Assembly (NCBI GenBank): GCA_019454105.1 | Contig: CP075364.1 | Location: 375,362-439,361 of the forward strand | Length of the DNA: 64,000 nt | Direction of reading: 5' to 3' | Source: Fimbriimonadaceae bacterium | GTDB lineage: Bacteria > Armatimonadota > Fimbriimonadia > Fimbriimonadales > Fimbriimonadaceae | Shown here: positions 1-64,000 of the stretch, piece by piece | Layout: every line of letters starts with the position of its first letter | Position numbering within the stretch: the first letter of the stretch is position 1 | The notes under the pieces: generated by a model | What the model saw: the letters and a program-made list of their open reading frames with translations, nothing else | Databases searched by the model: none | Told to the model about the DNA's origin: nothing | Program-made: the position numbers and the translations under genes

Positions 1-1056
1 TCGGAGCACTGCGTCGCCCGCTTCTTGAAAGTACTCGACTCGGATCGGATGAAGGCCCGGATCAAGACGGACCATCGCGTACTTCATCTCTTCGCTGTGA
101 AGGCCATCGTTGTCGACGATGAGCTTTCCGTTGAGGAAGACCCGCGACCCGTCGTCGGAGCTGGTTCCGATGGAATAGTCGCCCCCTTTGTCGATCTTGA
201 GGAAGCCCGTGAGTTCAGCGTAAAAGCGTTGGTCGAAGCCGCCCCAATCGTCCTTTGTGCTGAGGTTCACCGTCGCGACGACTTTGTTGACGTTGGGGGA
301 CTGGTTGGGCACAAGTCGCGGGATCTGCGACAAGGCTTTGCCAGAGGAAAAGAGCCGGAGGGCCAAACCAGGCTCAAGCTGCTCTTCTTGGCGGCCGGGC
401 TGCGGCTTTGGCTCGGGTAGTACAGGCAAGACGGCGGTAACCGCCCCCTCCCCGTTTTTCGAGAATTCCAAGGTGGATTCGTCGCGAGCGAATCTGATCA
501 GGACGTCCCCCGTGGCCGCGATCGAATTCCAATCTCGCCCGGGCATGACAGCCATCAATTGGAAACCCGATGGCAGCCCGCTGACTTGGAACTTGCGTTC
601 GAAGGCCCGCTTTTCAGTGTGATGCTCGGGCGATTCCCAGACCGTCACCTGACGTTGAGGGCCAAGACCGAACTCAAAACGGAACCACACGCGGCCGTCC
701 ATGAAACGGTAGCCCCGGTACCGAGGTTTGACCCCGACTTTCTTTCCGGCCTCGCTCACGACCCAAGCTGCGTGTTCCGGGTTCCACTGGGCGTAGGCGG
801 CCCCTTCCGAAGTCGGTTGAGGTCCGTGTTGGGTCGTGTAGACCGCTCCATCGAACTTGACGCCGCCTTTCCAGACCTTGTAGATCCCGCAGTTAGTCGC
901 GTCGTAGGCCACCCAAAGGTCTTGGCTGAGGGCGCACGTCACCATACGGGCGTGCTTGTCGAGGACGCTTCGGAAGACCCAAGCCTCCATCGGACGATCG
1001 GGTGGGGGCGTGAGTCCAACCAGGCTGGCGACGGCGAGAACGGCGACTCCGGTCAT
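1..1056 (-). CDS. secreted PA14-domain protein, C-terminus beyond window
   Basis: This reading frame starts at ATG 1056 on the minus strand and stays open to base 1, so at least 352 residues are encoded and the 3' end lies outside the window. The N-terminus (MTGVAVLAVASLVGLTPPP) looks like a short signal peptide. The first ~200 residues resemble the beta-rich extension of large secreted dehydrogenase-like proteins of the Planctomycetes/Armatimonadota type. Near residues 300-345 a PA14-like segment is readable (YSIGTSSDDGSRVFLNGKLI, then VDNDG). PA14 modules usually bind sugars. A domain beyond the window edge may decide the function. The coding call is firm; the exact role is unknown. Confidence 0.75.
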   Translation of the reverse strand, partial: MTGVAVLAVASLVGLTPPPDRPMEAWVFRSVLDKHARMVTCALSQDLWVAYDATNCGIYKVWKGGVKFDGAVYTTQHGPQPTSEGAAYAQWNPEHAAWVVSEAGKKVGVKPRYRGYRFMDGRVWFRFEFGLGPQRQVTVWESPEHHTEKRAFERKFQVSGLPSGFQLMAVMPGRDWNSIAATGDVLIRFARDESTLEFSKNGEGAVTAVLPVLPEPKPQPGRQEEQLEPGLALRLFSSGKALSQIPRLVPNQSPNVNKVVATVNLSTKDDWGGFDQRFYAELTGFLKIDKGGDYSIGTSSDDGSRVFLNGKLIVDNDGLHSEEMKYAMVRLDPGLHPIRVEYFQEAGDAVLR

Positions 1057-1085
1057 GAGTCTAGATTCTCGCACAAAGTCCAGAT

Positions 1086-1116
1086 AAAAAGACCCGCCCG
1101 AGAGGTCAGGGCGGGT
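1086..1116 (-). terminator. rho-independent terminator after the AfsR-like gene
   Basis: Read on the minus strand, an 8-bp stem ACCCGCCC/GGGCGGGT (1109-1116 with 1092-1099) with a 9-base loop is followed by CTTTTT (1086-1091). It lies between the stop of the AfsR-like gene (1232) and the start of the PA14 gene (1056), so it separates their transcripts. Confidence 0.8.
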
Positions 1117-1231
1117 GAGTTTGCCTTCTGTACTATGTCTGCTTGTCGCCGTTCGGTCCTTGAAAGGCCGTTCGGTTCGATGGGGACAGTGTGCAACCTC
1201 GTGCGTGACGAAATCGTGACGAAGCCCCGAC

Positions 1232-1789
1232 TCAGTCGGGAAGTCCTGCTTTGGCGGCTTGCTCGACCGCGAAGATGACCTGAGGATCGCGCATCGCCTT
1301 GCGGACTGGATGACTCTGCGCCGTCGGCGGTATCAGATCTTCGATCAGCTCGGTGATCCATTTGGACAAGAGCCCGCCGCTCGTGGGATCGACCTCCCGG
1401 CCCAGCTTCGCCAACTCTTGGGCCCGTTCTCGGCGGCCCCGAAGATCGTGCGCCAGAGCCAAACCGTAGAGGCCGTTGGCCACGTTCGATGGCGCATTTC
1501 CCTGCAGGGCGGCCTGGCTCCCTCGGACAAAGTTCTCCCAAGCCAGCTCCAGATTCCCGGCGCGCAAGTGTGCCATCCCTCTCAGATTTGTCGACCTGAC
1601 GTCGAGTTCTTGGCTCGAGACTTCCGAATTGTGCAAGTCGGCCCGGTCGAGCATACGGAGGGCCTCTTCCGTGTCGCCAGTCGCAATGAAGAGGTTCGAG
1701 AAGTCCAGAAGCAGGTTCGTCAGTAGCCGGAGGTTTCCGGCCTCCTCAGCCCTCTCCATGCCCGCCAAGAAGAAGGGAATCGCGCGCGT
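1232..1789 (-). pseudogene. C-terminal TPR part of the AfsR-like regulator, after an in-frame stop
   Basis: This stretch continues the reading frame of the upstream AfsR-like gene directly after its TAA codon (1790-1792). The sequence reads through as GDNHRRAGN-stop-TRAIPFFLAGMERAEEAGN, which is an uninterrupted TPR repeat if the stop is replaced by a tyrosine. It then gives about 185 residues ending in AKAGLPD before TGA at 1232. An internal ATG at 1768 could start a 178-residue protein, but no ribosome-binding site precedes it. It is best read as the severed C-terminus of one ~1,009-residue protein. A base error in the assembly would produce the same picture. Confidence 0.7.
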
Positions 1790-4264
1790 TTAGTTGCCTG
1801 CGCGGCGATGGTTGTCGCCCAAGTTGATCCGAATCACGATCTTGAGCAACGGCACATAGGGGCTCTCCGAGTCCTCCATCGTCTCGATGATCTCGAGAGC
1901 CCGCTTGAGGTTCGTCTCCGTCAGGTCGAACCGGCCAGCTCCCATGGTAGCGATGGAATAGTTGTTCAAGGCTCGGGCGATTTGGAGCTGGTCGCCGGTC
2001 TCCTCGGCGAGTTCGAGCCCCTTCCCATAGTGCCGAAGGGCCGTTTCATAGTCATTAAGGTCGACCGCCATGGAGCCTGCGGTGACATACGCCCCAGCGA
2101 CCGCGTTTCGAGACGAAGAAGGGAGCGGTCGGTCGAGGAGTTGCGTCGTCCTGTCGAGCCATTCCCGGTAGTGCCCGTTCAGTGTGAAGAACTGCATGAG
2201 GTGACTCACCATCATCAAGGCTTCGGGCGGGCACTCCGGCTCCTTCATGGCATGCTCGGCAAGGGCCCGCAAGTTGTCGTGCTCGGCCTCGATGTGCCGG
2301 ATCGCCTGCTTCACATTCGGACCCTCGAACTCGTGCCGGAGTTTCTCGGCCAGCGCAGAATAGGCCCGTCGGTGACGGCGGACGACGTCGTCCCGATCGC
2401 CCGATTCGACCAAAGCCTGCTCGGCGAAAGCCCGTATCGGCTCCAACATTCGGAACCGGAGGCCACCGCCGCCTTCCTCGGAGACTACAAGCGAGGCAGC
2501 GACCAGTTCGTCCATGTTCTGGTAGATGTCGGGCTCGTCGAAAAGGGTTTCAAGTGTCTCAAGGGTGCTGCCGCCGCGCAAGATCCCCATGGCGCGGAAC
2601 AGCCGTTTGGCCCTGTCGCTCAAGAGGTCGTAGCTCCACTCGACGACGGCAGAAAGGTTGCGGTGGCGCTCGGGGGCGTCGCGCCATCGGTTCGTCAGCT
2701 GGAGAACCCGGTCACCAATCCGGCCCAGAAGTTGGGCGGGCGACATCGAGGAAATCTGGGCCGCTGCGAGCTCGATCGCAAGAGGCATGCCGTCTAACCT
2801 TCGGCAGATTTCTGCCACAGCCTCGGCGTTCGACGGGTTCAACGTGAAATCCGGGCGCTGGGCGCTGGCCCGGTCGACGAACAGGCGGACGCTCGAGACG
2901 CTCGCCATGTCCTTGAGTCGAACGTCTCGGGAAGGAACCTCCAGGGCCGACAACGGAAGGCTTCTTTCGACGTTCAGTCCCAGCCTCCTTCGGGATGTCG
3001 CCAAGATCCGAAGGCTCGGAATCTCTTGCGCCAACCTGAGGGCCAGGGAAGGCTCTTTGTCGACCAGTTGCTCGTAGCCGTCGAGAACCAAGAGCGCGGG
3101 TCGATTGGTCAAGTGCTCGGCAAGTCGGGCATAGTTTTCTTCCACGCTCCCTCGGGTGAGCCCGAATGCCTCGCAAACCGTCGCCAAGGCCACGGAGGGA
3201 TCCGTGGTCAGTTCCACGTTTACGACCCGGATCCAACCGTAATAGGCTGAGAGGAGCCTGTGGGCAAGCGACAGGGCATAGATCGACTTACCGATGCCGC
3301 CCGGGCCAGTGACCGACCAGAGTCGCGGCCTGCAGTCGTCGCGTGGATCCAGTTCCATGGCGAGCCAATTGAGGTCGCTCTCGCGCCCGATCACCCCCCG
3401 CATCAAGGACGGCAGCGGGTTCTTCGTCCCTTCGGTGGACTCGGTCGACCATTCGGGTGGGGGCGGTGCGAAGTCGTCAGTCGGTTCTGAACGGAAGACC
3501 GCCTGCGACTTCGGCAAAGTCTCGAGAGCCCGCACCGCCTCTGCCGAGGGGCGCTCCCCCCACTGCTCTTCCAAGATCGTCTCGAGAAGTTCGAATTGTC
3601 TGAGCGCGTCCGACACCATGCCGCAAGCTCCCAGCGCTTCGATGACCGCGACATGAAGATCTTCGCGGTTGGGCGAAACGACCAGAGCGTTCTTTCCTGA
3701 GAGTGCGGCCTCCTGGGGCTTGCCGAGCTCGATCAATCCTTTGACATGGGCGACGACAGCCATGGCGTGTTCTTCCTCGAAGGACAGCTGTTTGGGAACC
3801 ACCCACCCCCAGAACTCGCCCGAGAGGAGAGGGCCTTCGACAAGCGCGAGGGCATGAGACAGCAGATCGACCCTTTCGCGGAGGGAAGACGCCCGTTCCG
3901 CGTCTTTGACAATCCACCGAAACTGCTCGAGATCGGTTGTGACGGAGCCGTTCGCCAGGCTGATGTCCGTTCTGTCCGCGATCAGGACGTCCGCGTTCTC
4001 ACCATCGGCGTGTAGTTGCTTCCGGAGGGAAGCGAGCACAGTCCTCAGGTTCTGACGGGCGGCCTCAGTGTCGAAATCGGGCCAGATCGCATCCGCCAAC
4101 TCATCGCGGCCGACCCTTCGGCCCAAGTTGACGGCCAGGTACGCCAGCACGCCGGCGGCCGTTCGGGATCGGAAACGAGTGACGTTTCCGAACTGCTCCG
4201 ACTCAGCGGCCAATCTGCCGAACAACCTGACGCGCCAGAGCGCGTTGGCTTGGGCGCTTAACAT
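1790..4264 (-). CDS. AfsR/SARP-family transcriptional regulator, truncated by TAA
   Basis: The 824-residue product has an N-terminal winged helix (about residues 10-85, RVRLFGRL...AIWPDFDTEAARQNLRTVLA). A bacterial transcriptional activator (BTAD) all-alpha domain follows to ~245, then an NB-ARC-type ATPase with P-loop VTGPGGIGKS near 320 and LLVLDGYEQL as Walker B. Helical TPR repeats make up the C-terminus. In this family ATP binding couples signal sensing to DNA binding. The frame stops at TAA 1790-1792 in the middle of a TPR, and matching TPR sequence continues in the same frame to 1232. ATG 4264 is the start; no clear Shine-Dalgarno is seen, but TATGAT lies 10 bases upstream. Target genes are unknown. 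Confidence 0.85.
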   Translation of the reverse strand: MLSAQANALWRVRLFGRLAAESEQFGNVTRFRSRTAAGVLAYLAVNLGRRVGRDELADAIWPDFDTEAARQNLRTVLASLRKQLHADGENADVLIADRTDISLANGSVTTDLEQFRWIVKDAERASSLRERVDLLSHALALVEGPLLSGEFWGWVVPKQLSFEEEHAMAVVAHVKGLIELGKPQEAALSGKNALVVSPNREDLHVAVIEALGACGMVSDALRQFELLETILEEQWGERPSAEAVRALETLPKSQAVFRSEPTDDFAPPPPEWSTESTEGTKNPLPSLMRGVIGRESDLNWLAMELDPRDDCRPRLWSVTGPGGIGKSIYALSLAHRLLSAYYGWIRVVNVELTTDPSVALATVCEAFGLTRGSVEENYARLAEHLTNRPALLVLDGYEQLVDKEPSLALRLAQEIPSLRILATSRRRLGLNVERSLPLSALEVPSRDVRLKDMASVSSVRLFVDRASAQRPDFTLNPSNAEAVAEICRRLDGMPLAIELAAAQISSMSPAQLLGRIGDRVLQLTNRWRDAPERHRNLSAVVEWSYDLLSDRAKRLFRAMGILRGGSTLETLETLFDEPDIYQNMDELVAASLVVSEEGGGGLRFRMLEPIRAFAEQALVESGDRDDVVRRHRRAYSALAEKLRHEFEGPNVKQAIRHIEAEHDNLRALAEHAMKEPECPPEALMMVSHLMQFFTLNGHYREWLDRTTQLLDRPLPSSSRNAVAGAYVTAGSMAVDLNDYETALRHYGKGLELAEETGDQLQIARALNNYSIATMGAGRFDLTETNLKRALEIIETMEDSESPYVPLLKIVIRINLGDNHRRAGN

Positions 4265-4300
4265 GCCTTAGCCCATCATAGGGCCTTTTGACGCCAGGGG

Positions 4301-4771
4301 TCAAGGGGTGCGGGCACGAACGATCTCAAGGACCGCGTTCCACTCGGCTTCTTTGACAGGCATGACGCTGAGCCGCTGCCCCCGTTGAAGCACGAGCATT
4401 TGGGCCAGCTCTGGCCTCGATCTCAGGTCGGCCAGCGTCACCATGTCCGGAAACCGCTCGATCAACTCAACATCGACGGCATACCATCGGGGCGAGTCCG
4501 CCGGGCTCTTCGGATCGTATGCTGGGTGAGAAGGTTCGAACTGTGTAGGGTCGGGATAGCCTTGGGTCGTCACGCGCATGACCCCGACAATCCCTGCGGG
4601 CGAGACACTCGAATGATACAGGAAAGCAAGGTCGCCTGGCTTCATTTGGTCGCGCATGAAGTTCCGGACCGTATAGTTCCGACACCCATCCCAAATGTCG
4701 GGCCCGCCTTTGGCCTCCAGATCGTCGATCGAATAGCAATCGGGTTCGGTCTTCATGAGCCAGCGATTCAT
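4301..4771 (-). CDS. EVE-domain protein
   Basis: The 156-residue product is a single EVE domain (PUA-like fold related to YTH). Recognisable positions are the N-terminal WLMKTEPDCYSIDDL, then DGCRNYTVRNFMRDQMKPGD and FLYHSS. Family members read modified bases in RNA or DNA, and the length matches stand-alone bacterial forms. The gene has its own promoter: TAGAAT lies exactly six bases upstream of the ATG, so the mRNA is probably leaderless. No restriction or McrB-like partner sits next to it. The domain call is strong; the ligand is not known. Confidence 0.9.
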   Translation of the reverse strand: MNRWLMKTEPDCYSIDDLEAKGGPDIWDGCRNYTVRNFMRDQMKPGDLAFLYHSSVSPAGIVGVMRVTTQGYPDPTQFEPSHPAYDPKSPADSPRWYAVDVELIERFPDMVTLADLRSRPELAQMLVLQRGQRLSVMPVKEAEWNAVLEIVRARTP

Positions 4772-4777
4772 GGCCCG

Positions 4778-4783
4778 ATTCTA
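4778..4783 (-). promoter_or_regulatory. -10 hexamer TAGAAT, leaderless start of EVE gene
   Basis: The minus strand reads TAGAAT-CGGGCC-ATG. The 6-base distance puts the expected transcription start on or next to the start codon. No Shine-Dalgarno sequence is present. Confidence 0.5.
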
Positions 4784-4927
4784 GCGTCCGCAAGAATGGG
4801 CGTCTGCCGGAAGAGGGCCCGCCACCCAGGGCGGACAAGACGATGAAGGACGCGGATCCCACCGAAACTTCGAATCGCGCAGCCCTGGTGGCAAAAAGTT
4901 GGAGTACTCTGACAGGAGGAAACTCAA

Positions 4928-5311
4928 ATGATTGAGATGCTGGCAGAGTGCGGTTCGGATCTGGTGGCCTGCAGGATCGGCGGGCTCGTGGACGACGCGG
5001 ACTTTGATGGCTATGAAGAGACGGTGCGTCACGCCATGAAGAATGGCCATGGAAAGATTCGGACAGTCATCGTCTTGGACGGCTTCCAGGGCTGGACTCT
5101 GAAGGGCCTCTGGCGAAGACTCATGCTGAACTATGAGATGATGCCGCACGTCCTCTGCGTCGCTGTCGTCGGCCCGGAAGGCGACGCGGAGATCTATGGG
5201 AACTTGACAGCTACGATGGGATCGTTCCCGGTCGAAGTGTTTCATCCCGATCAATACGAGAAGGCCATCGCTTGGACAAGGGAGTTTCAAGCTCGTCCGA
5301 CGACGGTGTGA
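4928..5311 (+). CDS. SpoIIAA-like (STAS-fold) protein
   Basis: The 127-residue protein matches the SpoIIAA-like family: an N-terminal strand (CGSDLVACRIGGLVDDADFDGY), a central hydrophobic strand (IRTVIVLDGFQGWTLKGLW), and VLCVAVVGPEGDAEIYGNLT, ending in a helix that suits the STAS/CRAL-TRIO-like fold. Such proteins are small soluble units of unclear role, sometimes linked to membranes. A strong Shine-Dalgarno (AGGAGG) lies 8 bases before ATG 4928, unlike the leaderless neighbours. It stands alone between convergent and divergent neighbours, so no partner is suggested. Confidence 0.8.
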   Translation: MIEMLAECGSDLVACRIGGLVDDADFDGYEETVRHAMKNGHGKIRTVIVLDGFQGWTLKGLWRRLMLNYEMMPHVLCVAVVGPEGDAEIYGNLTATMGSFPVEVFHPDQYEKAIAWTREFQARPTTV

Positions 5312-5325
5312 CTCAAGTCCTCGGT

Positions 5326-7026
5326 CTACCGGCCGCCAAGACCGCTCAGGGCGACGCCCTCGATAAAGTAGCGTTGGGCGAACGCAAAGAGAGCGATCAC
5401 TGGAACCATTGACATCGTGACAAAAGCCATGAGGAGACCAGGCTCTCCATATCGCTCGCCATTGAACATTTGCACGGCATAGGAAATCGGCATCAGTTCG
5501 GGCGTGTTGACGTAGATGAGCGGGCCCATGAAGTTGTTCCAAGCCCCCATGAAGGTCCAGATGGCAATGACGGCCAAAGCCGGTTTCACCTGGGGCATGA
5601 GGATGCTCCAGAAGGTCTTCAAGTAGCTGCATCCGTCGATCTTGGCCGCGTCCTCTAGCTCATAGGGCACCTGCTTGAAGAACTGCCTCAGCATGAACAC
5701 GTTGAACGCTCCGGCGAAGAAGCTTGTGACCCATAGTGGGTTGAGGGTGTTCACCCATCCCAGGTTCTTGAACAGCAAGAACTGGGGCAAGATGGTGACA
5801 GCAGCGGGCAGCATCATGGTGCTCAGCATGACGTTGAAAAGAATCTCTCTCCCCGGGAAACGCAGACGCGCAAACGCGTAAGCGACCAAGGAACAGCTCA
5901 GGACTGTGCCAATGACGTTCATGACGACAAGGAACAAAGTGTTCCTGAGGTAGAGCAGCCCGAAGAGAGTTTCTGGGGGCAGAAACTCAAGGGCGTCAGT
6001 AAAGTTGCGCCATCGCAGGCTCACCGGCCTGACCGGCTCTGCCTCGCTCCTGGTGACGACCACTTGCCGACCGGCCAGGTCTCTTGGTTCGGTCACCTCG
6101 ACTTTGCGCCTCCCGTCGGGCGTCTCGTCGACCACCATGGCCGTCACTTTGCGGCCGTCCAGGGTCAGTGAAACAACGTTGGCCTCGCGGGGAATCTCCT
6201 TCACGTCCTCGGGTCGCGCCTCGAATGTGTAGCTGCCCAACCCAGCCGGTCTAACGATGCTGAGCTCAAGGACACCGTCTTCTCTGGCCCTCATGAGATT
6301 GGCCTCGACCCTCATGCCTTGATAGCGGGCCTCGTAGTAGGGCTTGTCCGGGTTCCTGTAAGGGACGGTCGCTTGGACTCTTGGAACCCATATGATGCCC
6401 TCCGGCGAGGCCATGTCGCGATCCTCCTTGAAGCTTGTCACGAGCTGCCACAAGAACGGGATGGCGAACAGGGCGGCCCCAACGGCCAGGGCGAGTTGGG
6501 TCGCGACGGTACGGCTGACGCCTCGGGCTTGGACGCTGCGGCTCGCATACGCCATCGCCGACACACTCGCCAAACCGAGAGCCCCGAGCCCGATAGCCCC
6601 GCCCGGAGAGAGCGGGATCTGTCCGGTCAAGAGCCGGGGCGGGCCACCTTCGGCCGATCCCCACCAGAACAGCAACGCAGCGACACCGAGGCAAACCGCG
6701 CCAGGCTTGAACGACCGCCTGTCGGAAAGAAAGCCCCTGACGAAGTGGGTCAAGCCTGCAAGGCCGACCCATAAGCCGATCCATGAAGGAAACGGGAGTA
6801 CGGGCCAGACGATCGGGACATTCAATCCTGGGCTTGGAGCCAGCGTCCCGCCCAAGACCAGGCTGGCGCCGCCCAGAGCCAGCGTCGTCCATGCTTTTCG
6901 GCTCGATCCCGCTCGGGCAGGGCCTGCTGGCGACCATGCGAGCCGAAGGCCCAGATAGGCGGCGCGCAAGAGCAAGAACCCCCCGACCCAGAAGGCGATC
7001 GTCGCGGCTAGGATTACGGTCACCAT
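5326..7026 (-). CDS. ABC sugar transporter permease, MalG type, enlarged
   Basis: The last ~240 residues are a normal MalG-like inner-membrane permease. They carry the ATPase-coupling EAA-type loop as YELEDAAKIDGCSYLKTFW followed by further membrane segments. The protein is 566 residues, about twice the usual 280. It has an extra N-terminal block of about five or six hydrophobic segments (residues 1-200). A soluble beta-rich insert of ~130 residues (about 205-335, with many charged residues) sits between the expected first and second core helices. Its ATG directly follows the TAG of the fused binding protein-permease gene, so the two are co-translated. The substrate is probably maltodextrin, from the neighbouring GH13, GH31 and LacI genes. 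Confidence 0.85.
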   Translation of the reverse strand: MVTVILAATIAFWVGGFLLLRAAYLGLRLAWSPAGPARAGSSRKAWTTLALGGASLVLGGTLAPSPGLNVPIVWPVLPFPSWIGLWVGLAGLTHFVRGFLSDRRSFKPGAVCLGVAALLFWWGSAEGGPPRLLTGQIPLSPGGAIGLGALGLASVSAMAYASRSVQARGVSRTVATQLALAVGAALFAIPFLWQLVTSFKEDRDMASPEGIIWVPRVQATVPYRNPDKPYYEARYQGMRVEANLMRAREDGVLELSIVRPAGLGSYTFEARPEDVKEIPREANVVSLTLDGRKVTAMVVDETPDGRRKVEVTEPRDLAGRQVVVTRSEAEPVRPVSLRWRNFTDALEFLPPETLFGLLYLRNTLFLVVMNVIGTVLSCSLVAYAFARLRFPGREILFNVMLSTMMLPAAVTILPQFLLFKNLGWVNTLNPLWVTSFFAGAFNVFMLRQFFKQVPYELEDAAKIDGCSYLKTFWSILMPQVKPALAVIAIWTFMGAWNNFMGPLIYVNTPELMPISYAVQMFNGERYGEPGLLMAFVTMSMVPVIALFAFAQRYFIEGVALSGLGGR

Positions 7027-9483
7027 CTACTTGTCCGCCTCATAGTACACGTAGCGCTGGCCGAACTTGAACTGAACTAGCGTCAGAGCCAGGATCACGA
7101 AGAAAACGAGCCAGGCCAAGGCGCTCCCGAACCCGACCTTGAAATAGTTGAACGAGTTGACGAACAGGTGGACCACCGGCACGAGGAGCGAGTCAGAAGG
7201 TCCGGCCGAACCGCCACTCCCTCGGACGACCCAGACCCGGTCGAACTCTTGGATCGCCCCAATGAACCCGGTCACGGTGTTGAAAAAGATGACCGGGCTC
7301 AGCATCGGAAGCGTGACGTTGAAAAACTGCTTGACCGGCGAAGCCCCGTCGATGTTCGCCGCCTCGTAGAGCGTCTGCGGCACTCCTTTGAGTCCGGCAA
7401 GCCACAGGATCATGCCGCCCCCAGCCCCCCACAGGCCCATCAGAATGAGGGCGGGTTTGGCCCAGTCAGCGACTTGCAACCACCCCGGTGGCGACACTCC
7501 CAGCCAGGGCGTCAATGTTCCTTGCCAGGCGGCATTGATCAGCCCTTTTGACGGGTCTGGGGTCAGGATCCAGCTCCAAAGCACCGTCGCCCCGACCGCG
7601 GGCAGGATCGAGGGCATATAGAACACCGTTCGATAGAATCGGATACCCCGAGCTGCCGTGTTCAGAAGCATGGCGACCATGAGGCTCGTCACGATCCCCA
7701 AGGGCACCCCAATGCCTGCCAAGTAGAACACGTTCCAAAAGGCTTTGATCAGGTTTTGCCTTTCAGAGGTAAACAGATCAGAATAGTTCTCAAGCCCGAT
7801 CCATTTCGGCTCTGTCAGGACGTTGTACTGAGTAAAGCTAAAGACGAAAGACGCCACCATCGGTCCGGCCGTGAAGACCAAAAAGCCGACGATCCAAGGG
7901 GAGACAAGAAGGTAGGCCCAGATCGTCTCTTGACGGGCTAGCCGGCCCATCTTGTGCCTGGCGACCCAAACCCCGAAGCAGACCGCCAAGAGCCCGAATA
8001 GCCCCAGCGTCAGGCCGAACGGTACTCGGAAGTCGAGCTTAGGTAGCTCAAAGTAGCGGTGGTGGGCGTCGAGTTCCCGTTGCACGACCGCTTGTCCGTC
8101 ACGCAAGGCTTGGGCTGGGCTCTTCTCGCCCCGGCAGGCGGCCTCCAGGGCCTTGACGTGCTCGTCCCAAAGGGCTTGTCCGACGACGGTCGGCGGCCTG
8201 ATCCGGCCGACCTCGGCCAACTGCACGTGCATGGCGAGAGCGGCGGCGAAGTTGGGGATCGTCGGCTTGAACTCTTCGTAGAGCGCTTGGTTCGCCTCGC
8301 GGTGGGCCTGGATGCGCGGGATATAGTCGCGCCCGCGGACGCGTTCCCAATCGCGCTGGGCCCGGTTCTCAATGAGGCGGCCCTCCGCGCTGGTCGCGAA
8401 CTTGATGAACCGCCAGGCGCCCTCAACGTTCCGTGCGCCCTGGGGAATGGCGTAGCTAAAGCCGCCGATCCATGTGACGAACTGGTCTTTCTCGCCTGCG
8501 AACCGTCCCCGGCGGGCATAACGGTCGTCGGGCACCGGCGGGGGGGCGGCGCCGAAGTCGAGGTCGGGGCCATAGCGGACGAGCGACGAGAGAATCCAGT
8601 CCCCGTCGATCTTCATGGCGATCTTGCCGATGATGAAGGGGTCGCTCTCGTTGCCCTGGAAGCCGCTTTGGAACTTCTGGGCCTCGTCATAGCCGCCCAG
8701 GATCTTGTAGCCGTCGACCATGAAGCGCAGCGCCTCCTCGCTCTCCGGCGAGTGGAGGGTGCAGGTGCGCCCGTCGGGGCTCATGAAGCTCGCGTTGTTC
8801 TGGAAGGCGAACAAGTAGAGCCAACTGTTGCCGAAGTTCGGGATGAACCCGGCCGTCTTGAGGTTGCCGCGCTCGTCGCGCTCGGTGAGGACCTTCGAGT
8901 AGGCGAGGGTCTCGCTCCAGGTGCGCGGGGGCCGTTCTGGGTCGAGCCCGGCGGCGCGGAGCTCGGCCGCCTTGCGGCGAAAGATCGTGCGGTTCCAGTA
9001 GAGGATGCGGTCGTCGGCACTGGTCGGGATTCCATATACCTTGCCTTCGTACCGGGCCTCGCCCCAGGCGCTGGGGTAGTACTGCTCTTCTTTCGGGGAG
9101 AGCGGGTCGTCCTTGTCCCGGGCGATGAGGTCGTCGAGCGGTCGGAACGCGCCCCGGGCGGCCCAATCGCTGAGGCTGAAGCGGTCTTGGTTGATGACGT
9201 CGGGCGGGGCCCCGCCGACGATGGCGGTCATGAGCTTCTGGGGGTTCATCTCCCCTGCGCCCATCCTGAGGGCCCTGATCTTGAGGTCTGGGTTGCGACG
9301 CTCGAACTCGCGGACGAGCGCTTCGGTCCCCTTGGCGTCGGGGCCCGCCGCAAGTCCCCAGACGGTGATCTCGGTGCGGGCCCAAACTGACAGTGAGCCC
9401 AACAACACAATTGGAATCAGGATTGCTCGACAGGGCCTTGCCACCTGACCAGCCAGGCAAAGAGCTAACACCTTACCTCCCAA
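7027..9483 (-). CDS. fused solute-binding protein and MalF-type permease
   Basis: The 818-residue protein joins two normally separate subunits. Residues ~35-460 form an extracellular family 1 solute-binding domain (TEITVWGLAAG, then a long MalE-like body with IDGDWILSSL). After a membrane segment near 485 comes a six-helix MalF-like permease (about 520-818) with coupling loop YEAANIDGASPVKQFF. A hydrophobic N-terminus (ILIPIVLLGSLSVWA) acts as signal or anchor. The start shown is TTG 9483; GTG 9471 directly after GGGAGGTAAG is an alternative. No ATPase is encoded nearby, so a shared MsmX/MalK-like protein elsewhere is needed. The fusion should tether one binding protein per transporter. Confidence 0.9.
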   Translation of the reverse strand: MGGKVLALCLAGQVARPCRAILIPIVLLGSLSVWARTEITVWGLAAGPDAKGTEALVREFERRNPDLKIRALRMGAGEMNPQKLMTAIVGGAPPDVINQDRFSLSDWAARGAFRPLDDLIARDKDDPLSPKEEQYYPSAWGEARYEGKVYGIPTSADDRILYWNRTIFRRKAAELRAAGLDPERPPRTWSETLAYSKVLTERDERGNLKTAGFIPNFGNSWLYLFAFQNNASFMSPDGRTCTLHSPESEEALRFMVDGYKILGGYDEAQKFQSGFQGNESDPFIIGKIAMKIDGDWILSSLVRYGPDLDFGAAPPPVPDDRYARRGRFAGEKDQFVTWIGGFSYAIPQGARNVEGAWRFIKFATSAEGRLIENRAQRDWERVRGRDYIPRIQAHREANQALYEEFKPTIPNFAAALAMHVQLAEVGRIRPPTVVGQALWDEHVKALEAACRGEKSPAQALRDGQAVVQRELDAHHRYFELPKLDFRVPFGLTLGLFGLLAVCFGVWVARHKMGRLARQETIWAYLLVSPWIVGFLVFTAGPMVASFVFSFTQYNVLTEPKWIGLENYSDLFTSERQNLIKAFWNVFYLAGIGVPLGIVTSLMVAMLLNTAARGIRFYRTVFYMPSILPAVGATVLWSWILTPDPSKGLINAAWQGTLTPWLGVSPPGWLQVADWAKPALILMGLWGAGGGMILWLAGLKGVPQTLYEAANIDGASPVKQFFNVTLPMLSPVIFFNTVTGFIGAIQEFDRVWVVRGSGGSAGPSDSLLVPVVHLFVNSFNYFKVGFGSALAWLVFFVILALTLVQFKFGQRYVYYEADK

Positions 9484-9565
9484 TGATTAACAGGGGAGAA
9501 ACGGCACCAGTCAGTACCGAAGGCCGATTCCGACCGCTGCTGCCGCCGCGCATTAAGGACAGCTT

Positions 9566-10261
9566 CTACTGAACTGACTCCACAGATATGATGGTCATCT
9601 CCTCAGCCGGGCCACCCTCTGAACCGCTAGTGGAAAGGCCGACGGTGTTACCTAGTGCCGTTCGCCATCCTTGAGCATAGTCGAAAGGCCTAATGTGTGT
9701 GACGTTTCCAATCCATGTTATGGGGTTGATCTTCGTGAAGGTAACGTTGTACGTGGTTCGTCTCTGTTGCTCCAGGAATCTTCGGTCATTCAGGCCACCG
9801 ATGCCAGGAAACCATTCCGTTCGGAAGCCGTTCGCAGCGAAGTCGCAGTGGAAGGTGACCGGGCCTAATGAGCCACCTGCCAACGCGTAGTAAGCCAGGA
9901 GGCGCGCATCTTCCAAAATTGTCACCTGCTTCGTGAAGGTCTGCCCGGGAAGGATCCCGGTTGGTTGAAACGCGATGGAAAACCAGAAATTGGTGCTTCC
10001 AAAGCGACGGTGATTCGGGGCCGCTACCGAGCTGTTTCCTTCCATTCCGGCGAGCATCGAAAAGATGCCTTGATTAAGCGCACCGATGGATGAACCCATG
10101 CTGATCGTCGAACGAACGTTCCCAAACGTCACAGTTGATGGAGCACTGCCTTGCCCAAATGTGTCTGTCGCAAGGCCGTCGACAACCGTCCAATTCCCCT
10201 GTTGGGAAAAGGTCAAGATGAATGTAAACGTGAGCAGAGTGGCGAAGAGTTGTCTCGTCAC
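9566..10261 (-). CDS. secreted protein of unknown function
   Basis: The 231-residue product begins with a clear signal peptide (MTRQLFATLLTFTFILTFSQQ). The mature part is rich in T, G and F with alternating hydrophobic residues, suggesting a beta-sandwich. No known motif, cysteine pattern or PEP-CTERM tail was recognised. The start is GTG 10261, four bases after a good promoter. It lies between the sugar importer and the pilin-like gene on the same strand but has its own promoter, so it may be regulated apart from them. Base composition is less GC-rich than the flanks, which could mean later acquisition. Confidence 0.7.
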   Translation of the reverse strand: MTRQLFATLLTFTFILTFSQQGNWTVVDGLATDTFGQGSAPSTVTFGNVRSTISMGSSIGALNQGIFSMLAGMEGNSSVAAPNHRRFGSTNFWFSIAFQPTGILPGQTFTKQVTILEDARLLAYYALAGGSLGPVTFHCDFAANGFRTEWFPGIGGLNDRRFLEQQRRTTYNVTFTKINPITWIGNVTHIRPFDYAQGWRTALGNTVGLSTSGSEGGPAEEMTIISVESVQ

Positions 10262-10265
10262 TTAG

Positions 10266-10295
10266 ACTCTACCACGAGAGGATTTCTGGTGTCAA
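10266..10295 (-). promoter_or_regulatory. sigma-70-like promoter of the secreted protein gene
   Basis: The minus strand reads TTGACA (10290-10295), an 18-base spacer, then TAGAGT (10266-10271), with GTG four bases further on. The -35 box matches consensus exactly. The short distance implies a leaderless or almost leaderless mRNA. Confidence 0.6.
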
Positions 10296-10474
10296 GCACA
10301 ACTTGCGAGAAGTGAAGAAAATCTCTGCATCTTTGGATGTCTACTCGGTGCAAACAATATTCTAAGCCCTAAATGCGCTTGCCTTCACACCGCTTCGTGA
10401 TTCGCTAATGACGCTCAGGCTCGGCTGCGAAGGCATCGGACCTTCAACAGACGAGTAGCGTTTAGGCTCGCGTG

Positions 10475-10687
10475 CTATTGGCCGCGAGCCTGTTCCTCGG
10501 ACCCGGCCCCGCCCCCAAGATTCTGGTCAAACCTTTCAGTTTGAACCTTGGTCTGCTTTTCGGCGAGATCTTGCTCTGCGGGAGACATCTGGCCAGTGCC
10601 GCCGGACAGAAACCATACGCCTGCAATAGCAGCGACGGCGACGACGGCGATGATTGCAATGACGAACGGCGGCACTTCCTTTTTCAT
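10475..10687 (-). CDS. small single-pass membrane protein
   Basis: The 70-residue protein has a basic tip (MKKE), one membrane helix (FVIAIIAVVAVAAIAGVWFL) and a hydrophilic tail rich in Q and E (MSPAEQDLAEKQTKVQTERF) ending in a G/Q stretch. ATG 10687 begins one base after the TGA of the pilin-like gene, and the GGAGAG inside that gene's last codons serves as ribosome-binding site, so the two are translationally coupled. A similar arrangement occurs at 31890-32051. It could be an accessory factor for the pilin-like protein, but no function is known. Confidence 0.7.
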   Translation of the reverse strand: MKKEVPPFVIAIIAVVAVAAIAGVWFLSGGTGQMSPAEQDLAEKQTKVQTERFDQNLGGGAGSEEQARGQ

Positions 10688-10688
10688 G

Positions 10689-11567
10689 TCACTCTCCGGG
10701 GAGCTTGCAGGTGCGTTCGTCGGTGATCGGCGCCATCGAGTCGAAGCACGAAATACCCTTGTCCCAGAACGGGTCAAAGCTTCCGACCCATGCTCCGGCC
10801 TTTTGCTCGTAGCCTTCGAAGAACGTGCCTTGAGTGACGCCGTCGCTGGCAGTGCCGTTGAGCTTCTTGTACTTCACGTGACCGTCGACGAATCCCCACA
10901 CGGCCCCTTCGTTGTACTTGTTGGAGATGTTTCCGAAGGGCGCACGCCGGTCATTGCCGTTCGACCACTCCAGCTTGCGTGTGTTCTCGATTCCACCTGG
11001 TAGCGGCCAGTCGTCCGAGCCCCATTGGTCTGTTCCCGCGATGAGAGCTTGGCGCTGTTCGCCGATGGCGACCGTGTCGGCTGGGAGCGGGATGCCACCG
11101 ACGCTTCGAGGTGGATCCCATCCGGATGCGTACTGACCACGCCACCCATTACGAATCTGAACGCCAGTGAAGACGTTTCTCGCGACGTCGTAGCTCCGTC
11201 GTACGCGGCCGTGGGGAGTCTGGTAGACAGGTCGGTTGTCGGCTCCCGAGTACATGATGTCGTAGTTCTTCAGGTAGCCGTAGATTAGTTTATCCCACGA
11301 CATGCCATCGGTCGGGTCGCCACCACGTCCACGAGGGCCGTAGCCCCCACGCAGACGCGGACTGAAGAAGTCATCGTTGTCGCCCGTGTACATCATGTGA
11401 CCGATGAGAGTCTGCTTGACATTGCTGACGGCTTGAGTCTTCTTTGCGGCTTCCTTCGCTTGGGCGAAGACGGGGAAGAGGATGGCGGCGAGGATCGCGA
11501 TGATCGCGATGACGACGAGGAGCTCGATCAGCGTGAAGCCGGAGCGGTTGTGGCGATGACTAAGCAT
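10689..11567 (-). CDS. pilin-like secreted protein with N-terminal methylation signal (copy 1)
   Basis: A type IV pilin/pseudopilin leader is present: short basic leader, then [21 protein letters not shown], with cleavage expected before the F and the E at +5. This is followed by [13 protein letters not shown]. The rest is a large globular domain with [13 protein letters not shown] near the end, typical of the DUF1559-like family abundant in Armatimonadota and Planctomycetes. At 292 residues it is larger than a structural pilin. ATG 11567 is preferred over GTG 11576 because AAAGGTGA sits just upstream of it. It follows the GH13 gene with its ribosome site inside that gene's end, so it may belong to the sugar operon. 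Confidence 0.9.
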
Positions 11568-11572
11568 CTTGA

Positions 11573-13729
11573 TCACCTTTGATGGATTGCCTCGACAACG
11601 AGGCGGGATGGATTTCGGTCAATGGTCGGTCGGGCCGAGGCCCGGGTGGACGAGACGGCCCCGGCGCTGGGCCGGGGAGCAAGGACGACAAGGGAAAGAG
11701 GCGGCAGTTCGACCGTGAGACGGGACTGGTCGGCCGGGACGGAAGCGCCCGTGAGCCCGCAGGCCCAAACTCGGGCCGCACGGACGTCGCGGCAGCGGGC
11801 CAGTTCTGGCGTCAAGGCGAAGGACACTGGCTGGGCCTTCTCAGACCGGTTCACGGCCACGATCCGCACGTCTTCCGGCATCACCCGGGCGAAGACGAGC
11901 GTCCGGGCTCGGTCGTCGGCTGCCAAGAGAGCCGGGTCGCCGGATTGAAGGGCCGAGCTCCCGTTACGAAGTTCAGCCAGGGCCTGATAAAGCCGAAGGA
12001 ACGTGTTGTCGGCGGTCGCACGTCGCCAGTCCATCGGACGCCGGTTGTCCGGGTCGGGCCCGCCTTCCATCCCGATCTCGTCGCCGTAATAGACGCACGG
12101 CGCCCCGACCCAGGTGAACATCAGCATCGCGGCGAGCTTGGCGAGCCGGACGTCCCCACCGCACTCGGTCAGGATCCTCGGCACGTCGTGGCTGCTCACG
12201 AGGTTGAGGAGGTTGCGACTCACTGCCGGCCCGTAGGCGTGGTGCACACGCATGAGGTCTTCCCAAAAGGCGCGCGGCTTCATCGTCCCACGGGCCACGA
12301 ACCCCAACACCGAGTTGCGGAACTGGTAGTTCATGGTCGAGTCCCACTGGTCGCCCTTGAGCCACGGCGAGGCGTCCTCCCACATTTCGCCAACGATCCA
12401 CCGGTCAGGGTCGGCTTTCACCCAGGGCCGGAACTCGCGCCAGAAGTCCATCGGCACTTCGGGCGAAACGTCGAGCCGCCACCCGTGCACGGCCGCCGTT
12501 CCCTGCCAATGCTCCACGACCTCCCGCACCATGCGCCGGACGGCTGGGTTCGCATGGTTCAGCTTCGGCATCGCGCCAAATCCGGCCCATGACTCGTAGG
12601 TCGGCCTGCCCCCAAGGCTCACCGGCCAAGATCGGACGGTGTACCAATCACGGGTCGCGGCTTTCTGCTGGTCGCGCAGGAGCGCAGCGAAGGCGGGGAA
12701 GTCGGTGGCAGTGTGGTTGAAGACACCGTCCAAAACGGTCTTGATGCCAGCCTTCTCAAGCTCCCGGGTCAAGGCGGCGAACTCGTCGTTCGTCCCCAGC
12801 CGGGGATCGATCCGAAGGTAATCGGTCGTGTCGTACCGGTGGTTGCTCGGGCTCGCGAAAACCGGGTTCCAATAGACGGCCCCGACGCCCAACTCGCGCA
12901 AGTGGCCTTGGTGCTGCCGGACGCCGGCAAGATCCCCGCCGAACCAGTTACGGAAGGTCGGCCTTCCGGATTCCCAGTTCTCGACGCTATCCGGGTCGTT
13001 CGACGGGTTGCCGTTACCGAAGCGGTCAGGGAAGATCTGATAGAAGACCGTCTGCTCGACCCATGGCGGCGGTGCCGGAGACACCAGTCTCTCGGGATCG
13101 ACCTGGTACCAACCTCCATCGTGCGGCATCTTCATCGTCTTGGGCCCGTCCTTGATCTCGAACCGATACACGAACGGCGATCGTTTGTCCCACTTGGCGT
13201 CTACGGTGTGGTATCCGAAGATCTCGTCGCTGTGGGACGCAACCATCGGCAGCGGGGGCGATCCAGGGGTCACGAAACTGACCGCATCAACGTCGTGGGC
13301 GCGCGTGCGCAAGGTCAAGTGCAAGCGTCCTCGGTCGTAGCTGAGGGCCGGGGCCTCTCTGGGGTGCCAAACCGGACTCTCGGTGATCCGTCCGTCTCCC
13401 AACTTGGCTGGCGAATCATAGCCAATGGGAAGCACCACCAACATTGAGTTCGTGTTCCCCGTCCCGTCGTCGATCGACTCGGCCGATGGGTCGAGGCGCC
13501 ATGTATTCCCGTCGATAACGAACTTGTACTGATGACGGCCGACCGGAACGTCGATCGCGGCCCTCCACTGACTTTCTTGCCGCCGCATCGGGTTGGCTTC
13601 CTTGTTCCACTGGTTGAAAGTGCCGGCGACGTTGACGCTCTTGGCTGTCGGCGATGAGAACTCGAAAGTGACCTGGCGAGTCAAGACGCCACCGTCCACA
13701 ATCATCAGGGCCAAAACGACGGAGTTCAC
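11573..13729 (-). CDS. GH13 alpha-amylase-family enzyme (neopullulanase/cyclomaltodextrinase-like)
   Basis: The 718-residue enzyme begins with a CBM48/AMPK-like module ([17 protein letters not shown]), then a second beta module, then the GH13 barrel. Family signatures are all visible: DGVFNHT (region I), [11 protein letters not shown] with the nucleophile Asp, IVGEMWEDA with the acid/base Glu, and [10 protein letters not shown] with the third Asp. An all-beta C-domain ends the protein. GTG 13729 is chosen because it overlaps the LacI stop (GTGA) and follows GGAGG at ideal spacing. It should hydrolyse alpha-1,4 links in maltodextrins or cyclodextrins. A weak N-terminal hydrophobic stretch leaves export uncertain. 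Confidence 0.9.
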
Positions 13730-14745
13730 AGCAAGCCTCCGGTCCTGATGCTTGATCCCCTCACCTTGAGCACGCTCGGAACAATCACTCGCTGAGGTTC
13801 GCCCTGCTCCTCTCGTGCGATCACGGCCAAGAGCGTGCTGAGGGCTGTCTGCACGAGGAGAGGAATGTCGAGGCTGACCGAGGACAGTCCGACATCCACC
13901 ATCTCGCAAACGACACTGTCGTTAAAGCCGACCAAGCCCAGGTCTTGCGGGATGCGCAACCCGGCCCGCCGGGCGGCCGCCACCACGCCCATCGCCATGT
14001 AGTCGTCGAGAACCACCAGGGCGTCCGGTGGTTCGGATCCCCGCAGGATCTCGCCCGCCGCCTCTCGCGCCGCTTCCAGCCCGAATTCGGATCGCCAGAC
14101 CCTCGGGGTGAGGCCATGACCGATGACGACCTTTAGGTAGCCCTCAAAACGGTCCTCGCTCACGGTGAGCCCCGAGTGCCCGCCCAGGTAACCGATCTTG
14201 CGGTAGCCCGAATCGAAGAGGTGTTGTGTCGCTTTGACCCCCGCGAGGACGTTGTCATTGTCGACGGACCAAACCCGGTTCGACATCGGGTTGCCGATGA
14301 GGACGAACGGGAACTGGTCTCGCTGGAGACGGACAAGCCGTTCGTCGTCGGCCTCGCTCTCAATGAGGATCAAACCGTCCACGGAGCGTGTCCGAAGCAG
14401 CGCGTCATAGACCGACCACTGGCTCTCGTCCTCTCGGATCGACTGAAGGGTCAGCCGGTAAGCGGTCTCCGAGAGCCCGTCGAGTAGTTCCGAGATCAGG
14501 CTCGTATAGAAGGGGTCCCCGTCGAGTCCAGGATGGGGCCGCTTGATCGCGAGACCGATGAGGCCGGTGCTTTTCGAACGAAGCGACCGCGCTCGGGCGT
14601 CCGGTCGATAATTGTGCTGCTCGATCGCGTCGAGGACCTTTTCGCGGATCTCAGGCTCGACCCGCTCGTCACCGGCGAGGACACGGCTCACGGTGGCCTG
14701 TGAGACCTGGGCGTATCGGGCTATGTCCTGTTGGGTGACTCTCAT
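13726..14745 (-). CDS. LacI-family transcriptional repressor
   Basis: The 339-residue protein has the LacI helix-turn-helix at the extreme N-terminus (TQQDIARYAQVSQATVSRVL), hinge residues to ~60 (RSLRSKSTGLIGLAI) and a periplasmic-binding-like effector domain (LVGFNDSVVCEMVDVGLSSV near the end). It is the first gene of a minus-strand operon with the GH13 gene, which overlaps it by four bases. It likely represses the alpha-glucan locus and responds to a maltose-type sugar; that is inferred from neighbours. A candidate operator lies in its own promoter (14786-14797), suggesting autoregulation. Confidence 0.93.
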   Translation of the reverse strand: MRVTQQDIARYAQVSQATVSRVLAGDERVEPEIREKVLDAIEQHNYRPDARARSLRSKSTGLIGLAIKRPHPGLDGDPFYTSLISELLDGLSETAYRLTLQSIREDESQWSVYDALLRTRSVDGLILIESEADDERLVRLQRDQFPFVLIGNPMSNRVWSVDNDNVLAGVKATQHLFDSGYRKIGYLGGHSGLTVSEDRFEGYLKVVIGHGLTPRVWRSEFGLEAAREAAGEILRGSEPPDALVVLDDYMAMGVVAAARRAGLRIPQDLGLVGFNDSVVCEMVDVGLSSVSLDIPLLVQTALSTLLAVIAREEQGEPQRVIVPSVLKVRGSSIRTGGLL

Positions 14746-14785
14746 CGTCGTGACCGCGCCGTCGCGGCGGCTGGTTCCAGCCTAA

Positions 14786-14797
14786 GAATTCGTATTC
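14786..14797. promoter_or_regulatory. candidate LacI-type operator with adjacent promoter
   Basis: GAATTCGTATTC is a CG-centred 12-base near-palindrome with one mismatched pair, the shape of LacI-family operators. On the minus strand it follows directly after TACTGT, which pairs with TTGCGA 18 bases further upstream as a possible promoter. A repressor bound here would cover the transcription start of the lacI-GH13 operon. Confidence 0.4.
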
Positions 14798-14935
14798 ACA
14801 GTACAACAGGCCAGCCCCGGATCGCAACAATTTTGAGAATGATTCTTGATAACCAGCGCTTATACTGGGTGAAAAGCACGGTCGGTGAGATTGTGCCCGA
14901 AAGGGCAATCCGCTGATCGCTGTGAGGCTTAAGAC

Positions 14936-17260
14936 CTACTCGATAAGCCAGAGCTTGATCGGTGAGCCGGTGAAAGTGTCGGTGACGGCGCTGGCCTTGC
15001 AGGGTTCACCATCGAGGGTCACAGACTTCGGTTCCCGGGTGAGCAGGAAACTGGGACGGATCCGACCCACGGCCTCCGAATCTTGTCGCGTGAAGATCTC
15101 GACCGTTTCTCCCCAAATGAGCCTCACTCCCATGCGGCTTCTGGCCCCTGACCGGTAGTCAAACGTGAGGCCGTCGTCTGCCACAAATTCGGTCTCGCTG
15201 ACCGAGTTGTCAGGACCAGGGTTGACGAGGAAGACGGGTTGGAGGAGATCCACTTCCGAATTTCCACGGACTTCGCGTTGGACGGGGACGATCGCTCCCG
15301 GCTTCATAAGCAATGGCGATTCGTTCAGGTTCACGGCCCGCTTTTCTGAAGCGCCGAGCCTCCTGCCGGTCGAGAGGTCGAACCAGCCCTGCCCACGAGG
15401 CAACGCCACCTCACGCTCCTTCTTCTTCACCGTCAGCAACGGTGCGTGCATCAGTTCGGGTCCAACCATGAACTGATCGTTGCACTCATACCACTCTGGA
15501 TCTTCAAAGTCATACAGAACCGGCCTCACGATCGGGTCGCCCGACTCCTCCTGTGTGATGAAGAGCTGATAAAGATAGGGCAGAAAGCGATAGCGCAGCC
15601 GAATATAGTGGGCGACAGTCTCCCGGAACTTGCGGGGATACTGCCATGGCTCCTCCCGCCTGCTTTCGAGGGTGGAGTGGTTACGGAAAAACGGGAACAG
15701 GAAGCACGCTTGAATCCAACGGGTCATCAATTCGCCGTGGGCGTCGCCGCCGAATCCAGCGACGTCAGGGCCGTTGAACGGGATTCCGCTGATCGACATG
15801 CCTAACGTCGTTGGGACGGAGATCCTCAAGTGGAACTCGTTCGACACGTTGTCCCCGGTCCACACCGCACTGAAGCGGCTCGTGCCCGTGAATCCTGAGC
15901 GGGTGAGCAGGAACGGCCTTTCGTTCGGACGAGCGCGCAAAAACCCTTCGACCGTCGCCATCTGCATCCCGAGGGCGTATTGGTTCCGGTGCAGGTTGTG
16001 GGCCGCCTGTCCGTCTTCGAAAAGCATGTCCTGAGGGTCGACCGGCCCCGTCGAGGGGTCGTTCATATCGACCCAAGCCGCCCCGAAGCCGCAGTCTCGG
16101 AACTCGGCCGCATACCCCGCCCACCAGTCTCGAACTTGGTGTTGGATGAAGTCCGGGAAGACGGTGTCGCCCGGCCAGACAATCCCGACGAATTCGCCTC
16201 CTTCGGGATTCTTGCAAAAGACCTTGTGCTTGCGACCGTCGTCATAGACACGATAGCCTGGCTCTTGCTTCACCCCCGGATCGATGATGGGCACGATGCG
16301 CCTACCGTTCTTGGCCAGAGCATCGGCCGTGGATTGGACTCCATTTGGGAACTGGTCGACGTTGGTCTGAAAGATTCGAAACCCATCCATGTAGTCAAGG
16401 TCGAGCCAAAGACCGCTGCACGGGATTTCGTGCTTGGCGAACTTCTGGTCCAAATCGGTGAGGTCCTTGTGGCCGCCGTATCCCCATCGAGACTGGTGGA
16501 AGCCGAGGCTCCAAAGTGGAGGGAGGGGCGTCCGGCCGACCAAGCTTTGAAGCTTTCTTGTGAGTTCGGCCAGGGACTCGGCGGTCAAGATCCATAGATG
16601 GGGTTCTCCAGACTCGCTCCCGAGAAGCAACGTATGATGGGTCGCTTGCCAAGCGGCGAACGCCCGGTCTCCTTCTCGTCCCGGTGTCGACATGAACGTC
16701 ACGGCCGGATTGTCGATGAGAAACCCGATCCAACCCTGGGGCACCTTGACCGCGACGTAAGGGGTCGTGAAATACGGCGGGTCGACCGGATGCTCCATCC
16801 ATTGCGACCAGTGGAAATCGCTCCAAACATCGGTGTTGTAGAACTTGGTCCGGACCCCTGAGAGCTCGAGCCGCCCGAACCACTTTTCGCCCATGCCGTA
16901 GTAGCGGGCGTCGGCGGGCATCTCGAACTGGAACAGGGAGGCCTCGCCACAAACTCCGAACGAGCCCGTTCTTGGGGCTGTGACCCACGGGTTACCGTCC
17001 GGACCGATGACCCTGGTCTCAAGGTGGGCCCCGATTTCAAGACCGTGACTCCTGCATACGGGCGGCGGGGTCAAGGGCGCCAAGGGGCGGTTGGGCCTCC
17101 ATGTCTCGAGCCGAGTTGCCGACAGGTGATGGATCCCTCCCTCGTGCGATTCAGCTGTGAAGTGAAACCGCTTTCCCCCCGCCTCAAACATCCCAGATCT
17201 GGGATCAAAGTTCTGAGCGTAACTGAAGTTCGCTGGGTGAGGAAACTTCGTGTAGTACAT
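14936..17260 (-). CDS. GH31 alpha-glucosidase
   Basis: The 774-residue protein shows the GH31 plan: N-terminal beta domain with MGEKWFG, a (beta/alpha)8 barrel with LWLDLDYMDGF, the catalytic nucleophile in AAWVDMNDPS and the acid/base region FSAVWTGDN, then C-terminal beta domains. There is no signal peptide, so it should act in the cytoplasm on imported maltodextrins, releasing glucose from the non-reducing end. It lies upstream of lacI on the same strand with 190 bases between, and probably has a separate transcript. ATG 17260 has no clear Shine-Dalgarno. An alpha-xylosidase role cannot be excluded. Confidence 0.93.
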   Translation of the reverse strand: MYYTKFPHPANFSYAQNFDPRSGMFEAGGKRFHFTAESHEGGIHHLSATRLETWRPNRPLAPLTPPPVCRSHGLEIGAHLETRVIGPDGNPWVTAPRTGSFGVCGEASLFQFEMPADARYYGMGEKWFGRLELSGVRTKFYNTDVWSDFHWSQWMEHPVDPPYFTTPYVAVKVPQGWIGFLIDNPAVTFMSTPGREGDRAFAAWQATHHTLLLGSESGEPHLWILTAESLAELTRKLQSLVGRTPLPPLWSLGFHQSRWGYGGHKDLTDLDQKFAKHEIPCSGLWLDLDYMDGFRIFQTNVDQFPNGVQSTADALAKNGRRIVPIIDPGVKQEPGYRVYDDGRKHKVFCKNPEGGEFVGIVWPGDTVFPDFIQHQVRDWWAGYAAEFRDCGFGAAWVDMNDPSTGPVDPQDMLFEDGQAAHNLHRNQYALGMQMATVEGFLRARPNERPFLLTRSGFTGTSRFSAVWTGDNVSNEFHLRISVPTTLGMSISGIPFNGPDVAGFGGDAHGELMTRWIQACFLFPFFRNHSTLESRREEPWQYPRKFRETVAHYIRLRYRFLPYLYQLFITQEESGDPIVRPVLYDFEDPEWYECNDQFMVGPELMHAPLLTVKKKEREVALPRGQGWFDLSTGRRLGASEKRAVNLNESPLLMKPGAIVPVQREVRGNSEVDLLQPVFLVNPGPDNSVSETEFVADDGLTFDYRSGARSRMGVRLIWGETVEIFTRQDSEAVGRIRPSFLLTREPKSVTLDGEPCKASAVTDTFTGSPIKLWLIE

Positions 17261-17395
17261 GCCGGCGGGCTGGAGTGTGACCGATCCGTTCAGGCAGGCC
17301 CGGTCCCGTCCGGCCGATCCGCATTGTTTCTGTCAGCAATCTTGCGGGAAATCAGGACGATACGCCTCACTCCATGAGAAGTCGCGATCAGACTG

Positions 17396-17425
17396 TTGAC
17401 ATGCGGACCGTGTATATCTCATACT
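17396..17425 (+). promoter_or_regulatory. promoter of the PEP-CTERM gene
   Basis: TTGACA (17396-17401), 18 bases, CATACT (17420-17425). The transcript would have a leader of about 35 bases containing a Shine-Dalgarno (GAGAGG) before ATG 17468. Confidence 0.5.
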
Positions 17426-17467
17426 ATTGATGTCGCGGCAAACAGTCGCATAGTTGAGAGGTACCTC

Positions 17468-18049
17468 ATGAAAAGAGTTGCATTGGTCGCCCTTGCGATC
17501 GTTTCGTCGAACGCATTTGGTCAAATCTTGACCGAAACATTCCCAGATCCCTTCATCGGTTGGCGCAGCCGATGGTTCGCCCAGAACTCTGACGCCCGCA
17601 ACTACTATGTGGTCGCTGGCAATCCCGACGAGGACAACCGAGGCAACAACCCTGAGGGCCTGTGGATCGCTCAGGGCAACACCATCGGAGGTTCCACCGT
17701 CGACATCACCTTCGACTCAAGCTTCGGCTCACTGGTGAGGAGCTTCAGCTTCGGCGTCGAGGCCTTTGTCAAGCAGCGGATCAGCATCTTTGACGCGTCC
17801 AGCGCCGAGATCGGCTTCATTGTCGCTGAGAACGGCGACTTCGGCTTCGGTCACGAGGATGTGCTCTCCGTGGTCGCTCCGAACGGAATCTCTCGGATCA
17901 GGTTCGACTCCTCGCCGTATGGCGGTGGTCAGATTGAGGGCAACACCTCGGTCGATAACTTCCGGGTCGAGATCGTTCCCGAGCCGGGCACGATGATCGC
18001 CTTGGGAGCGGGCCTTGCCGCTCTCGCTGCCCGACGCCGACGCAAGTAG
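17468..18049 (+). CDS. PEP-CTERM sorting-domain protein
   Basis: The 193-residue protein has a signal peptide (MKRVALVALAIVSSNAFGQ), a beta-sandwich-like body, and a C-terminus with VPEPGT, a hydrophobic helix and an RRRRK end: the classic PEP-CTERM tripartite tail. Such proteins are cut and surface-anchored or released by an exosortase, which is not encoded in this window. GAGAGG sits six bases before ATG 17468, which decides the start. It stands alone and diverges from the GH31 gene. The carried domain is not recognised. Confidence 0.9.
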   Translation: MKRVALVALAIVSSNAFGQILTETFPDPFIGWRSRWFAQNSDARNYYVVAGNPDEDNRGNNPEGLWIAQGNTIGGSTVDITFDSSFGSLVRSFSFGVEAFVKQRISIFDASSAEIGFIVAENGDFGFGHEDVLSVVAPNGISRIRFDSSPYGGGQIEGNTSVDNFRVEIVPEPGTMIALGAGLAALAARRRRK

Positions 18050-18071
18050 TCCTTGTCGAGGCCAACACCCG

Positions 18072-18101
18072 CCAGCCCGGCCCTCAGCGGCGCCGGGCTG
18101 G
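18072..18101. terminator. hairpin between convergent PEP-CTERM and kynU genes
   Basis: A 9-bp perfect stem CCAGCCCGG/CCGGGCTGG with a 12-base loop spans the kynU stop codon (18084). No U-run follows on either strand, so termination is likely but not typical rho-independent. Confidence 0.5.
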
Positions 18102-19325
18102 TTCGGTATTGACAGACTGAATGGCTCGCGCAGCCTTGGCAATGTCTTCATCGGTTGTCAAGATGTCCGGGCAGAGCCTGACGAAACCGCCTCTTGAGTC
18201 CGTCTTGACTCCCATGGTTCGAAGGCGCCGGACAGCCTCGTCTGCGTTTGAAACGGGCCAGAGGGCGAACGCGCCCCCCTCTTCGGGTCGAGTCGGGACG
18301 TGGAGATCGGAACAAGCCGCGCGAAGTTTGGCAAGTGTTTCGAGGCTGTGCTTTCGGAGCCTCTCGACGCCGATGGCCAGAGTGAACTCGAGGCCTGCCC
18401 TCGCTTGGTATGTGGTAAGGATTGGCGGCGTCGATTCGAGCCAGGCGTCCCCTCCTTCGCTGAGTTCGGGCTGATCCGGCCTCAAGTAGGAAAACGTGTC
18501 TTTCTTTGCGAACCAGCCGGTGTCGAGGGTCCTCTTGGCCGTGTCGAGATGCCGTGGATGGATGGCCAGGAAGCCCGCGCCTGGTCCTCCACGCAGGTAT
18601 TTGTAACACCCGCCAATGGCAAAGTCGAATCCATGACGGTCGAAATCGACGGGTATGACTCCCGCTGAGTGGTAGGTGTCCACGAGCACCTGGCTGCCCT
18701 TGCTCTGGGCATGCTTCACCAAATCCTCGAGGCCCTGGAGGATCTGCCCGGTCGTGAAGTAGACCTGAGAGACCACCAGGAGGTCGCAACCCTTCTCGAC
18801 CCGCTCAGCGATCGCGCCGGCTTCGAACAAATGCACGGGGCCGTCGTTCAAGGACGGGTCGACGAAATCGACTGTCGCCCTACCCTGAATTGCATAAGTT
18901 TTCAGGATAAAGTCGATCGAATCAAACTCTCCTGTTGTCGTGACCACGCGCACGGGTCGGTTCTGTGGAAAGCTGTTGAGAACGGCCCGGAGACCCTGGC
19001 CAGCCGAAGTTTTCGGCACGACCGCATCGTCTCGGGAGACCCCGATCAAGCGGGAGATCCGGCTCCGGAACCGCCCTTGCTCGTCAAGCCAGGCCACCCA
19101 CGCCTCGTCCATGGACTCGTACCAGAGGGTCGACGCCTCGGCGATATCACAAGCAGTTTGGTCCAGTGGACGACCCAGCGAATGGTTGGCCAGATAAGTC
19201 AGTCCCTGCTGCCGCTCTCGGGCCAAGACTTTGTGAAACAAGGGATCGATGTGCTTGCGAATCGCTCCCTGTTCGATTGGCCCAGGGCCAAGGGCCGCGA
19301 TCGCGAACCCAATGTCCGGCGTCAC
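18084..19325 (-). CDS. kynU: kynureninase
   Basis: The 413-residue PLP enzyme (aminotransferase class V fold) cleaves kynurenine to anthranilate and alanine, or 3-hydroxykynurenine to 3-hydroxyanthranilate. The PLP lysine is in [12 protein letters not shown], and [15 protein letters not shown] and GFLAIHP match the family. Length is normal. GTG 19325 is chosen because it overlaps the kynA stop (GTGA); a TTG at 19352 is also open. It is co-transcribed with kynA. The formamidase (kynB) that links the two steps is absent here. Confidence 0.92.
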
Positions 19326-20164
19326 GCCCCGATCACCGTGCGCACGTCCCAAAGCTCAGGAAACAGCCGGATGTCGAGGGCCTGTCGCAAGAAACCGACG
19401 CCCGATGAACCCCCAGTCCCTGTCTTGTGACCGATGATCCGCTCGACCGTCTTCATGTGGCGAAACCTCCAAAGCTGGAACTGCTCTTCGACGTCGACGA
19501 GCTTTTCGCACATCTCATAGGCGTCCCAATAGTCCGATGTATTGTTATAGATGATCTCAAAAACTTGTACAACTCCCTCGTGCGGCTCATAGGGCAACGT
19601 AAAGTCGCGGTCGATCCGTTCTTGAGGGACCGGCAACCCGCGGCGACCCAGGTAGGCCAGGAACTCGTCATAAAGGCTCCGTGAGCGAAGCACCGAGGCT
19701 AACTCAGCGTAAACCTCCGGCTTGTGCCGAAAGACGGCGATCGCCTTGGAGTCCTTGTTGCCAAGCAGGAACTCGATCATCCGGTATTGGTGGGACTGAA
19801 ACCCGCTAGCCCGGCCAAGGACAGCCCGGAACTGGGAGTACTCGCTGGGAGTGAGGGTCGCCAGCACCGCCCACTGTTCATAAAGCATCCGCTGGACGTG
19901 CTTCACCCTGGCAAGGATTTTGAAAGAAGGGGCAAGGGCGTCTTCTTGGACAAACCTCATGGCCGCCTGGAGTTCATGGACGACGAGCTTCATCCAGAGC
20001 TCGCTGGTTTGGTGTTGGACGATGAACAGCATTTCATCGTGGTGCACCGGCTCTGAGAGCGGCCTTTGGCAATCCAGGAGCTGGTCGAGCTGCAGATACC
20101 CAGCGTAGTCGAGCCTTCCCGAAAGATCCGTGTGGATCGTCGGTTCGAGTGGCCTGGCTCCCAT
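19322..20164 (-). CDS. kynA: tryptophan 2,3-dioxygenase
   Basis: The 280-residue heme enzyme opens the indole ring of tryptophan to give N-formylkynurenine. Family marks are [35 protein letters not shown] with the substrate-side histidine, SGFQSHQYR, and the axial-heme region [20 protein letters not shown]. It is the first gene of the kynA-kynU operon. TAAGAT lies six bases before the ATG, so the mRNA is probably leaderless. The promoter region is only 54 bases and is shared back-to-back with the metal importer operon. Confidence 0.96.
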
Positions 20165-20170
20165 GCCCGA

Positions 20171-20212
20171 ATCTTACCGGACCTTCAATTTCATCTCCAC
20201 AGAGCGCATAAT
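20171..20212. promoter_or_regulatory. divergent leaderless promoters, kynA and metal importer
   Basis: Minus strand: TAAGAT (20171-20176) six bases before the kynA ATG, with TGGAGA 17 bases upstream of it. Plus strand: TTCAAT (20184-20189), 17 bases, CATAAT (20207-20212), six bases before ATG 20219. The two -10 boxes face away from each other inside 54 bases, so polymerase or a repressor on one promoter would affect the other. Confidence 0.5.
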
Positions 20213-20218
20213 GCTCCC

Positions 20219-21151
20219 ATGAGGGAATTTTTAGCCTTGGCTAAATTTTTGGCCGGGGGCTTGATGCTTCTGGCCGCTTGCGGGCCGCCGGCCCCTCCCT
20301 CAGAGGATCACCGGACCATAAAAGTCACGACGACGATCGGAATGATCGCGGACGCAGCCCGGAACATCGGGGGCCCGACCTTCGAAGTCGTCGAACTGAT
20401 GGGCCCGGGCATCGACCCGCACCTTTACAGACCGACGGCTGGAGATCTCGCCAGGATCGAGGGCGCTGACGTCGTCCTCCACCTCGGACTCGAGCTCGAG
20501 GGACGGATGGGCCAGGTCTTTGAGAGCCTCAAAGGATCCAGAAAGACCGTCAGAGCTGTCGGCGAATCGATTCCGAAAGAGAAGCTCCTCGAAGTTCAAG
20601 GCGTTCCCGGTAAGCACGACCCCCATGTTTGGTTCGATCCTCAACTTTGGTCGATCGTCGTGGCCGACATTGCGAGAGCTCTCGCCGACCGCGCCCCCGA
20701 ACAGAAAAGTGAGATCGAGCGCCGGCTCGCAGACTACCAAGCCGACCTGGCAGCGTTGGACGGCGAGGTGCGCAGGACCGTCGCCCAACTGCACCTTGAG
20801 GCCCGTGTGCTCGTCACAGCCCACGACGCCTTTCACTACTTTGGAAAGGCCTATGGCTTTGAAGTCCTCGGCATCCAAGGCGTCAGCACCGCCGCCGAGG
20901 CCTCGCCCTCCGACATCAGGCGCCTCGCCAGATTCTTGGCCGACCGCAAAGTCAAGGCGGTCTTTGTGGAGACGAGCCTCTCGCCGGGCACGGTCAAGGC
21001 CCTTCAAGAATCGGCGTCTTCACTTGGCTGGAAGGTCGTGATCGGTGGCTCGCTGTTCTCGGACGCCATGGGCGACAAGGGGACTCCCGAAGGAACCTAT
21101 GTCGGGATGGTCAGGCACAACGTCAACACGATTGTGGGAGCCCTTCAATGA
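20219..21151 (+). CDS. metal ABC transporter substrate-binding lipoprotein (Mn/Fe/Zn)
   Basis: The 310-residue protein has a lipoprotein signal (GGLMLLAACG, cysteine as anchor) and a cluster A-I metal-binding fold. The four expected ligands are readable: His in GIDPHLYRP, His in HDPHVWFDP, Glu in VFVETS and Asp in SLFSDAMG. This His-His-Glu-Asp set resembles PsaA/MntC/TroA and favours manganese or iron over zinc, and the His-rich loop of ZnuA is missing. ATG 20219 is preferred for its -10 box six bases upstream. It is the first gene of a four-gene operon; the next gene overlaps by four bases. Confidence 0.92.
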   Translation: MREFLALAKFLAGGLMLLAACGPPAPPSEDHRTIKVTTTIGMIADAARNIGGPTFEVVELMGPGIDPHLYRPTAGDLARIEGADVVLHLGLELEGRMGQVFESLKGSRKTVRAVGESIPKEKLLEVQGVPGKHDPHVWFDPQLWSIVVADIARALADRAPEQKSEIERRLADYQADLAALDGEVRRTVAQLHLEARVLVTAHDAFHYFGKAYGFEVLGIQGVSTAAEASPSDIRRLARFLADRKVKAVFVETSLSPGTVKALQESASSLGWKVVIGGSLFSDAMGDKGTPEGTYVGMVRHNVNTIVGALQ

Positions 21152-21876
21152 CCCCTGCGCTCTCGATCAGAGATCTCACCGTGACGTACGGTGAAAAACC
21201 GGCCCTCTGGGACATCGATCTGGACTTTGAACCTGGGTCGCTGACGGCGGTCGTCGGCCCCAACGGGGCCGGGAAGAGCACTCTCCTCAAGGCAGTATTG
21301 GGGCTCCTGCCCAAGGTCGCGGGCACGGTCCTGGCTTTTGGTGCGCCGATCGCGGACTCTCTTGACCGGATCGCTTATGTTCCCCAAAGATCGGCCGTCG
21401 ATTGGGACTTCCCGACCGACGTCTTGGACGTCGCCATGATGGGCGCTTACAGGAAACTGGGCTGGTTCCGTCGTCCCGGCGCCGCCGAAAGGGCCAAGGC
21501 TCTTGAGTGCCTCGACAGGCTCGGGATCGCCGACCTCAGTCGGCGCCAAATCAGCCAACTCAGCGGGGGGCAGCAGCAGAGAGTGTTTCTGGCAAGGGCC
21601 CTTGTGCAAGATCCCGACCTTTTCCTACTTGACGAGCCTTTGGCGGGCGTCGACGTCACCACCGAGGAGCGCGCCCTAGACCTGTTCAGGCAGCTCCAGG
21701 GACAGGGGAAAACGGTGATCGTGGTCCACCACGACTTGGAGACGGTGCGCGATGTCTTTGACCGGGCGGTGCTCCTCAATGTCAGGCTTGTCGCTAACGG
21801 GCCCGTCCGGGACGTGATGGAGCCCGCGGTCCTGCGCAAGGCCTATCTCGGGGGGCGGGATCAAGTCGTGTGCTGA
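21148..21876 (+). CDS. metal ABC transporter ATP-binding protein
   Basis: The 242-residue ATPase has Walker A GPNGAGKST, Q-loop region YVPQRSAVDWDFP, signature LSGGQQQR, Walker B LFLLDEPLAGVD and the switch histidine in VVHHD. AVDWDFP after the Q-loop is typical of the SitB/MntB group and supports Mn/Fe transport. ATG 21148 overlaps the lipoprotein gene by four bases, and its own end overlaps the next permease by seven bases. Confidence 0.95.
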   Translation: MTPALSIRDLTVTYGEKPALWDIDLDFEPGSLTAVVGPNGAGKSTLLKAVLGLLPKVAGTVLAFGAPIADSLDRIAYVPQRSAVDWDFPTDVLDVAMMGAYRKLGWFRRPGAAERAKALECLDRLGIADLSRRQISQLSGGQQQRVFLARALVQDPDLFLLDEPLAGVDVTTEERALDLFRQLQGQGKTVIVVHHDLETVRDVFDRAVLLNVRLVANGPVRDVMEPAVLRKAYLGGRDQVVC

Positions 21877-22721
21877 TCGATTCGACTGTCCGAAACGTGG
21901 TGTTGGGATGCCTGATCCTTGGGTCGGTCAGCGGCATCCTAGGCACCTTCGCCGTTCTTCGCCGTCAGGGCCTGGTCGGCGATACCTTGGCGCATGCGGC
22001 ACTGCCCGGGGTCGTGATCGCTTTCATGCTTTCTGGCTCGAAGGCACCACTCATCTTGATCTTGGGGGCGTCTGTCTCCGGTTGGATCGCGATGTCGCTG
22101 CTGTCCAGCGCTCTTCGGACGACCAGGCTCGATCCTGGAACGGTCATGGCTGTAGTGCTGTCGTCGACGTTCGGCCTCGGGGTGGCTCTCCTGTCATGGC
22201 TTCAAAAGAGCCCTACGGCCAGTCTGGCCGGGTTGGACAAGTACTTGTTGGGCCAAGCCGCGTCCTTGGTTTCCGATCAGGTGGCCGTGATGGGCATCCT
22301 TGGGGCCGTTTGTGTGATCTTGGTGGCATTGCTGTTCAAGGAGTTCAAGCTCTTATCGTTCGATCCTGTGTTCGCAAAATCGACCGGATGGCCTGTCGCA
22401 ATCCTTGAGTCGGTTCTCACGGGCTTGCTCTTGGTGTCGATCGTGGTCGGGCTCAACACAGTCGGGGTGGTTCTGATGTCCGCCATGCTGGTGGCTCCAG
22501 CTGTGGCGGCCCGCCCGTGGAGTCGCTCCTTGACCGGTATGACCCTTGGGGCCGCTGTCGTCGGCTCGACCTGTGGCCTCCTGGGCGCTGGGGTCAGCCT
22601 GACAGTCCCCAAAGTGCCCACCGGACCTGCGATCGTTGTCTTCCTTGGAGTCGCGGTCGTGGCTTCTCTCGTGCTTCGCCACGAACGCCGCGCGAGACTC
22701 CCGGCCTGGAGGCGACCTTGA
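21870..22721 (+). CDS. metal ABC transporter permease 1
   Basis: The 283-residue ABC-3 family permease has about eight hydrophobic helices. The family markers are LRRQGLVGDTLAHAALPGVV near the N-terminus and GVVLMSAMLVAPAVAARPW near the C-terminus. It starts at GTG 21870 inside the end of the ATPase gene and ends by a TTGA overlap with the second permease. The two permeases presumably form a heterodimer, as in MntC/MntD or TroC/TroD systems. Confidence 0.92.
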   Translation: MLIDSTVRNVVLGCLILGSVSGILGTFAVLRRQGLVGDTLAHAALPGVVIAFMLSGSKAPLILILGASVSGWIAMSLLSSALRTTRLDPGTVMAVVLSSTFGLGVALLSWLQKSPTASLAGLDKYLLGQAASLVSDQVAVMGILGAVCVILVALLFKEFKLLSFDPVFAKSTGWPVAILESVLTGLLLVSIVVGLNTVGVVLMSAMLVAPAVAARPWSRSLTGMTLGAAVVGSTCGLLGAGVSLTVPKVPTGPAIVVFLGVAVVASLVLRHERRARLPAWRRP

Positions 22722-23818
22722 CCGGACCAACCATCGTTGCCTTGGTCGCCGGCCTTACCGCGGCAGGTTGCGCCCTGGCCGGTGTTTACCTTGTCTTGGG
22801 CCGCCGGGCCATGATGGCGGACGCGATCAGTCACTCGCTCTTGCCGGGCCTCGTCGCGGCGTATCTGTTGGCTCAGGGGCCAAACATTCTCGCAGGCACC
22901 CTTGGGGCGGTGGCCGCCGGTCTTGCGACCGTCGCCGGGGTCGAGTGGCTGAGCCGGGGGCGCCGGCTCCATGCCGACAGCGCGATTGGGGTGGTTTTCC
23001 CGTTCATGTTCGCGGTCGGCGTCTTATGGGTGTCGTTGTCGTTCTCCAACCTTCACATCGACACCGACGCGGTGCTCTTCGGCGAGATCGCCTTCGCGCC
23101 GATCGAACGGCTGACATGGGAAGGCCGCGATTTCGGGCCAGTCGCTCTTTGGCAGTCTGGAACGTTGGTCATCATCAACGCCCTGTTCCTTTTGACCCTG
23201 GGTAAGGAGCTGAAGATTGTGACCTTTGACGAGACTTCGGCCGATCTGCAAGGCGTATCCCCGGTGCGAGTCAAGTGGGCCCTGGTCACCGTGGTCTGTT
23301 TGACGACAGTTGTCGCTTTCAGCGCGGTCGGCGCCGTCTTGGCAGTCGGGCTACTTGTGGCACCGGTGGCTGTGGCCCAACTCCTGACCCGCCGTCTGCC
23401 AGTGCTGTTCGTGATGTCCCTCGTCGTCGGTGTCGGTGCGTCGTTGGCAGGCCATCTTTTGGCCCTTGCCTACGACGTCTCGATCAGTGGGACAATCGCG
23501 GCTGTCATGGGAGGGCTCTTCTTGGCCGCGTGGACCGTGGCCCCCGAGCAAGGCTGGGTCGCCCAGTGGGCGTCGCGGAAGAGACAGGCGGCCAAGCTCA
23601 AGGTGCAGACCCTGGTGGTCCATGTGGCCGAGCACCGAGGCACCCAGTCGCAATCGGTGGAAAACACTCTTGAACATCTGGTCGACGAACTGGGCTGGGC
23701 CAGGCCAGAAGCGGAGAAGGCCGTGAGGCGCGCTCGAGACTATGGGTGGATCCGTTTGGACGGCCCGACCCTGGAACTGACCGACCAGGGGCTTTCCGTC
23801 GCGAGGTCCATACTCTAG
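22718..23818 (+). CDS. metal ABC transporter permease 2 with C-terminal winged-helix-like domain
   Basis: The 366-residue protein has an ABC-3 permease core to about residue 270 (GRRAMMADAISHSLLPGLVA, AVGLLVAPVAVAQLL). A ~90-residue soluble tail follows. Its end (VENTLEHLVDELGWARPEAE, then AVRRARDYGWIRLDG and LELTDQGLSVARSIL) reads like a helix-helix-wing DNA-binding or dimerisation fold, as in DtxR/MntR-type proteins. TTG 22718 is the start because GGAGG lies five bases before it and it overlaps the upstream TGA. Permease-repressor fusions are known, for example chlamydial YtgCR, so the tail may sense metal or regulate this operon. That is inference. Confidence 0.85.
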   Translation: MTGPTIVALVAGLTAAGCALAGVYLVLGRRAMMADAISHSLLPGLVAAYLLAQGPNILAGTLGAVAAGLATVAGVEWLSRGRRLHADSAIGVVFPFMFAVGVLWVSLSFSNLHIDTDAVLFGEIAFAPIERLTWEGRDFGPVALWQSGTLVIINALFLLTLGKELKIVTFDETSADLQGVSPVRVKWALVTVVCLTTVVAFSAVGAVLAVGLLVAPVAVAQLLTRRLPVLFVMSLVVGVGASLAGHLLALAYDVSISGTIAAVMGGLFLAAWTVAPEQGWVAQWASRKRQAAKLKVQTLVVHVAEHRGTQSQSVENTLEHLVDELGWARPEAEKAVRRARDYGWIRLDGPTLELTDQGLSVARSIL

Positions 23819-23859
23819 TCCGGCCCGGCCCGCTCGGGCTGGTACCATTCGGGGCGGAC

Positions 23860-23933
23860 TGGCGGATCGTCTAATGGTAGGACACCGGTTTTTGGTGCCG
23901 TATGTCTAGGTTCGAATCCTAGTCCGCCAGCCA
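23860..23933 (+). tRNA. tRNA-Gln (anticodon UUG), CCA encoded
   Basis: The acceptor stem TGGCGGA/TCCGCCA, D-arm GTC...GAC, anticodon loop TTTTGGT with TTG at the anticodon, and T-arm CTAGG-TTCGAAT-CCTAG all fold. The discriminator G at 23930 is followed by an encoded CCA (23931-23933). The outermost anticodon-stem pair (C-T) is mismatched. No terminator is visible directly after it. Confidence 0.96.
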
Positions 23934-24045
23934 AAAAAGGACAGTGCCGATTTGAGCACCTCTTAACCCGCGACATTTGATCTCCAAAAGTCGTACACTA
24001 TCGATATGGGCACCGCGTGGTGCCCGTTTTCGTGGAGAAGAACAG

Positions 24046-25689
24046 ATGCGACCTTTAGCCCTGCTTGCTTGTGCCACCCTGGCTGTGCCGCTCCTCGCCC
24101 AAAACCTGACTCCGACCGTGTTCGTGAGCGGCGTTTCACAACCCATTGCCTTTGTGCAGGATCCGCTCAATCCGAACGTCCAGTTCGTAGTTCAGCAGAA
24201 CGGCATCATTCGGACCGTCATCAACGGAGTGCTTCAGGGCACGAACTTCATGCAGATCTCGGTCGTCACCGGGGGAGAGCGCGGCCTTCTTGGCATGGCC
24301 TTCCCGCCTGATCATGCCCAGACCGGCGATTTCTACCTGCACTTCACGACTAGCGACGGCGCGGTCTTTATGCAGCTGGCCCGGTACACAAGGAACCTTC
24401 TCAACCCCTTTGTCGCCGATCCGGCGACCCGGTTCAATATCTTCCGCACCCAGCGGCCGTTCACCAATCACAACTCCGGGACCATCGCCTTTGGCCCCGA
24501 CGGGTATCTGTACCTTCCAACCGGAGACGGAGGAAGCGCCGGTGATCCTGGCAATCGGTCCCAAAACCCCACCAACCTGCTCGGCAAGATGGTGAGACTG
24601 GACGTCAATGGCGACGACTTTCCGGCCGACCCGCAGAAGAACTACCGGATCCCGCCTGACAATCCGTTCTTGAGCGGAGTCCCAATCACGGCCGAGCCCG
24701 AGATCTGGTCCTTCGGGATCCGCAACGCTTGGAAGTTCAGTTTCGACTCTCCGGCGCTCTTTGGTCGCGGCGGCATGTATATCGCCGACGTGGGCCAATC
24801 GACCCGAGAAGAGGTCAACTACGAGCCAGCCGGAGCCGGTGGACGCAACTACGGGTGGCGCCGATGGGAAGGTACGTTCCTCTTCAGCAGCGGCACGACG
24901 CTCGCTTATGAGCCGCACACGCCTCCGATCTATGAGTACGGCCGCTCCGTGGGCGGGTCGATCACCGGCGGCCGCTTGTACCGGGGACTCCAGTTAGGCC
25001 CCGAGTTCTTCGAGCGATATTTCTTTGCCGACTATGTCTCCGGACGGGTCTTCAGCTTCCGACCGACCTACAATGCCGTGACTGGCGAGGTCACCCAGGT
25101 GAGCGACGTGCGCGAGCACACGGCCGACTTTGACCCGATCTTCGGGCCGGGCGGAGTTTCGAGCATCGACCAAGATTCGGAAGGGGAACTCTACACGGCC
25201 GACATCGGGGGGCGGATCATTCGGCTGAACCGGCTGAACCACACTTGGATCACCGACGTCGTTCGGCGGCAAGGGCTCATCACTTCCGGCCAAGTCCGGT
25301 CGCTGGTGATCGACGAGAACCGAGAGCTGGTGGTCATTCCGTTCACCGCCTTCTTCACGCCCAATCGCGACACTTCGATTGAGGCTGGGTTCCAAACGAA
25401 CCGATCAAGCCACTCGTCCTTGACTTTGACGATCAACGGGCGGATCAACCAAGCCCTGAACGTGCCGGCGACCTTCCGATTGTTCAATTGGACGACGAAC
25501 GCTTGGGACGTCGTCGGCACGGCGAACCTGGTCGCTTCTCCAACCGAGAACGTCGTCACAAGGCCCTCGGCCGACTATGTGAGTCCTTCGGGCCGCATCG
25601 AAGTGCGGCTGGACACGAACTACAACAACTTCGTTCTCCAGCCGATCTTGGCGACTTTGTGGGACCGCGTCCGGGTCGTCTTGCAGTGA
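24046..25689 (+). CDS. secreted PQQ-dependent sugar dehydrogenase-like protein (copy 1)
   Basis: The 547-residue protein has a signal peptide (MRPLALLACATLAVPLLAQ) and a six-bladed glucose/sorbosone dehydrogenase propeller: GERGLLGMAFPPD, TNHNSGTIAFGPDGYLYLPT with the catalytic-type histidine, GDGGSAGDPGNRSQNP and EEVNYEPAGAGGRNYGW. After ~400 residues comes a ~130-residue C-terminal beta module, also seen in the next paralogue and in the protein at 28557. It should oxidise sugars outside the cytoplasm using PQQ and calcium. GGAG lies eight bases before ATG 24046. Substrate and cofactor supply are unknown. Confidence 0.9.
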   Translation: MRPLALLACATLAVPLLAQNLTPTVFVSGVSQPIAFVQDPLNPNVQFVVQQNGIIRTVINGVLQGTNFMQISVVTGGERGLLGMAFPPDHAQTGDFYLHFTTSDGAVFMQLARYTRNLLNPFVADPATRFNIFRTQRPFTNHNSGTIAFGPDGYLYLPTGDGGSAGDPGNRSQNPTNLLGKMVRLDVNGDDFPADPQKNYRIPPDNPFLSGVPITAEPEIWSFGIRNAWKFSFDSPALFGRGGMYIADVGQSTREEVNYEPAGAGGRNYGWRRWEGTFLFSSGTTLAYEPHTPPIYEYGRSVGGSITGGRLYRGLQLGPEFFERYFFADYVSGRVFSFRPTYNAVTGEVTQVSDVREHTADFDPIFGPGGVSSIDQDSEGELYTADIGGRIIRLNRLNHTWITDVVRRQGLITSGQVRSLVIDENRELVVIPFTAFFTPNRDTSIEAGFQTNRSSHSSLTLTINGRINQALNVPATFRLFNWTTNAWDVVGTANLVASPTENVVTRPSADYVSPSGRIEVRLDTNYNNFVLQPILATLWDRVRVVLQ

Positions 25690-25695
25690 GCCCCG

Positions 25696-25741
25696 GGGCC
25701 GCTCAAAGGTTGACTTAAGAACTCAGACCTTTGAGTGGCCC
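25696..25741. terminator. 15-bp hairpin between the two dehydrogenase genes
   Basis: Arms 25696-25710 and 25727-25741 (core CTCAAAGGT/ACCTTTGAG, extended by GGGCC/GGCCC with one G-T pair) enclose a 16-base loop. No U-run follows, so it may terminate with help, stabilise the upstream mRNA end, or bind a regulator. Confidence 0.5.
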
Positions 25742-25748
25742 TCTCAGC

Positions 25749-25754
25749 TAGAAT
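25749..25754 (+). promoter_or_regulatory. -10 hexamer TAGAAT, leaderless start of dehydrogenase copy 2
   Basis: TAGAAT-CGGCCT-ATG: six bases between the hexamer and the start codon, and no Shine-Dalgarno. Copy 2 therefore has its own promoter, unlike copy 1, which has a ribosome-binding site. Confidence 0.5.
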
Positions 25755-25760
25755 CGGCCT

Positions 25761-27380
25761 ATGAGACACACGCCGGTCTTGGTTTTTGCGGCTCTCTCCT
25801 CGGGATCGTTGGGGCAAAACATCGTCAGCACCGTAGTCGCGACCGGCTACAGCAAGCCGGTGGCGATGATCCAGAACCCAGCTGACCGAAACGTGCAGTT
25901 CGTGGTCGAGCAGGACGGCGTCATCCGGGTCATCAACAACGGGGTCAAGCTCGCCACGCCGTTCCTCAATTTGAGCAGCGTGGTCGCCAAGGGTGGCGAG
26001 AAAGGGCTTCTCGGTCTCGCTTTCCCGCATGACTATGCGACGAGCGGGTTCATTTACGTCAATTACAGCCTGCCTGGTCGGATCATGCAGGTCTCTCGTT
26101 TCAAGCGGAGCAACGGCAATCCACTTGTCGCCGACCCCAACTCGGGGTTGGTCATCATCAGAACGGAAAGGCCGTTCGACAATCACAACGGGGGCACGAT
26201 CGCCTTCGGGCCCGACAGGATGCTTTACATCGCCATGGGAGACGGCGGTGGAACGGGAGACCCCAACAACCTGGCTCAGAACCGGACGAGCTTGCTCGGC
26301 AAGATGGTTCGGATCGATCCCCGGGTCGACCGCTATCCAAGCGACCCGCTCCGCAACTATGGCGTCCCACCAAACAACCCGTTCATGGACGGCCTGCCCG
26401 TCGTCGCTCGCGGAGAGATCTGGTCGTTCGGACTGCGCAATCCCTGGAAGTTCAGCTTCGATCATCCCAATTGGCTCGGAACTGGGGCGATGGTCATTGG
26501 CGACGTTGGGCAAGGCTCGTTTGAAGAGGTTAACTACGAACCTGCCGGAGAGGGCGGCCGCAACTACGGATGGAAGCGGTTCGAAGGCAACTCGCAGTTC
26601 TCAAACACGTTGCTCGCCTTTGGGCCACACAGTATCCCCGCCTTCGTCTACGGTCGTTCGGAGGGGCAGTCCGTCACGGGCGGCTACGTTTACCGGGGTC
26701 TGGAACTCGGCCCCGACTACTTTGGTCGTTACTTCTTTGGGGACTTTGTCGCGGGCCGTCTTTGGTCGGGCCGGTTCACTCGCCTCAACACAGGGCAGTG
26801 GGTTTTGACCGACGTCAGGAACCACACGGCCACGGCCCAGCCGGGGCAAGTCTCGTCAATTGACATCGACCTCGTTGGCGAACTCTATGTCTGCAGCTAC
26901 GCCACAGGAGCCGTCCGAAAGCTGTCCCTTTCGAACGCGACCTACATCTTCTCTTATGCATTTCCAGACACGAGGCAGGTCGGGGGGACGGTGCGGCACT
27001 TGATCGCTTCCGACTCGAACGTTGTCCGGTTGGCTCCGCCGACGACGTCCCAGAGAAGCACGAACCTGGTCGGCATTTTCAAGACGACGCGGGCAACACG
27101 CTCGACCGTCAGCGTGACCGCAGTTGGGTCTCACGGGATCGATGCGCCTCTGGCTCTCGATGTTTTCTTGAAGAGGTGGTCGGACGGGCAGTTTCTCAGG
27201 GTCGGCCAGTTCACGATGGACGGGGCTCGTCGGGTCTTCAAGGTCAACGGCCGACCGGCCGCAACGTTCGTGCGGGCGTCCGACGGTCGGATCGAGGCGA
27301 AGCTGACGACGACCAGAAGCGGGATCATTTCGACCGTCAGTCAGGTTCTTTGGGACCAACTTCGCGTCGACGTGCAATAG
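25761..27380 (+). CDS. secreted PQQ-dependent sugar dehydrogenase-like protein (copy 2)
   Basis: The 539-residue paralogue of the preceding gene has the same order: signal peptide (MRHTPVLVFAALSSGSLGQ), a propeller with GEKGLLGLAFPHD, FDNHNGGTIAFGPD, GDGGGTGDPNNLAQN and EEVNYEPAGEGGRNYGW, then a ~130-residue C-terminal module. The propellers are much more alike than the C-terminal parts, which indicates a tandem duplication with a diverged tail. The function should be sugar oxidation outside the cytoplasm; different substrates or surface partners for the two copies are plausible. Confidence 0.9.
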   Translation: MRHTPVLVFAALSSGSLGQNIVSTVVATGYSKPVAMIQNPADRNVQFVVEQDGVIRVINNGVKLATPFLNLSSVVAKGGEKGLLGLAFPHDYATSGFIYVNYSLPGRIMQVSRFKRSNGNPLVADPNSGLVIIRTERPFDNHNGGTIAFGPDRMLYIAMGDGGGTGDPNNLAQNRTSLLGKMVRIDPRVDRYPSDPLRNYGVPPNNPFMDGLPVVARGEIWSFGLRNPWKFSFDHPNWLGTGAMVIGDVGQGSFEEVNYEPAGEGGRNYGWKRFEGNSQFSNTLLAFGPHSIPAFVYGRSEGQSVTGGYVYRGLELGPDYFGRYFFGDFVAGRLWSGRFTRLNTGQWVLTDVRNHTATAQPGQVSSIDIDLVGELYVCSYATGAVRKLSLSNATYIFSYAFPDTRQVGGTVRHLIASDSNVVRLAPPTTSQRSTNLVGIFKTTRATRSTVSVTAVGSHGIDAPLALDVFLKRWSDGQFLRVGQFTMDGARRVFKVNGRPAATFVRASDGRIEAKLTTTRSGIISTVSQVLWDQLRVDVQ

Positions 27381-27431
27381 CAGGCCCAGCGATTTAACAA
27401 GCGGTTGACACGCGGATGCGAACTTGCGCGC

Positions 27432-28409
27432 ATGCGAAGGCCAGTCCGTCTAACAACTGCGTTTACACTGATCGAACTTCTCGTCGTGATCGCAATCATC
27501 GCCATTCTGGCTGCGATCCTGTTTCCTGTCTTCGCCCAGGCCAAGGTCGCCGCTAAGAAGTCCGCGGCCATCAGCAATCAGAAACAGATAAGCCTGGGCG
27601 TTATGATGTACGCGGGTGATAACGATGACACATATCCCCGCAATGACGGTTGCGAACTCAACAGCTCTTTGAACTCTGCCCTCAATGGTCTTCCAGCTGG
27701 AACCGACCCGAACCCCTATTGCGACGGTCGCCGTGGCTTCCCATTCAGAATGAACCACTATTCATGGCAAAAGTGGGTGTTGCCTTACACCAAGAACGTC
27801 CAGATTTTCGAGCATCCCGGAAGGAAAAAGCTTGACGAACCGAGCGAGTCGTGTCCAAGAGGCCAATGGAGCATGTGTGGGCAGATCAATGCGGGATTCG
27901 CTCTCAATCTTGGATTCACCGGCGCCCTCGACACCTGGATGCGGGATCCTCGCTCGCCGGGCAACGGGCGCAACAGCTTCATCGGCGGACGGCAGACCGC
28001 CCTTCCGAATGTGTCGGCGGCCGTGCTGCTCCTCGACTTTCAGCACGCCAACATCATGTTCGCACCGGTGGTGATCCCGCAGAACGAGCGGAGCAACGCC
28101 CAGCAGACGGCCTACCCGATTGCCTTGCGAGAGTTTTGGACGGCGAACATCAAGCAACAGCCGGCGGGTTGCCCGCCCTTGGCGAGCCGCGCCTTCGGCG
28201 ATGTCGTCATCTCAGGCATGGCCGATGGATCGGCCCGAGCGATCAAGGTCGAAACGTTTCTGGCGAATACTCCGACCGGTGTAGAGTACAACGTCCCCAT
28301 AGACGAGAACGCCCAGTGTGGGGTCGTCGGTGGTTCGTATACGGGGCGGAACAATACGCCCAACATCGACATCGAGTACCCCATGTGGGGGCTCGGCTCG
28401 GGACGCTGA
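27432..28409 (+). CDS. pilin-like secreted protein with N-terminal methylation signal (copy 2)
   Basis: The 325-residue product starts [19 protein letters not shown] and continues with the same [19 protein letters not shown] helix as the other two copies. The usual Gly before the cleavage site is Ala here. The body contains [10 protein letters not shown] and several cysteines (DGCELN, SCPRG, SMCGQ, GCPPL, QCGVVG), unlike copy 1, so disulfides are possible. ATG 27432 has no Shine-Dalgarno; a TTG at 27405 in frame is the alternative. A strong terminator follows. No small partner gene follows this copy. The role, surface appendage or secretion pseudopilin, is unknown. Confidence 0.88.
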
Positions 28410-28425
28410 GACCGACCGTCACGAA

Positions 28426-28466
28426 GTGAGGACCAGGCCTTCGGGCCTGGTCCTCACTCTTGTTTG
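28426..28466 (+). terminator. strong rho-independent terminator
   Basis: A perfect 14-bp stem GTGAGGACCAGGCC/GGCCTGGTCCTCAC closes on a TTCG tetraloop (28440-28443) and is followed by TCTTGTTT. It ends the transcript of the pilin-like gene. Confidence 0.9.
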
Positions 28467-28556
28467 CTGGGATTAGTCCTGCCCTTCAAGCCCAGTTAAC
28501 AAGCGAGCGAAAGACTTTCTCCTGTGGTCAAGCCTGGCTTGATCATGGAGAGAACC

Positions 28557-29708
28557 ATGCGAAAAATCTTGATGATCGCGCTCCTTGCGGGCGCTTCGAT
28601 GCTCGCCTTGGCAGAACAAAAGGCGGCTAAGCTGAATGTTCAGCTCAGCGTTTACAAGGACGTCGCTAACGGCGGCCAGAACAACAGCAACTCCGTTCTT
28701 GTGTTCGCCGCCGAAGGCACCAACGGTGGATTCAATGGCCAAAGCGAGTTCACCCAGTTCACGATCGGTCGGTGGCGCACTGCCGACTTCGGCTTCTCGG
28801 GTCCGATCGCTAGCGTCACGAAGATGGTCTTGCGCATGACTGAGCGAAAGTCCAGCTGGCGCGACACCGGTCCGTTCCGCGTCGTCGCCACGTCGAACAA
28901 TGGTCTCGACCTCGATGCGAACACCTCGCCTCTCCGGTTTGATACTGACTTTCTCCCCACCGGCGTCGGTGCGCAGCTCAATCCTTTCTTCAATCTGGGC
29001 GAGTTCACTTACGACCGCAACAGCTCGACACCGAGCGGCGGCAAGTACGACTACGATCTTGATGTCACCAACCCGGCCTGGCAGGCCCACCTTGTCTCCC
29101 AGATCAACAACGTCAACGGTTCGATCATTCTCGGACTCGCGCCGCTGAACGAGCAGGTCGCCACCGCCCTGCAGGGCATCGCGAACAGCGACACCGGTGT
29201 TTGGCCTGAGCTCATCATTGATGTCACGCTGGCTTCGATCCAGCCCGAGACCATCGCTCCCGACGCTCTGACGCTCCAGCGCGGCCAGATCATCTCGGGC
29301 ACGATCGCCGACCTGGCGACCGACAACAACGTCGCCCTCCGCCTCAAGAAGTTCTTCGTGGCGAACCCGGTCGAGCCGTTCGTCTGGGGCACGCTCCAGG
29401 GCACGACCTCGATCCTCAACCCGAGCAGCGTGACCTTCCGGGTCAAGAGCCGCATGGTCACCGGCGGCCAGTTCCGCCAGGAGCTCGAGCAGTGGAACTG
29501 GAACACCAGCACCTACGAGAACCTGTTGAACACCAACCCGTTCAACACGGTCTACGGCACCCGCGAGTCCGTCGCGAACCCGGCGACCGGCAAGGTCAAC
29601 GGCAGCGGCCGCTTGCAGGCCCGGATCCGCACGTTCCCGAACGGCATCTCGGCCAACCCGCTTCCTGAGGTCGATTGGGACCTCGTGAACTGGATCGTCA
29701 ACCCGTAA
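28557..29708 (+). CDS. secreted protein with C-terminal module shared with the dehydrogenases
   Basis: The 383-residue protein has a signal peptide (MRKILMIALLAGASMLALA). Residues ~20-235 look like a DNRLRE/TGF-propeptide-like beta-sandwich that wraps stalks of surface proteins (TKMVLRMTERKSSWRDTGPF, YDYDLDVTNPAWQAHL). The C-terminal ~130 residues (from about LQRGQIISGTIADLATDNNV to the end) match the style of the C-terminal modules of the two dehydrogenases upstream. GGAGAG before ATG 28557 decides the start. It may be a surface or matrix protein. Neither half has a firm family name. Confidence 0.75.
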   Translation: MRKILMIALLAGASMLALAEQKAAKLNVQLSVYKDVANGGQNNSNSVLVFAAEGTNGGFNGQSEFTQFTIGRWRTADFGFSGPIASVTKMVLRMTERKSSWRDTGPFRVVATSNNGLDLDANTSPLRFDTDFLPTGVGAQLNPFFNLGEFTYDRNSSTPSGGKYDYDLDVTNPAWQAHLVSQINNVNGSIILGLAPLNEQVATALQGIANSDTGVWPELIIDVTLASIQPETIAPDALTLQRGQIISGTIADLATDNNVALRLKKFFVANPVEPFVWGTLQGTTSILNPSSVTFRVKSRMVTGGQFRQELEQWNWNTSTYENLLNTNPFNTVYGTRESVANPATGKVNGSGRLQARIRTFPNGISANPLPEVDWDLVNWIVNP

Positions 29709-29719
29709 AAGAGACAAAG

Positions 29720-30137
29720 CCCCCTCCCCCGTTCACGGGGGAGGGGGTCAGGGGGGTGGGGGCGTTCGGGCCGGACTCATGTCCGGGCCTCACCCGAGCA
29801 GCGTCCCCCCGGGGCCCCCGACGCCGTTCGGGGAGAACGCAGGCCACATTCCCTCCCCGTTCACGGGGGAGGCTGTGGTGCTCGGGGCCGGACTCATGTC
29901 CGGGCCTCACCCGAGCAGCATCCCCCCGGGGCCCCCAGGCCGTTCGGGGAGAACGCCGGCCAAGATCCCCCTCCCCCGTTCACGGGGGAGGGGGTCAGGG
30001 GGGTGGGGGCGTTCGGGCCGGACTCGTGTCCGGGCCTCACCCGAGCAGCATCCCCCCGGGGCCCCCAGGCCGTTCGGGGAGAACGCCGGCCAAGATCTCC
30101 CTCCCCCGTTCACGGGGGAGGGGGCTGGGGGGTGGGG
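29720..30137. repeat. GC-rich tandem repeat block, about 120-bp units
   Basis: This 530-base gap between genes holds about three and a half units of 115-130 bp. Each unit has a palindrome of the form CCCCCTCCCCCG-TTCA-CGGGGGAGGGGG (29720, ~29851, 29967, ~30087), then GGACTCATGTCCGGGCCTCA with CCCGAGCAGC, then CCCCCCGGGGCCCCC, then CGTTCGGGGAGAACGC. Open frames across it are by-products of the repeat. The first palindrome follows the upstream stop codon by 11 bases and may act as its terminator. The units are nearly identical, so recent amplification is likely. Confidence 0.9.
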
Positions 30138-30240
30138 GTGGACGAACTTGGAGAAGGTTGGGAGAAACGACTTCGCCTCAGGAGAAACCCGGACTCGATT
30201 CCCAGCGTCGGCAAAGCGTGTCTGTCGCGGGCCTGAGCGG

Positions 30241-30732
30241 CTAGTCAGTATCGAAGCTGTCGAGCAGGGCCTCGGCTTGAAAGAGGTTGATCCCGCTCGC
30301 CACGAGATCGCTCAATTTGGCCATTTTTGCCTCCTCTTCCACTTGCTCTTCGATGAACCACTGAAGAAAATGATGGGCAGTGGCGTCGCACTCTTCAAGC
30401 GCCGCCTTCGCCATGGCCCGGAACTCGCCGCTGACGCGCGACTCGCTTTCGATGGCGGACCGGACGCATGCAGCGGCATCAGGGTACTGGGTGCTGGCCC
30501 CGGTCAAGGCTGGAAGGTCGTAGGCGACATCATTGTCGTCCAAGAACGCCATGATCTTCGCGGCGTGCTGGGCCTCCTCGACCGACTGGTTCATAAACAG
30601 CCTGGCCCAGCGGTCAAGGCTGTTGCGCCGGAACCAGACCGCGATGCCGTAGTAGTTCATGTGGGCCGTCAACTCACTTTGGATTTGATGGGTCAACATG
30701 TCGGCCAGACGGTCAGAAATCATGCGCGGCAT
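30241..30732 (-). CDS. ferritin-like iron-storage protein
   Basis: The 163-residue four-helix protein matches bacterial non-heme ferritins. Ferroxidase-type residues are visible in QIQSELTAHMNYYGIAVWF (Glu), SVEEAQHAAKIM (Glu-Glu and His), SESRVSGEF (Glu) and QWFIEEQVEEEAKM (Glu and Gln). It stores iron and detoxifies Fe(II). TATACT lies six bases before ATG 30732, so translation is probably leaderless. It diverges from the dihydrouridine synthase gene. Confidence 0.9.
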   Translation of the reverse strand: MPRMISDRLADMLTHQIQSELTAHMNYYGIAVWFRRNSLDRWARLFMNQSVEEAQHAAKIMAFLDDNDVAYDLPALTGASTQYPDAAACVRSAIESESRVSGEFRAMAKAALEECDATAHHFLQWFIEEQVEEEAKMAKLSDLVASGINLFQAEALLDSFDTD

Positions 30733-30738
30733 GGAGCG

Positions 30739-30790
30739 AGTATAGACATCAGCGCGTCCAAGAGGGCCGGCCGTAGGCCGCCGGTATCAT
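30739..30790. promoter_or_regulatory. divergent promoters, ferritin and dus
   Basis: Minus strand TATACT (30739-30744) is six bases before the ferritin ATG. Plus strand TATCAT (30785-30790) is eight bases before GTG 30799. Both imply leaderless or near-leaderless mRNAs from a 66-base intergenic region. Confidence 0.45.
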
Positions 30791-30798
30791 CTGTTGGA

Positions 30799-31902
30799 GT
30801 GAAGGTTCCGGAGATTGCTCGCCGAGAACGACCGCCCACGACCCGCACCGATTGGGTGACGGACACACGTTCGTCTCTCGTTCTTGCCCCCATGGACGGT
30901 GTCACCGATCCGGCGATGAGGGCCCTTCAGGGCGAACTCGGAGCGTTCAGCTTTGGCGTCACCGAGTTCGTCCGAGTCAGCGCCCACGTCCTGCCAAAGA
31001 AGGTTTTCTGCCGGGAAGCGCCAGAGGTCGCGACGGGCTCAAGGACCTTGTCCGGGATGCCTGTCCAGATTCAGATCCTTGGGGGCGATCCCGGGCTTAT
31101 GGCTGATTCGGCCCTTAACGCTGTGCAGGCCGGAGCCGGAGCGGTCGACATCAACTTTGGTTGCCCGGCCCCTGTCGTCAACCGGCGCGATGGCGGGGCG
31201 AGCCTTTTGCGCGACTGCGGCCGGATCGAGGCCGTCGTGCGGGCCGTCAGGCAGGCCGTTCCGCTGGCCATCCCCGTGTCGGCCAAGCTAAGGCTCGGTT
31301 GGGACACCACCGAGGCCATCGACGACAACGCTTCTGCCGCTGCCGAGGGAGGGGCTGACTGGATCACCATCCATGCGAGGACGCGGGAGCAAGGGTACCG
31401 GCCACCGGTTTACTGGGAGCCTGTGGCCCGCGTCGTCCATAAGCTCGGATTACCCGTCGTCGCGAACGGAGACATTTGGACGTTGGACGACGCTCTCAGG
31501 TGTCTTGACATCACCGGATGCCAGCACCTCATGCTTGGGCGCGGGGCCTTAGCCGATCCATCTTTGCCCCACCAAGTGGCGCATGCCCTTGTTTTACCGA
31601 GTGGAGAGACGTCAGATTTCTGCTGGCTCGAGCTTTTCACGCGACTGGCTCAATGGTCGTCTCAAGTCGGCGAGACTTCCGAGCGAGGGGTGCTTCGAAA
31701 GATCAAACAGTGGGGCAGCATCGCCCATTCGCGTGGCAACGCACCATGGTTCGAGGACCTCAAGCGGGCGGAGTCGCTCGACGAGGCCTTGCGGATTGTT
31801 GTCGAGTTTGATCCGGGAATGACGGGCGTAGCGAGCAGGTTAAAAGAGGGCCCCCGGATCAAAGCAGAGCCGGGGGCCAGAGTTGAGGCCTACTTACCGT
31901 AG
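30799..31902 (+). CDS. tRNA-dihydrouridine synthase
   Basis: The 367-residue FMN enzyme reduces uridines in the tRNA D-loop. Signatures: APMDGVTDPAMR at the start of the barrel, VQILGGDP, INFGCPAPVV with the catalytic cysteine, ASLLRDCGRIEAVVRAV, VSAKLRLGWD, WITIHARTREQGY, VVANGDIWTLDDA and LMLGRGALADP. GTG 30799 gives a slightly long N-terminus but matches a TATCAT box. It ends 13 bases inside the convergent small lipoprotein gene. Which Dus subfamily it belongs to cannot be fixed by eye. Confidence 0.93.
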   Translation: MKVPEIARRERPPTTRTDWVTDTRSSLVLAPMDGVTDPAMRALQGELGAFSFGVTEFVRVSAHVLPKKVFCREAPEVATGSRTLSGMPVQIQILGGDPGLMADSALNAVQAGAGAVDINFGCPAPVVNRRDGGASLLRDCGRIEAVVRAVRQAVPLAIPVSAKLRLGWDTTEAIDDNASAAAEGGADWITIHARTREQGYRPPVYWEPVARVVHKLGLPVVANGDIWTLDDALRCLDITGCQHLMLGRGALADPSLPHQVAHALVLPSGETSDFCWLELFTRLAQWSSQVGETSERGVLRKIKQWGSIAHSRGNAPWFEDLKRAESLDEALRIVVEFDPGMTGVASRLKEGPRIKAEPGARVEAYLP

Positions 31903-32051
31903 TTCGGGTTCAACTTGAGGTCCGACCCAGCGCCGGCGCCCTCTTGAGACCCCTCGGCGGGTGGACGCGCTGTTTCTGTCGTCGTCCCAGGGGCCGGCTC
32001 GCATCCGAAGAGGCACGTGACCAGTACCAAGGCTCCCAAGAGGGCCTTCAT
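31890..32051 (-). CDS. small lipoprotein
   Basis: The 53-residue product is a lipoprotein: MKALLGALVLVTCLFGCEP with lipobox cysteine, then a disordered tail of T, E, P and G residues ending in LNPNYGK. ATG 32051 overlaps the stop of the pilin-like gene by four bases (ATGA), so the two are coupled. The same order, pilin-like gene then tiny membrane-attached protein, is seen at 10475-10687. It is probably exported and anchored beside the pilin-like product; the function is unknown. Confidence 0.75.
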   Translation of the reverse strand: MKALLGALVLVTCLFGCEPAPGTTTETARPPAEGSQEGAGAGSDLKLNPNYGK

Positions 32052-32914
32052 TCGAGATCCCACTTGTATTGCTTGATGTCGGTCATGAAAATCTGCCCGA
32101 CTCGCGACTCCCATGTCCAGTTCGTGCCGCTCGCGACCACGGCCGGCGTCATGTATTTGACGCTCGTGTCGCTCATCATGACGTTCGCCATGCGGTTCTT
32201 CCGGATGGCCACGCACCCCGTTCGGGCGCCTTCTTCATCCGTCGGCATGTCGGGCAGGGCCCCCATACCGCCGATTCCCCATCGGTAGATCAGCGGGCAG
32301 AAACCGTCTGGAATGGTGCCTGTCCTTTGACCCGAGCAAACCGGCGGAGCGAGGATCTGGGCCATCCAGATCAACGTTCCGGGTGTGTACCAGTCGAGGG
32401 TCGTCCTGTCCTTCCTCGATGCGAGAACGATTGTGTTCGACGGATCGGCGGCTTGAGTCAGCTTTTGCGGGTTTGGACTCCCGTCGACAGATCCGAGGCT
32501 CATAAGAGGGCTCCAGACCGTGAAGGCATAGCCGTACTGCGGGCGGTATGGCCAAAGAAGTTCGAGCGGGATGTCTCCCTCAGTGGGGTTGCCCCGAATC
32601 ACAGGATCTTGGGTGATCGAAGAGTTCTTGGTGTACGCTCGAAGGAGTTGGCTCCAGGGTGAGTAGCCCACTCCAGGCAGGCGACCGAACTCCAAGGGGC
32701 CCGGTGTCATGTTCCAGACTGGGACAGCGGTGTCGTCATAGTCACCAGCGTACATGACCCAAGCTCGGCCGAGTTGGCTGTTGTTGGAGATGCTGGCCGC
32801 ACCCTTGGCCGCAGTCTTGGCTTGGGCGAAGACCGGGAAAAGGATAGCGGCCAAGATCGCGATGATCGCGATCACGACCAGCAGTTCGATGAGAGTGAAC
32901 GCTCGATGGCGCAT
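32048..32914 (-). CDS. pilin-like secreted protein with N-terminal methylation signal (copy 3)
   Basis: The 288-residue product begins [25 protein letters not shown], followed by [23 protein letters not shown] and a globular part with YAGDYDDTAVP, near-identical to copies 1 and 2 at the N-terminus and different after it. ATG 32914 is chosen from AGGAG eight bases upstream. Near the end, NVMMSDTSVKYMTPA takes the place of the usual FxDGHV motif. It is followed by an overlapping small lipoprotein gene. Confidence 0.9.
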   Translation of the reverse strand: MRHRAFTLIELLVVIAIIAILAAILFPVFAQAKTAAKGAASISNNSQLGRAWVMYAGDYDDTAVPVWNMTPGPLEFGRLPGVGYSPWSQLLRAYTKNSSITQDPVIRGNPTEGDIPLELLWPYRPQYGYAFTVWSPLMSLGSVDGSPNPQKLTQAADPSNTIVLASRKDRTTLDWYTPGTLIWMAQILAPPVCSGQRTGTIPDGFCPLIYRWGIGGMGALPDMPTDEEGARTGCVAIRKNRMANVMMSDTSVKYMTPAVVASGTNWTWESRVGQIFMTDIKQYKWDLE

Positions 32915-33054
32915 GATAATGGCTCCTGGGCCCAAGGGCCCACTTCGCGCATTATGACGAACTTTTGCGCTTGTTGCTCGATTCGTCTGCGTAACATCGA
33001 AAAATCCTGTTAGGAGTGCCGAACTCCGTTGTGCGCAGCGAAGGGTGACCAAGA

Positions 33055-33507
33055 GTGACGAGCGGTGCGAAAACAGTCGACGAATACCTTTCCGAGCTGC
33101 CGGCGGACAGAAGAATTGTGCTCGTCGCGGTGCGGGATGTCATCCTGAAGAACCTTGACGAGGGCTTCATCGAGGGCATGCAATATGGCCACATCGGATA
33201 CTTCGTCCCGCACTCCATCTTCCCGGCTGGCTACCACTGCGATCCCAAACAACCCTTGCCTTTCATGGGGCTCACGAACCAAAAGAACCATATGGCGCTT
33301 CATTCTTATGGCCTCTATGGGAGTTCGCCTCTGATGGCCTGGTTCCAAGAGGCTTGGGCAAAGACTGGTAAGAAACTTGACATGGGGAAGGCCTGCGTCA
33401 GATTCAAAGGGCTGGAGGATGTCGCCCTCGACGTCGTCGGAGAACTCGTCGCCAGACAGTCGCTGGAAAAGTACCTAACGCAATATCAGAGAGCCCTCCG
33501 GAGATGA
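33055..33507 (+). CDS. DUF1801-family protein
   Basis: The 150-residue protein matches the YdhG/DUF1801 style: VDEYLSELPADRRIVLVAVRDVI at the N-terminus, then EGMQYGHIGYFVPHS, PLPFMGLTNQKNHMALHSYGLYG, and KLDMGKACVRFKGLEDVALDVV. Members resemble iron-chaperone or phage-associated small proteins of unknown biochemistry. The start is GTG 33055 with AAGGGTGA upstream. It stands alone. Confidence 0.85.
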   Translation: MTSGAKTVDEYLSELPADRRIVLVAVRDVILKNLDEGFIEGMQYGHIGYFVPHSIFPAGYHCDPKQPLPFMGLTNQKNHMALHSYGLYGSSPLMAWFQEAWAKTGKKLDMGKACVRFKGLEDVALDVVGELVARQSLEKYLTQYQRALRR

Positions 33508-33527
33508 CAGTCGCTAGTCCCATGGAC

Positions 33528-33567
33528 TGACCGGCTCAGAAAGTCAGGCCGGTCAGAACCGTAGAAT
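33528..33567. promoter_or_regulatory. hairpin, then -10 hexamer of the DedA gene
   Basis: An 8-bp stem TGACCGGC/GCCGGTCA (33528-33535 with 33548-33555) lies after the DUF1801 gene. TAGAAT (33562-33567) follows, five bases before GTG 33573, predicting a leaderless mRNA. Confidence 0.45.
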
Positions 33568-33572
33568 CAGCT

Positions 33573-34217
33573 GTGCCCGACTTTTCGGCGATTTTTGGTG
33601 ACTTGGACGGTCACCTTGGACTATGGGCGGGGCAATGGGGTCCGGGGTTCTATGTGTTCCTGTTCGCCTATGGCTTTTTCCAGACCGGATTGGTGATCGG
33701 GCCGTTGGCGCCGGGTAACTCGGTTTTCTTCGCCATCGGCGTGTTCCTCGGGGGAGCCGCCTCTGTCAATCCGGTTTTGAGTGTCCTTTGCTTGGCTCTT
33801 GGCGCCACGGTGGGGCACTTGGCCAACTATGGCCAGGGCCTTCTCATCGGTCGTCGTCTGTTCGAGCTTGAGAAAGGGTTCCTCAACACCAAGAACATGG
33901 CGTCGACCGAGGCGTTCTTCGAGGCCAAGGGGCGGACAGCCATGGTGGCGGCACCGTTCGTGCCCTTTGTCAGGTCTTTCGCCCCTTTCGTGGCCGGAGT
34001 GGGCCGCATGAAGTTCGGACCGTTCGTTTTCTGGGGCACCGTCGGCGCGTTCACATGGGCCGTCTCCCTGGTCGCCATGGGGTACTTCCTTGGTGCGATC
34101 CCGTTTGTCAAGGACAATCTGGGGGCCATTGTGGTCGCGCTGACCTTCGCCATCCTCTTGAAGTTGGTCTGGGAAGCTGCCCGAAGGCGGCCAAGGGCCG
34201 TCCCAGAAGCTCCATAG
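33573..34217 (+). CDS. DedA/SNARE-associated membrane protein
   Basis: The 214-residue integral membrane protein has the DedA pattern: GPLAPGNSVFFAIGVFLGG, LALGATVGHLANYGQG-LLIGRRLFE, FFEAKGRTAMVAAPFVPFVRSFAPFVAGVGRM with the conserved arginines, and FWGTVGAFTWAVSLVAMGYFLG. DedA proteins are flippase-like and needed for membrane-potential or lipid-carrier recycling. It starts at GTG 33573, and a -10 box sits five bases before it. Confidence 0.93.
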   Translation: MPDFSAIFGDLDGHLGLWAGQWGPGFYVFLFAYGFFQTGLVIGPLAPGNSVFFAIGVFLGGAASVNPVLSVLCLALGATVGHLANYGQGLLIGRRLFELEKGFLNTKNMASTEAFFEAKGRTAMVAAPFVPFVRSFAPFVAGVGRMKFGPFVFWGTVGAFTWAVSLVAMGYFLGAIPFVKDNLGAIVVALTFAILLKLVWEAARRRPRAVPEAP

Positions 34218-34255
34218 GCCCGGCAGGCTCGGATGTCCGGGTACTATTGGTTCGG

Positions 34256-34340
34256 CGACCGAGGAGCGCTGCGATTCCTAGCAGACGAGGAACCAGGCTC
34301 GGCAGCCAAGGCCCGGCAGGGCGGATCAAAACGGCGCTCG
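34256..34340 (+). ncRNA. S-adenosylhomocysteine (SAH) riboswitch aptamer
   Basis: The strand reads GAGGAGCGCTGCGA, a variable hairpin, then CCAGGCTCGG, a second variable hairpin, then AACGGCGCTC: the conserved blocks of the SAH riboswitch class in order. GAGC/GCTC-type pairing closes the structure, and CGAG/CTCG pairing is visible between blocks. The aptamer senses S-adenosylhomocysteine and turns on its breakdown gene, which here is ahcY 87 bases downstream. TACTAT at 34242-34247 is a possible -10 box. Confidence 0.88.
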
Positions 34341-34373
34341 TGAGTTTCACCGCTCACGGGCGTCGCTTTTTTT
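34332..34373 (+). terminator. expression-platform terminator of the SAH riboswitch
   Basis: Left arm 34332-34344 (CGGCGCTCGTGAG) pairs with 34353-34365 (CTCACGGGCGTCG), 13 bp with two G-T pairs, followed by C and seven Ts (34367-34373). The left arm includes the aptamer's conserved CGGCGCTC, so SAH binding should block the terminator and let transcription reach ahcY. This is an ON switch at transcription level. Confidence 0.85.
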
Positions 34374-34427
34374 GTCCCTGGCTTGGTTCGCTGCCCGATC
34401 GCGCCTGCCGACAATTTGGACAAAGCC

Positions 34428-35843
<1,416 letters not shown>

Positions 35844-35857
35844 GTCCCTGCGGCTCT

Positions 35858-35967
35858 CTCCCCAACCCCCCTCTCCGCGCCCGCCTGCAGACGATGAGGG
35901 GGCTCCGAGCCCCCTCCCACGTGTAGAACGGGCGTCAGCCCGGACACATGAGAGAGGGGTTGGGGAG
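35858..35967. repeat. nested palindromic element between convergent ahcY and gap
   Basis: Outer arms CTCCCCAACCCC...CTCTC (from 35858) and GAGAGGGGTTGGGGAG (to 35967) enclose a perfect inner hairpin GAGGGGGCT-CCG-AGCCCCCTC (35896-35916). The gap also has GCCCGGACACATG, close to the GGACTCATGTCCGGGC part of the tandem block at 29720. It may end both transcripts. Confidence 0.7.
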
Positions 35968-35993
35968 GGAGCCTTGCCCGTGCGGGCTGCGCG

Positions 35994-37004
35994 TCAGATC
36001 CCCTGGTCCGCCATGGACTTCACCATGTCGGCGATCCGGCAGGCGTAACCCCACTCGTTGTCGTACCAAGCCACCGCCTTCACCATGTCCTCCAGGACCA
36101 CCGTATCGACCGCGCTGAAAATCGAACTGTGGCTGTCCCCCCGCAGATCCTGGCTCACAAGTTCCTCTTCCGTGTACCGTAGGATCCCCTTCATAGGCCC
36201 CGTCGCGTACTCCTTGAGGGCCGCGTTGACCTCTTCCACCGTTACGGCCCGGCTGAGCAGAGCTGTGAAGTCCACCACCGAGACCGTCGGTACCGGCACC
36301 CGGAAGGCCATCCCGGTGAACTTGCCCTTCAACTCCGGGATCACGAGCCCCACCGCCTTCGCCGCGCCCGTGCTGCTCGGGATCACGTTCATCGCCCCGG
36401 CCCTCGAATCGCGAAGGTCCTTTCTCGCCGTGTCCACCAAGCTCTGGCTGTTTGTGTAGGCGTGGACCGTGGTGAGGAGACCCTTCAGGATCCCGAACCT
36501 CTCGTGCAGCGCCTTCGCCACCGGGGCCAATCCGTTCGTTGTGCAGCTCGCGTTGCTCACGATGTGGTGCTTGGTCGGGTCATACATCGAGTCGTTGACC
36601 CCCATGACGATCGTCACGTCCTCGTTCTTGGCCGGGGCGCTGATCAGCACCTTCTTCACGCCGCGGTCAAGATGGGCCTTCGCCACTGTCGCGTCTGTGA
36701 AACGCCCAGTGGACTCGATCACGATCTCGGCCCCGACCGTGTCCCAAGGGATCTGCCCGGGCTCGGTCTGCTTGAAGACCTTGATGTCGTAGCCCGCCAC
36801 CTGGATCGAGTCGTCGTCGTGGGTCACCTCGCCCGCATAGTCGCCATAGACCGAGTCGTGGCGGAACAAGAACGCGTTCGTGCCAACGTCGGTCAGGTCG
36901 TTCAGGGCGACGACCTCGATGTCGCCCTTGTGACGCTCAATGATCGTGCGGAGGGAGAGGCGGCCGATGCGCCCGAACCCGTTGATGCCTACCCGAACAG
37001 CCAT
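35994..37004 (-). CDS. gap: glyceraldehyde-3-phosphate dehydrogenase
   Basis: The 336-residue glycolytic enzyme converts glyceraldehyde-3-phosphate to 1,3-bisphosphoglycerate with NAD. VGINGFGRIGRLSLR is the nucleotide fold, VSNASCTTNGLAP holds the catalytic cysteine, RDSRAGAMNVIPSSTGAAKAV and WYDNEWGYACRIADM are family signatures. Length is normal. TAGAAT lies six bases before the ATG, so the mRNA is probably leaderless. No pgk or tpi follows; the next gene downstream is convergent. Confidence 0.98.
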   Translation of the reverse strand: MAVRVGINGFGRIGRLSLRTIIERHKGDIEVVALNDLTDVGTNAFLFRHDSVYGDYAGEVTHDDDSIQVAGYDIKVFKQTEPGQIPWDTVGAEIVIESTGRFTDATVAKAHLDRGVKKVLISAPAKNEDVTIVMGVNDSMYDPTKHHIVSNASCTTNGLAPVAKALHERFGILKGLLTTVHAYTNSQSLVDTARKDLRDSRAGAMNVIPSSTGAAKAVGLVIPELKGKFTGMAFRVPVPTVSVVDFTALLSRAVTVEEVNAALKEYATGPMKGILRYTEEELVSQDLRGDSHSSIFSAVDTVVLEDMVKAVAWYDNEWGYACRIADMVKSMADQGI

Positions 37005-37010
37005 GCCCGC

Positions 37011-37016
37011 ATTCTA
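37011..37016 (-). promoter_or_regulatory. -10 hexamer TAGAAT, leaderless start of gap
   Basis: The minus strand reads TAGAAT-GCGGGC-ATG, with six bases between box and start codon and no Shine-Dalgarno. The box lies only seven bases before the stop of the upstream esterase gene, so gap can be transcribed independently. Confidence 0.55.
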
Positions 37017-37023
37017 CCGACGG

Positions 37024-37866
37024 TCACCGCGCTGGGTAGAGCCAGAGGAGAATGAGGTCCATCCGGCGGGCCCAGGCGTCCTCGTTGTGCTGGGCCCGAG
37101 GCTCCACCACCATCCGCAAGTCGCGTCCCTCTCGCCAGCCCTTGGCCAGCATCGCCTCCCGCAGCCGCATCAAGTCGGGCACTCCGAGGGGCCCCTCGTC
37201 GCCCCCCATGTCGAGCCAAACCTTGACCGGCGGCTTCTTCGCCAAGCCCGCCACCCGCTTGATCATCAGGCCGTCGTCCCACCAAAGCGATGGCGACACC
37301 ACCCCCAACTGTGTGAAGACGTCGGGGCGCGTCAATCCCAGGTGAAGAGTCACGATGCCCCCAAAGCTCGAACCGCACAGCCCGGTGTCCCTCGCCCCCG
37401 GCTTCGTCCGATAGGTCCGGTCGATGAAGGGCTTGACCTCCTCGGTCAGGAAGCGACCGTAGTCGTCGGCCCGGCCCCCCATCTCGGTGTCCCCTCGCTT
37501 CGCCCGGGTCGGGAGGAACTCGTCGGCACGGGCCAGGCCCGCGTTTGCCACCCCGACGATGATCAAGGGCTCCACCATTCCCGCCCGGATCAGGGCCTCC
37601 GCTGCCTCATCGGCCCGCCACTCCCGGTTCGGCAGATAGCTCGTGGCCCCGTCGAACACGTTCTGCCCGTCGTGCATGTAGAGCGTCGGGAACCGCCGAT
37701 TGGGCTCGGTCTTGTATTGGGGAGGCAGATAAACAACGACGTCGCGTTTGTTGCCGAGGATCTTCGACTCGAACTCGCGGTGGTGCCGCACGTCGCCGGT
37801 GAGCGACGGCGCCCGGGCCTCGGGCGACTGCTGGGCGAGCGAGAAAGCGGCGAGCAAGGCGAGCAT
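37024..37866 (-). CDS. secreted esterase, enterochelin-esterase-like alpha/beta hydrolase
   Basis: The 280-residue protein has a short signal peptide (MLALLAAFSLAQQ) and the putative esterase fold: RDVVVYLPPQY, FPTLYMHDGQNVFDGATSY, LIIVGVANAG, FIDRTYRTKPG, the nucleophile elbow GLCGSSFGGIVTLHLG, and a catalytic-type His in RAQHNEDAW. Relatives cleave acyl or feruloyl esters or siderophore esters. ATG 37866 is chosen because the upstream in-frame sequence is translated repeat (PPPPTPSPVTGEG). It is just upstream of gap on the same strand. The substrate is unknown. Confidence 0.88.
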   Translation of the reverse strand: MLALLAAFSLAQQSPEARAPSLTGDVRHHREFESKILGNKRDVVVYLPPQYKTEPNRRFPTLYMHDGQNVFDGATSYLPNREWRADEAAEALIRAGMVEPLIIVGVANAGLARADEFLPTRAKRGDTEMGGRADDYGRFLTEEVKPFIDRTYRTKPGARDTGLCGSSFGGIVTLHLGLTRPDVFTQLGVVSPSLWWDDGLMIKRVAGLAKKPPVKVWLDMGGDEGPLGVPDLMRLREAMLAKGWREGRDLRMVVEPRAQHNEDAWARRMDLILLWLYPAR

Positions 37867-37925
37867 CGCTCTAGTCTGGCACGTCCTTTCCGCCGGATCC
37901 CATGTTCCGCCGGTGCGTTCGGAAG

Positions 37926-38099
37926 CCCCCTCCCCCGTTACGGGGGAGGGGGTTGGGGGTGGGGGCCTGGGCTCCGGCTGCTCATGAATCTGGATTGCGC
38001 CAGGAGAGAGGCTAAAAGGCGGCACCTGCCGCTGGACTCAAATACGGCTTTCCGTAGCCCCCTCCCCCGTTACGGGGTTGGGGGTTGGGGGTGGGGGCC
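37926..38099. repeat. two intergenic GC palindromes
   Basis: The 420-base gap between the esterase and DUF1800 starts holds CCCCCTCCCCCG-TTA-CGGGGGAGGGGG (37926-37952) and a second, decayed copy from 38058. Each is followed by a G-run tail (TTGGGGGTGGGGGC). The rest of the gap shows no gene or clear RNA. Confidence 0.85.
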
Positions 38100-38287
38100 C
38101 CTGCCGCACTTACTGTCTGGTCGGCTGCTTCTGTCTGGCATTGGCAGTCAAAAGAGTTCGTGACAGGGTCCTGACCCCTCCACGTTTCTCCCACCACTCC
38201 TTCACGAAGAGTGTGGCTTGGACAATCGGTCTGCGCCGTTCCTGATAGGCCGACCTTGCAGACCGGCCAAGTTCGTCATATCCTACA

Positions 38288-39751
38288 ATGGTGACGACCG
38301 AGCGCGACCGGGTGGCTCATCTCCTCCGCAGGTTCGGCCTTGGGGCCGGCAGGTACGAGGTCGACCGGTATGCTGGGCTCGGAGCCCAAGGAACCTTGAG
38401 GCGTCTGATCGACGACGCCAGGCATTACGAAGACTTGATCGATCCATGGGACTTCTCCCGAGGGGACAACGGTGAGATCGACCCGAACGCCTACATCTTG
38501 GCGGGCTGGTGGGGAGCCCGAATGCTGGCGACCCGCAGGCCGCTTCAGGAAAAGATCGCGCTCTTCTGGCACGACCACTTCCCGGTCGACGCCGAGAAAG
38601 TCTTCGAGACGCCCCTTATGCTGGGCTATCTCCGGACGTTCTATACACACGGGCTCGGACGGTTCCGCGACCTTCTCAGCGCCGTGATCAAGCAAGGGGC
38701 GGTGCTGGCGTACCTGGACAACAACACGAGCTCAAGGCTGACACCGAACGAGAACTTGGCCCGCGAAACGCTCGAACTATTCACGCTTGGCCGCGGAAAC
38801 TTTAACGAAACCGATGTCCGCGATGGGGCGAAGGCCCTTACCGGGTGGACGCTCCACTATCTCGGCACCGGGCTGGAGATCGACTTTGAAGTCCTCCGCA
38901 AGCGCGCGACTGACCAGCGCATCGGGGTCTTCAACCCCTGTTTCGTCCCGGCGATGCACGACCCGGGCGAGAAGACGATCCTTGGAGAAAAGGGGCCAAT
39001 CGGCGCCGACCGGTTCATCGAGCTGTGCGCCCAGCACCCCGCCACCCGCCGGCGCGTGTGCTCCAAGCTCTGGCGCTTCTTCGCAGGCACGGAGCCGACC
39101 GACAAGGTGATCAAGGAACTCGGGCAGGTGTGGGAGAAGACCGACGGGTCGATCGCCGATGTCCTCACCAAGATCGCGGCCCTCCCCGAGTTCTGGGCCC
39201 CGGAGGTGTTGGGACGGATGCCGCGCAGCCCGGTCGATTGGACGGTGTCGCTGTTCCGGAGCCTCGACCTCGGGCTCGTGTTTGACCAGTTCCGGAAGGA
39301 ATCGGAGCCTGGCAAGCCCGTCAAGAAGGAACTCAAGGAGGGGGGAGGCGGCATTCATTACCTGATGGGCCAACAAGGGCTCCGGCTGCTCTTCCCGCCC
39401 AACGTCGGAGGATGGAACTGGGGGCCAGCTTGGGTCACCACCGCGAACTCGATCATGAGGATCCAGCACGCCGACACGATCTTCTGGGGTGGGGGCGACG
39501 ACAGGCCCTTGGCGACCTGGGTCGCAACCAAGATTATGACAGACCACAAGCCAGTCGACTCAATGGGATTGGTGAAAGTCTTGGCCAATATCTTGGATAT
39601 AACCGTGCCTGAGAACCAGATGGGGCCAGTTGCGCGGCGGGCCGACGAACTGGGCGGCGTCGGGGCTCTGACGGGGAAGGACTCGGCCGCGAACGTCCTC
39701 GCAAATGTGGCGAAGATGCTCTTCGCCGTGCCCGAAGCCCAACTCTGCTGA
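38288..39751 (+). CDS. DUF1800-family protein
   Basis: The 487-residue protein has all family marks: HLLRRFGLGAGRYEVDRY, LQEKIALFWHDHF, YLDNNTSSRLTPNENLARE, TLELFTLGRGNFNETDVRD and GAKALTGWTLH, then FVPAMHDPGEKTILGEKG and LFPPNVGGWNWGPAW. DUF1800 proteins are usually exported and encoded beside a DUF1501 sulfatase-like partner. Here no signal peptide and no DUF1501 gene are seen. ATG 38288 is given; GTG 38291 lies six bases after TATCCT and may be the real leaderless start. The function is unknown. Confidence 0.92.
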   Translation: MVTTERDRVAHLLRRFGLGAGRYEVDRYAGLGAQGTLRRLIDDARHYEDLIDPWDFSRGDNGEIDPNAYILAGWWGARMLATRRPLQEKIALFWHDHFPVDAEKVFETPLMLGYLRTFYTHGLGRFRDLLSAVIKQGAVLAYLDNNTSSRLTPNENLARETLELFTLGRGNFNETDVRDGAKALTGWTLHYLGTGLEIDFEVLRKRATDQRIGVFNPCFVPAMHDPGEKTILGEKGPIGADRFIELCAQHPATRRRVCSKLWRFFAGTEPTDKVIKELGQVWEKTDGSIADVLTKIAALPEFWAPEVLGRMPRSPVDWTVSLFRSLDLGLVFDQFRKESEPGKPVKKELKEGGGGIHYLMGQQGLRLLFPPNVGGWNWGPAWVTTANSIMRIQHADTIFWGGGDDRPLATWVATKIMTDHKPVDSMGLVKVLANILDITVPENQMGPVARRADELGGVGALTGKDSAANVLANVAKMLFAVPEAQLC

Positions 39752-39808
39752 TGCTCCGTCCGGTGCGGGCGGGGGTTCTTGCCTGGATGTGTGGGCCCCC
39801 ACCCCCTG

Positions 39809-39835
39809 CCCCCTCCCCCGTAACGGGGGAGGGGG
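39809..39835. repeat. intergenic GC palindrome
   Basis: CCCCCTCCCCCG-TAA-CGGGGGAGGGGG with a C-rich tail before it, so it lies in the opposite orientation to the copy at 37926. It sits between the convergent DUF1800 and carA genes and may end one or both transcripts. Confidence 0.85.
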
Positions 39836-39942
39836 ACGCTCGGCCCCCATCGCAATGCGAGAAAGGGACGCCATGAAAGAGGCCGGCTAGGGCGCGACGA
39901 TGGGCGCCGGGCCGAAACAAAGCCAGCAACCTAGCTGCCGTG

Positions 39943-41049
39943 CTACCGGGCCGCGGTCATTTGCTCGACGAACGCGGCGAAGTACTTGCGGGAGTCCCAC
40001 GGGCCGGGGGCGGCCTCCGGGTGGTATTGCACCCCCATCGCCTCGGCCCCTTTGAGACGGATGCCCTCGACGGTGCCGTCGTTCACGTTCACTTGGGTGA
40101 CCTCGGCGTCCTTGCCGGTGAGCGACTCGGGGTCGACGGCATAGCCGTGGTTCTGGCTGGTGATCGTAACCGACCCATCGAGCAAGTCCTTCACGGGGTG
40201 GTTGCCCCCACGGTGGCCGAACTTGAGCTTGAAGGTCCGGCCGCCGACCGCTTGGCAGAGGATCTGGTTGCCCAGGCAAATGCCGAACACCGGCCGCCAC
40301 CCGAGAAGCTCGCGGGCGGTGGCGACCACCCCGCCCAACCGGGCCGGGTCGCCAGGGCCGGGAGAGAACAGCACGCCATCGGGCCGCCAATCCTTCACCT
40401 CGTCAGCGGTGACGGTCGATGGGAGGACGATGGAGCGGACCCCGAGGGCCGCGAACCGACGGAGGATGTTGTGCTTGAGCCCGCAGTCCACGACCGCCAT
40501 GCGGACCGGCATCGGGCTGGCAGGGGCGTCGATCTCCTCGCGCCCTTGGCGTCCCCAGGCATAGGGACGGCGGGTGGTGACCTGGCCGACAAAATCGGTG
40601 TCGTCGTAACGGGCCGCCTCACGGGACGCTCGGAGGGCCTGGTCGGGTCCTACGGTGCTGACGGCTCCCATCAGGACACCGCCGCTGCGGATCCGTTTGA
40701 CCAGCGCCCGAGTGTCCACGCCCTGGATCGCGACAACGCCCCTGTCTCGGAGAAACTCGGCCAGGGTGCGCCGCGACCGCCAGTTGGAGGGGGTGTCGCA
40801 CGCCTCCTTCACGATGATTCCGGAGGGCTGGACACGGTCCGACTCGAAGTCGTCGTCGTTGACGCCGTAGTTGCCAATCAAGGGATAGGTGAAGGCGACC
40901 AGTTGTCCGGCGAAACTGGGGTCAGTGAGCACCTCTTGGTATCCGGTCATCCCGGTGGTGAAGACGGATTCTCCAACGCTCGTACCCTGGGCGCCGAGCG
41001 AGCGCCCAGGGTACACGGTCCCATCTGAGAGGGCGAGCCAGGCTTCCAT
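39943..41049 (-). CDS. carA: carbamoyl-phosphate synthase small subunit
   Basis: The 368-residue subunit hydrolyses glutamine and channels ammonia to CarB for arginine and pyrimidine synthesis. The N-terminal domain shows VFTTGMTGYQEVLTDPS and SGIIVKE. The class I amidotransferase part has MAVVDCGLKHNILRRF, SPGPGDP, the catalytic cysteine in GICLGNQ, and the His-Glu pair in QYHPEAAPGP. CarB is not in the window. carA follows a membrane protein gene by 13 bases on the same strand and is likely co-transcribed with it. Confidence 0.97.
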   Translation of the reverse strand: MEAWLALSDGTVYPGRSLGAQGTSVGESVFTTGMTGYQEVLTDPSFAGQLVAFTYPLIGNYGVNDDDFESDRVQPSGIIVKEACDTPSNWRSRRTLAEFLRDRGVVAIQGVDTRALVKRIRSGGVLMGAVSTVGPDQALRASREAARYDDTDFVGQVTTRRPYAWGRQGREEIDAPASPMPVRMAVVDCGLKHNILRRFAALGVRSIVLPSTVTADEVKDWRPDGVLFSPGPGDPARLGGVVATARELLGWRPVFGICLGNQILCQAVGGRTFKLKFGHRGGNHPVKDLLDGSVTITSQNHGYAVDPESLTGKDAEVTQVNVNDGTVEGIRLKGAEAMGVQYHPEAAPGPWDSRKYFAAFVEQMTAAR

Positions 41050-41062
41050 TGGCTACGCGACC

Positions 41063-41914
41063 TTACCCGGGAAGGCGCAGGGTGCGAGCTTCAGCGACCC
41101 GGGCCATGACCTTCACGCCCGTCCTGGCCCGGATGTCGCTGCCCTTGAAGAAGCCTTTGACCGCGTCGTCGATGCCACCGGCGAACGAGACGACTTCGCC
41201 GAGGGCCTTGGCGGCTAAAAGGGCCTCGGCAGGGGCAAGGCCGCTGAGGTCGCCCTTCTGAAGGGCTTCAAAGGCCCCAGAGGTCGCGCCCGACTTCTCG
41301 CCTTTGGAGAGCTTGCGTGCGCTCTCGAGCCCATATTTGTCGGCAAGCTCCTTGAGCTGGGCGTCAGCCGCCTTCTTTTCTTCCTCCGTGAGGGGCTCCC
41401 CTTTCATCATACGGGCCACGGAGTCGCGGGCGAAGGCGCGGGCCTTTGGATCCTGGATGGCGGTGGCGGCGTCTGGCTTGGCGTCGAGCTTGGTGTTCGT
41501 CTGGGTGAACTCATAGGGGCCTGCGAGCTTGATCGGCTTGCCGTCGGCCCCTTTGACTGGGTCAAACTCGATATCGAGTCGGGCCGGCTGGTTGATGATG
41601 GCTGCCCCGGCGGAGGCTTGTCGGGCGCGGACGACTTTGCCACTGACCGCTTCTCCTTCTCGGATCAGGGTGCGGCCGTTGCCGTCCTTGACCGTCTCGG
41701 CCACGACGAGCTTGACGGGGTCGCCAACTTGGGATTGGCCGGAGTCCAGGGGCGTGAGAAGCAGAAGAGGCACCTCAGAGCCCTGAGCCAGTTCGGTCTC
41801 GATCGGGACGAGCTTCTTGACGACTTCGGGAGCTTGGCCAGACTTCCAGAGGTGGACGCCATAGACGAATCCGCCGATGACGAGCACTCCGAGGGTGGCA
41901 CGGATCCATTTCAT
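41063..41914 (-). CDS. membrane-anchored protein of unknown function, carA operon
   Basis: The 283-residue protein has a single N-terminal membrane segment (IRATLGVLVIGGFVYGVHLW). A beta-rich part with TPLDSGQSQVGDPVKLVVAE and EGEAVSGKVVRARQ resembles the start of TrbI/VirB10-like or similar 'capable of being regulated' beta domains. A long helical part rich in K, E and A follows (MMKGEPLTEEEKKAADAQLK). The first ~20 codons upstream of ATG 41914 are repeat-derived, so that start is preferred. It is co-oriented with carA, 13 bases before it. No function can be assigned. Confidence 0.75.
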   Translation of the reverse strand: MKWIRATLGVLVIGGFVYGVHLWKSGQAPEVVKKLVPIETELAQGSEVPLLLLTPLDSGQSQVGDPVKLVVAETVKDGNGRTLIREGEAVSGKVVRARQASAGAAIINQPARLDIEFDPVKGADGKPIKLAGPYEFTQTNTKLDAKPDAATAIQDPKARAFARDSVARMMKGEPLTEEEKKAADAQLKELADKYGLESARKLSKGEKSGATSGAFEALQKGDLSGLAPAEALLAAKALGEVVSFAGGIDDAVKGFFKGSDIRARTGVKVMARVAEARTLRLPG

Positions 41915-41984
41915 CTGGTTGTACCGACGTGCGCCGAGCTCAGATGGGATCAGGGGGCCTGGTGCCTCTGCCCCCACCCCCCGG

Positions 41985-42060
41985 CCCCCTCCCCCGTTAC
42001 GGGGGAGGGGAAGTCTCTGCCCCCACCCCCCGGCCCCCTCCCCCGTAACGGGGGAGGGGG
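41985..42060. repeat. pair of intergenic GC palindromes in tandem
   Basis: Two palindromes, 41985-42010 (TTA loop) and 42034-42060 (TAA loop), are separated by a CTGCCCCCACCCCCCGG tail; the same tail precedes the first copy. They lie between the divergent carA-operon membrane protein gene and glyQ. Confidence 0.88.
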
Positions 42061-42202
42061 AGGCTCCGAGAACGGAGACCGAGCCGCTAGAGACAAGTCC
42101 GGCGAAGGTTCAATGGAGTTGAGCCCCTGACCGTAATGGGAAAAGGGGTTCCAGAGGCTGGGCCGTGAGTGCAAGAATGAAGCCAGATAAACTCCGTTTC
42201 CG

Positions 42203-43132
42203 ATGGTGACCCTCCAACAGCTCTTCGACCGCCTCAAGGACTACTGGGCGGCCCAGGGATGCGCGATCCTCCAGCCCTGGGACATGGAGGTGGGGGCGGG
42301 CACCAGCCACCCAGCGACTGCCTTGCGGTGCCTGGGGCCTGACCCATGGAACGTCGCTTATATTCAGCCCAGCCGACGGCCAGCGGACGGGCGTTACACG
42401 CTCAACCCGATGCGGAACCAGCGGTACTACCAGTTCCAGGTGATCCTCAAGCCGTCGCCCGAAAACGTGGTCGACCTCTACATGGAGAGCCTCAACGCGA
42501 TCGGGTTCGACACGAACAAGAACGACGTCCGATTGGTGGAAGACGACTGGGAGAACCCGTCGCTGGGGGCGGCTGGCGTCGGCTGGGAGGTCTGGCTGGA
42601 CGCGACCGAGATCAGTCAGTTCACGTTCTTTCAGCAGATGGGCGGCATCGAATGTCATCCCGTCTGCGCGGAACTGACCTATGGACCAGAACGACTGGTC
42701 TTGATGCTCAACAAGCAAACCTCGATCTGGCAGGACCTCCGGTGGAACGAGGCGATGACCTACCGCGACGTTGAGTTCGACCAAGAAATGCAGAACAACG
42801 TCTTCAATTTTGAGGTCGCGTCGGTCGACTTTCTCAAGCGGCTGTTCGAAATGTATGAGGCGGAGTCAAAGCGGGTCATCGAGACACCAGCCTATTGGGA
42901 CGCTGAAAAGGGGGTCTTATCGGCCGAGGGCGAGGGCGATCCGCAGTGGCTCGTTTATCCGGCCTTCGAGCTGGCCCTCAAGTGCTCACACGCGTTCAAC
43001 GTTCTGGACGCTCGGGGTGCGGTGTCGGTCACGGAACGTGCCGCCTACATCAACCGGGTGCGGGCGAGGGTCAGGGCGTGCTGCCTTCGGTACATGGAGA
43101 AGTTCAAGAAGGAAGCGGCCCCCGCCGGCTAA
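42203..43132 (+). CDS. glyQ: glycyl-tRNA synthetase alpha subunit
   Basis: The 309-residue catalytic subunit of the bacterial alpha2-beta2 glycyl-tRNA synthetase shows LFDRLKDYWAAQGCAILQPW, MEVGAGTSHPATALRCLGPD and PWNVAYIQPSRRPADGRY. GENPSLGAAGVGWEVW-like and ISQFTFFQQMGGIEC motifs follow. The beta subunit gene (glyS) normally comes next; here the next gene is a subtilase on the other strand, so glyS must lie elsewhere. TAAACT is nine bases before ATG 42203. A terminator overlaps the stop codon. Confidence 0.97.
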   Translation: MVTLQQLFDRLKDYWAAQGCAILQPWDMEVGAGTSHPATALRCLGPDPWNVAYIQPSRRPADGRYTLNPMRNQRYYQFQVILKPSPENVVDLYMESLNAIGFDTNKNDVRLVEDDWENPSLGAAGVGWEVWLDATEISQFTFFQQMGGIECHPVCAELTYGPERLVLMLNKQTSIWQDLRWNEAMTYRDVEFDQEMQNNVFNFEVASVDFLKRLFEMYEAESKRVIETPAYWDAEKGVLSAEGEGDPQWLVYPAFELALKCSHAFNVLDARGAVSVTERAAYINRVRARVRACCLRYMEKFKKEAAPAG

Positions 43133-43150
43133 AGGCGAGGGCCGCGTTCT
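43115..43150 (+). terminator. terminator overlapping the glyQ stop codon
   Basis: GCGGCCCCCGCC (43115-43126) pairs with GGCGAGGGCCGC (43134-43145) with one mismatch, loop GGCTAAA containing the stop codon, then GTTCTT. The weak U-run and the convergent subtilase suggest it may work on both strands. Confidence 0.6.
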
Positions 43151-43156
43151 TGGGGG

Positions 43157-45139
43157 TCAGTTGCCAGGTGAGAGCGGGAACAGGTTCCCGTTCACAACGA
43201 GGGCGTATCCCTGTCGGTCGCCTTGGTTGACGGCCCTGGCCCGCACGGTGACAGTGTAGGAGCCGACCTGCGGCGAGCCGAAGATGACCATCTCGGTGGA
43301 GTTCTTCGCGTCAGGCTGACCGCCGAGGACGGACTGGCCGGTCGAGGTGTTGAAGACGTTGCCAAGAAAGGTCTCGCCGCTCGGCACCCTGACTTCAAGA
43401 TCCATGTCATTGACCACAGGGTTGGATGAGTTGACCGTGCCCGGGAAGTCGGTAAAGGTCATCGAGATCCTGAGCGGAGTGTCGGAGCTCGCGACGAGGA
43501 AGCTCATCGTGCGGGTCTCACCAGTGGTGAGGCCGTTCGCGTTGCGGACATCACGGAAGCGCGTCCGTCGCGTCTCGCCCGGGGCCCAGAGCACATTGTC
43601 AGCCAGCAGCCGACCGAAGCCCTCGAGGTTGCTGGGATATCCGGAGACGCCGGTCATGTCGACGCAAGTGTTGATGAGCATGGACCGGAGCAGAGCACCG
43701 CTGGGAGTGATGCCGCTCGTCAGGTTCAAAGTCTCAATGTAGCGGCCCTCCATGAACCACTGCCGGATGAGGGCGCCCATGCCGGTGACGCTCGGACTGG
43801 CCATGGAAGTGCCGGTGAGCGATCGGAAGCTGTCCGTTGTTCCTGAGGACGCGGATATGATGCCGACACCGGGGCTGTAAACCTCGGGTTTGCGCCTACC
43901 GTCCGCGGTCGGGCCCGTGCCGCCAGAACCGTGGCTCCCTTGGTTCGGGGCGCTCTGCGACGCGCCGACGGCCATGCAGCTCTTGGCGTTCTCAGGGGTC
44001 TTAAGGGCCGAGGTGTTGGTCACAGCGAAGGCGACCATCGATTCCTCGTAGTCCCAACTGAAGCGGTCGATCTGTTCGCACCAGCTTGTATAGGCGGTCG
44101 TCCCGTCATTGCCCCAGCTGTTGCCGTGGCTGCGTGCGCCCGCATTGTGGGCTGCGATCAAAGAAGAGTACAAGTTGGCGCTTGATATCCTGCCTAGATC
44201 GGTGAAAGCGATACGGGCTTTGGGGGCGATTCCGTTGTTGAGCGTTTGTCCGTTGACGGGCTCACGGTCTCCGGCGGTGGTGCCGCAAACGTGGGTGCCA
44301 TGGCTGTCGGCCCCGGAGTTCGAGGCGTACATGACGACCTTGCGATGGTTGGGTCCAGGGGTGTTGTTGTTGGGGTCGCGGAACTGGTTGTGGTTGAGGT
44401 CGAGGCGCCCGTCGATGATGCCGACGATCATGTTCTGACCTCTCAGCCCGCGGTCCCACAAGGGCCGTTGGCTGTCGACGTTGGACTGGATCGTCCAGGT
44501 CATCCGTTCGTTGCGGAAGGTGGCCTCCATCGCGTCCTCCACAAACTGGACGTCGTCGATCTTGGCGAGCCCTTTGATCTTGGCCAGATCTCCGACCACC
44601 TCGAAGAGGGCTTTAGGGCCGGACATGCTGTAGTTCTCGACTTTGAGGCCCGCCTTCTCGGCAGCAGCGATGGCCTTCATCGGGTCGCCGTGCTCAAAGA
44701 TGGTCACGACGGCGCGACGGACGCCTTGCGCGATCTCGGTGAGGCGCCGGGCAGTCAAGAACTCGCGCTGGCCGAGTTCCGGGCAAATCTTATAGAGAGG
44801 TTGGAACGGGCCGACCCAGGTGGCCCCGGGAATCGTAGCGAGCCGAGAGGAGGAACCAGTGAAGCGGACGATGAAGGTGTTAGCGGGGACGAAGCCCTCG
44901 ACTTGGGCCCCAATCTTCTGGAAAGCAGCAAGGCGGGCCGTGTTGGCAGGGCTGTCAAAGCGGACAAGGAAGCGGGTGCTCGGAGCGGCAGGGCTGACGC
45001 GCCACGCGAGGGGGACGGTCGGGGCGGTGACCGACGGGTCAAATCGGGCCGCCTTGAGCTCGATGGTCTGGGCCAGGGAGCCGGCGGGCAAAACGATGCA
45101 AGCAAGCGCGATGAAGGGAAGCTTTCGTCGGGTCATCAT
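43157..45139 (-). CDS. secreted subtilisin-like serine protease (S8)
   Basis: The 660-residue protein has a signal peptide (MMTRRKLPFIALACIVLPAGSLAQ) and an N-terminal prodomain-like region to ~200. The S8 domain has the full triad: Asp in MIVGIIDGRLDLNHNQF, His in DSHGTHVCGTTAG and Ser in LTGTSMASPSVTGM. A C-terminal P/galactose-binding-like beta domain follows (SMTFTDFPGTVNSSNPVVND, MDLEVRVPSG). It should degrade proteins outside the cell. GAGAGG is four bases before ATG 45139; the ATG one codon later is also possible. Confidence 0.95.
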   Translation of the reverse strand: MMTRRKLPFIALACIVLPAGSLAQTIELKAARFDPSVTAPTVPLAWRVSPAAPSTRFLVRFDSPANTARLAAFQKIGAQVEGFVPANTFIVRFTGSSSRLATIPGATWVGPFQPLYKICPELGQREFLTARRLTEIAQGVRRAVVTIFEHGDPMKAIAAAEKAGLKVENYSMSGPKALFEVVGDLAKIKGLAKIDDVQFVEDAMEATFRNERMTWTIQSNVDSQRPLWDRGLRGQNMIVGIIDGRLDLNHNQFRDPNNNTPGPNHRKVVMYASNSGADSHGTHVCGTTAGDREPVNGQTLNNGIAPKARIAFTDLGRISSANLYSSLIAAHNAGARSHGNSWGNDGTTAYTSWCEQIDRFSWDYEESMVAFAVTNTSALKTPENAKSCMAVGASQSAPNQGSHGSGGTGPTADGRRKPEVYSPGVGIISASSGTTDSFRSLTGTSMASPSVTGMGALIRQWFMEGRYIETLNLTSGITPSGALLRSMLINTCVDMTGVSGYPSNLEGFGRLLADNVLWAPGETRRTRFRDVRNANGLTTGETRTMSFLVASSDTPLRISMTFTDFPGTVNSSNPVVNDMDLEVRVPSGETFLGNVFNTSTGQSVLGGQPDAKNSTEMVIFGSPQVGSYTVTVRARAVNQGDRQGYALVVNGNLFPLSPGN

Positions 45140-45230
45140 TGATCCTCTCGGGCAACAAGGACGGAGTTTACTTCCCTGAGGTTCGATTCGGGAACACTGC
45201 GGCCAGGGTTTGGTGTAATGTCGGTTCACG

Positions 45231-45728
45231 ATGCCGACCGCGATTCTCGCATTCTTGTCAGTAGCCAGCTATTCCGAGCCAGACTTCTCCACCGTCGAAA
45301 GCACAGTGAACGAGCTGTATGCCGTGATCTCGGGCCCAGCGGGCCAAGCCCGCGATTGGGACAGGCTTCGATCGGTCTTCGCTCCAGGGGCACGGATGGT
45401 GCCCGTCGTGGTCAGCGGAGGTTCGAGCCGGGCCATCTACTGGTCGGTCGATGACTACATCAAGAACTCAGGCCCGTACCTGGAGCAAACGGGATTTTTC
45501 GAGCGCGAGGTGAAGGCGACTGTGCAACGGTATGGCCCCGTGGCCCATGTCTGGAGCCACTATGAGTGCTGGATGGGCAAGCAAGAGGGTGAGCCATACG
45601 ATCGCGGCGTGAACTCGATTCAACTGAGCCACGACGGCCAACGATGGTGGGTGCAGGCCCTGTCGTGGTCGAGCGAGAAGTCCGGAGCGGGGCCGATACC
45701 CGAGACAAAGAAAGTCGCGAAAGCGTAA
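45231..45728 (+). CDS. SnoaL/NTF2-like protein
   Basis: The 165-residue protein has a weak signal peptide (MPTAILAFLSVASYSEP) and an NTF2/SnoaL-like alpha-beta cone: VESTVNELYAVISGPAGQAR, DWDRLRSVFAPGARMVPV, and AHVWSHYECWMGKQEGEPY with GVNSIQLSHDGQRWWVQALS at the C-terminus. Such domains bind small molecules or act in simple enzymes. TAATGT lies nine bases before ATG 45231. It diverges from the subtilase. Confidence 0.8.
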   Translation: MPTAILAFLSVASYSEPDFSTVESTVNELYAVISGPAGQARDWDRLRSVFAPGARMVPVVVSGGSSRAIYWSVDDYIKNSGPYLEQTGFFEREVKATVQRYGPVAHVWSHYECWMGKQEGEPYDRGVNSIQLSHDGQRWWVQALSWSSEKSGAGPIPETKKVAKA

Positions 45729-45736
45729 CATAAGTT

Positions 45737-46642
45737 ATGCCCACGTCTGGCGTCTCTCTCGGTCTGGAGTGGAACCTAGAGGCCCATTCGGCGCCAGTGA
45801 GTCTTGTGGCGGAAGGCCCTTACGGGATCTTGGCGACCGGTGCCGTCGACATGGAACTCAAGGTCTGGCGGGGTCGGGAACTGGTCGCAAGAACGGGTCT
45901 CCAGTCCATCAACGATAAGTTCCGACCCATGGATCGGATGCGAGGCTTGGCTTTCGACCCGTCGGGGGCCAGGATCTTTGCCGCCGCAGGAGAACGGCTC
46001 TGGTGCTTCGACACGGCGACTCTCGAAGAGGTTTGGAGCTACCAAGCCCCAAACATGGTCAACTTCCTACTTTCTTCTCCCCAGGATGTTGCTGTGACCT
46101 TCCATGGTGAGATTGTGTTCTCGGTCGACAGTGGCCACTTTGAGGTTTGGACGCTCGACGGGAAAAAGCAGGCCCGGTGGGCCGACAACGACGCCCCCGC
46201 CACCTTGGTGATGCTGGCCGATGGAGACCGGTTTGTCGGGTGCGACGGTTATTCCGTGTGCGCTTGGTCAGTCGCCGAGAGGCGAAAGTGCGCCAGGATC
46301 GATCCGCGAACCAGGGCGTTCGCCTTCTCGGCTTCTCCGGAGACAGGATGGTTCGCCATCCGAACACTCCACACAGTGCAGGTCTGGGATTGGAGTTCAG
46401 CGAGCGTGGTCTTCGAGCAGGAGGTTTCGCAAGGAGCGCCGGTGTTGGCGCTCTTGCCCGAGGTGGGTTGGGTGGCCTACGCAGAGGAGGGCGGTGTCAC
46501 GGTGGTCGACCCGGATCCTGGAACCTTCGTTCGCCTCGCTTTCCCAGGGGTGAGGACGACAAAGTTGGCTTCCACACCCGACGGAAGGGGACTTCTGGTG
46601 GGCCGGTCGGACGGGTCGGTCGGACGGTATGCCGTCGCCTAA
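45737..46642 (+). CDS. WD40-repeat-like protein
   Basis: The 301-residue protein is a WD40-like propeller: recurring units with Val-Trp or equivalent ends (DMELKVWRGREL, ERLWCFDTATLEEVW, GHFEVWTLDGK, YSVCAWSVAERRK, HTVQVWDWSSASV) and GLLVGRSDGSVGRYAVA at the end. There is no signal peptide, so it is cytoplasmic and likely a protein-binding scaffold. TAACAT, which overlaps the previous stop codon, is five bases before ATG 45737. It may also be co-transcribed with the preceding gene. Confidence 0.8.
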   Translation: MPTSGVSLGLEWNLEAHSAPVSLVAEGPYGILATGAVDMELKVWRGRELVARTGLQSINDKFRPMDRMRGLAFDPSGARIFAAAGERLWCFDTATLEEVWSYQAPNMVNFLLSSPQDVAVTFHGEIVFSVDSGHFEVWTLDGKKQARWADNDAPATLVMLADGDRFVGCDGYSVCAWSVAERRKCARIDPRTRAFAFSASPETGWFAIRTLHTVQVWDWSSASVVFEQEVSQGAPVLALLPEVGWVAYAEEGGVTVVDPDPGTFVRLAFPGVRTTKLASTPDGRGLLVGRSDGSVGRYAVA

Positions 46643-46666
46643 ACCCGCCTAGATATACTGGCCAGA

Positions 46667-48928
46667 ATGGTCAAGACCCCGCCCGAGGCGTACCTCAGCA
46701 AAGGCTTAAGCCACGAGGAGTTCGATGAGATCTGCCGGTTGCTGGGTCGCGAACCGTCGCCGACCGAACTCGGGATGTTCAGCGTTCAGTGGAGCGAGCA
46801 TTGCAGCTATAAGCGGTCGCGGGCGGTGCTCTCATACTTTTCTCAGTATAAAAAGGCGATCGAAGGGGAAGGGCTCGAGAACGCTGGCGTCGTCCCGATC
46901 GGAGACGGCCTCGGCGTGGTCATGAAGGTCGAGTCGCACAACCACCCATCGGCGGTCGAGCCCTATCAAGGGGCGGCCACCGGGGTCGGCGGCATCATCC
47001 GAGACATCCTCACCATGGGGGCTCGGCCAATCGCGTTGCTCAATTCGCTACGGTTCGGTCCGATTCGAAAGGGCGAAGCCTCTGACGAGGTCGTGCGACG
47101 CAACCGCTACCTCTTCGACCACGTTGTGGCCGGAATCGCCGGATATGGCAACTGCGTCGGAGTCCCGACTGTGGCAGGCGAGGTCGTCTTTCACCCTCGA
47201 TACGGCGGGAACCCGTTGGTGAACGCGATGTGCGTCGGGATCGTGGCCCTCGAAAGCGTGACGACGGCTGCCGCCGCCGGGCCGGGCAACCCGGTGCTTT
47301 ACCTCGGCTCTTCGACCGGACGGGACGGCATTCATGGGGCCAGCTTCGCGAGCGAAACGCTCGACGAGGACAGCGAGGCGAAACGGCCGAACGTGCAGAT
47401 CGGCGACCCGTTCGCTGGAAAGCTCTTGATCGAAGCCACGCTCGAAGCCTTGGCGACCGGGGCCATCCAATCCATCCAAGACATGGGAGCGGCGGGCCTC
47501 ACATGCTCGACAACCGAGATGTCGGCAAAGGGCTCGGTCGGAATGGAGATCGACCTAGACCGGGTGCCGGCGAGGGAACCCGGCATGAGCGCCTACGACC
47601 TCATGCTGAGCGAAAGCCAGGAGCGGATGCTTTGCGTCACCCACCCGGGAAGGGAAGGGGAAGTCATCGAGATCTTTGAGAAGTGGGGCCTTCATGCCCG
47701 GGTGGTGGGCGAGGTGACGGCAGGCCCGAGGCTGGTGGTCACGCGCTTTTCACGTAAGGAGGTCGATGTCGAGTCGAAGGCGATGACCGATGGGTGCCCC
47801 GTCCAAAATCTGGCCATCGAAGAACCGGAGTACTACCGCCGAGCGACCGCTTTTTCAATCGACGGGCTGGACCACCCCGGGGCCAATGACTCTCTCTTGC
47901 GACTCTTGGCCGCGCCGTCCCTGGCATCCAAACGGTGGGTATTTGAGCAATTCGACCAGCAAGTGCAGACCCAGACCGCTTTGGTGGCCGGCGCAGGGGA
48001 CGCGGCCGTGATCGCCCCGAGAGGCACGCGCAGGGGTCTGGCCTTGAAGATCGATGGAAACGCCCGGTACGTCTACTTCGATCCGTACGTGGGCGGTCTG
48101 CTGGCGGTCTGTGAGGCGGCGCGCAACGTGGCTTGCGTCGGAGCACGGCCCACGGCGCTCACCGACGGGCTCAACTATGGCGACCCGACCCGCCCCCACG
48201 TCTATTGGCAGTTCGAACGATCGGTCCGGGGTTTGGCTGACGCGGCCGAGGCGCTGGCTCTGCCGGTCGTGAGCGGCAATGTGAGCTTCTTCAACGAGAG
48301 CGAACTGGGGGAGATCCTGCCGACGCCCATGGTGGGAATGCTCGGGGTCCTGGAAGAGGCCGAGCGCCGTGTTGGAAGCTCCCTTGGGCCGGACATGGAG
48401 ATCGGCGTCTTGGAGTACCCGCGCACGGTCGGGCCGCAGCGGGGCCTTGGGGCCGGGTCTTACTTGGCGGAGGTTCTTGGGATCGAGGACGGGCGGCCCG
48501 AAGCTCCGGACCTGCCTGGGGAAAAGAGATTGGCCGAGAGCCTGGTGGCCCTTGTTGCCGCGGGCACGATCCTGGCGGCCCATGATGTCTCGGACGGTGG
48601 GCTCGCCACGTGCCTGGCAGAGATGGCGATAGGAGCAGGTATCGGTTTGGAGGCCGAGGTCGTCTCTCGTGGCTGCGTCGAGTCGAGCCTCTTCGGAGAG
48701 TTCCCAGGGGTCGTCTTGGTCGGTTATCGAAGGGGAGAGGAGAGCCGTGTCCGCTCCTCTCTGGCTCCGGGAATCGACTTCCGAAGAATCGGGTCGGCGA
48801 ACGGTTCGGGAGTGTTCCGTATCACTGAAAACGGCACGACTCGGGTCGATTTGAGGGTCTCAAAGCTCGTCGAGGCATGGACTCGGGCTATACCGGACGC
48901 AATACTCGCCGAATCACCAGGGGCCTAA
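46667..48928 (+). CDS. purL: phosphoribosylformylglycinamidine synthase II
   Basis: The 753-residue PurL catalyses the ATP-dependent amidation of FGAR to FGAM in purine synthesis, with PurQ and PurS as partners. It shows LGMFSVQWSEHCSYKRSR, VVMKVESHNHPSAVEPYQGA, TGVGGIIRDILTMGARPIA, the repeat-half GLNYGDPTRPHVYWQFERSV, and LAAHDVSDGGLATCLAEMAI. Length fits the small bacterial type. TATACT is seven bases before ATG 46667, so translation is probably leaderless. The next gene has its own promoter in the intergenic region. Confidence 0.97.
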   Translation: MVKTPPEAYLSKGLSHEEFDEICRLLGREPSPTELGMFSVQWSEHCSYKRSRAVLSYFSQYKKAIEGEGLENAGVVPIGDGLGVVMKVESHNHPSAVEPYQGAATGVGGIIRDILTMGARPIALLNSLRFGPIRKGEASDEVVRRNRYLFDHVVAGIAGYGNCVGVPTVAGEVVFHPRYGGNPLVNAMCVGIVALESVTTAAAAGPGNPVLYLGSSTGRDGIHGASFASETLDEDSEAKRPNVQIGDPFAGKLLIEATLEALATGAIQSIQDMGAAGLTCSTTEMSAKGSVGMEIDLDRVPAREPGMSAYDLMLSESQERMLCVTHPGREGEVIEIFEKWGLHARVVGEVTAGPRLVVTRFSRKEVDVESKAMTDGCPVQNLAIEEPEYYRRATAFSIDGLDHPGANDSLLRLLAAPSLASKRWVFEQFDQQVQTQTALVAGAGDAAVIAPRGTRRGLALKIDGNARYVYFDPYVGGLLAVCEAARNVACVGARPTALTDGLNYGDPTRPHVYWQFERSVRGLADAAEALALPVVSGNVSFFNESELGEILPTPMVGMLGVLEEAERRVGSSLGPDMEIGVLEYPRTVGPQRGLGAGSYLAEVLGIEDGRPEAPDLPGEKRLAESLVALVAAGTILAAHDVSDGGLATCLAEMAIGAGIGLEAEVVSRGCVESSLFGEFPGVVLVGYRRGEESRVRSSLAPGIDFRRIGSANGSGVFRITENGTTRVDLRVSKLVEAWTRAIPDAILAESPGA

Positions 48929-48932
48929 GAAT

Positions 48933-48961
48933 TTGAAATCCAGGCAAGAATAGCCCATAAT
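48933..48961 (+). promoter_or_regulatory. promoter of the TPR-protein gene
   Basis: TTGAAA (48933-48938), 17 bases, CATAAT (48956-48961). It predicts a leader of about 26 bases before ATG 48994, with GAGGG as a moderate ribosome-binding site, in contrast to the leaderless neighbours. Confidence 0.6.
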
Positions 48962-48993
48962 TGTTGCGGAGACTCGTCCCCGAGGGTTTAACC

Positions 48994-50883
48994 ATGAATC
49001 GATTGTTTCTTCTGGCCGTCCTCGCTTTGTCTATCGGCCTCTTGCCAGGCACTGCGTATTCGCAGGCAGCTTCTGCACCTCAGTCCCGACCCATGAGCCG
49101 GGCAGGCGTCGACGCGATCAAGCTTTACACTGAAAAGAACGACGCCGCTGGAGCCCGCGCTGGGCTCTCAAGACTGATCGAAAAGGATCCTAACAACTTC
49201 GATCTCAACTCTTGGCTCGGCTACATCTGCCTCGTGTCGGGAGATCCGGCCGCCGCCGTTGGCCCGCTCAAGGTCGCCCGGCAGCAGAAGGCGGACCACA
49301 TGGCCAACTTGCTCAACTTGGCCAACGCCTACGTCGCCCTCAACGACACGGCGAACGCCATCGAGGTCGAGGAGGCGAGGCGGGCCCTGGCTCCCGAGGA
49401 CGCTTCCATCGACGCCCGCCTCGGCAGCCTCTATCTGGAGGCCGGCAACCCCGCGAAGGCAGTGGAAAGACTGGAGGTCGCCGCCGCCGCCGCTCCGAGC
49501 GACCGCTCGGTACTGGTCAACCTCGCCAAGGCCTATACGATGCTTGACGACCGCGACAAGGCTATCGGAACCTATCAAAGGCTCTTGGCGACTGATCCCG
49601 ACACTCCTGTCCGGGTCAATGCCCTCTCATGGATCGGCTTCTATCGGCTCCAAGCCGGAGACAACAACGGCGCGGCCGAAGCCCTCGAAGAAGCGCACAA
49701 GCTCAACGAGAACGACCTTGAGATCCTCAACAATCTCGGGACGGCATACAGCAGGGCGGGCCGCGACGACGACGCCATCCGGGTCTACACACGGATGTCC
49801 GATCTCAATCCTGCATTCTATGAGCCTTGGTACAACCTCGGCGTCCTCTATCTGAAGAAAGGTGACGGCGCCATGGCCGTCCGCATGAATCAGCAGGCGA
49901 TCGAGCGGAAGTCGGACGAGCCTTTCGCCCACAACAATTTGGGCCGAGGCTACGAGCTGACGGGCGATTGGGCGTCGGCCGCCAAGGCCTATGCCCGTGC
50001 CGCCGAGATCGAGTCCGACAACGTGATCTTCCAGCGGAACGCCGCTGTCGCCGCTCACAAGGCAGGCGACGAGCGGGCGTTTGTCCGGTTCGCTGAGCGG
50101 GCCCTGAACCTGGGTGACAACGACCCCGATCTTCGGCTCATGCTGGCTCTGAACTATTCCAACGCCGGCAAGGACGCCGAAGCGATCGGCTTGCTAGGCG
50201 GACTTGAAGGGCGCGTTACCGACAAGGCCGACTATTGGTACAACCTTGCGGTGCTGAAGGAGAAGGTTGGGGACAAGGACGGGGCCGAAGAGGCCTATCG
50301 GCGCTCCCTCCAGATCAAGCCGAACGACGCCGCGACGAACCAGAACCTGGGACTGCTGCTTTGGAAGAGGGGCGAAGCGAGCGCCGCGATGCCGCACTTC
50401 GAAGTGGTCATGAGGTCTCGGCCGAACGATGTTGAAGCGATGCTCAACGTCGCCGCCGCCAGCTATCGGTCCGGGAACAGCGACCGGGCCATCGAAATCT
50501 GGCGCCAAGTCGTCCGGGGCAACCCGGAGCGCACAGATGTCCGGCTCAACTTGGCCGACGCTCTTTGGGGCAAAGGCGACCACGAGGGGGCCCGGTTCCA
50601 CTATGCCGAGTCGGTCAAGCGCCAGCCTAAGAACCCCGCCGCCCTCAATGGGGTCGGTCTTTGGCAGCTGCGTCAAAGCGAGAACAAAGAGGCCGAGCAG
50701 TCGTTCCGACGGGCCATCGCCGCCGACCGCAACTACTTGCCAGCCTATAACAACCTGGCGGTGACGCTTGAAAGGCTCAATCGGCGTGCCGACGCCGTGC
50801 GGGTCCTTGAAGAAGCGCTTAAGATCGATCCCAACTTTGAGGACGCTCGGAAGAACCTTCAGCGAATGAAGACTTCCGGCTGA
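48994..50883 (+). CDS. exported tetratricopeptide-repeat protein
   Basis: The 629-residue protein has a signal peptide (MNRLFLLAVLALSIGLLPG) and at least twelve TPR-type repeats of 34-36 residues (for example LEILNNLGTAYSRAGRDDDA, AFYEPWYNLGVLYLKKGDGA, DYWYNLAVLKEKVGDKDGAE). TPRs bind other proteins, so this is a likely scaffold outside the inner membrane or in the periplasm. It has its own promoter upstream. nadK begins four bases after its stop, so they may be co-transcribed. A partner cannot be named. Confidence 0.88.
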   Translation: MNRLFLLAVLALSIGLLPGTAYSQAASAPQSRPMSRAGVDAIKLYTEKNDAAGARAGLSRLIEKDPNNFDLNSWLGYICLVSGDPAAAVGPLKVARQQKADHMANLLNLANAYVALNDTANAIEVEEARRALAPEDASIDARLGSLYLEAGNPAKAVERLEVAAAAAPSDRSVLVNLAKAYTMLDDRDKAIGTYQRLLATDPDTPVRVNALSWIGFYRLQAGDNNGAAEALEEAHKLNENDLEILNNLGTAYSRAGRDDDAIRVYTRMSDLNPAFYEPWYNLGVLYLKKGDGAMAVRMNQQAIERKSDEPFAHNNLGRGYELTGDWASAAKAYARAAEIESDNVIFQRNAAVAAHKAGDERAFVRFAERALNLGDNDPDLRLMLALNYSNAGKDAEAIGLLGGLEGRVTDKADYWYNLAVLKEKVGDKDGAEEAYRRSLQIKPNDAATNQNLGLLLWKRGEASAAMPHFEVVMRSRPNDVEAMLNVAAASYRSGNSDRAIEIWRQVVRGNPERTDVRLNLADALWGKGDHEGARFHYAESVKRQPKNPAALNGVGLWQLRQSENKEAEQSFRRAIAADRNYLPAYNNLAVTLERLNRRADAVRVLEEALKIDPNFEDARKNLQRMKTSG

Positions 50884-50887
50884 ACTC

Positions 50888-51748
50888 GTGCGGTTCTGCA
50901 TCCTCGTCAACCTCTATCGGCCCGACGCCGTCCAAGCGGCGCGGGCCGTCACAGGTTGGCTGGTTTCCAAGGGGCACAACGTCATCACGGAGAGAGAATC
51001 CGAGTCAGAACTCGACGTCCCTGGAGCCCCGACCGAGTCCCTCGCCGACGTCGATCTCATGGTCACATTCGGCGGTGACGGCACCCTCATTCGAGCGGCG
51101 CACCTCTGTTCGGTCACCGGCACGCCGATCCTGGGGGTCTATTACGGACGTTTCGGATTCGTGACTCAGTGCTCACCCGGCGAGACGGGCGCGGCGATCA
51201 GCCAGTTCCTTGACCGCCAAGCGACGATCGAGGAGAGGATGATGATCCAAACCGAACTAGTGCGCGAGAACCGGGTGGTCGCGACGCTCCACTCCTTGAA
51301 CGAGGCGGTCGTCCAGCGGTCTGCAACAACTCGGATGTTGACATTTGAAGTCAAGGTCAATGGGAAGCCTCTGGCCCGGTACCCAGCTGATGGCGTGCTG
51401 GTTTCGACTCCGACAGGATCGACGGCCTATGCCCTGTCTGCCGGAGGCCCGATCATCGACCCTTCACTGGAGGCCCTTTTGCTGGCCGCAGTGATGCCCC
51501 ACACCCTCTCGACCCGCCCCCTTGTCCTCAACGCGTCGGCCCTCATCGAGATCTCCATCGAGACCCGGGGGGACGCTGTGCTTTCGTGCGATGGGCAAAG
51601 CCGCCTCCATCTTCTGAGCGGCGACTTGGTGCAGATCACGCGCTCGGAGAGGTCGACCCGTCTCGTGAGTGTCGACGACGGCGACTTCCTCGACAAGCTC
51701 TCGTCCCGGCTCAGTTGGAGCCAGGGCCGCATGGAGGACGAGGGCTGA
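50888..51748 (+). CDS. nadK: NAD kinase
   Basis: The 286-residue enzyme phosphorylates NAD to NADP. Family signatures: the GGDGT motif in MVTFGGDGTLIRAA, GVYYGRFGFVT in place of the usual GxLGFL, VVQRSATTRMLTFEV, ADGVLVSTPTGSTAYALSAGG, and LVLNASALIEI. GTG 50888 starts four bases after the TPR gene. The end overlaps the next gene by four bases. Length is normal. Confidence 0.95.
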   Translation: MRFCILVNLYRPDAVQAARAVTGWLVSKGHNVITERESESELDVPGAPTESLADVDLMVTFGGDGTLIRAAHLCSVTGTPILGVYYGRFGFVTQCSPGETGAAISQFLDRQATIEERMMIQTELVRENRVVATLHSLNEAVVQRSATTRMLTFEVKVNGKPLARYPADGVLVSTPTGSTAYALSAGGPIIDPSLEALLLAAVMPHTLSTRPLVLNASALIEISIETRGDAVLSCDGQSRLHLLSGDLVQITRSERSTRLVSVDDGDFLDKLSSRLSWSQGRMEDEG

Positions 51749-52692
51749 GCCGACTCGAAGTCGAAGACGCGGTGGTCGCCTTCGGGCGAACGCGGGCTTT
51801 GGACGGGGTGAGCCTCCGGGTCGAGCCAGGGGAAACCCTCGGCATTGTGGGCGAGTCAGGGTGCGGCAAGACCACACTGGCCAGGGTCGTGCTCGGGCTC
51901 CAGCCTCTTGCCTCGGGAGAGGTCCGGGTGGACGGGAGGCCCGTGAAAGGAGTCGCCCGAGGCCAGGCGGCGCAAGTCGGGATGGTTTGGCAAGATCCCT
52001 TTGCCAGCCTCGACCCGCGGTGGAAGATCAGGGACTCAGTGGCAGAACCGCAAAGACTGGCCGGTCAGGTCTCCAGTGTCGAGGGGCTGTTGAGCCAGGT
52101 CGGGCTCGACCCCTCGCTGGGAGACCGGTATCCCCATGAATTGAGCGGCGGACAACGACAGCGTGCGGCGATTGCAAGGGCCCTAGCCCTGCGGCCAGGT
52201 CTCGTCCTCCTTGACGAACCGACGGCCGCACTGGATCTCAGCATGCAGGCTCAAATCCTGAACCTGATTTCCGAGTTGAGGCGCTCGGGTGAAACCTCGT
52301 TCGTCTTCATTTCGCACGACCTGGCCACCGTCCGATATCTGACGAATCGGGTAGCCGTGCTTTATCTGGGCAAAGTGGTGGAGTCGGGGCCAACCGAAGC
52401 CGTGTTCGCGCACCCCAAGCACCCGTACACCTCGGCCTTGATCGCTGCGTCCCCATCGATTGAGACTATAGGGAAGTTGCCACCACCGGTTCAGGGCGAA
52501 GCCTTATTGGCCGAGAATAAAACAATAGGTTGCAGGTATGCTTCACGGTGCCAGTTTCGCGATGCCGTCTGTGAACGGCAAGAACCGGAATGGCGAGGCG
52601 AACAGTCCCATTTCGCCGCCTGTCATTTCGTCTTTCCTCTACCGGGCTCCGAAGACGGGAAGTCTCTGACAAAGACGAATTCTGACGTTTGA
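51745..52692 (+). CDS. OppF/DppF-type ABC transporter ATP-binding protein
   Basis: The 315-residue ATPase carries GESGCGKTTLARVVLG (Walker A), VWQDPFASLDPRW (Q-loop), LSGGQRQRAAIARALA (signature), LVLLDEPTAALD (Walker B) and the switch His in FISHDLA. The C-terminal oligopeptide-type extension has HPKHPYTSALIAASP and a Cys cluster (CRYASRCQFRDAVC). Transport partners (OppA/B/C/D) are absent, so it is an orphan or serves permeases elsewhere. CTG 51745 is the likely start: GGAGG lies seven bases before it and it overlaps the nadK stop (CTGA). A GTG at 51772 is the alternative. Confidence 0.88.
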   Translation: MSRLEVEDAVVAFGRTRALDGVSLRVEPGETLGIVGESGCGKTTLARVVLGLQPLASGEVRVDGRPVKGVARGQAAQVGMVWQDPFASLDPRWKIRDSVAEPQRLAGQVSSVEGLLSQVGLDPSLGDRYPHELSGGQRQRAAIARALALRPGLVLLDEPTAALDLSMQAQILNLISELRRSGETSFVFISHDLATVRYLTNRVAVLYLGKVVESGPTEAVFAHPKHPYTSALIAASPSIETIGKLPPPVQGEALLAENKTIGCRYASRCQFRDAVCERQEPEWRGEQSHFAACHFVFPLPGSEDGKSLTKTNSDV

Positions 52693-52713
52693 CTCGTCTC
52701 AATTGATTAGATA

Positions 52714-53391
52714 ATGGAAAGCCCTAGTCTCAGAACCACCTACCTACGCGAGATGGAGACGCTCGAGCGCGACGTGCTCGAGATGGCCAGTCGCGCTGAA
52801 TCGATGGTGACTCGGGCTGTCGACTCGCTCTATCGCTTAGACACGGGCACAGCCCGTGAAGTGATGGACGAGGACGATGAGATTGACATCAAAGAGATCT
52901 TGGTCGAGCAGCGGTGCCTGAAACTGCTGGCCCTCCAGCAGCCAATGGCTTCCGACCTCCGCGAGATTGGTTCGGTCATCCGAATCATTACCGATCTTGA
53001 GCGGATCGGCGATTTGGCAGTTGATGTGGCCAAGATCTGCCTCAAGGTCGATAAGGAGTTCGGCCATACGGACTACGTGGATCTTCCCCTCATGTCCAAT
53101 GTAGCGAGGCAAATGCTGCGCCTTTCGACGCAGATGTTCGCAAGGAAGGACATTGAGGCGTACCAGCAAGTGCAGGCCCTTGAGGATCAAGTTGACGAGC
53201 TTTATCGTTCTTTAAGAGATCAGACGTTCCAATATATGCTCGCCCACCCCGAAGAAGTCGTGGCGGCCGGGTGGCTCCTCTATGCCGTGCATCATTTGGA
53301 GCGCATCGCCGATCACAGCGTCAGCATCGCTGAACGGGTCGTCTTCATGGTGACGGGCCGGATGGCTGGCGCACAAGAAGAAAGACCTTAG
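52714..53391 (+). CDS. phoU: PhoU phosphate-signalling protein
   Basis: The 225-residue all-helical protein has two similar three-helix halves with the metal-binding patterns EVMDEDDEIDIKE, PMASDLREIGSVIRIITDLE with RIGDLAVDVAKI, and LLYAVHHLERIADHSVSIAE. PhoU links the Pst phosphate importer to the PhoR/PhoB system and limits phosphate uptake. No pst or pho genes are nearby. TTGACT and TTAGATAAT-like sequence precede the ATG, but their spacing is not ideal. Confidence 0.93.
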   Translation: MESPSLRTTYLREMETLERDVLEMASRAESMVTRAVDSLYRLDTGTAREVMDEDDEIDIKEILVEQRCLKLLALQQPMASDLREIGSVIRIITDLERIGDLAVDVAKICLKVDKEFGHTDYVDLPLMSNVARQMLRLSTQMFARKDIEAYQQVQALEDQVDELYRSLRDQTFQYMLAHPEEVVAAGWLLYAVHHLERIADHSVSIAERVVFMVTGRMAGAQEERP

Positions 53392-53402
53392 TCATAGTTC
53401 AT

Positions 53403-54269
53403 ATGCGGGAAAACCTGCGGGAGCTTTGGCGGTATAGAGAGCTCCTCTTCGCGATGGTCGAGCGGGAGATCCGCATCCGCTACAAGAACAGTGTCCTCGG
53501 GTTCTTTTGGTCGTTGATCAACCCACTGGTCACGATGCTTGTCTTGTGGCTCGTCTTCAAGTTCTTCCTGAGGAACTCCACAGAGAACTTCACGCCAAAC
53601 GTTTTGGCAGCCTATCTGCCGTTCATGTTCGTCCAACTTGCAGTGCTCGATTCCTCACAGTCTGTCTTGGTCTCGTTGCAGGTCGTCAAGAAAGTCTACT
53701 TTCCTCGTGAGATTCTTCCCTTGGCAGGAGTGATCGCCAACTTTGTGCATTACCTGCTGGCGCTCGTCGTGTTCTTCTTGTACATGTTCGTTGTTTGGGC
53801 CTCGACCGGGTTCCAAGACTCCCCCTTCACCTGGAGGATCGCTTTTCTCCCGATCCTTTTGATTGTCACCGTGTCCTTGACAACAGGACTGGCCCTCATA
53901 GTATCGGCCCTGAACGTGTTCTATGAAGACGTCAAATACGCGATTTCGATCTTGCTCTACTTGCTGTTTTTCCTCACACCGGTCATGTACTTTAGTGAGA
54001 ACGTCTATTATTCGATCAAGAACGCAGGGCTGCCACCAGTTCTTTACGACATTTATCACCTGAACCCACTGGCGACGCTGGCGACGACATATAAGAAGGT
54101 TCTCGTTCCGCCTGGCCCAGTGGATGCGGGCGGTGGGCTGGGTCTGGTCCAACCACTGCCGATGAACTGGGGCCTGTTCGGCGTCACGTTCTTGGTGTCC
54201 GTCGGACTCCTTGCAGGCGGCTATGCCTTGTTCAACCGATTAAAGTGGAGGTTTGTGGAAAGGCCATGA
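53403..54269 (+). CDS. polysaccharide ABC exporter permease (Wzm/TagG type)
   Basis: The 288-residue ABC-2 permease shows the N-terminal motif YRELLFAMVEREIRIRYKNS and VLGFFWSLINPLVTMLVLWLV, six hydrophobic segments in all, and a C-terminal LAGGYALFNRLKWRFVERP typical of O-antigen or teichoic acid exporters. It exports lipid-linked glycans together with the ATPase encoded next, which overlaps it by four bases. ATG 53403 has no Shine-Dalgarno. Confidence 0.93.
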   Translation: MRENLRELWRYRELLFAMVEREIRIRYKNSVLGFFWSLINPLVTMLVLWLVFKFFLRNSTENFTPNVLAAYLPFMFVQLAVLDSSQSVLVSLQVVKKVYFPREILPLAGVIANFVHYLLALVVFFLYMFVVWASTGFQDSPFTWRIAFLPILLIVTVSLTTGLALIVSALNVFYEDVKYAISILLYLLFFLTPVMYFSENVYYSIKNAGLPPVLYDIYHLNPLATLATTYKKVLVPPGPVDAGGGLGLVQPLPMNWGLFGVTFLVSVGLLAGGYALFNRLKWRFVERP

Positions 54270-54994
54270 GCACCCCAGCGATCTTGATCGAAGATCTGCA
54301 TAAAGAGTTCATCGTTTCGCACTCAGGAGCGGGTTCGCTCAAGACCGCCCTCCTCTGGTGGAAGCGGAGAAGATTGGAGACTTTGAAAGTCCTTAATGGA
54401 CTGAGTTTTCAAGTCGGTCAGGGTGAGTGCGTCGCATTGATCGGTAAGAACGGAGCCGGGAAGAGCACTCTTCTCTCGCTGATCGCCAGAGTTTATCGAC
54501 CGACATCGGGCCGAATCACTGTCAATGGCCGAACAGCCCCGCTCCTGGAGCTCGGGGCTGGATTCCACCCAGACCTGACAGGTTTGGAGAACATTCTCTT
54601 CAACGCGATGATTCTCGGACTCTCAAGAAAGGATGCTCTGGCGCGTACTGGGGAGATCGTCGATTTTGCCGAGTTGGGCGGGCAGATCGACGCTCCTGTA
54701 CGGACATTTTCTAGCGGAATGCTCGCGAGACTGGGCTTCGCGATCGCCGTTAACGTGGACGCCGACATCTTGATCGTCGACGAGGTTCTCGCCGTCGGAG
54801 ACTTTGAGTTTGAAGAGAAATGCTACAGAAAGATCGAAGAGTTTCGATCCGTGGGTCACACGATCTTGTTTGTTTCGCATCAGATGGAATCCGTGATGCG
54901 CGTCGCAGACCGTTGCCTCCTTTTGGAACATGGACAGGTCTCGATGGAGGGCGCCCCTTCGGACGTGATCGCTCGCTATCACGAGTCCGGCTGA
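54266..54994 (+). CDS. polysaccharide ABC exporter ATPase (Wzt/TagH type)
   Basis: The 242-residue ATPase has GKNGAGKSTLLSLIARVY (Walker A), LLELGAGFHPDLTGLENI (a Wzt/TagH signature), FSSGMLARLGFAIAV (ABC signature region), ILIVDEVLAVGDFEFEEKC (Walker B) and FVSHQ. Its end is short, so it lacks the C-terminal carbohydrate-binding domain that some Wzt proteins have; the substrate must be recognised otherwise. Its last 16 bases overlap the convergent glycosyltransferase gene. Confidence 0.94.
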   Translation: MSTPAILIEDLHKEFIVSHSGAGSLKTALLWWKRRRLETLKVLNGLSFQVGQGECVALIGKNGAGKSTLLSLIARVYRPTSGRITVNGRTAPLLELGAGFHPDLTGLENILFNAMILGLSRKDALARTGEIVDFAELGGQIDAPVRTFSSGMLARLGFAIAVNVDADILIVDEVLAVGDFEFEEKCYRKIEEFRSVGHTILFVSHQMESVMRVADRCLLLEHGQVSMEGAPSDVIARYHESG

Positions 54995-55893
54995 GGGCGT
55001 GTCAACAGGACCCGCCAAAAGAGACGCGCCCTTGCCCGGAAGACTGGCCGCTGCCCCAAAGTGAAGAGGCTCGCCAAGCTCCATGCCGTGCAGCGCCCCA
55101 GGGCTCCAAGCCGGTCCATCAGCAAACAGAGGCCGCAGGCAAAGAGCCCATGGTGGATGCGAAAGTAGAGTTCCTTCCCAGCGTTGTATCGCGCTACCGA
55201 CAACCAACGGTCGCCCGACGCCCCGAGGGCGTGGCCAAAGACCGCGGTCGGAACATAGAGAATCGTGCCGTGACCCGATAATCGCCGACAGAGGTCGGTG
55301 TCCTCGACATAGAGAAAGAAGCGCTCGTCGAACCGCTCGAGGGGCCTCGCCATGAGGCACGCCCCCATGACCTGGGCTACGCGGTGGGGGCCGACCGGGT
55401 CACGGGCCAACAACCGCTGAGTCTGCCAGTAGGGACTTAAGAGCGGGCTTCCGGGGAAGAGCTTCTCCAGACCGCTTTGCTCGCAAAAGACGGCCCAGAG
55501 CGTGAGTTCAGAGCAACAGGAAGACTGGGTCGACCCAAGAACGTCCCCTTGAGGGGAATCCACCAATCGCCCTCCGCACGCCACGGATCCCGATTGGATC
55601 GCTCTGGACAGTTCCTCCACCGCCCCTGGAGTCGCCCAGGCGTCCGAGTTCAAGAACAAGGCGACGTCGCCGGTCATGGCGTCCAGGCCTTGATTGTTGG
55701 CGGCCCCGAACCCGCGGTTCGTGTTGTTCTCAATGAGACGGACCCGGGGGAAGTCCTCCCGCACCATGGCGACCGATCCATCGGAAGACGCGTTGTCGAC
55801 CACGATGACCTCGACATCGTCCGGCAAGGAGGCCAAACACCGACGCAACAATTCGCAGGTGTTGTAGCTCACCACGACGACGGAGACGGTCAA
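54979..55893 (-). CDS. family 2 glycosyltransferase
   Basis: The 304-residue protein has the GT2 GT-A fold: VSVVVVSYNTCELLRRCLASL, VIVVDNASSDGSVAM, ENNTNRGFGAANNQGLDAM, LFLNSDAWATPG with the DXD-like nucleotide-metal motif, and FFLYVEDTDLCRRLSGHG. This pattern fits rhamnosyl- or related transferases of cell-surface glycans. It converges with the polysaccharide exporter genes by 16 bases, so it likely acts in the same glycan pathway. TTG 55893 starts seven bases after TAATTC. The sugar is unknown. Confidence 0.9.
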   Translation of the reverse strand: MTVSVVVVSYNTCELLRRCLASLPDDVEVIVVDNASSDGSVAMVREDFPRVRLIENNTNRGFGAANNQGLDAMTGDVALFLNSDAWATPGAVEELSRAIQSGSVACGGRLVDSPQGDVLGSTQSSCCSELTLWAVFCEQSGLEKLFPGSPLLSPYWQTQRLLARDPVGPHRVAQVMGACLMARPLERFDERFFLYVEDTDLCRRLSGHGTILYVPTAVFGHALGASGDRWLSVARYNAGKELYFRIHHGLFACGLCLLMDRLGALGRCTAWSLASLFTLGQRPVFRARARLFWRVLLTRPQPDS

Positions 55894-55927
55894 GGGGTCT
55901 GAATTAAACCAGACTCAGTGTGTCAAA

Positions 55928-56422
55928 ATGGCGGCCCCCATGGCACACGAAGTGATGCTGTCTCCCGAGGGCTATGACCGGCTTAAGAAAGAACTCGACC
56001 ACTTGAAGTCGGTCGAGCGACAGCGGGTTGCCGAAAACATCCGAGAGGCCAAGTCGCACGGCGACCTTCGAGAAAACGCCATGTACCATGAAGCCAAGCT
56101 CAACCAGAAGCGGCTGGAAGGTCGCATCGCGGACCTTGAGAAGGTGCTCCAGACAGCGAAGATCGTCGAAAAGGGGTCGTTGGGCGGGGACATCGCCCAC
56201 TTGGGCTCGAAGGTCACGGTCAAGGACTTGGACTGGGGCGACGAACTGAGCTTCACTCTCGTCGGAGCGTTCGAAGCCGATCCGGCCAACGACCTCATTT
56301 CGATCACGTCACCCTTGGGCGAGGCCCTGATTGGGAAGACCGCAGACGACGAAGTCGAAGTGGAAGCTCCTGCCGGCAAGCAGAAGTACCGTATCCTCAG
56401 CGTCGAGCCCGGCGAAGCCTAG
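55928..56422 (+). CDS. greA: transcription elongation factor GreA
   Basis: The 164-residue factor has the N-terminal coiled coil (LSPEGYDRLKKELDHLKSVE, REAKSHGDLRENAMYHEAK, with the acidic tip for transcript cleavage) and the C-terminal globular domain (GDIAHLGSKVTVKDL, ISITSPLGEALIGKTADDEV, EVEAPAGKQKYRILSVE). It rescues backtracked RNA polymerase. ATG 55928 is given; the ATG 12 bases later (MAHEVML) is equally possible. It diverges from the glycosyltransferase. Confidence 0.97.
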   Translation: MAAPMAHEVMLSPEGYDRLKKELDHLKSVERQRVAENIREAKSHGDLRENAMYHEAKLNQKRLEGRIADLEKVLQTAKIVEKGSLGGDIAHLGSKVTVKDLDWGDELSFTLVGAFEADPANDLISITSPLGEALIGKTADDEVEVEAPAGKQKYRILSVEPGEA

Positions 56423-56652
56423 CCCATTGGAATCTTTTTGCCGCGTGGCCCGTTCTTTATCATTGGACGCGGGCTTCGGTTCGCGTACTACTCAACAAAC
56501 CAGGAGGTGGTGCCGGACAATGAACAGTCACCAACACGCGCTCCAGGGAGGAACTGGGTTTTAGCGACCCGGGTCTGAGACCTGTTTCGTCATGAACCAA
56601 GGTCTCTCTGGATGCAAGCCCCGGCCCATCAGCCGGGGCTCCTTCTCTTTTT
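56423..56652 (+). other. 234-base gap with terminator; possible small transcript
   Basis: After the greA stop there is TATCAT (56458-56463) and a Shine-Dalgarno-like AGGAGG, 12 bases before ATG 56520. That ATG opens a 14-codon frame (MNSHQHALQGGTGF). A 6-bp hairpin GAGACC/GGTCTC follows, then a strong terminator. The gap could be the 3' end of greA or a separate small RNA or leader peptide. No known RNA family fits. Confidence 0.35.
56617..56652 (+). terminator. rho-independent terminator
   Basis: Perfect 9-bp stem AGCCCCGGC/GCCGGGGCT (56617-56625 with 56632-56640), six-base loop CCATCA, then CCTTCTCTTTTT. It ends the greA-side transcript four bases before the stop of the convergent phosphoesterase gene. 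Confidence 0.9.
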
Positions 56653-56656
56653 CGGG

Positions 56657-57604
56657 TCAGCTCCTGGTCTTCCAGCCATAAGGCACGTAGCGGTTCTCGA
56701 ACGTGCCGTCATTGAACAAGTCGACCATGGCGTAGCCATAGGTGCACTCGTGATAGTCGCCGCCCCACCAGCCGCCCGAGACGGCTCCGTTGCAGAAGTA
56801 CGTGACCCCGTTGTAAGCCACCAGGTCCACGAGGTGCATGTGCCCGCTGAGGCAAAGCTTCACGTTCGGGTGCTTCTTGAAAAGGTCTTTGATCCGCCGG
56901 GCGTCGATGTGCATCCATGAACCCGGCACGACCCAGTTGCCCGACTTCTCGTTCTCGCCGTCAAAGTAAGCGCAAGCGGCCAGGATTGGAATGTGGCTCA
57001 CGATGAGGACCGGCGTCTTCGCGTCCGTCTTTGCGAGCAAGTCGCCGAGCCACTCGAACTGCTCGTCGTCCAGCCGCCCCTTGTAGCCGTTGCCTTCACG
57101 GAACGTGCTGTCGAGCACTACGAAGCGCCATCCGGCCTGGTCGAACGAGTAGTAAGGCTTCTCCAGCCCCAAGACCTCGCACGCCCACACCTTGCCGAAC
57201 TTCGGGTCCGATTCTTGCTGGTTACCCATGCCCCAGGCCCAGACGTCGTGGTTCCCGACCGTGTGGCGCACAGGGATCCCTGCGTTGGCCTTCAGAACAC
57301 GCGTGTAGATGTCCCACTGGGTCTTCGTGCGCTCTTTGCTGGCCCCGAATGCGTCCATGATCAGGTCGCCGCCGGTCACGATCAACTGAGGCTTGTCCTT
57401 CTGCGACTGGACGTGCTTCAGGGCCGCCTCCATGCCCTCCGGGGCCGCTCGCTCGGGTTGGACGTGAATATCGGTCAGGTGGGCGAACCGGAGGACGCGC
57501 TTGCGCTTCGGATTCGGCGCGGCCTGGGCCAGAGAAGGAAGAAGGATTCCGGCCGCACCGACGGCCAGTAAGTCGCGGCGAGTGAGGGAGGCTTTTCCGG
57601 CCAT
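56657..57604 (-). CDS. Tat-exported calcineurin-like metallophosphoesterase
   Basis: The 315-residue protein begins with a twin-arginine signal (TRRDLLAVGAAGILLPSLAQA). The phosphoesterase domain has the five metal-binding blocks: FAHLTDIHVQPE, VTGGDLIMD, VGNHDVWAW, VLIVSHIPI and LSGHMHLVDLV. Folding with metal before export explains the Tat route. ATG 57604 is preferred; GTG 57613 and ATG 57616 are also open next to an AAGGAG. The substrate is unknown. Confidence 0.93.
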   Translation of the reverse strand: MAGKASLTRRDLLAVGAAGILLPSLAQAAPNPKRKRVLRFAHLTDIHVQPERAAPEGMEAALKHVQSQKDKPQLIVTGGDLIMDAFGASKERTKTQWDIYTRVLKANAGIPVRHTVGNHDVWAWGMGNQQESDPKFGKVWACEVLGLEKPYYSFDQAGWRFVVLDSTFREGNGYKGRLDDEQFEWLGDLLAKTDAKTPVLIVSHIPILAACAYFDGENEKSGNWVVPGSWMHIDARRIKDLFKKHPNVKLCLSGHMHLVDLVAYNGVTYFCNGAVSGGWWGGDYHECTYGYAMVDLFNDGTFENRYVPYGWKTRS

Positions 57605-57730
57605 GTCGCCCACCATACTCCTTCTGAAGTTAGACGCGTGTTAAGGCCGGGCTGGGCTGATCGAAACCGCCTGACTCCGACACTTGACCCTCGTGAGACA
57701 CTCCCAAACCTCTGATCGCCGGACCCTGAG

Positions 57731-59080
57731 TCAGTCGGCCGCAATTCTTGGGTTCAGTCCGTCGTACACCATGGCCTCGAGCAGCCGCGTCGCCCTCTTG
57801 TCCGGATGAACATCGATAAGTCGTCGCACAATCGTCAAGAGCTCGCGCCGCATCGTTTGGGAACCTTTGTCCTCAAACGCAGGCACCAGATATCTCCAAG
57901 CCTTCTCGGGTTCGCCGCCCAAGACGCAAGCGATCCCCAAAATTGGCGCCCCGTACTGCCGGTGCACCCACGTCTCAATGGGTACGTGCTCCAACAAGTC
58001 GAGCGCTTTCTCGATCTTGCCGAGGAAGAGGCACAGTTCGAAGAACGAATGGTCCATCAGTCGGGCGTCTTCGCCGTCTTGCTCAGCCTTCAATCTCTCT
58101 AACTCGCCCCACCTGGATTCCGCGAGAGCGAGGTTGCCGGCGGCGGCGTTGGCCGATGCGGAGTTGGCGAGCGCGAAGATCCTCCGCTTTCCTGATCGGT
58201 TTCGAAGCAGGTCTTGCTCCACCAGCTTCGCGTTGTGTTGGCTTGCTGACGTTCCTATACAAAGGATCGGCCCGGGGCAAGGAGGAATGTGCGACGGCCC
58301 ATGTTCGTAGGGGAGGTCTCTCGCGCTCCTGGCCAGTCGCCGGGCCGAGGAGACATCGTCGATGAAGACGGCCGCCATCGCCCGTGTGCACTTGGTCTGG
58401 CCCAGCAAGGCCGCCCCGCCAGGATCGATTTGGGCCAGGCGCCAAACATCAGCTTCGATCAGGGCGAGTTTGAGGTCAGTTCCCCGTCCATGGCCCAGCC
58501 ACACTTCTGTGGCGGCCGACTCCATGGCGCGGACGGCTTCATCGATGGAAAGCAGCGGTGGCCTGGTCGGGCCGTCGGTCATGAGGGCCGTAGTCTCGAC
58601 AGGGTCGGCCCCGAGGGCGCGGGCAAGCCCGGCGAGCACATCGCCGCTCGGGCGCCGCAGTCCTTGCTCCCAGTGGGCGACCGCGCTGGTGCTCGCCCCG
58701 ACGGCGAGCCCGGTCTGGCTCCGGCTCCAACCCTTGCGCAGCCTCAAAGCCCGGAGGAGGTCGCCCCCGACCGGATAGCGGCTTCCCACCTCGGCCAGTC
58801 GGATCGACCCAAGCGCGTCCGCCTTGTGCATGGCCCGCACGCTCCTTGGTTTCGGGATCATCGAGAGCGCGAGGAACCTGATGTCATCGCCGCATCCCAG
58901 GGCGCCGAGGGCGAGATCCAGGCTCGAGACATCGGGGTACGCCCGGCCCGACTCCCAACGGGAGAGCGTCGCCTTGCCAAGCCCGCTCATTCGGCTCAAC
59001 TCGCCTAAGGACTTTCCCTGGGCGGTGCGGGCCCACCGGATGAGAGAACCAAAGGAGTCGGGCCGGTCAGGGGAGTTCAC
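57731..59080 (-). CDS. transcriptional regulator with two XRE-type HTH domains
   Basis: The 449-residue protein has two Cro/CI-type helix-turn-helix domains in tandem: the first at ~10-60 (SLGELSRMSGLGKATLSRWE) and the second at ~105-165 (LRLRKGWSRSQTGLAVGAST, then AVAHWEQGLRRPSGD). A ~280-residue helical TPR-like sensor region follows (ALANSASANAAAGNLALAES and similar). GTG 59080 is the start. Such HTH-TPR proteins often bind peptide or protein signals. The duplicated HTH suggests binding to two half-sites by one chain. It is a lone gene with no clear target. Confidence 0.85.
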   Translation of the reverse strand: MNSPDRPDSFGSLIRWARTAQGKSLGELSRMSGLGKATLSRWESGRAYPDVSSLDLALGALGCGDDIRFLALSMIPKPRSVRAMHKADALGSIRLAEVGSRYPVGGDLLRALRLRKGWSRSQTGLAVGASTSAVAHWEQGLRRPSGDVLAGLARALGADPVETTALMTDGPTRPPLLSIDEAVRAMESAATEVWLGHGRGTDLKLALIEADVWRLAQIDPGGAALLGQTKCTRAMAAVFIDDVSSARRLARSARDLPYEHGPSHIPPCPGPILCIGTSASQHNAKLVEQDLLRNRSGKRRIFALANSASANAAAGNLALAESRWGELERLKAEQDGEDARLMDHSFFELCLFLGKIEKALDLLEHVPIETWVHRQYGAPILGIACVLGGEPEKAWRYLVPAFEDKGSQTMRRELLTIVRRLIDVHPDKRATRLLEAMVYDGLNPRIAAD

Positions 59081-59185
59081 GTCAATCGGGCGCCAGGGGG
59101 CGCAAACGCGCCTAGGTTACCTCAGAGATTGGGGCCTGCCATCAGAATGTTAGCCATTGTTCTGGGTCATCGCCTCAAGAGGATC

Positions 59186-60451
59186 TCACTCCACCGCCTG
59201 GGTCGAGACCGCCTTTAAGACCTCTTCCGGTGTCGTCAGCCCGGCCAGCACCTTCTGCTTGCCGTCCTCCTGCATGGTCTTGAAACCCTGAGTCCGGGCC
59301 ACGGCCAACAGCTCGGGGTACCCAGCCCCGTCGTGGATCGCCTGCTTGAGCGGGCGGTCGCCGGTCACAAGCTCAAAGACCCCGATGCGGCCCTTGAACC
59401 CCGTGCCTCGGCACTCAGGGCATCCTTCTCCCTTCATCAGCTTGGCCCCGGGCATGTCATCGGCCGAGCAACCCAGGTCTTCGAGCTCGACGCGCGCATA
59501 CGGGAACGGGGCCGCGCACTTGGGGCAGTTCCGACGCACGAGCCTCTGGGCCATGATCCCGACCAAGACGCCCGAGATCAGGTACGGCTCCGCGTCCATA
59601 TCGACCATGCGCCCGATCGACTCGATCGCGTTGTTGGTGTGCAGGGTCGAGAGCACGAGGTGACCGGTCAGCCCCGCCTGGATGCCGATATGGAGCGACT
59701 CGGGGTCTCGCATTTCGCCGACCATCATCACGTCCGGGTCTTGGCGCAGGAACGCCCGCATGACCCTGGGGAAGGTCATCTTCTCCGTGACTTGGACTTG
59801 GGCGATGTTGTCGTCGAACTCGTACTCCACGGGGTCTTCGACCGTGACGATGTTCCGCTTCTTGCGGTCGAGTTGCTGGAGGCTGGCGTAAAGGGTCGAG
59901 GTCTTGCCGCTGCCAGTGGGGCCGGTGACGAGGATGAGGCCATAAGGAACCTGGATCAGGCGCGTCCAAATCTCCATGACGGAAGGCGGCATCCCGAGCG
60001 ACTCCAGATCGACCTTCATGGACTGTGGGTCGAGCAAGCGCATCACGAACTTCTCGCCATTGAGGGAGGGCACGCACGAGGCGCGGGCGCTGAGCCGTCG
60101 CGAGTCGTACTCCATGTCGATGCGCCCGTCCTGGGGTTCGCGGGTCTCGTCGATCCGCATCCCCGCCGCGAGCTTGAGTCGGGCGAGGACGTTGGCCGCC
60201 TGCTCGGGTGGGAGCTGGCCGTTGTCGTGGAGGATGCCGTCCTGGCGGAAGCGGATGCGGAGCTGGTCGCGCTCGGGCTGGAGATGGATGTCGCTGGTGC
60301 CGGTGTCGAGGGCCTGCATCATGATGTTGTCGACGATGCTGACGGCGAGGCTCATCTCGTTGCCGCCCATCTCGCGGGTCTGGCCCTGCTCGCGGATGAT
60401 GAGGCGGAACCGCTTGGCCGCCCCCCAGTTGCCGTGCTCCTGGATGCTCAT
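59186..60451 (-). CDS. GspE/PilB-type secretion/pilus ATPase, short form
   Basis: The 421-residue ATPase has Walker A GPTGSGKTSTLYASL, the Asp box VEDPVEYEF, Walker B MMVGEMRDPES, the His box LVLSTLHTNNA, and the Cys4 zinc site (CPKCAAPF...CPECRGTGF), all hallmarks of type II secretion/type IV pilus motors. The N1 domain (about 180 residues) of typical PilB is absent; only ~40 residues precede the N2 domain. ATG 60451 is chosen as the first ATG after a GTG run at 60484. The three pilin-like proteins in this window are possible substrates. Confidence 0.93.
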   Translation of the reverse strand: MSIQEHGNWGAAKRFRLIIREQGQTREMGGNEMSLAVSIVDNIMMQALDTGTSDIHLQPERDQLRIRFRQDGILHDNGQLPPEQAANVLARLKLAAGMRIDETREPQDGRIDMEYDSRRLSARASCVPSLNGEKFVMRLLDPQSMKVDLESLGMPPSVMEIWTRLIQVPYGLILVTGPTGSGKTSTLYASLQQLDRKKRNIVTVEDPVEYEFDDNIAQVQVTEKMTFPRVMRAFLRQDPDVMMVGEMRDPESLHIGIQAGLTGHLVLSTLHTNNAIESIGRMVDMDAEPYLISGVLVGIMAQRLVRRNCPKCAAPFPYARVELEDLGCSADDMPGAKLMKGEGCPECRGTGFKGRIGVFELVTGDRPLKQAIHDGAGYPELLAVARTQGFKTMQEDGKQKVLAGLTTPEEVLKAVSTQAVE

Positions 60452-60533
60452 GGAAGTCCCATGATAGACGGTCTCGGGCTCCACATTGTCCGATCGCCTA
60501 AGTTATCGGTTGGGATCTGCTGAGAGGGACCAC

Positions 60534-61895
60534 CTAGCCGCGCGAGTCTTGACGGTTGGCGATCACGGTCTCGCCCGACTCGGCCCCGCTGGCCGCGGCA
60601 CGGGCCGCGTCGAGCAAGGATCCGGCGTTGTTGGCCTGGGGGCCAAGGCTGGCGATACCGACGGCGGCCAGCCCATCAGCGACTTCAGAACTTGTCAGCG
60701 TGTGGCACAAGGCCTCCAGCGTCGCGGGTGCCGTCTCGGGGGCCAGTACGACGAGGGACTTGGAATCGAGCTTGGCCGCCCAGTCTCGGGAGCGCAAGAG
60801 GCTGCGCAAGGAATCCGACAGTTCAGGCAGCGACCCTTCCGTGCGGACGTCGATCCAGGCCAGGGAAAGCGGCACCCGGCTTCGACGGGCCCGCTCGATC
60901 TCCAGTCTCAGGGCCTCCATAAAGGTGCCCTTGGGCGTCAGATGCCATTCGCTGTCAGAAAGAGCCCCCAATCGGAGCGACTGCTCCTGTTGGATGTTCG
61001 CCAAACGGATCCTCACCGCGTCGGCCACGGCCAAGAGATAGTCCTTCTCGTGCCCATCGATCACGACCGACAAGACGCCCATGCACGACCCTCGGGCCGT
61101 CAAAGGCAGGCAGACAAAGCTCCCGGCGATCGACTCGAGGTGAGGACAGACCGGAGTGTCCTCCTTGTCGGCCCCGTGTGCGGCGCCCCGCCGGACCGCC
61201 CAGCACGCGTCGGGCTCGAAGCACAAGAGCGAGTCCCCAGCCCCCCAATTTGCGGCCGGGACGAACCGGCCCGAGTCGTGCAGCGACCGCAAGAACAGGG
61301 CCCCTCCCAACGGAAAGTCTCGGCGACCGAACCGGGCGACCTCTTTGGCCGCCTCCTGGAGCGTCAGGCAGGACTGGAGATAGTCTGAGAAAGCGAGAAG
61401 CACCGAGAGCCGCTCCGTGTTGACCCGCAGTTCCTCTGTCCGAGCCTCGAGCTCCCGGTTCAGGTTCTCCAGTCGGGCTTCTGCCTCGACCACGTCGGTC
61501 ACGTCCTCCAGGAAGACCGTGAAGAGCCGCTCCGAGACCGTGATCGTTTGGGTGAGCGAGGCCTCGAGCACCGAACGGTGCGAGTCCGACCCGCCCGAGA
61601 GCCGGAGAGGGCTCCGAAGCGTCAGTGATGACTGATCGGTTGTTTTCAATCGTTCAAACTCGGCGGTCCATGCGGCGCGGTCGCTGGGCCGGAGGATCTC
61701 CACGAAAGGCCTGCCCACGGTCTCACCGATCGGAGACCGCAGCATCCGCGAGGCCCGTTGATTGAACAACTGGACTTCGCCAGCCTCGTTCAGGCACACG
61801 ATCCCCTGCGAGGAGCACCCGATCAGTTCTTCGATCTGCTCCACCGGATCTACCTGGCCCTCGGCCTTCCTTGCCGGATCAAACACGGATCCCAT
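60534..61895 (-). CDS. PAS-GAF protein with degenerate GGDEF-like domain
   Basis: The 453-residue protein has a PAS domain (~20-140, SSQGIVCLNEAGEVQLFNQR), a coiled coil (~140-180, VVEAEARLENLNRELEARTE), a GAF domain (~180-320, CWAVRRGAAHG...CPHLESIAGSFVCLPL) and a C-terminal diguanylate-cyclase-like fold (~330-445). In the last domain the GGDEF loop is replaced (AKLDSKSLVVLAPE), so cyclic-di-GMP synthesis is not expected; it may only bind GTP or a partner. There is no membrane segment, so it is a cytoplasmic sensor. It lies 82 bases upstream of the pilB-like gene on the same strand, suggesting pilus control. Confidence 0.85.
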   Translation of the reverse strand: MGSVFDPARKAEGQVDPVEQIEELIGCSSQGIVCLNEAGEVQLFNQRASRMLRSPIGETVGRPFVEILRPSDRAAWTAEFERLKTTDQSSLTLRSPLRLSGGSDSHRSVLEASLTQTITVSERLFTVFLEDVTDVVEAEARLENLNRELEARTEELRVNTERLSVLLAFSDYLQSCLTLQEAAKEVARFGRRDFPLGGALFLRSLHDSGRFVPAANWGAGDSLLCFEPDACWAVRRGAAHGADKEDTPVCPHLESIAGSFVCLPLTARGSCMGVLSVVIDGHEKDYLLAVADAVRIRLANIQQEQSLRLGALSDSEWHLTPKGTFMEALRLEIERARRSRVPLSLAWIDVRTEGSLPELSDSLRSLLRSRDWAAKLDSKSLVVLAPETAPATLEALCHTLTSSEVADGLAAVGIASLGPQANNAGSLLDAARAAASGAESGETVIANRQDSRG

Positions 61896-61993
61896 CAGCC
61901 CGAACAGCTTCCTCCATCCATTTTCGGACGAAGGAACTCCGATGTCCAGATCGAGGGCCGGTTCGGACGAAAGATCCTTAGGTGGCCTGCCCG

Positions 61994-62602
61994 TTACCGG
62001 ACCCGAATATTGTACACCTGTTTCCTACCCATCAGTTCGATCACGATCTGACCGGTTCCTGGGAACGTGGCGGTGAACTTGTCGTCCGGGCTCAGTCGGC
62101 CGATCCCTCCGCTGACCCACACCGAAGGGGCCACCGACATCGCGGCGACGCCATCGACACGGACGTTGAGGTCGATCGTGTCCCCAATGCCAATGATCTG
62201 GCCTTCGGTGAGGTCGCTTGTGAACCCGCGGATCAGCGCGTTGCTCCCGAGCTTGACCGGCCTCACGTTCGCGATGAAGCACTGCTCCTGTCCCAGTACC
62301 GTCGTGAAGGTGTAGGGCCGATACAGGCGGTTGATCGGGCGCACCGTGATCTCGACCGTCCCCACTTCCTGGCGTGGGAAACGGAACACTCCGTCCCTCA
62401 CCAGGGTCCGTAGGATCGACTCGTTGCGCTTCAAGTCGACGGTCGCTTGGCCGACAGTCGGCTCCGACATGCGACCGATCGGGATGTTGCCCTCGCCTGT
62501 GGGCAGCTCATCCTGGGCCGCAAGGGGCGAGGCCCCACTGCAAGTAAAGCTCAGGGCCGCCGCCAATACTAGCGACGGCACAAAAGGGTAAGAGAATTTC
62601 AT
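61994..62602 (-). CDS. secreted protein of unknown function with Ig-like end
   Basis: The 202-residue protein has a signal peptide (MKFSYPFVPSLVLAAALSFT). Its first third (GNIPIGRMSEPTVGQATVDL and KRNESILRTLVRDGVF) has no known match. The C-terminus (GRLSPDDKFTATFPGTGQIV, then IELMGRKQVYNIRVR) resembles a bacterial Ig-like (Big) repeat. The ATG overlaps the upstream TPR gene by four bases (ATGA), so the two are co-translated. It may be a pilus- or surface-associated partner of the neighbouring ATPase. The function is unknown. Confidence 0.7.
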   Translation of the reverse strand: MKFSYPFVPSLVLAAALSFTCSGASPLAAQDELPTGEGNIPIGRMSEPTVGQATVDLKRNESILRTLVRDGVFRFPRQEVGTVEITVRPINRLYRPYTFTTVLGQEQCFIANVRPVKLGSNALIRGFTSDLTEGQIIGIGDTIDLNVRVDGVAAMSVAPSVWVSGGIGRLSPDDKFTATFPGTGQIVIELMGRKQVYNIRVR

Positions 62603-64000
62603 GACCGAGTTCCAGTGCCAACGGTCAGCTTGCCGATCAGCGGCCAGTTCGACGACGATTCCTGAAACCAGGGCTCCAGTAACGTCGCTTTTGTCCTGAG
62701 GTCGCTTTCCAGGGCCTCGCCCTGCGTCCTCAGTTGTTCCGCCTCCTTGGACTGACCAAGAATCCCGACAATTCGGGAAAGTTCAGCCATGATTCTGGCC
62801 GAATTCGGGCGGAGTCCTTGAGACTCCGAGGACCCGATGGCCGTTCGGAGGACGTCGGCCGCTTCTGACAGTTTGCCTTCCGACTCGAGCACCAAGCCGT
62901 GGGCCCAGTCGAGAAGGACACCGGCCTCACCGAGAGTCCCTCGGTCGGCCAAGGCCTTGCCTTCGATCCAAGTCGAACGGGCGGCCTGGGGCTGGCCCAG
63001 TCTTGCATAGGCCGCCGCCAAGTACGCGTCAGCGACCGCGAGGGCCACTGGATAGTTGTTCGCCATGCTGTGGCTCTTGAACTGGAAGGCGTAGTCGCGG
63101 GCCAGCTCGTGGTCGCCGCGGGCCACGGCCAGTTCGCACTGGATCCGCGCGGCCAAAGACTCGCTCCGCCGATATTGGCCCTGAAGGGCCTTGGCCTGAC
63201 TGCTGACGACCAGTTCGCGGGCCTGGCTTTCCTGGCCAACGCGCACGAGAAGGAGGGCAAAGGCGAGGTCGCACAGGGTCAGCCTGGCCTCGTCCTTCGT
63301 GCTGAAGGCGACGTCGCGGGCCCGCATGAGGACGAGCGTCGCTTGGTCGAACCGCCCAAGGTGGGTCAGGGCGATGCCGTTTTGGATCATCAGCTCCAAC
63401 ACTTGGTCGGCATGGCCGGTGCGGTAAGCCTCTTCCAGGGCGAGTTCGGTTTGAGCCTGGGCCGACTTATAGTGGCCCTGGGCCGCCATGATGCTCGAGT
63501 AGTTGGCGCGCACATAGACCAGGGCCGAGTCGGACAGGTTCTGATCGTCCAGGAGGTTGCTCAACGCCTGTTCGGCGTCCGTGAACCGGCCTTCCCGCTC
63601 AGCGAGAGCCGCCAGCGAGACAAGGCCCTTCCACTTAGAACCCTCAGGCAGAAGCGCGATCGCGGTGTCGAAACAAGCCCGGGCTTTCTCCAGTTGGCCC
63701 AAGTTCGTATAGCAGTAGCCCAGAGTCTGACAACAGGCGCCGGTCTTGGCGTCCATGCCTTGGGCCACGAAGGTGGTCTTGGCCGCTTCCAGGTTTTGGA
63801 CGGCCTCGACGAAGTCGCCCTTCAGAGCCAGGGCGTTGCCAGCCCTCCGCAAGAGCTCGGCCTTGATGGCTGGGCTCTCGGTTTGCCGGGCCGTGTCGAT
63901 CGTTTGAAGGGCCAGCTGGGCCGCGCCTTTCGGGTCAGACGGACTCAGCATCGCGTCGATCAGCTTCAAAGCCGCGCCCATCCCAGACCGCGAGTCCAGG
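62599..64000 (-). CDS. TPR-repeat protein, 5' end beyond window
   Basis: The frame is open through the window edge (codons upstream of ATG 63981 show no stop), so at least 466 residues are encoded and the N-terminus lies outside. The visible part is almost entirely TPR repeats (AELLRRAGNALALKGDFVEA, ACCQTLGYCYTNLGQLEKAR, LMIQNGIALTHLGRFDQATL). Long TPR stretches like this form the C-termini of AfsR-type regulators, as at 1232-4264, but also occur in export scaffolds. The next gene overlaps its stop by four bases. The role is unknown. Confidence 0.8.
   Translation of the reverse strand, partial: LDSRSGMGAALKLIDAMLSPSDPKGAAQLALQTIDTARQTESPAIKAELLRRAGNALALKGDFVEAVQNLEAAKTTFVAQGMDAKTGACCQTLGYCYTNLGQLEKARACFDTAIALLPEGSKWKGLVSLAALAEREGRFTDAEQALSNLLDDQNLSDSALVYVRANYSSIMAAQGHYKSAQAQTELALEEAYRTGHADQVLELMIQNGIALTHLGRFDQATLVLMRARDVAFSTKDEARLTLCDLAFALLLVRVGQESQARELVVSSQAKALQGQYRRSESLAARIQCELAVARGDHELARDYAFQFKSHSMANNYPVALAVADAYLAAAYARLGQPQAARSTWIEGKALADRGTLGEAGVLLDWAHGLVLESEGKLSEAADVLRTAIGSSESQGLRPNSARIMAELSRIVGILGQSKEAEQLRTQGEALESDLRTKATLLEPWFQESSSNWPLIGKLTVGTGTRS

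Follow-up and report, generated by a model that had tools for sequence, protein, structure and literature searches.

An AfsR-like regulator gene in the genome of an uncultured Fimbriimonadaceae bacterium (Armatimonadota) is interrupted by a single in-frame TAA codon. The break probably arose by a nonsense mutation of recent date, in a paralogue, specific to this lineage, of the family's large SARP (AfsR-like) STAND regulators. The gene lies on the minus strand of the window (the whole stretch of 64,000 nucleotides analysed here). Its open reading frame begins with an ATG at 4264 and runs for 824 codons (4264..1793), the last residues being ...GDNHRRAGN; past the TAA (1792..1790) the same frame goes on with TRAIPFFLAGMERAEEAGN... 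for 185 codons, down to a TGA at 1234..1232. The coordinates, residue counts and peptide of the preliminary description proved exact on re-reading. Its main claim, that an AfsR/SARP-type regulator is broken within a TPR by one in-frame stop, agrees with the ORF and with a Pfam match bridging the stop, and the interrupted frame is confirmed as a real feature. Its parts are listed in Table 1.

Table 1. Parts of the interrupted AfsR-like frame. Residue numbers are those of the read-through protein.
Feature	Position in window	Strand	Residues	Content or source
Truncated ORF, 824 aa	1790..4264	-	about 1-250; about 290-600	OmpR-type winged helix + BTAD (SARP); then STAND/NB-ARC-like NOD
Truncated ORF, C-terminal part	1790..4264	-		arm, TPR1, TPR2, helix A of TPR3
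In-frame TAA	1790..1792	-	codon 825	turn between TPR3 helices A (804-821) and B (825-842)
Detached tail	1232..1789	-		185 codons + TGA: rest of TPR3, TPR4-6, capping helix, poorly predicted C-terminus
TPR1 helices			719-735/739-756	predicted structure
TPR2 helices			759-775/779-794	predicted structure
TPR3 helices			804-821/825-842	predicted structure
TPR4 helices			845-862/865-882	predicted structure
TPR5 helices			885-901/905-921	predicted structure
TPR6 helices			925-941/945-958	predicted structure
Cap			960-977	predicted structure

As in large SARPs, a BTAD (PF03704, 9e-15, residues 110-245) follows an OmpR-type DNA-binding domain, the match to the latter being just below the cut-off (PF00486, 1e-5, residues 35-93). 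The NOD has a Walker A motif, GPGGIGKS, at about 319-326, in which G320, G323, G325 and K326 are invariant in the alignment; AAA_22, AAA_16 and NB-ARC matches fall below the Pfam cut-offs, and there is a fold match to 6MFV. The C-terminal TPR sensor is not whole in a single chain, as the stop at codon 825 falls inside TPR3 and detaches TPR4-6 and the cap. The domain order, OmpR-type DNA-binding domain, BTAD, NOD and TPR, is that of AfsR of Streptomyces coelicolor, a large SARP which, unlike the 824-aa ORF of this Armatimonadota host, is not truncated. The NCBIfam AfsR model (NF053617) matches residues 39-914 of the read-through protein with 48 bits, against a cut-off of 1430, and because this score is so far below the cut-off the regulator is regarded as a distant relative, not as AfsR itself.

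The structure of the read-through protein was predicted with the TAA read as Tyr. Given a mean pLDDT of 80 and a pTM of 0.44, the folds are usable but the arrangement of the domains is not. In this model the stop stands where helix B of TPR3 would begin, at its first residue. Foldseek gave PH0952 (6MFV, E 4e-14) as the best match of the whole model, and AfsR (8HVR/8K60) and EmbR as fold matches of the SARP part. The likeness to PH0952 and MalT, STAND proteins with a TPR sensor, lies in the NOD and arm, followed by six TPRs and a cap in the read-through model; in contrast to the N-terminal SARP part found here, the N-terminal effector of PH0952 is ArsR-like, and in MalT the DNA-binding domain is C-terminal (PMC6468293).

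Judged by its sequence, the tail past the stop is coding, as it has Pfam TPR matches, shows the gene's own G+C content by codon position and aligns with relatives. On its own it matches TPR_12 (6e-7) and TPR_14 (9e-7), one TPR_12 match spans the stop (residues 812-875 of the read-through protein), and its best relative was found by phmmer at 2e-6 (small database). G+C at the three codon positions is.66/.45/.77 before the stop and.67/.45/.75 after it. The probability of 185 open codons arising by chance at the local G+C is about 0.004, and the TPR content is stronger evidence for coding than the length of the open run. No second lesion was seen over the 185 codons. In a codon-usage scan of the window that took in all stops flanked on either side by 60 or more open codons, the TAA at 1792..1790 ranked first by two-sided coding score.

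The search for relatives covered 85 genomes at the level of the family and 113 at that of the order. The nearest ones, in named records of Fimbriimonadaceae, Chthonomonas and Armatimonadetes MAGs, are 29-37% identical, and the alignment scan gave only relatives at 29-41%; a protein pattern scan of genome contigs gave no close relative, and a 27-base probe across the stop had no match in viral contigs. Where relatives were read over their whole length, the proteins have about 850-1140 residues. Among 41 aligned AfsR-like proteins, none has a stop at the aligned site, and the comparison of this codon in relatives, which the preliminary description had proposed, yielded no protein ending at the same stop. 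Full-length relatives, from the same bacterial order, that span the site run 146-313 residues past it, most of them 183-204. Two proteins are exceptions in being short: L009, cut by a contig end, and L024, a 775-aa protein with a different C-terminal make-up. The gene thus has, as a pseudogene would, an in-frame stop absent from intact relatives and a coding remnant beyond it; nonsense mutation and sequencing error, both named in the preliminary description, were the right options to keep. Few other AfsR-like matches carry an in-frame stop (three TGA cases, all elsewhere in the gene). One AfsR-like gene in a relative with a fragmented assembly (L112, G012:C275:600-3300) has its single in-frame TGA in the SARP domain, near residue 80. 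A SARP/BTAD-like protein 34% identical to the regulator is encoded on a contig (L053) that was binned with a Methanoregulaceae archaeon; it is either bin contamination or an archaeal member.

Several further AfsR-like genes of the host genome are free of internal stops, so the loss of one copy should be tolerable. Bacteria commonly show single nonsense mutations in multi-copy regulators, and the present case, with one stop, an otherwise intact frame and paralogues, does not differ in any special way from such pseudogenes. Comparison of synteny with the nearest relatives showed no shared neighbours, apart from a distant ABC permease next to one paralogue and a short permease match adjoining another relative. 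This is what a dispensable copy confined to one lineage should show. A paralogue of the regulator in another Fimbriimonadaceae genome (L108, G015, 7591-8529) adjoins an ABC permease with 29% identity to the protein encoded at 5326-7026 in the window.

The interrupted gene lies just downstream of an alpha-glucan use cluster (5326-17260, minus strand), which carries its own LacI-type regulator, along with a fused ABC transporter, a permease, an alpha-amylase family protein with a CBM48-like domain and a GH31 glycosidase. The transporter (7027-9483, minus strand) is of the sugar type and joins an extracellular SBP_bac_1 domain to BPD_transp_1 in one chain of 818 aa; it is followed by the permease (5326-7026), a 566-aa protein whose N-terminal part is long.

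The real gene would be intact if the stop came from a sequencing or consensus error, or from a minority-strain base in a metagenome-type assembly. We consider this distinctly less probable than a true mutation, while giving it appreciable weight. It would fit a single base flanked on either side by perfectly normal coding sequence and, by our estimate, about 1/20 of random coding substitutions makes a stop, so that a consensus error rate near 1e-4, a possible value, would give one false stop per quarter megabase. The assembly, however, is a single contig of 2,741,041 bases, 99% complete, and interrupted frames were looked for in the 64-kb window and in ten 20-kb stretches elsewhere (200 kb), where no coding frame other than the AfsR-like one was found interrupted. 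In the window, a seven-state coding scan gave four stops within continuous coding frames; those at 7027, 27378 and 46640 were rejected as interruptions, being the ends of same-frame neighbour genes with a full-length ORF beginning 0-8 codons on. Seven further stops flagged in the ten samples were likewise gene boundaries, for instance an alpha/beta-hydrolase-like end before a cytosine methyltransferase-like start, or a TatA-like start. Both sets of verdicts are our reading of the sequences and their starts. Nearly all same-strand frame changes in window and samples coincide with a stop codon and have a start codon nearby, and on this general pattern no clear frameshift was seen in the window and the 200 kb. 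That coding sequence is otherwise clean over 264 kb argues for a good assembly.

The coding character kept in the tail would also suit a programmed or leaky readthrough giving a short and a long form, both structurally imaginable, an option that the preliminary description had raised and that found no support here. The stop is a UAA followed by A, and no relative has a stop at this site. TAA is a normal terminator in this genome (16 of the 118 long ORFs sampled end with it) and a UUA anticodon is absent among the 46 tRNA genes found and read, so a suppressor tRNA was rejected and recoding is left without support; RNA structure downstream of the stop is not unusual (z -0.6). Literature searches yielded nothing of use on readthrough or on BTAD in Fimbriimonas. 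We regard readthrough as highly improbable. Gene fission, in which the tail would be re-initiated at TTG 1768 or ATG 1759 (7 and 10 codons past the stop) and the halves would reassemble, has start codons at hand, but the break cuts through a repeat midway, neither codon has a clear Shine-Dalgarno sequence before it on reading the sequence, and the gene is split in no relative; we hold it to be very unlikely.

If a nonsense mutation is the cause, the ancestral gene would have coded for about 1010 residues, and a one-base change would have turned codon 825 into TAA. The preliminary description had proposed a tyrosine codon. The aligned column is variable (F7 L6 Y5 H5 E4 S4 Q2 and others), and CAA and GAA are also one step from TAA. 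A rough estimate, combining column frequencies, codon usage in the window and a mutation spectrum of our choice (flat or G:C>A:T-biased), gave Tyr a probability of about 0.65 or 0.51 according to the spectrum, its main rivals being Glu (GAA) and Gln (CAA). Tyr therefore keeps the lead at about 50-65%, but weakly.

Translation should end after TPR3 helix A. The expected product, up to residue 824, would extend from the promoter-binding SARP part (DNA-binding domain and BTAD) through the ATPase (NOD) and the arm, keeping about 2.5 TPRs and exposing an unpaired helix; TPR4-6 and the cap would be lost. The earlier statement that the C-terminal sensor is removed was too strong, since TPR1, TPR2 and helix A of TPR3 are left. 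The nucleotide-binding domain of PH0952 is clamped by the arm and the fourth TPR (PMC6468293), a repeat that would be missing from the 824-aa product, and mutations at the contact between sensor and NBD are partly activating in MalT (PMC6468293). S. coelicolor AfsR without its TPR domain, though, still activates less than the isolated SARP domain (PMC10936776), which means that sensor loss alone did not fully free the activator there, and this closest experiment does not support the suggestion that losing the sensor could make the ATPase constitutive. Since, in addition, a free half-repeat is likely to be poorly folded, lost or impaired function would be the safer expectation.

Truncation as a selected change, in which loss of TPR3 helix B to TPR6 removes the clamp between sensor and NBD while the arm is kept, and a short, partly de-repressed regulator serves the lineage, strikes us as very unlikely. 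With a recent nonsense mutation the product would most likely be unstable or signal-blind, and the gene would then be a young pseudogene or a null or hypomorphic allele. Annotation should mark the 824-aa ORF as an interrupted gene and not take it for a natural "mid-size" SARP. If the truncated form proved active and had become fixed in its population, it would offer a natural test of the role of the distal TPRs in STAND activators.
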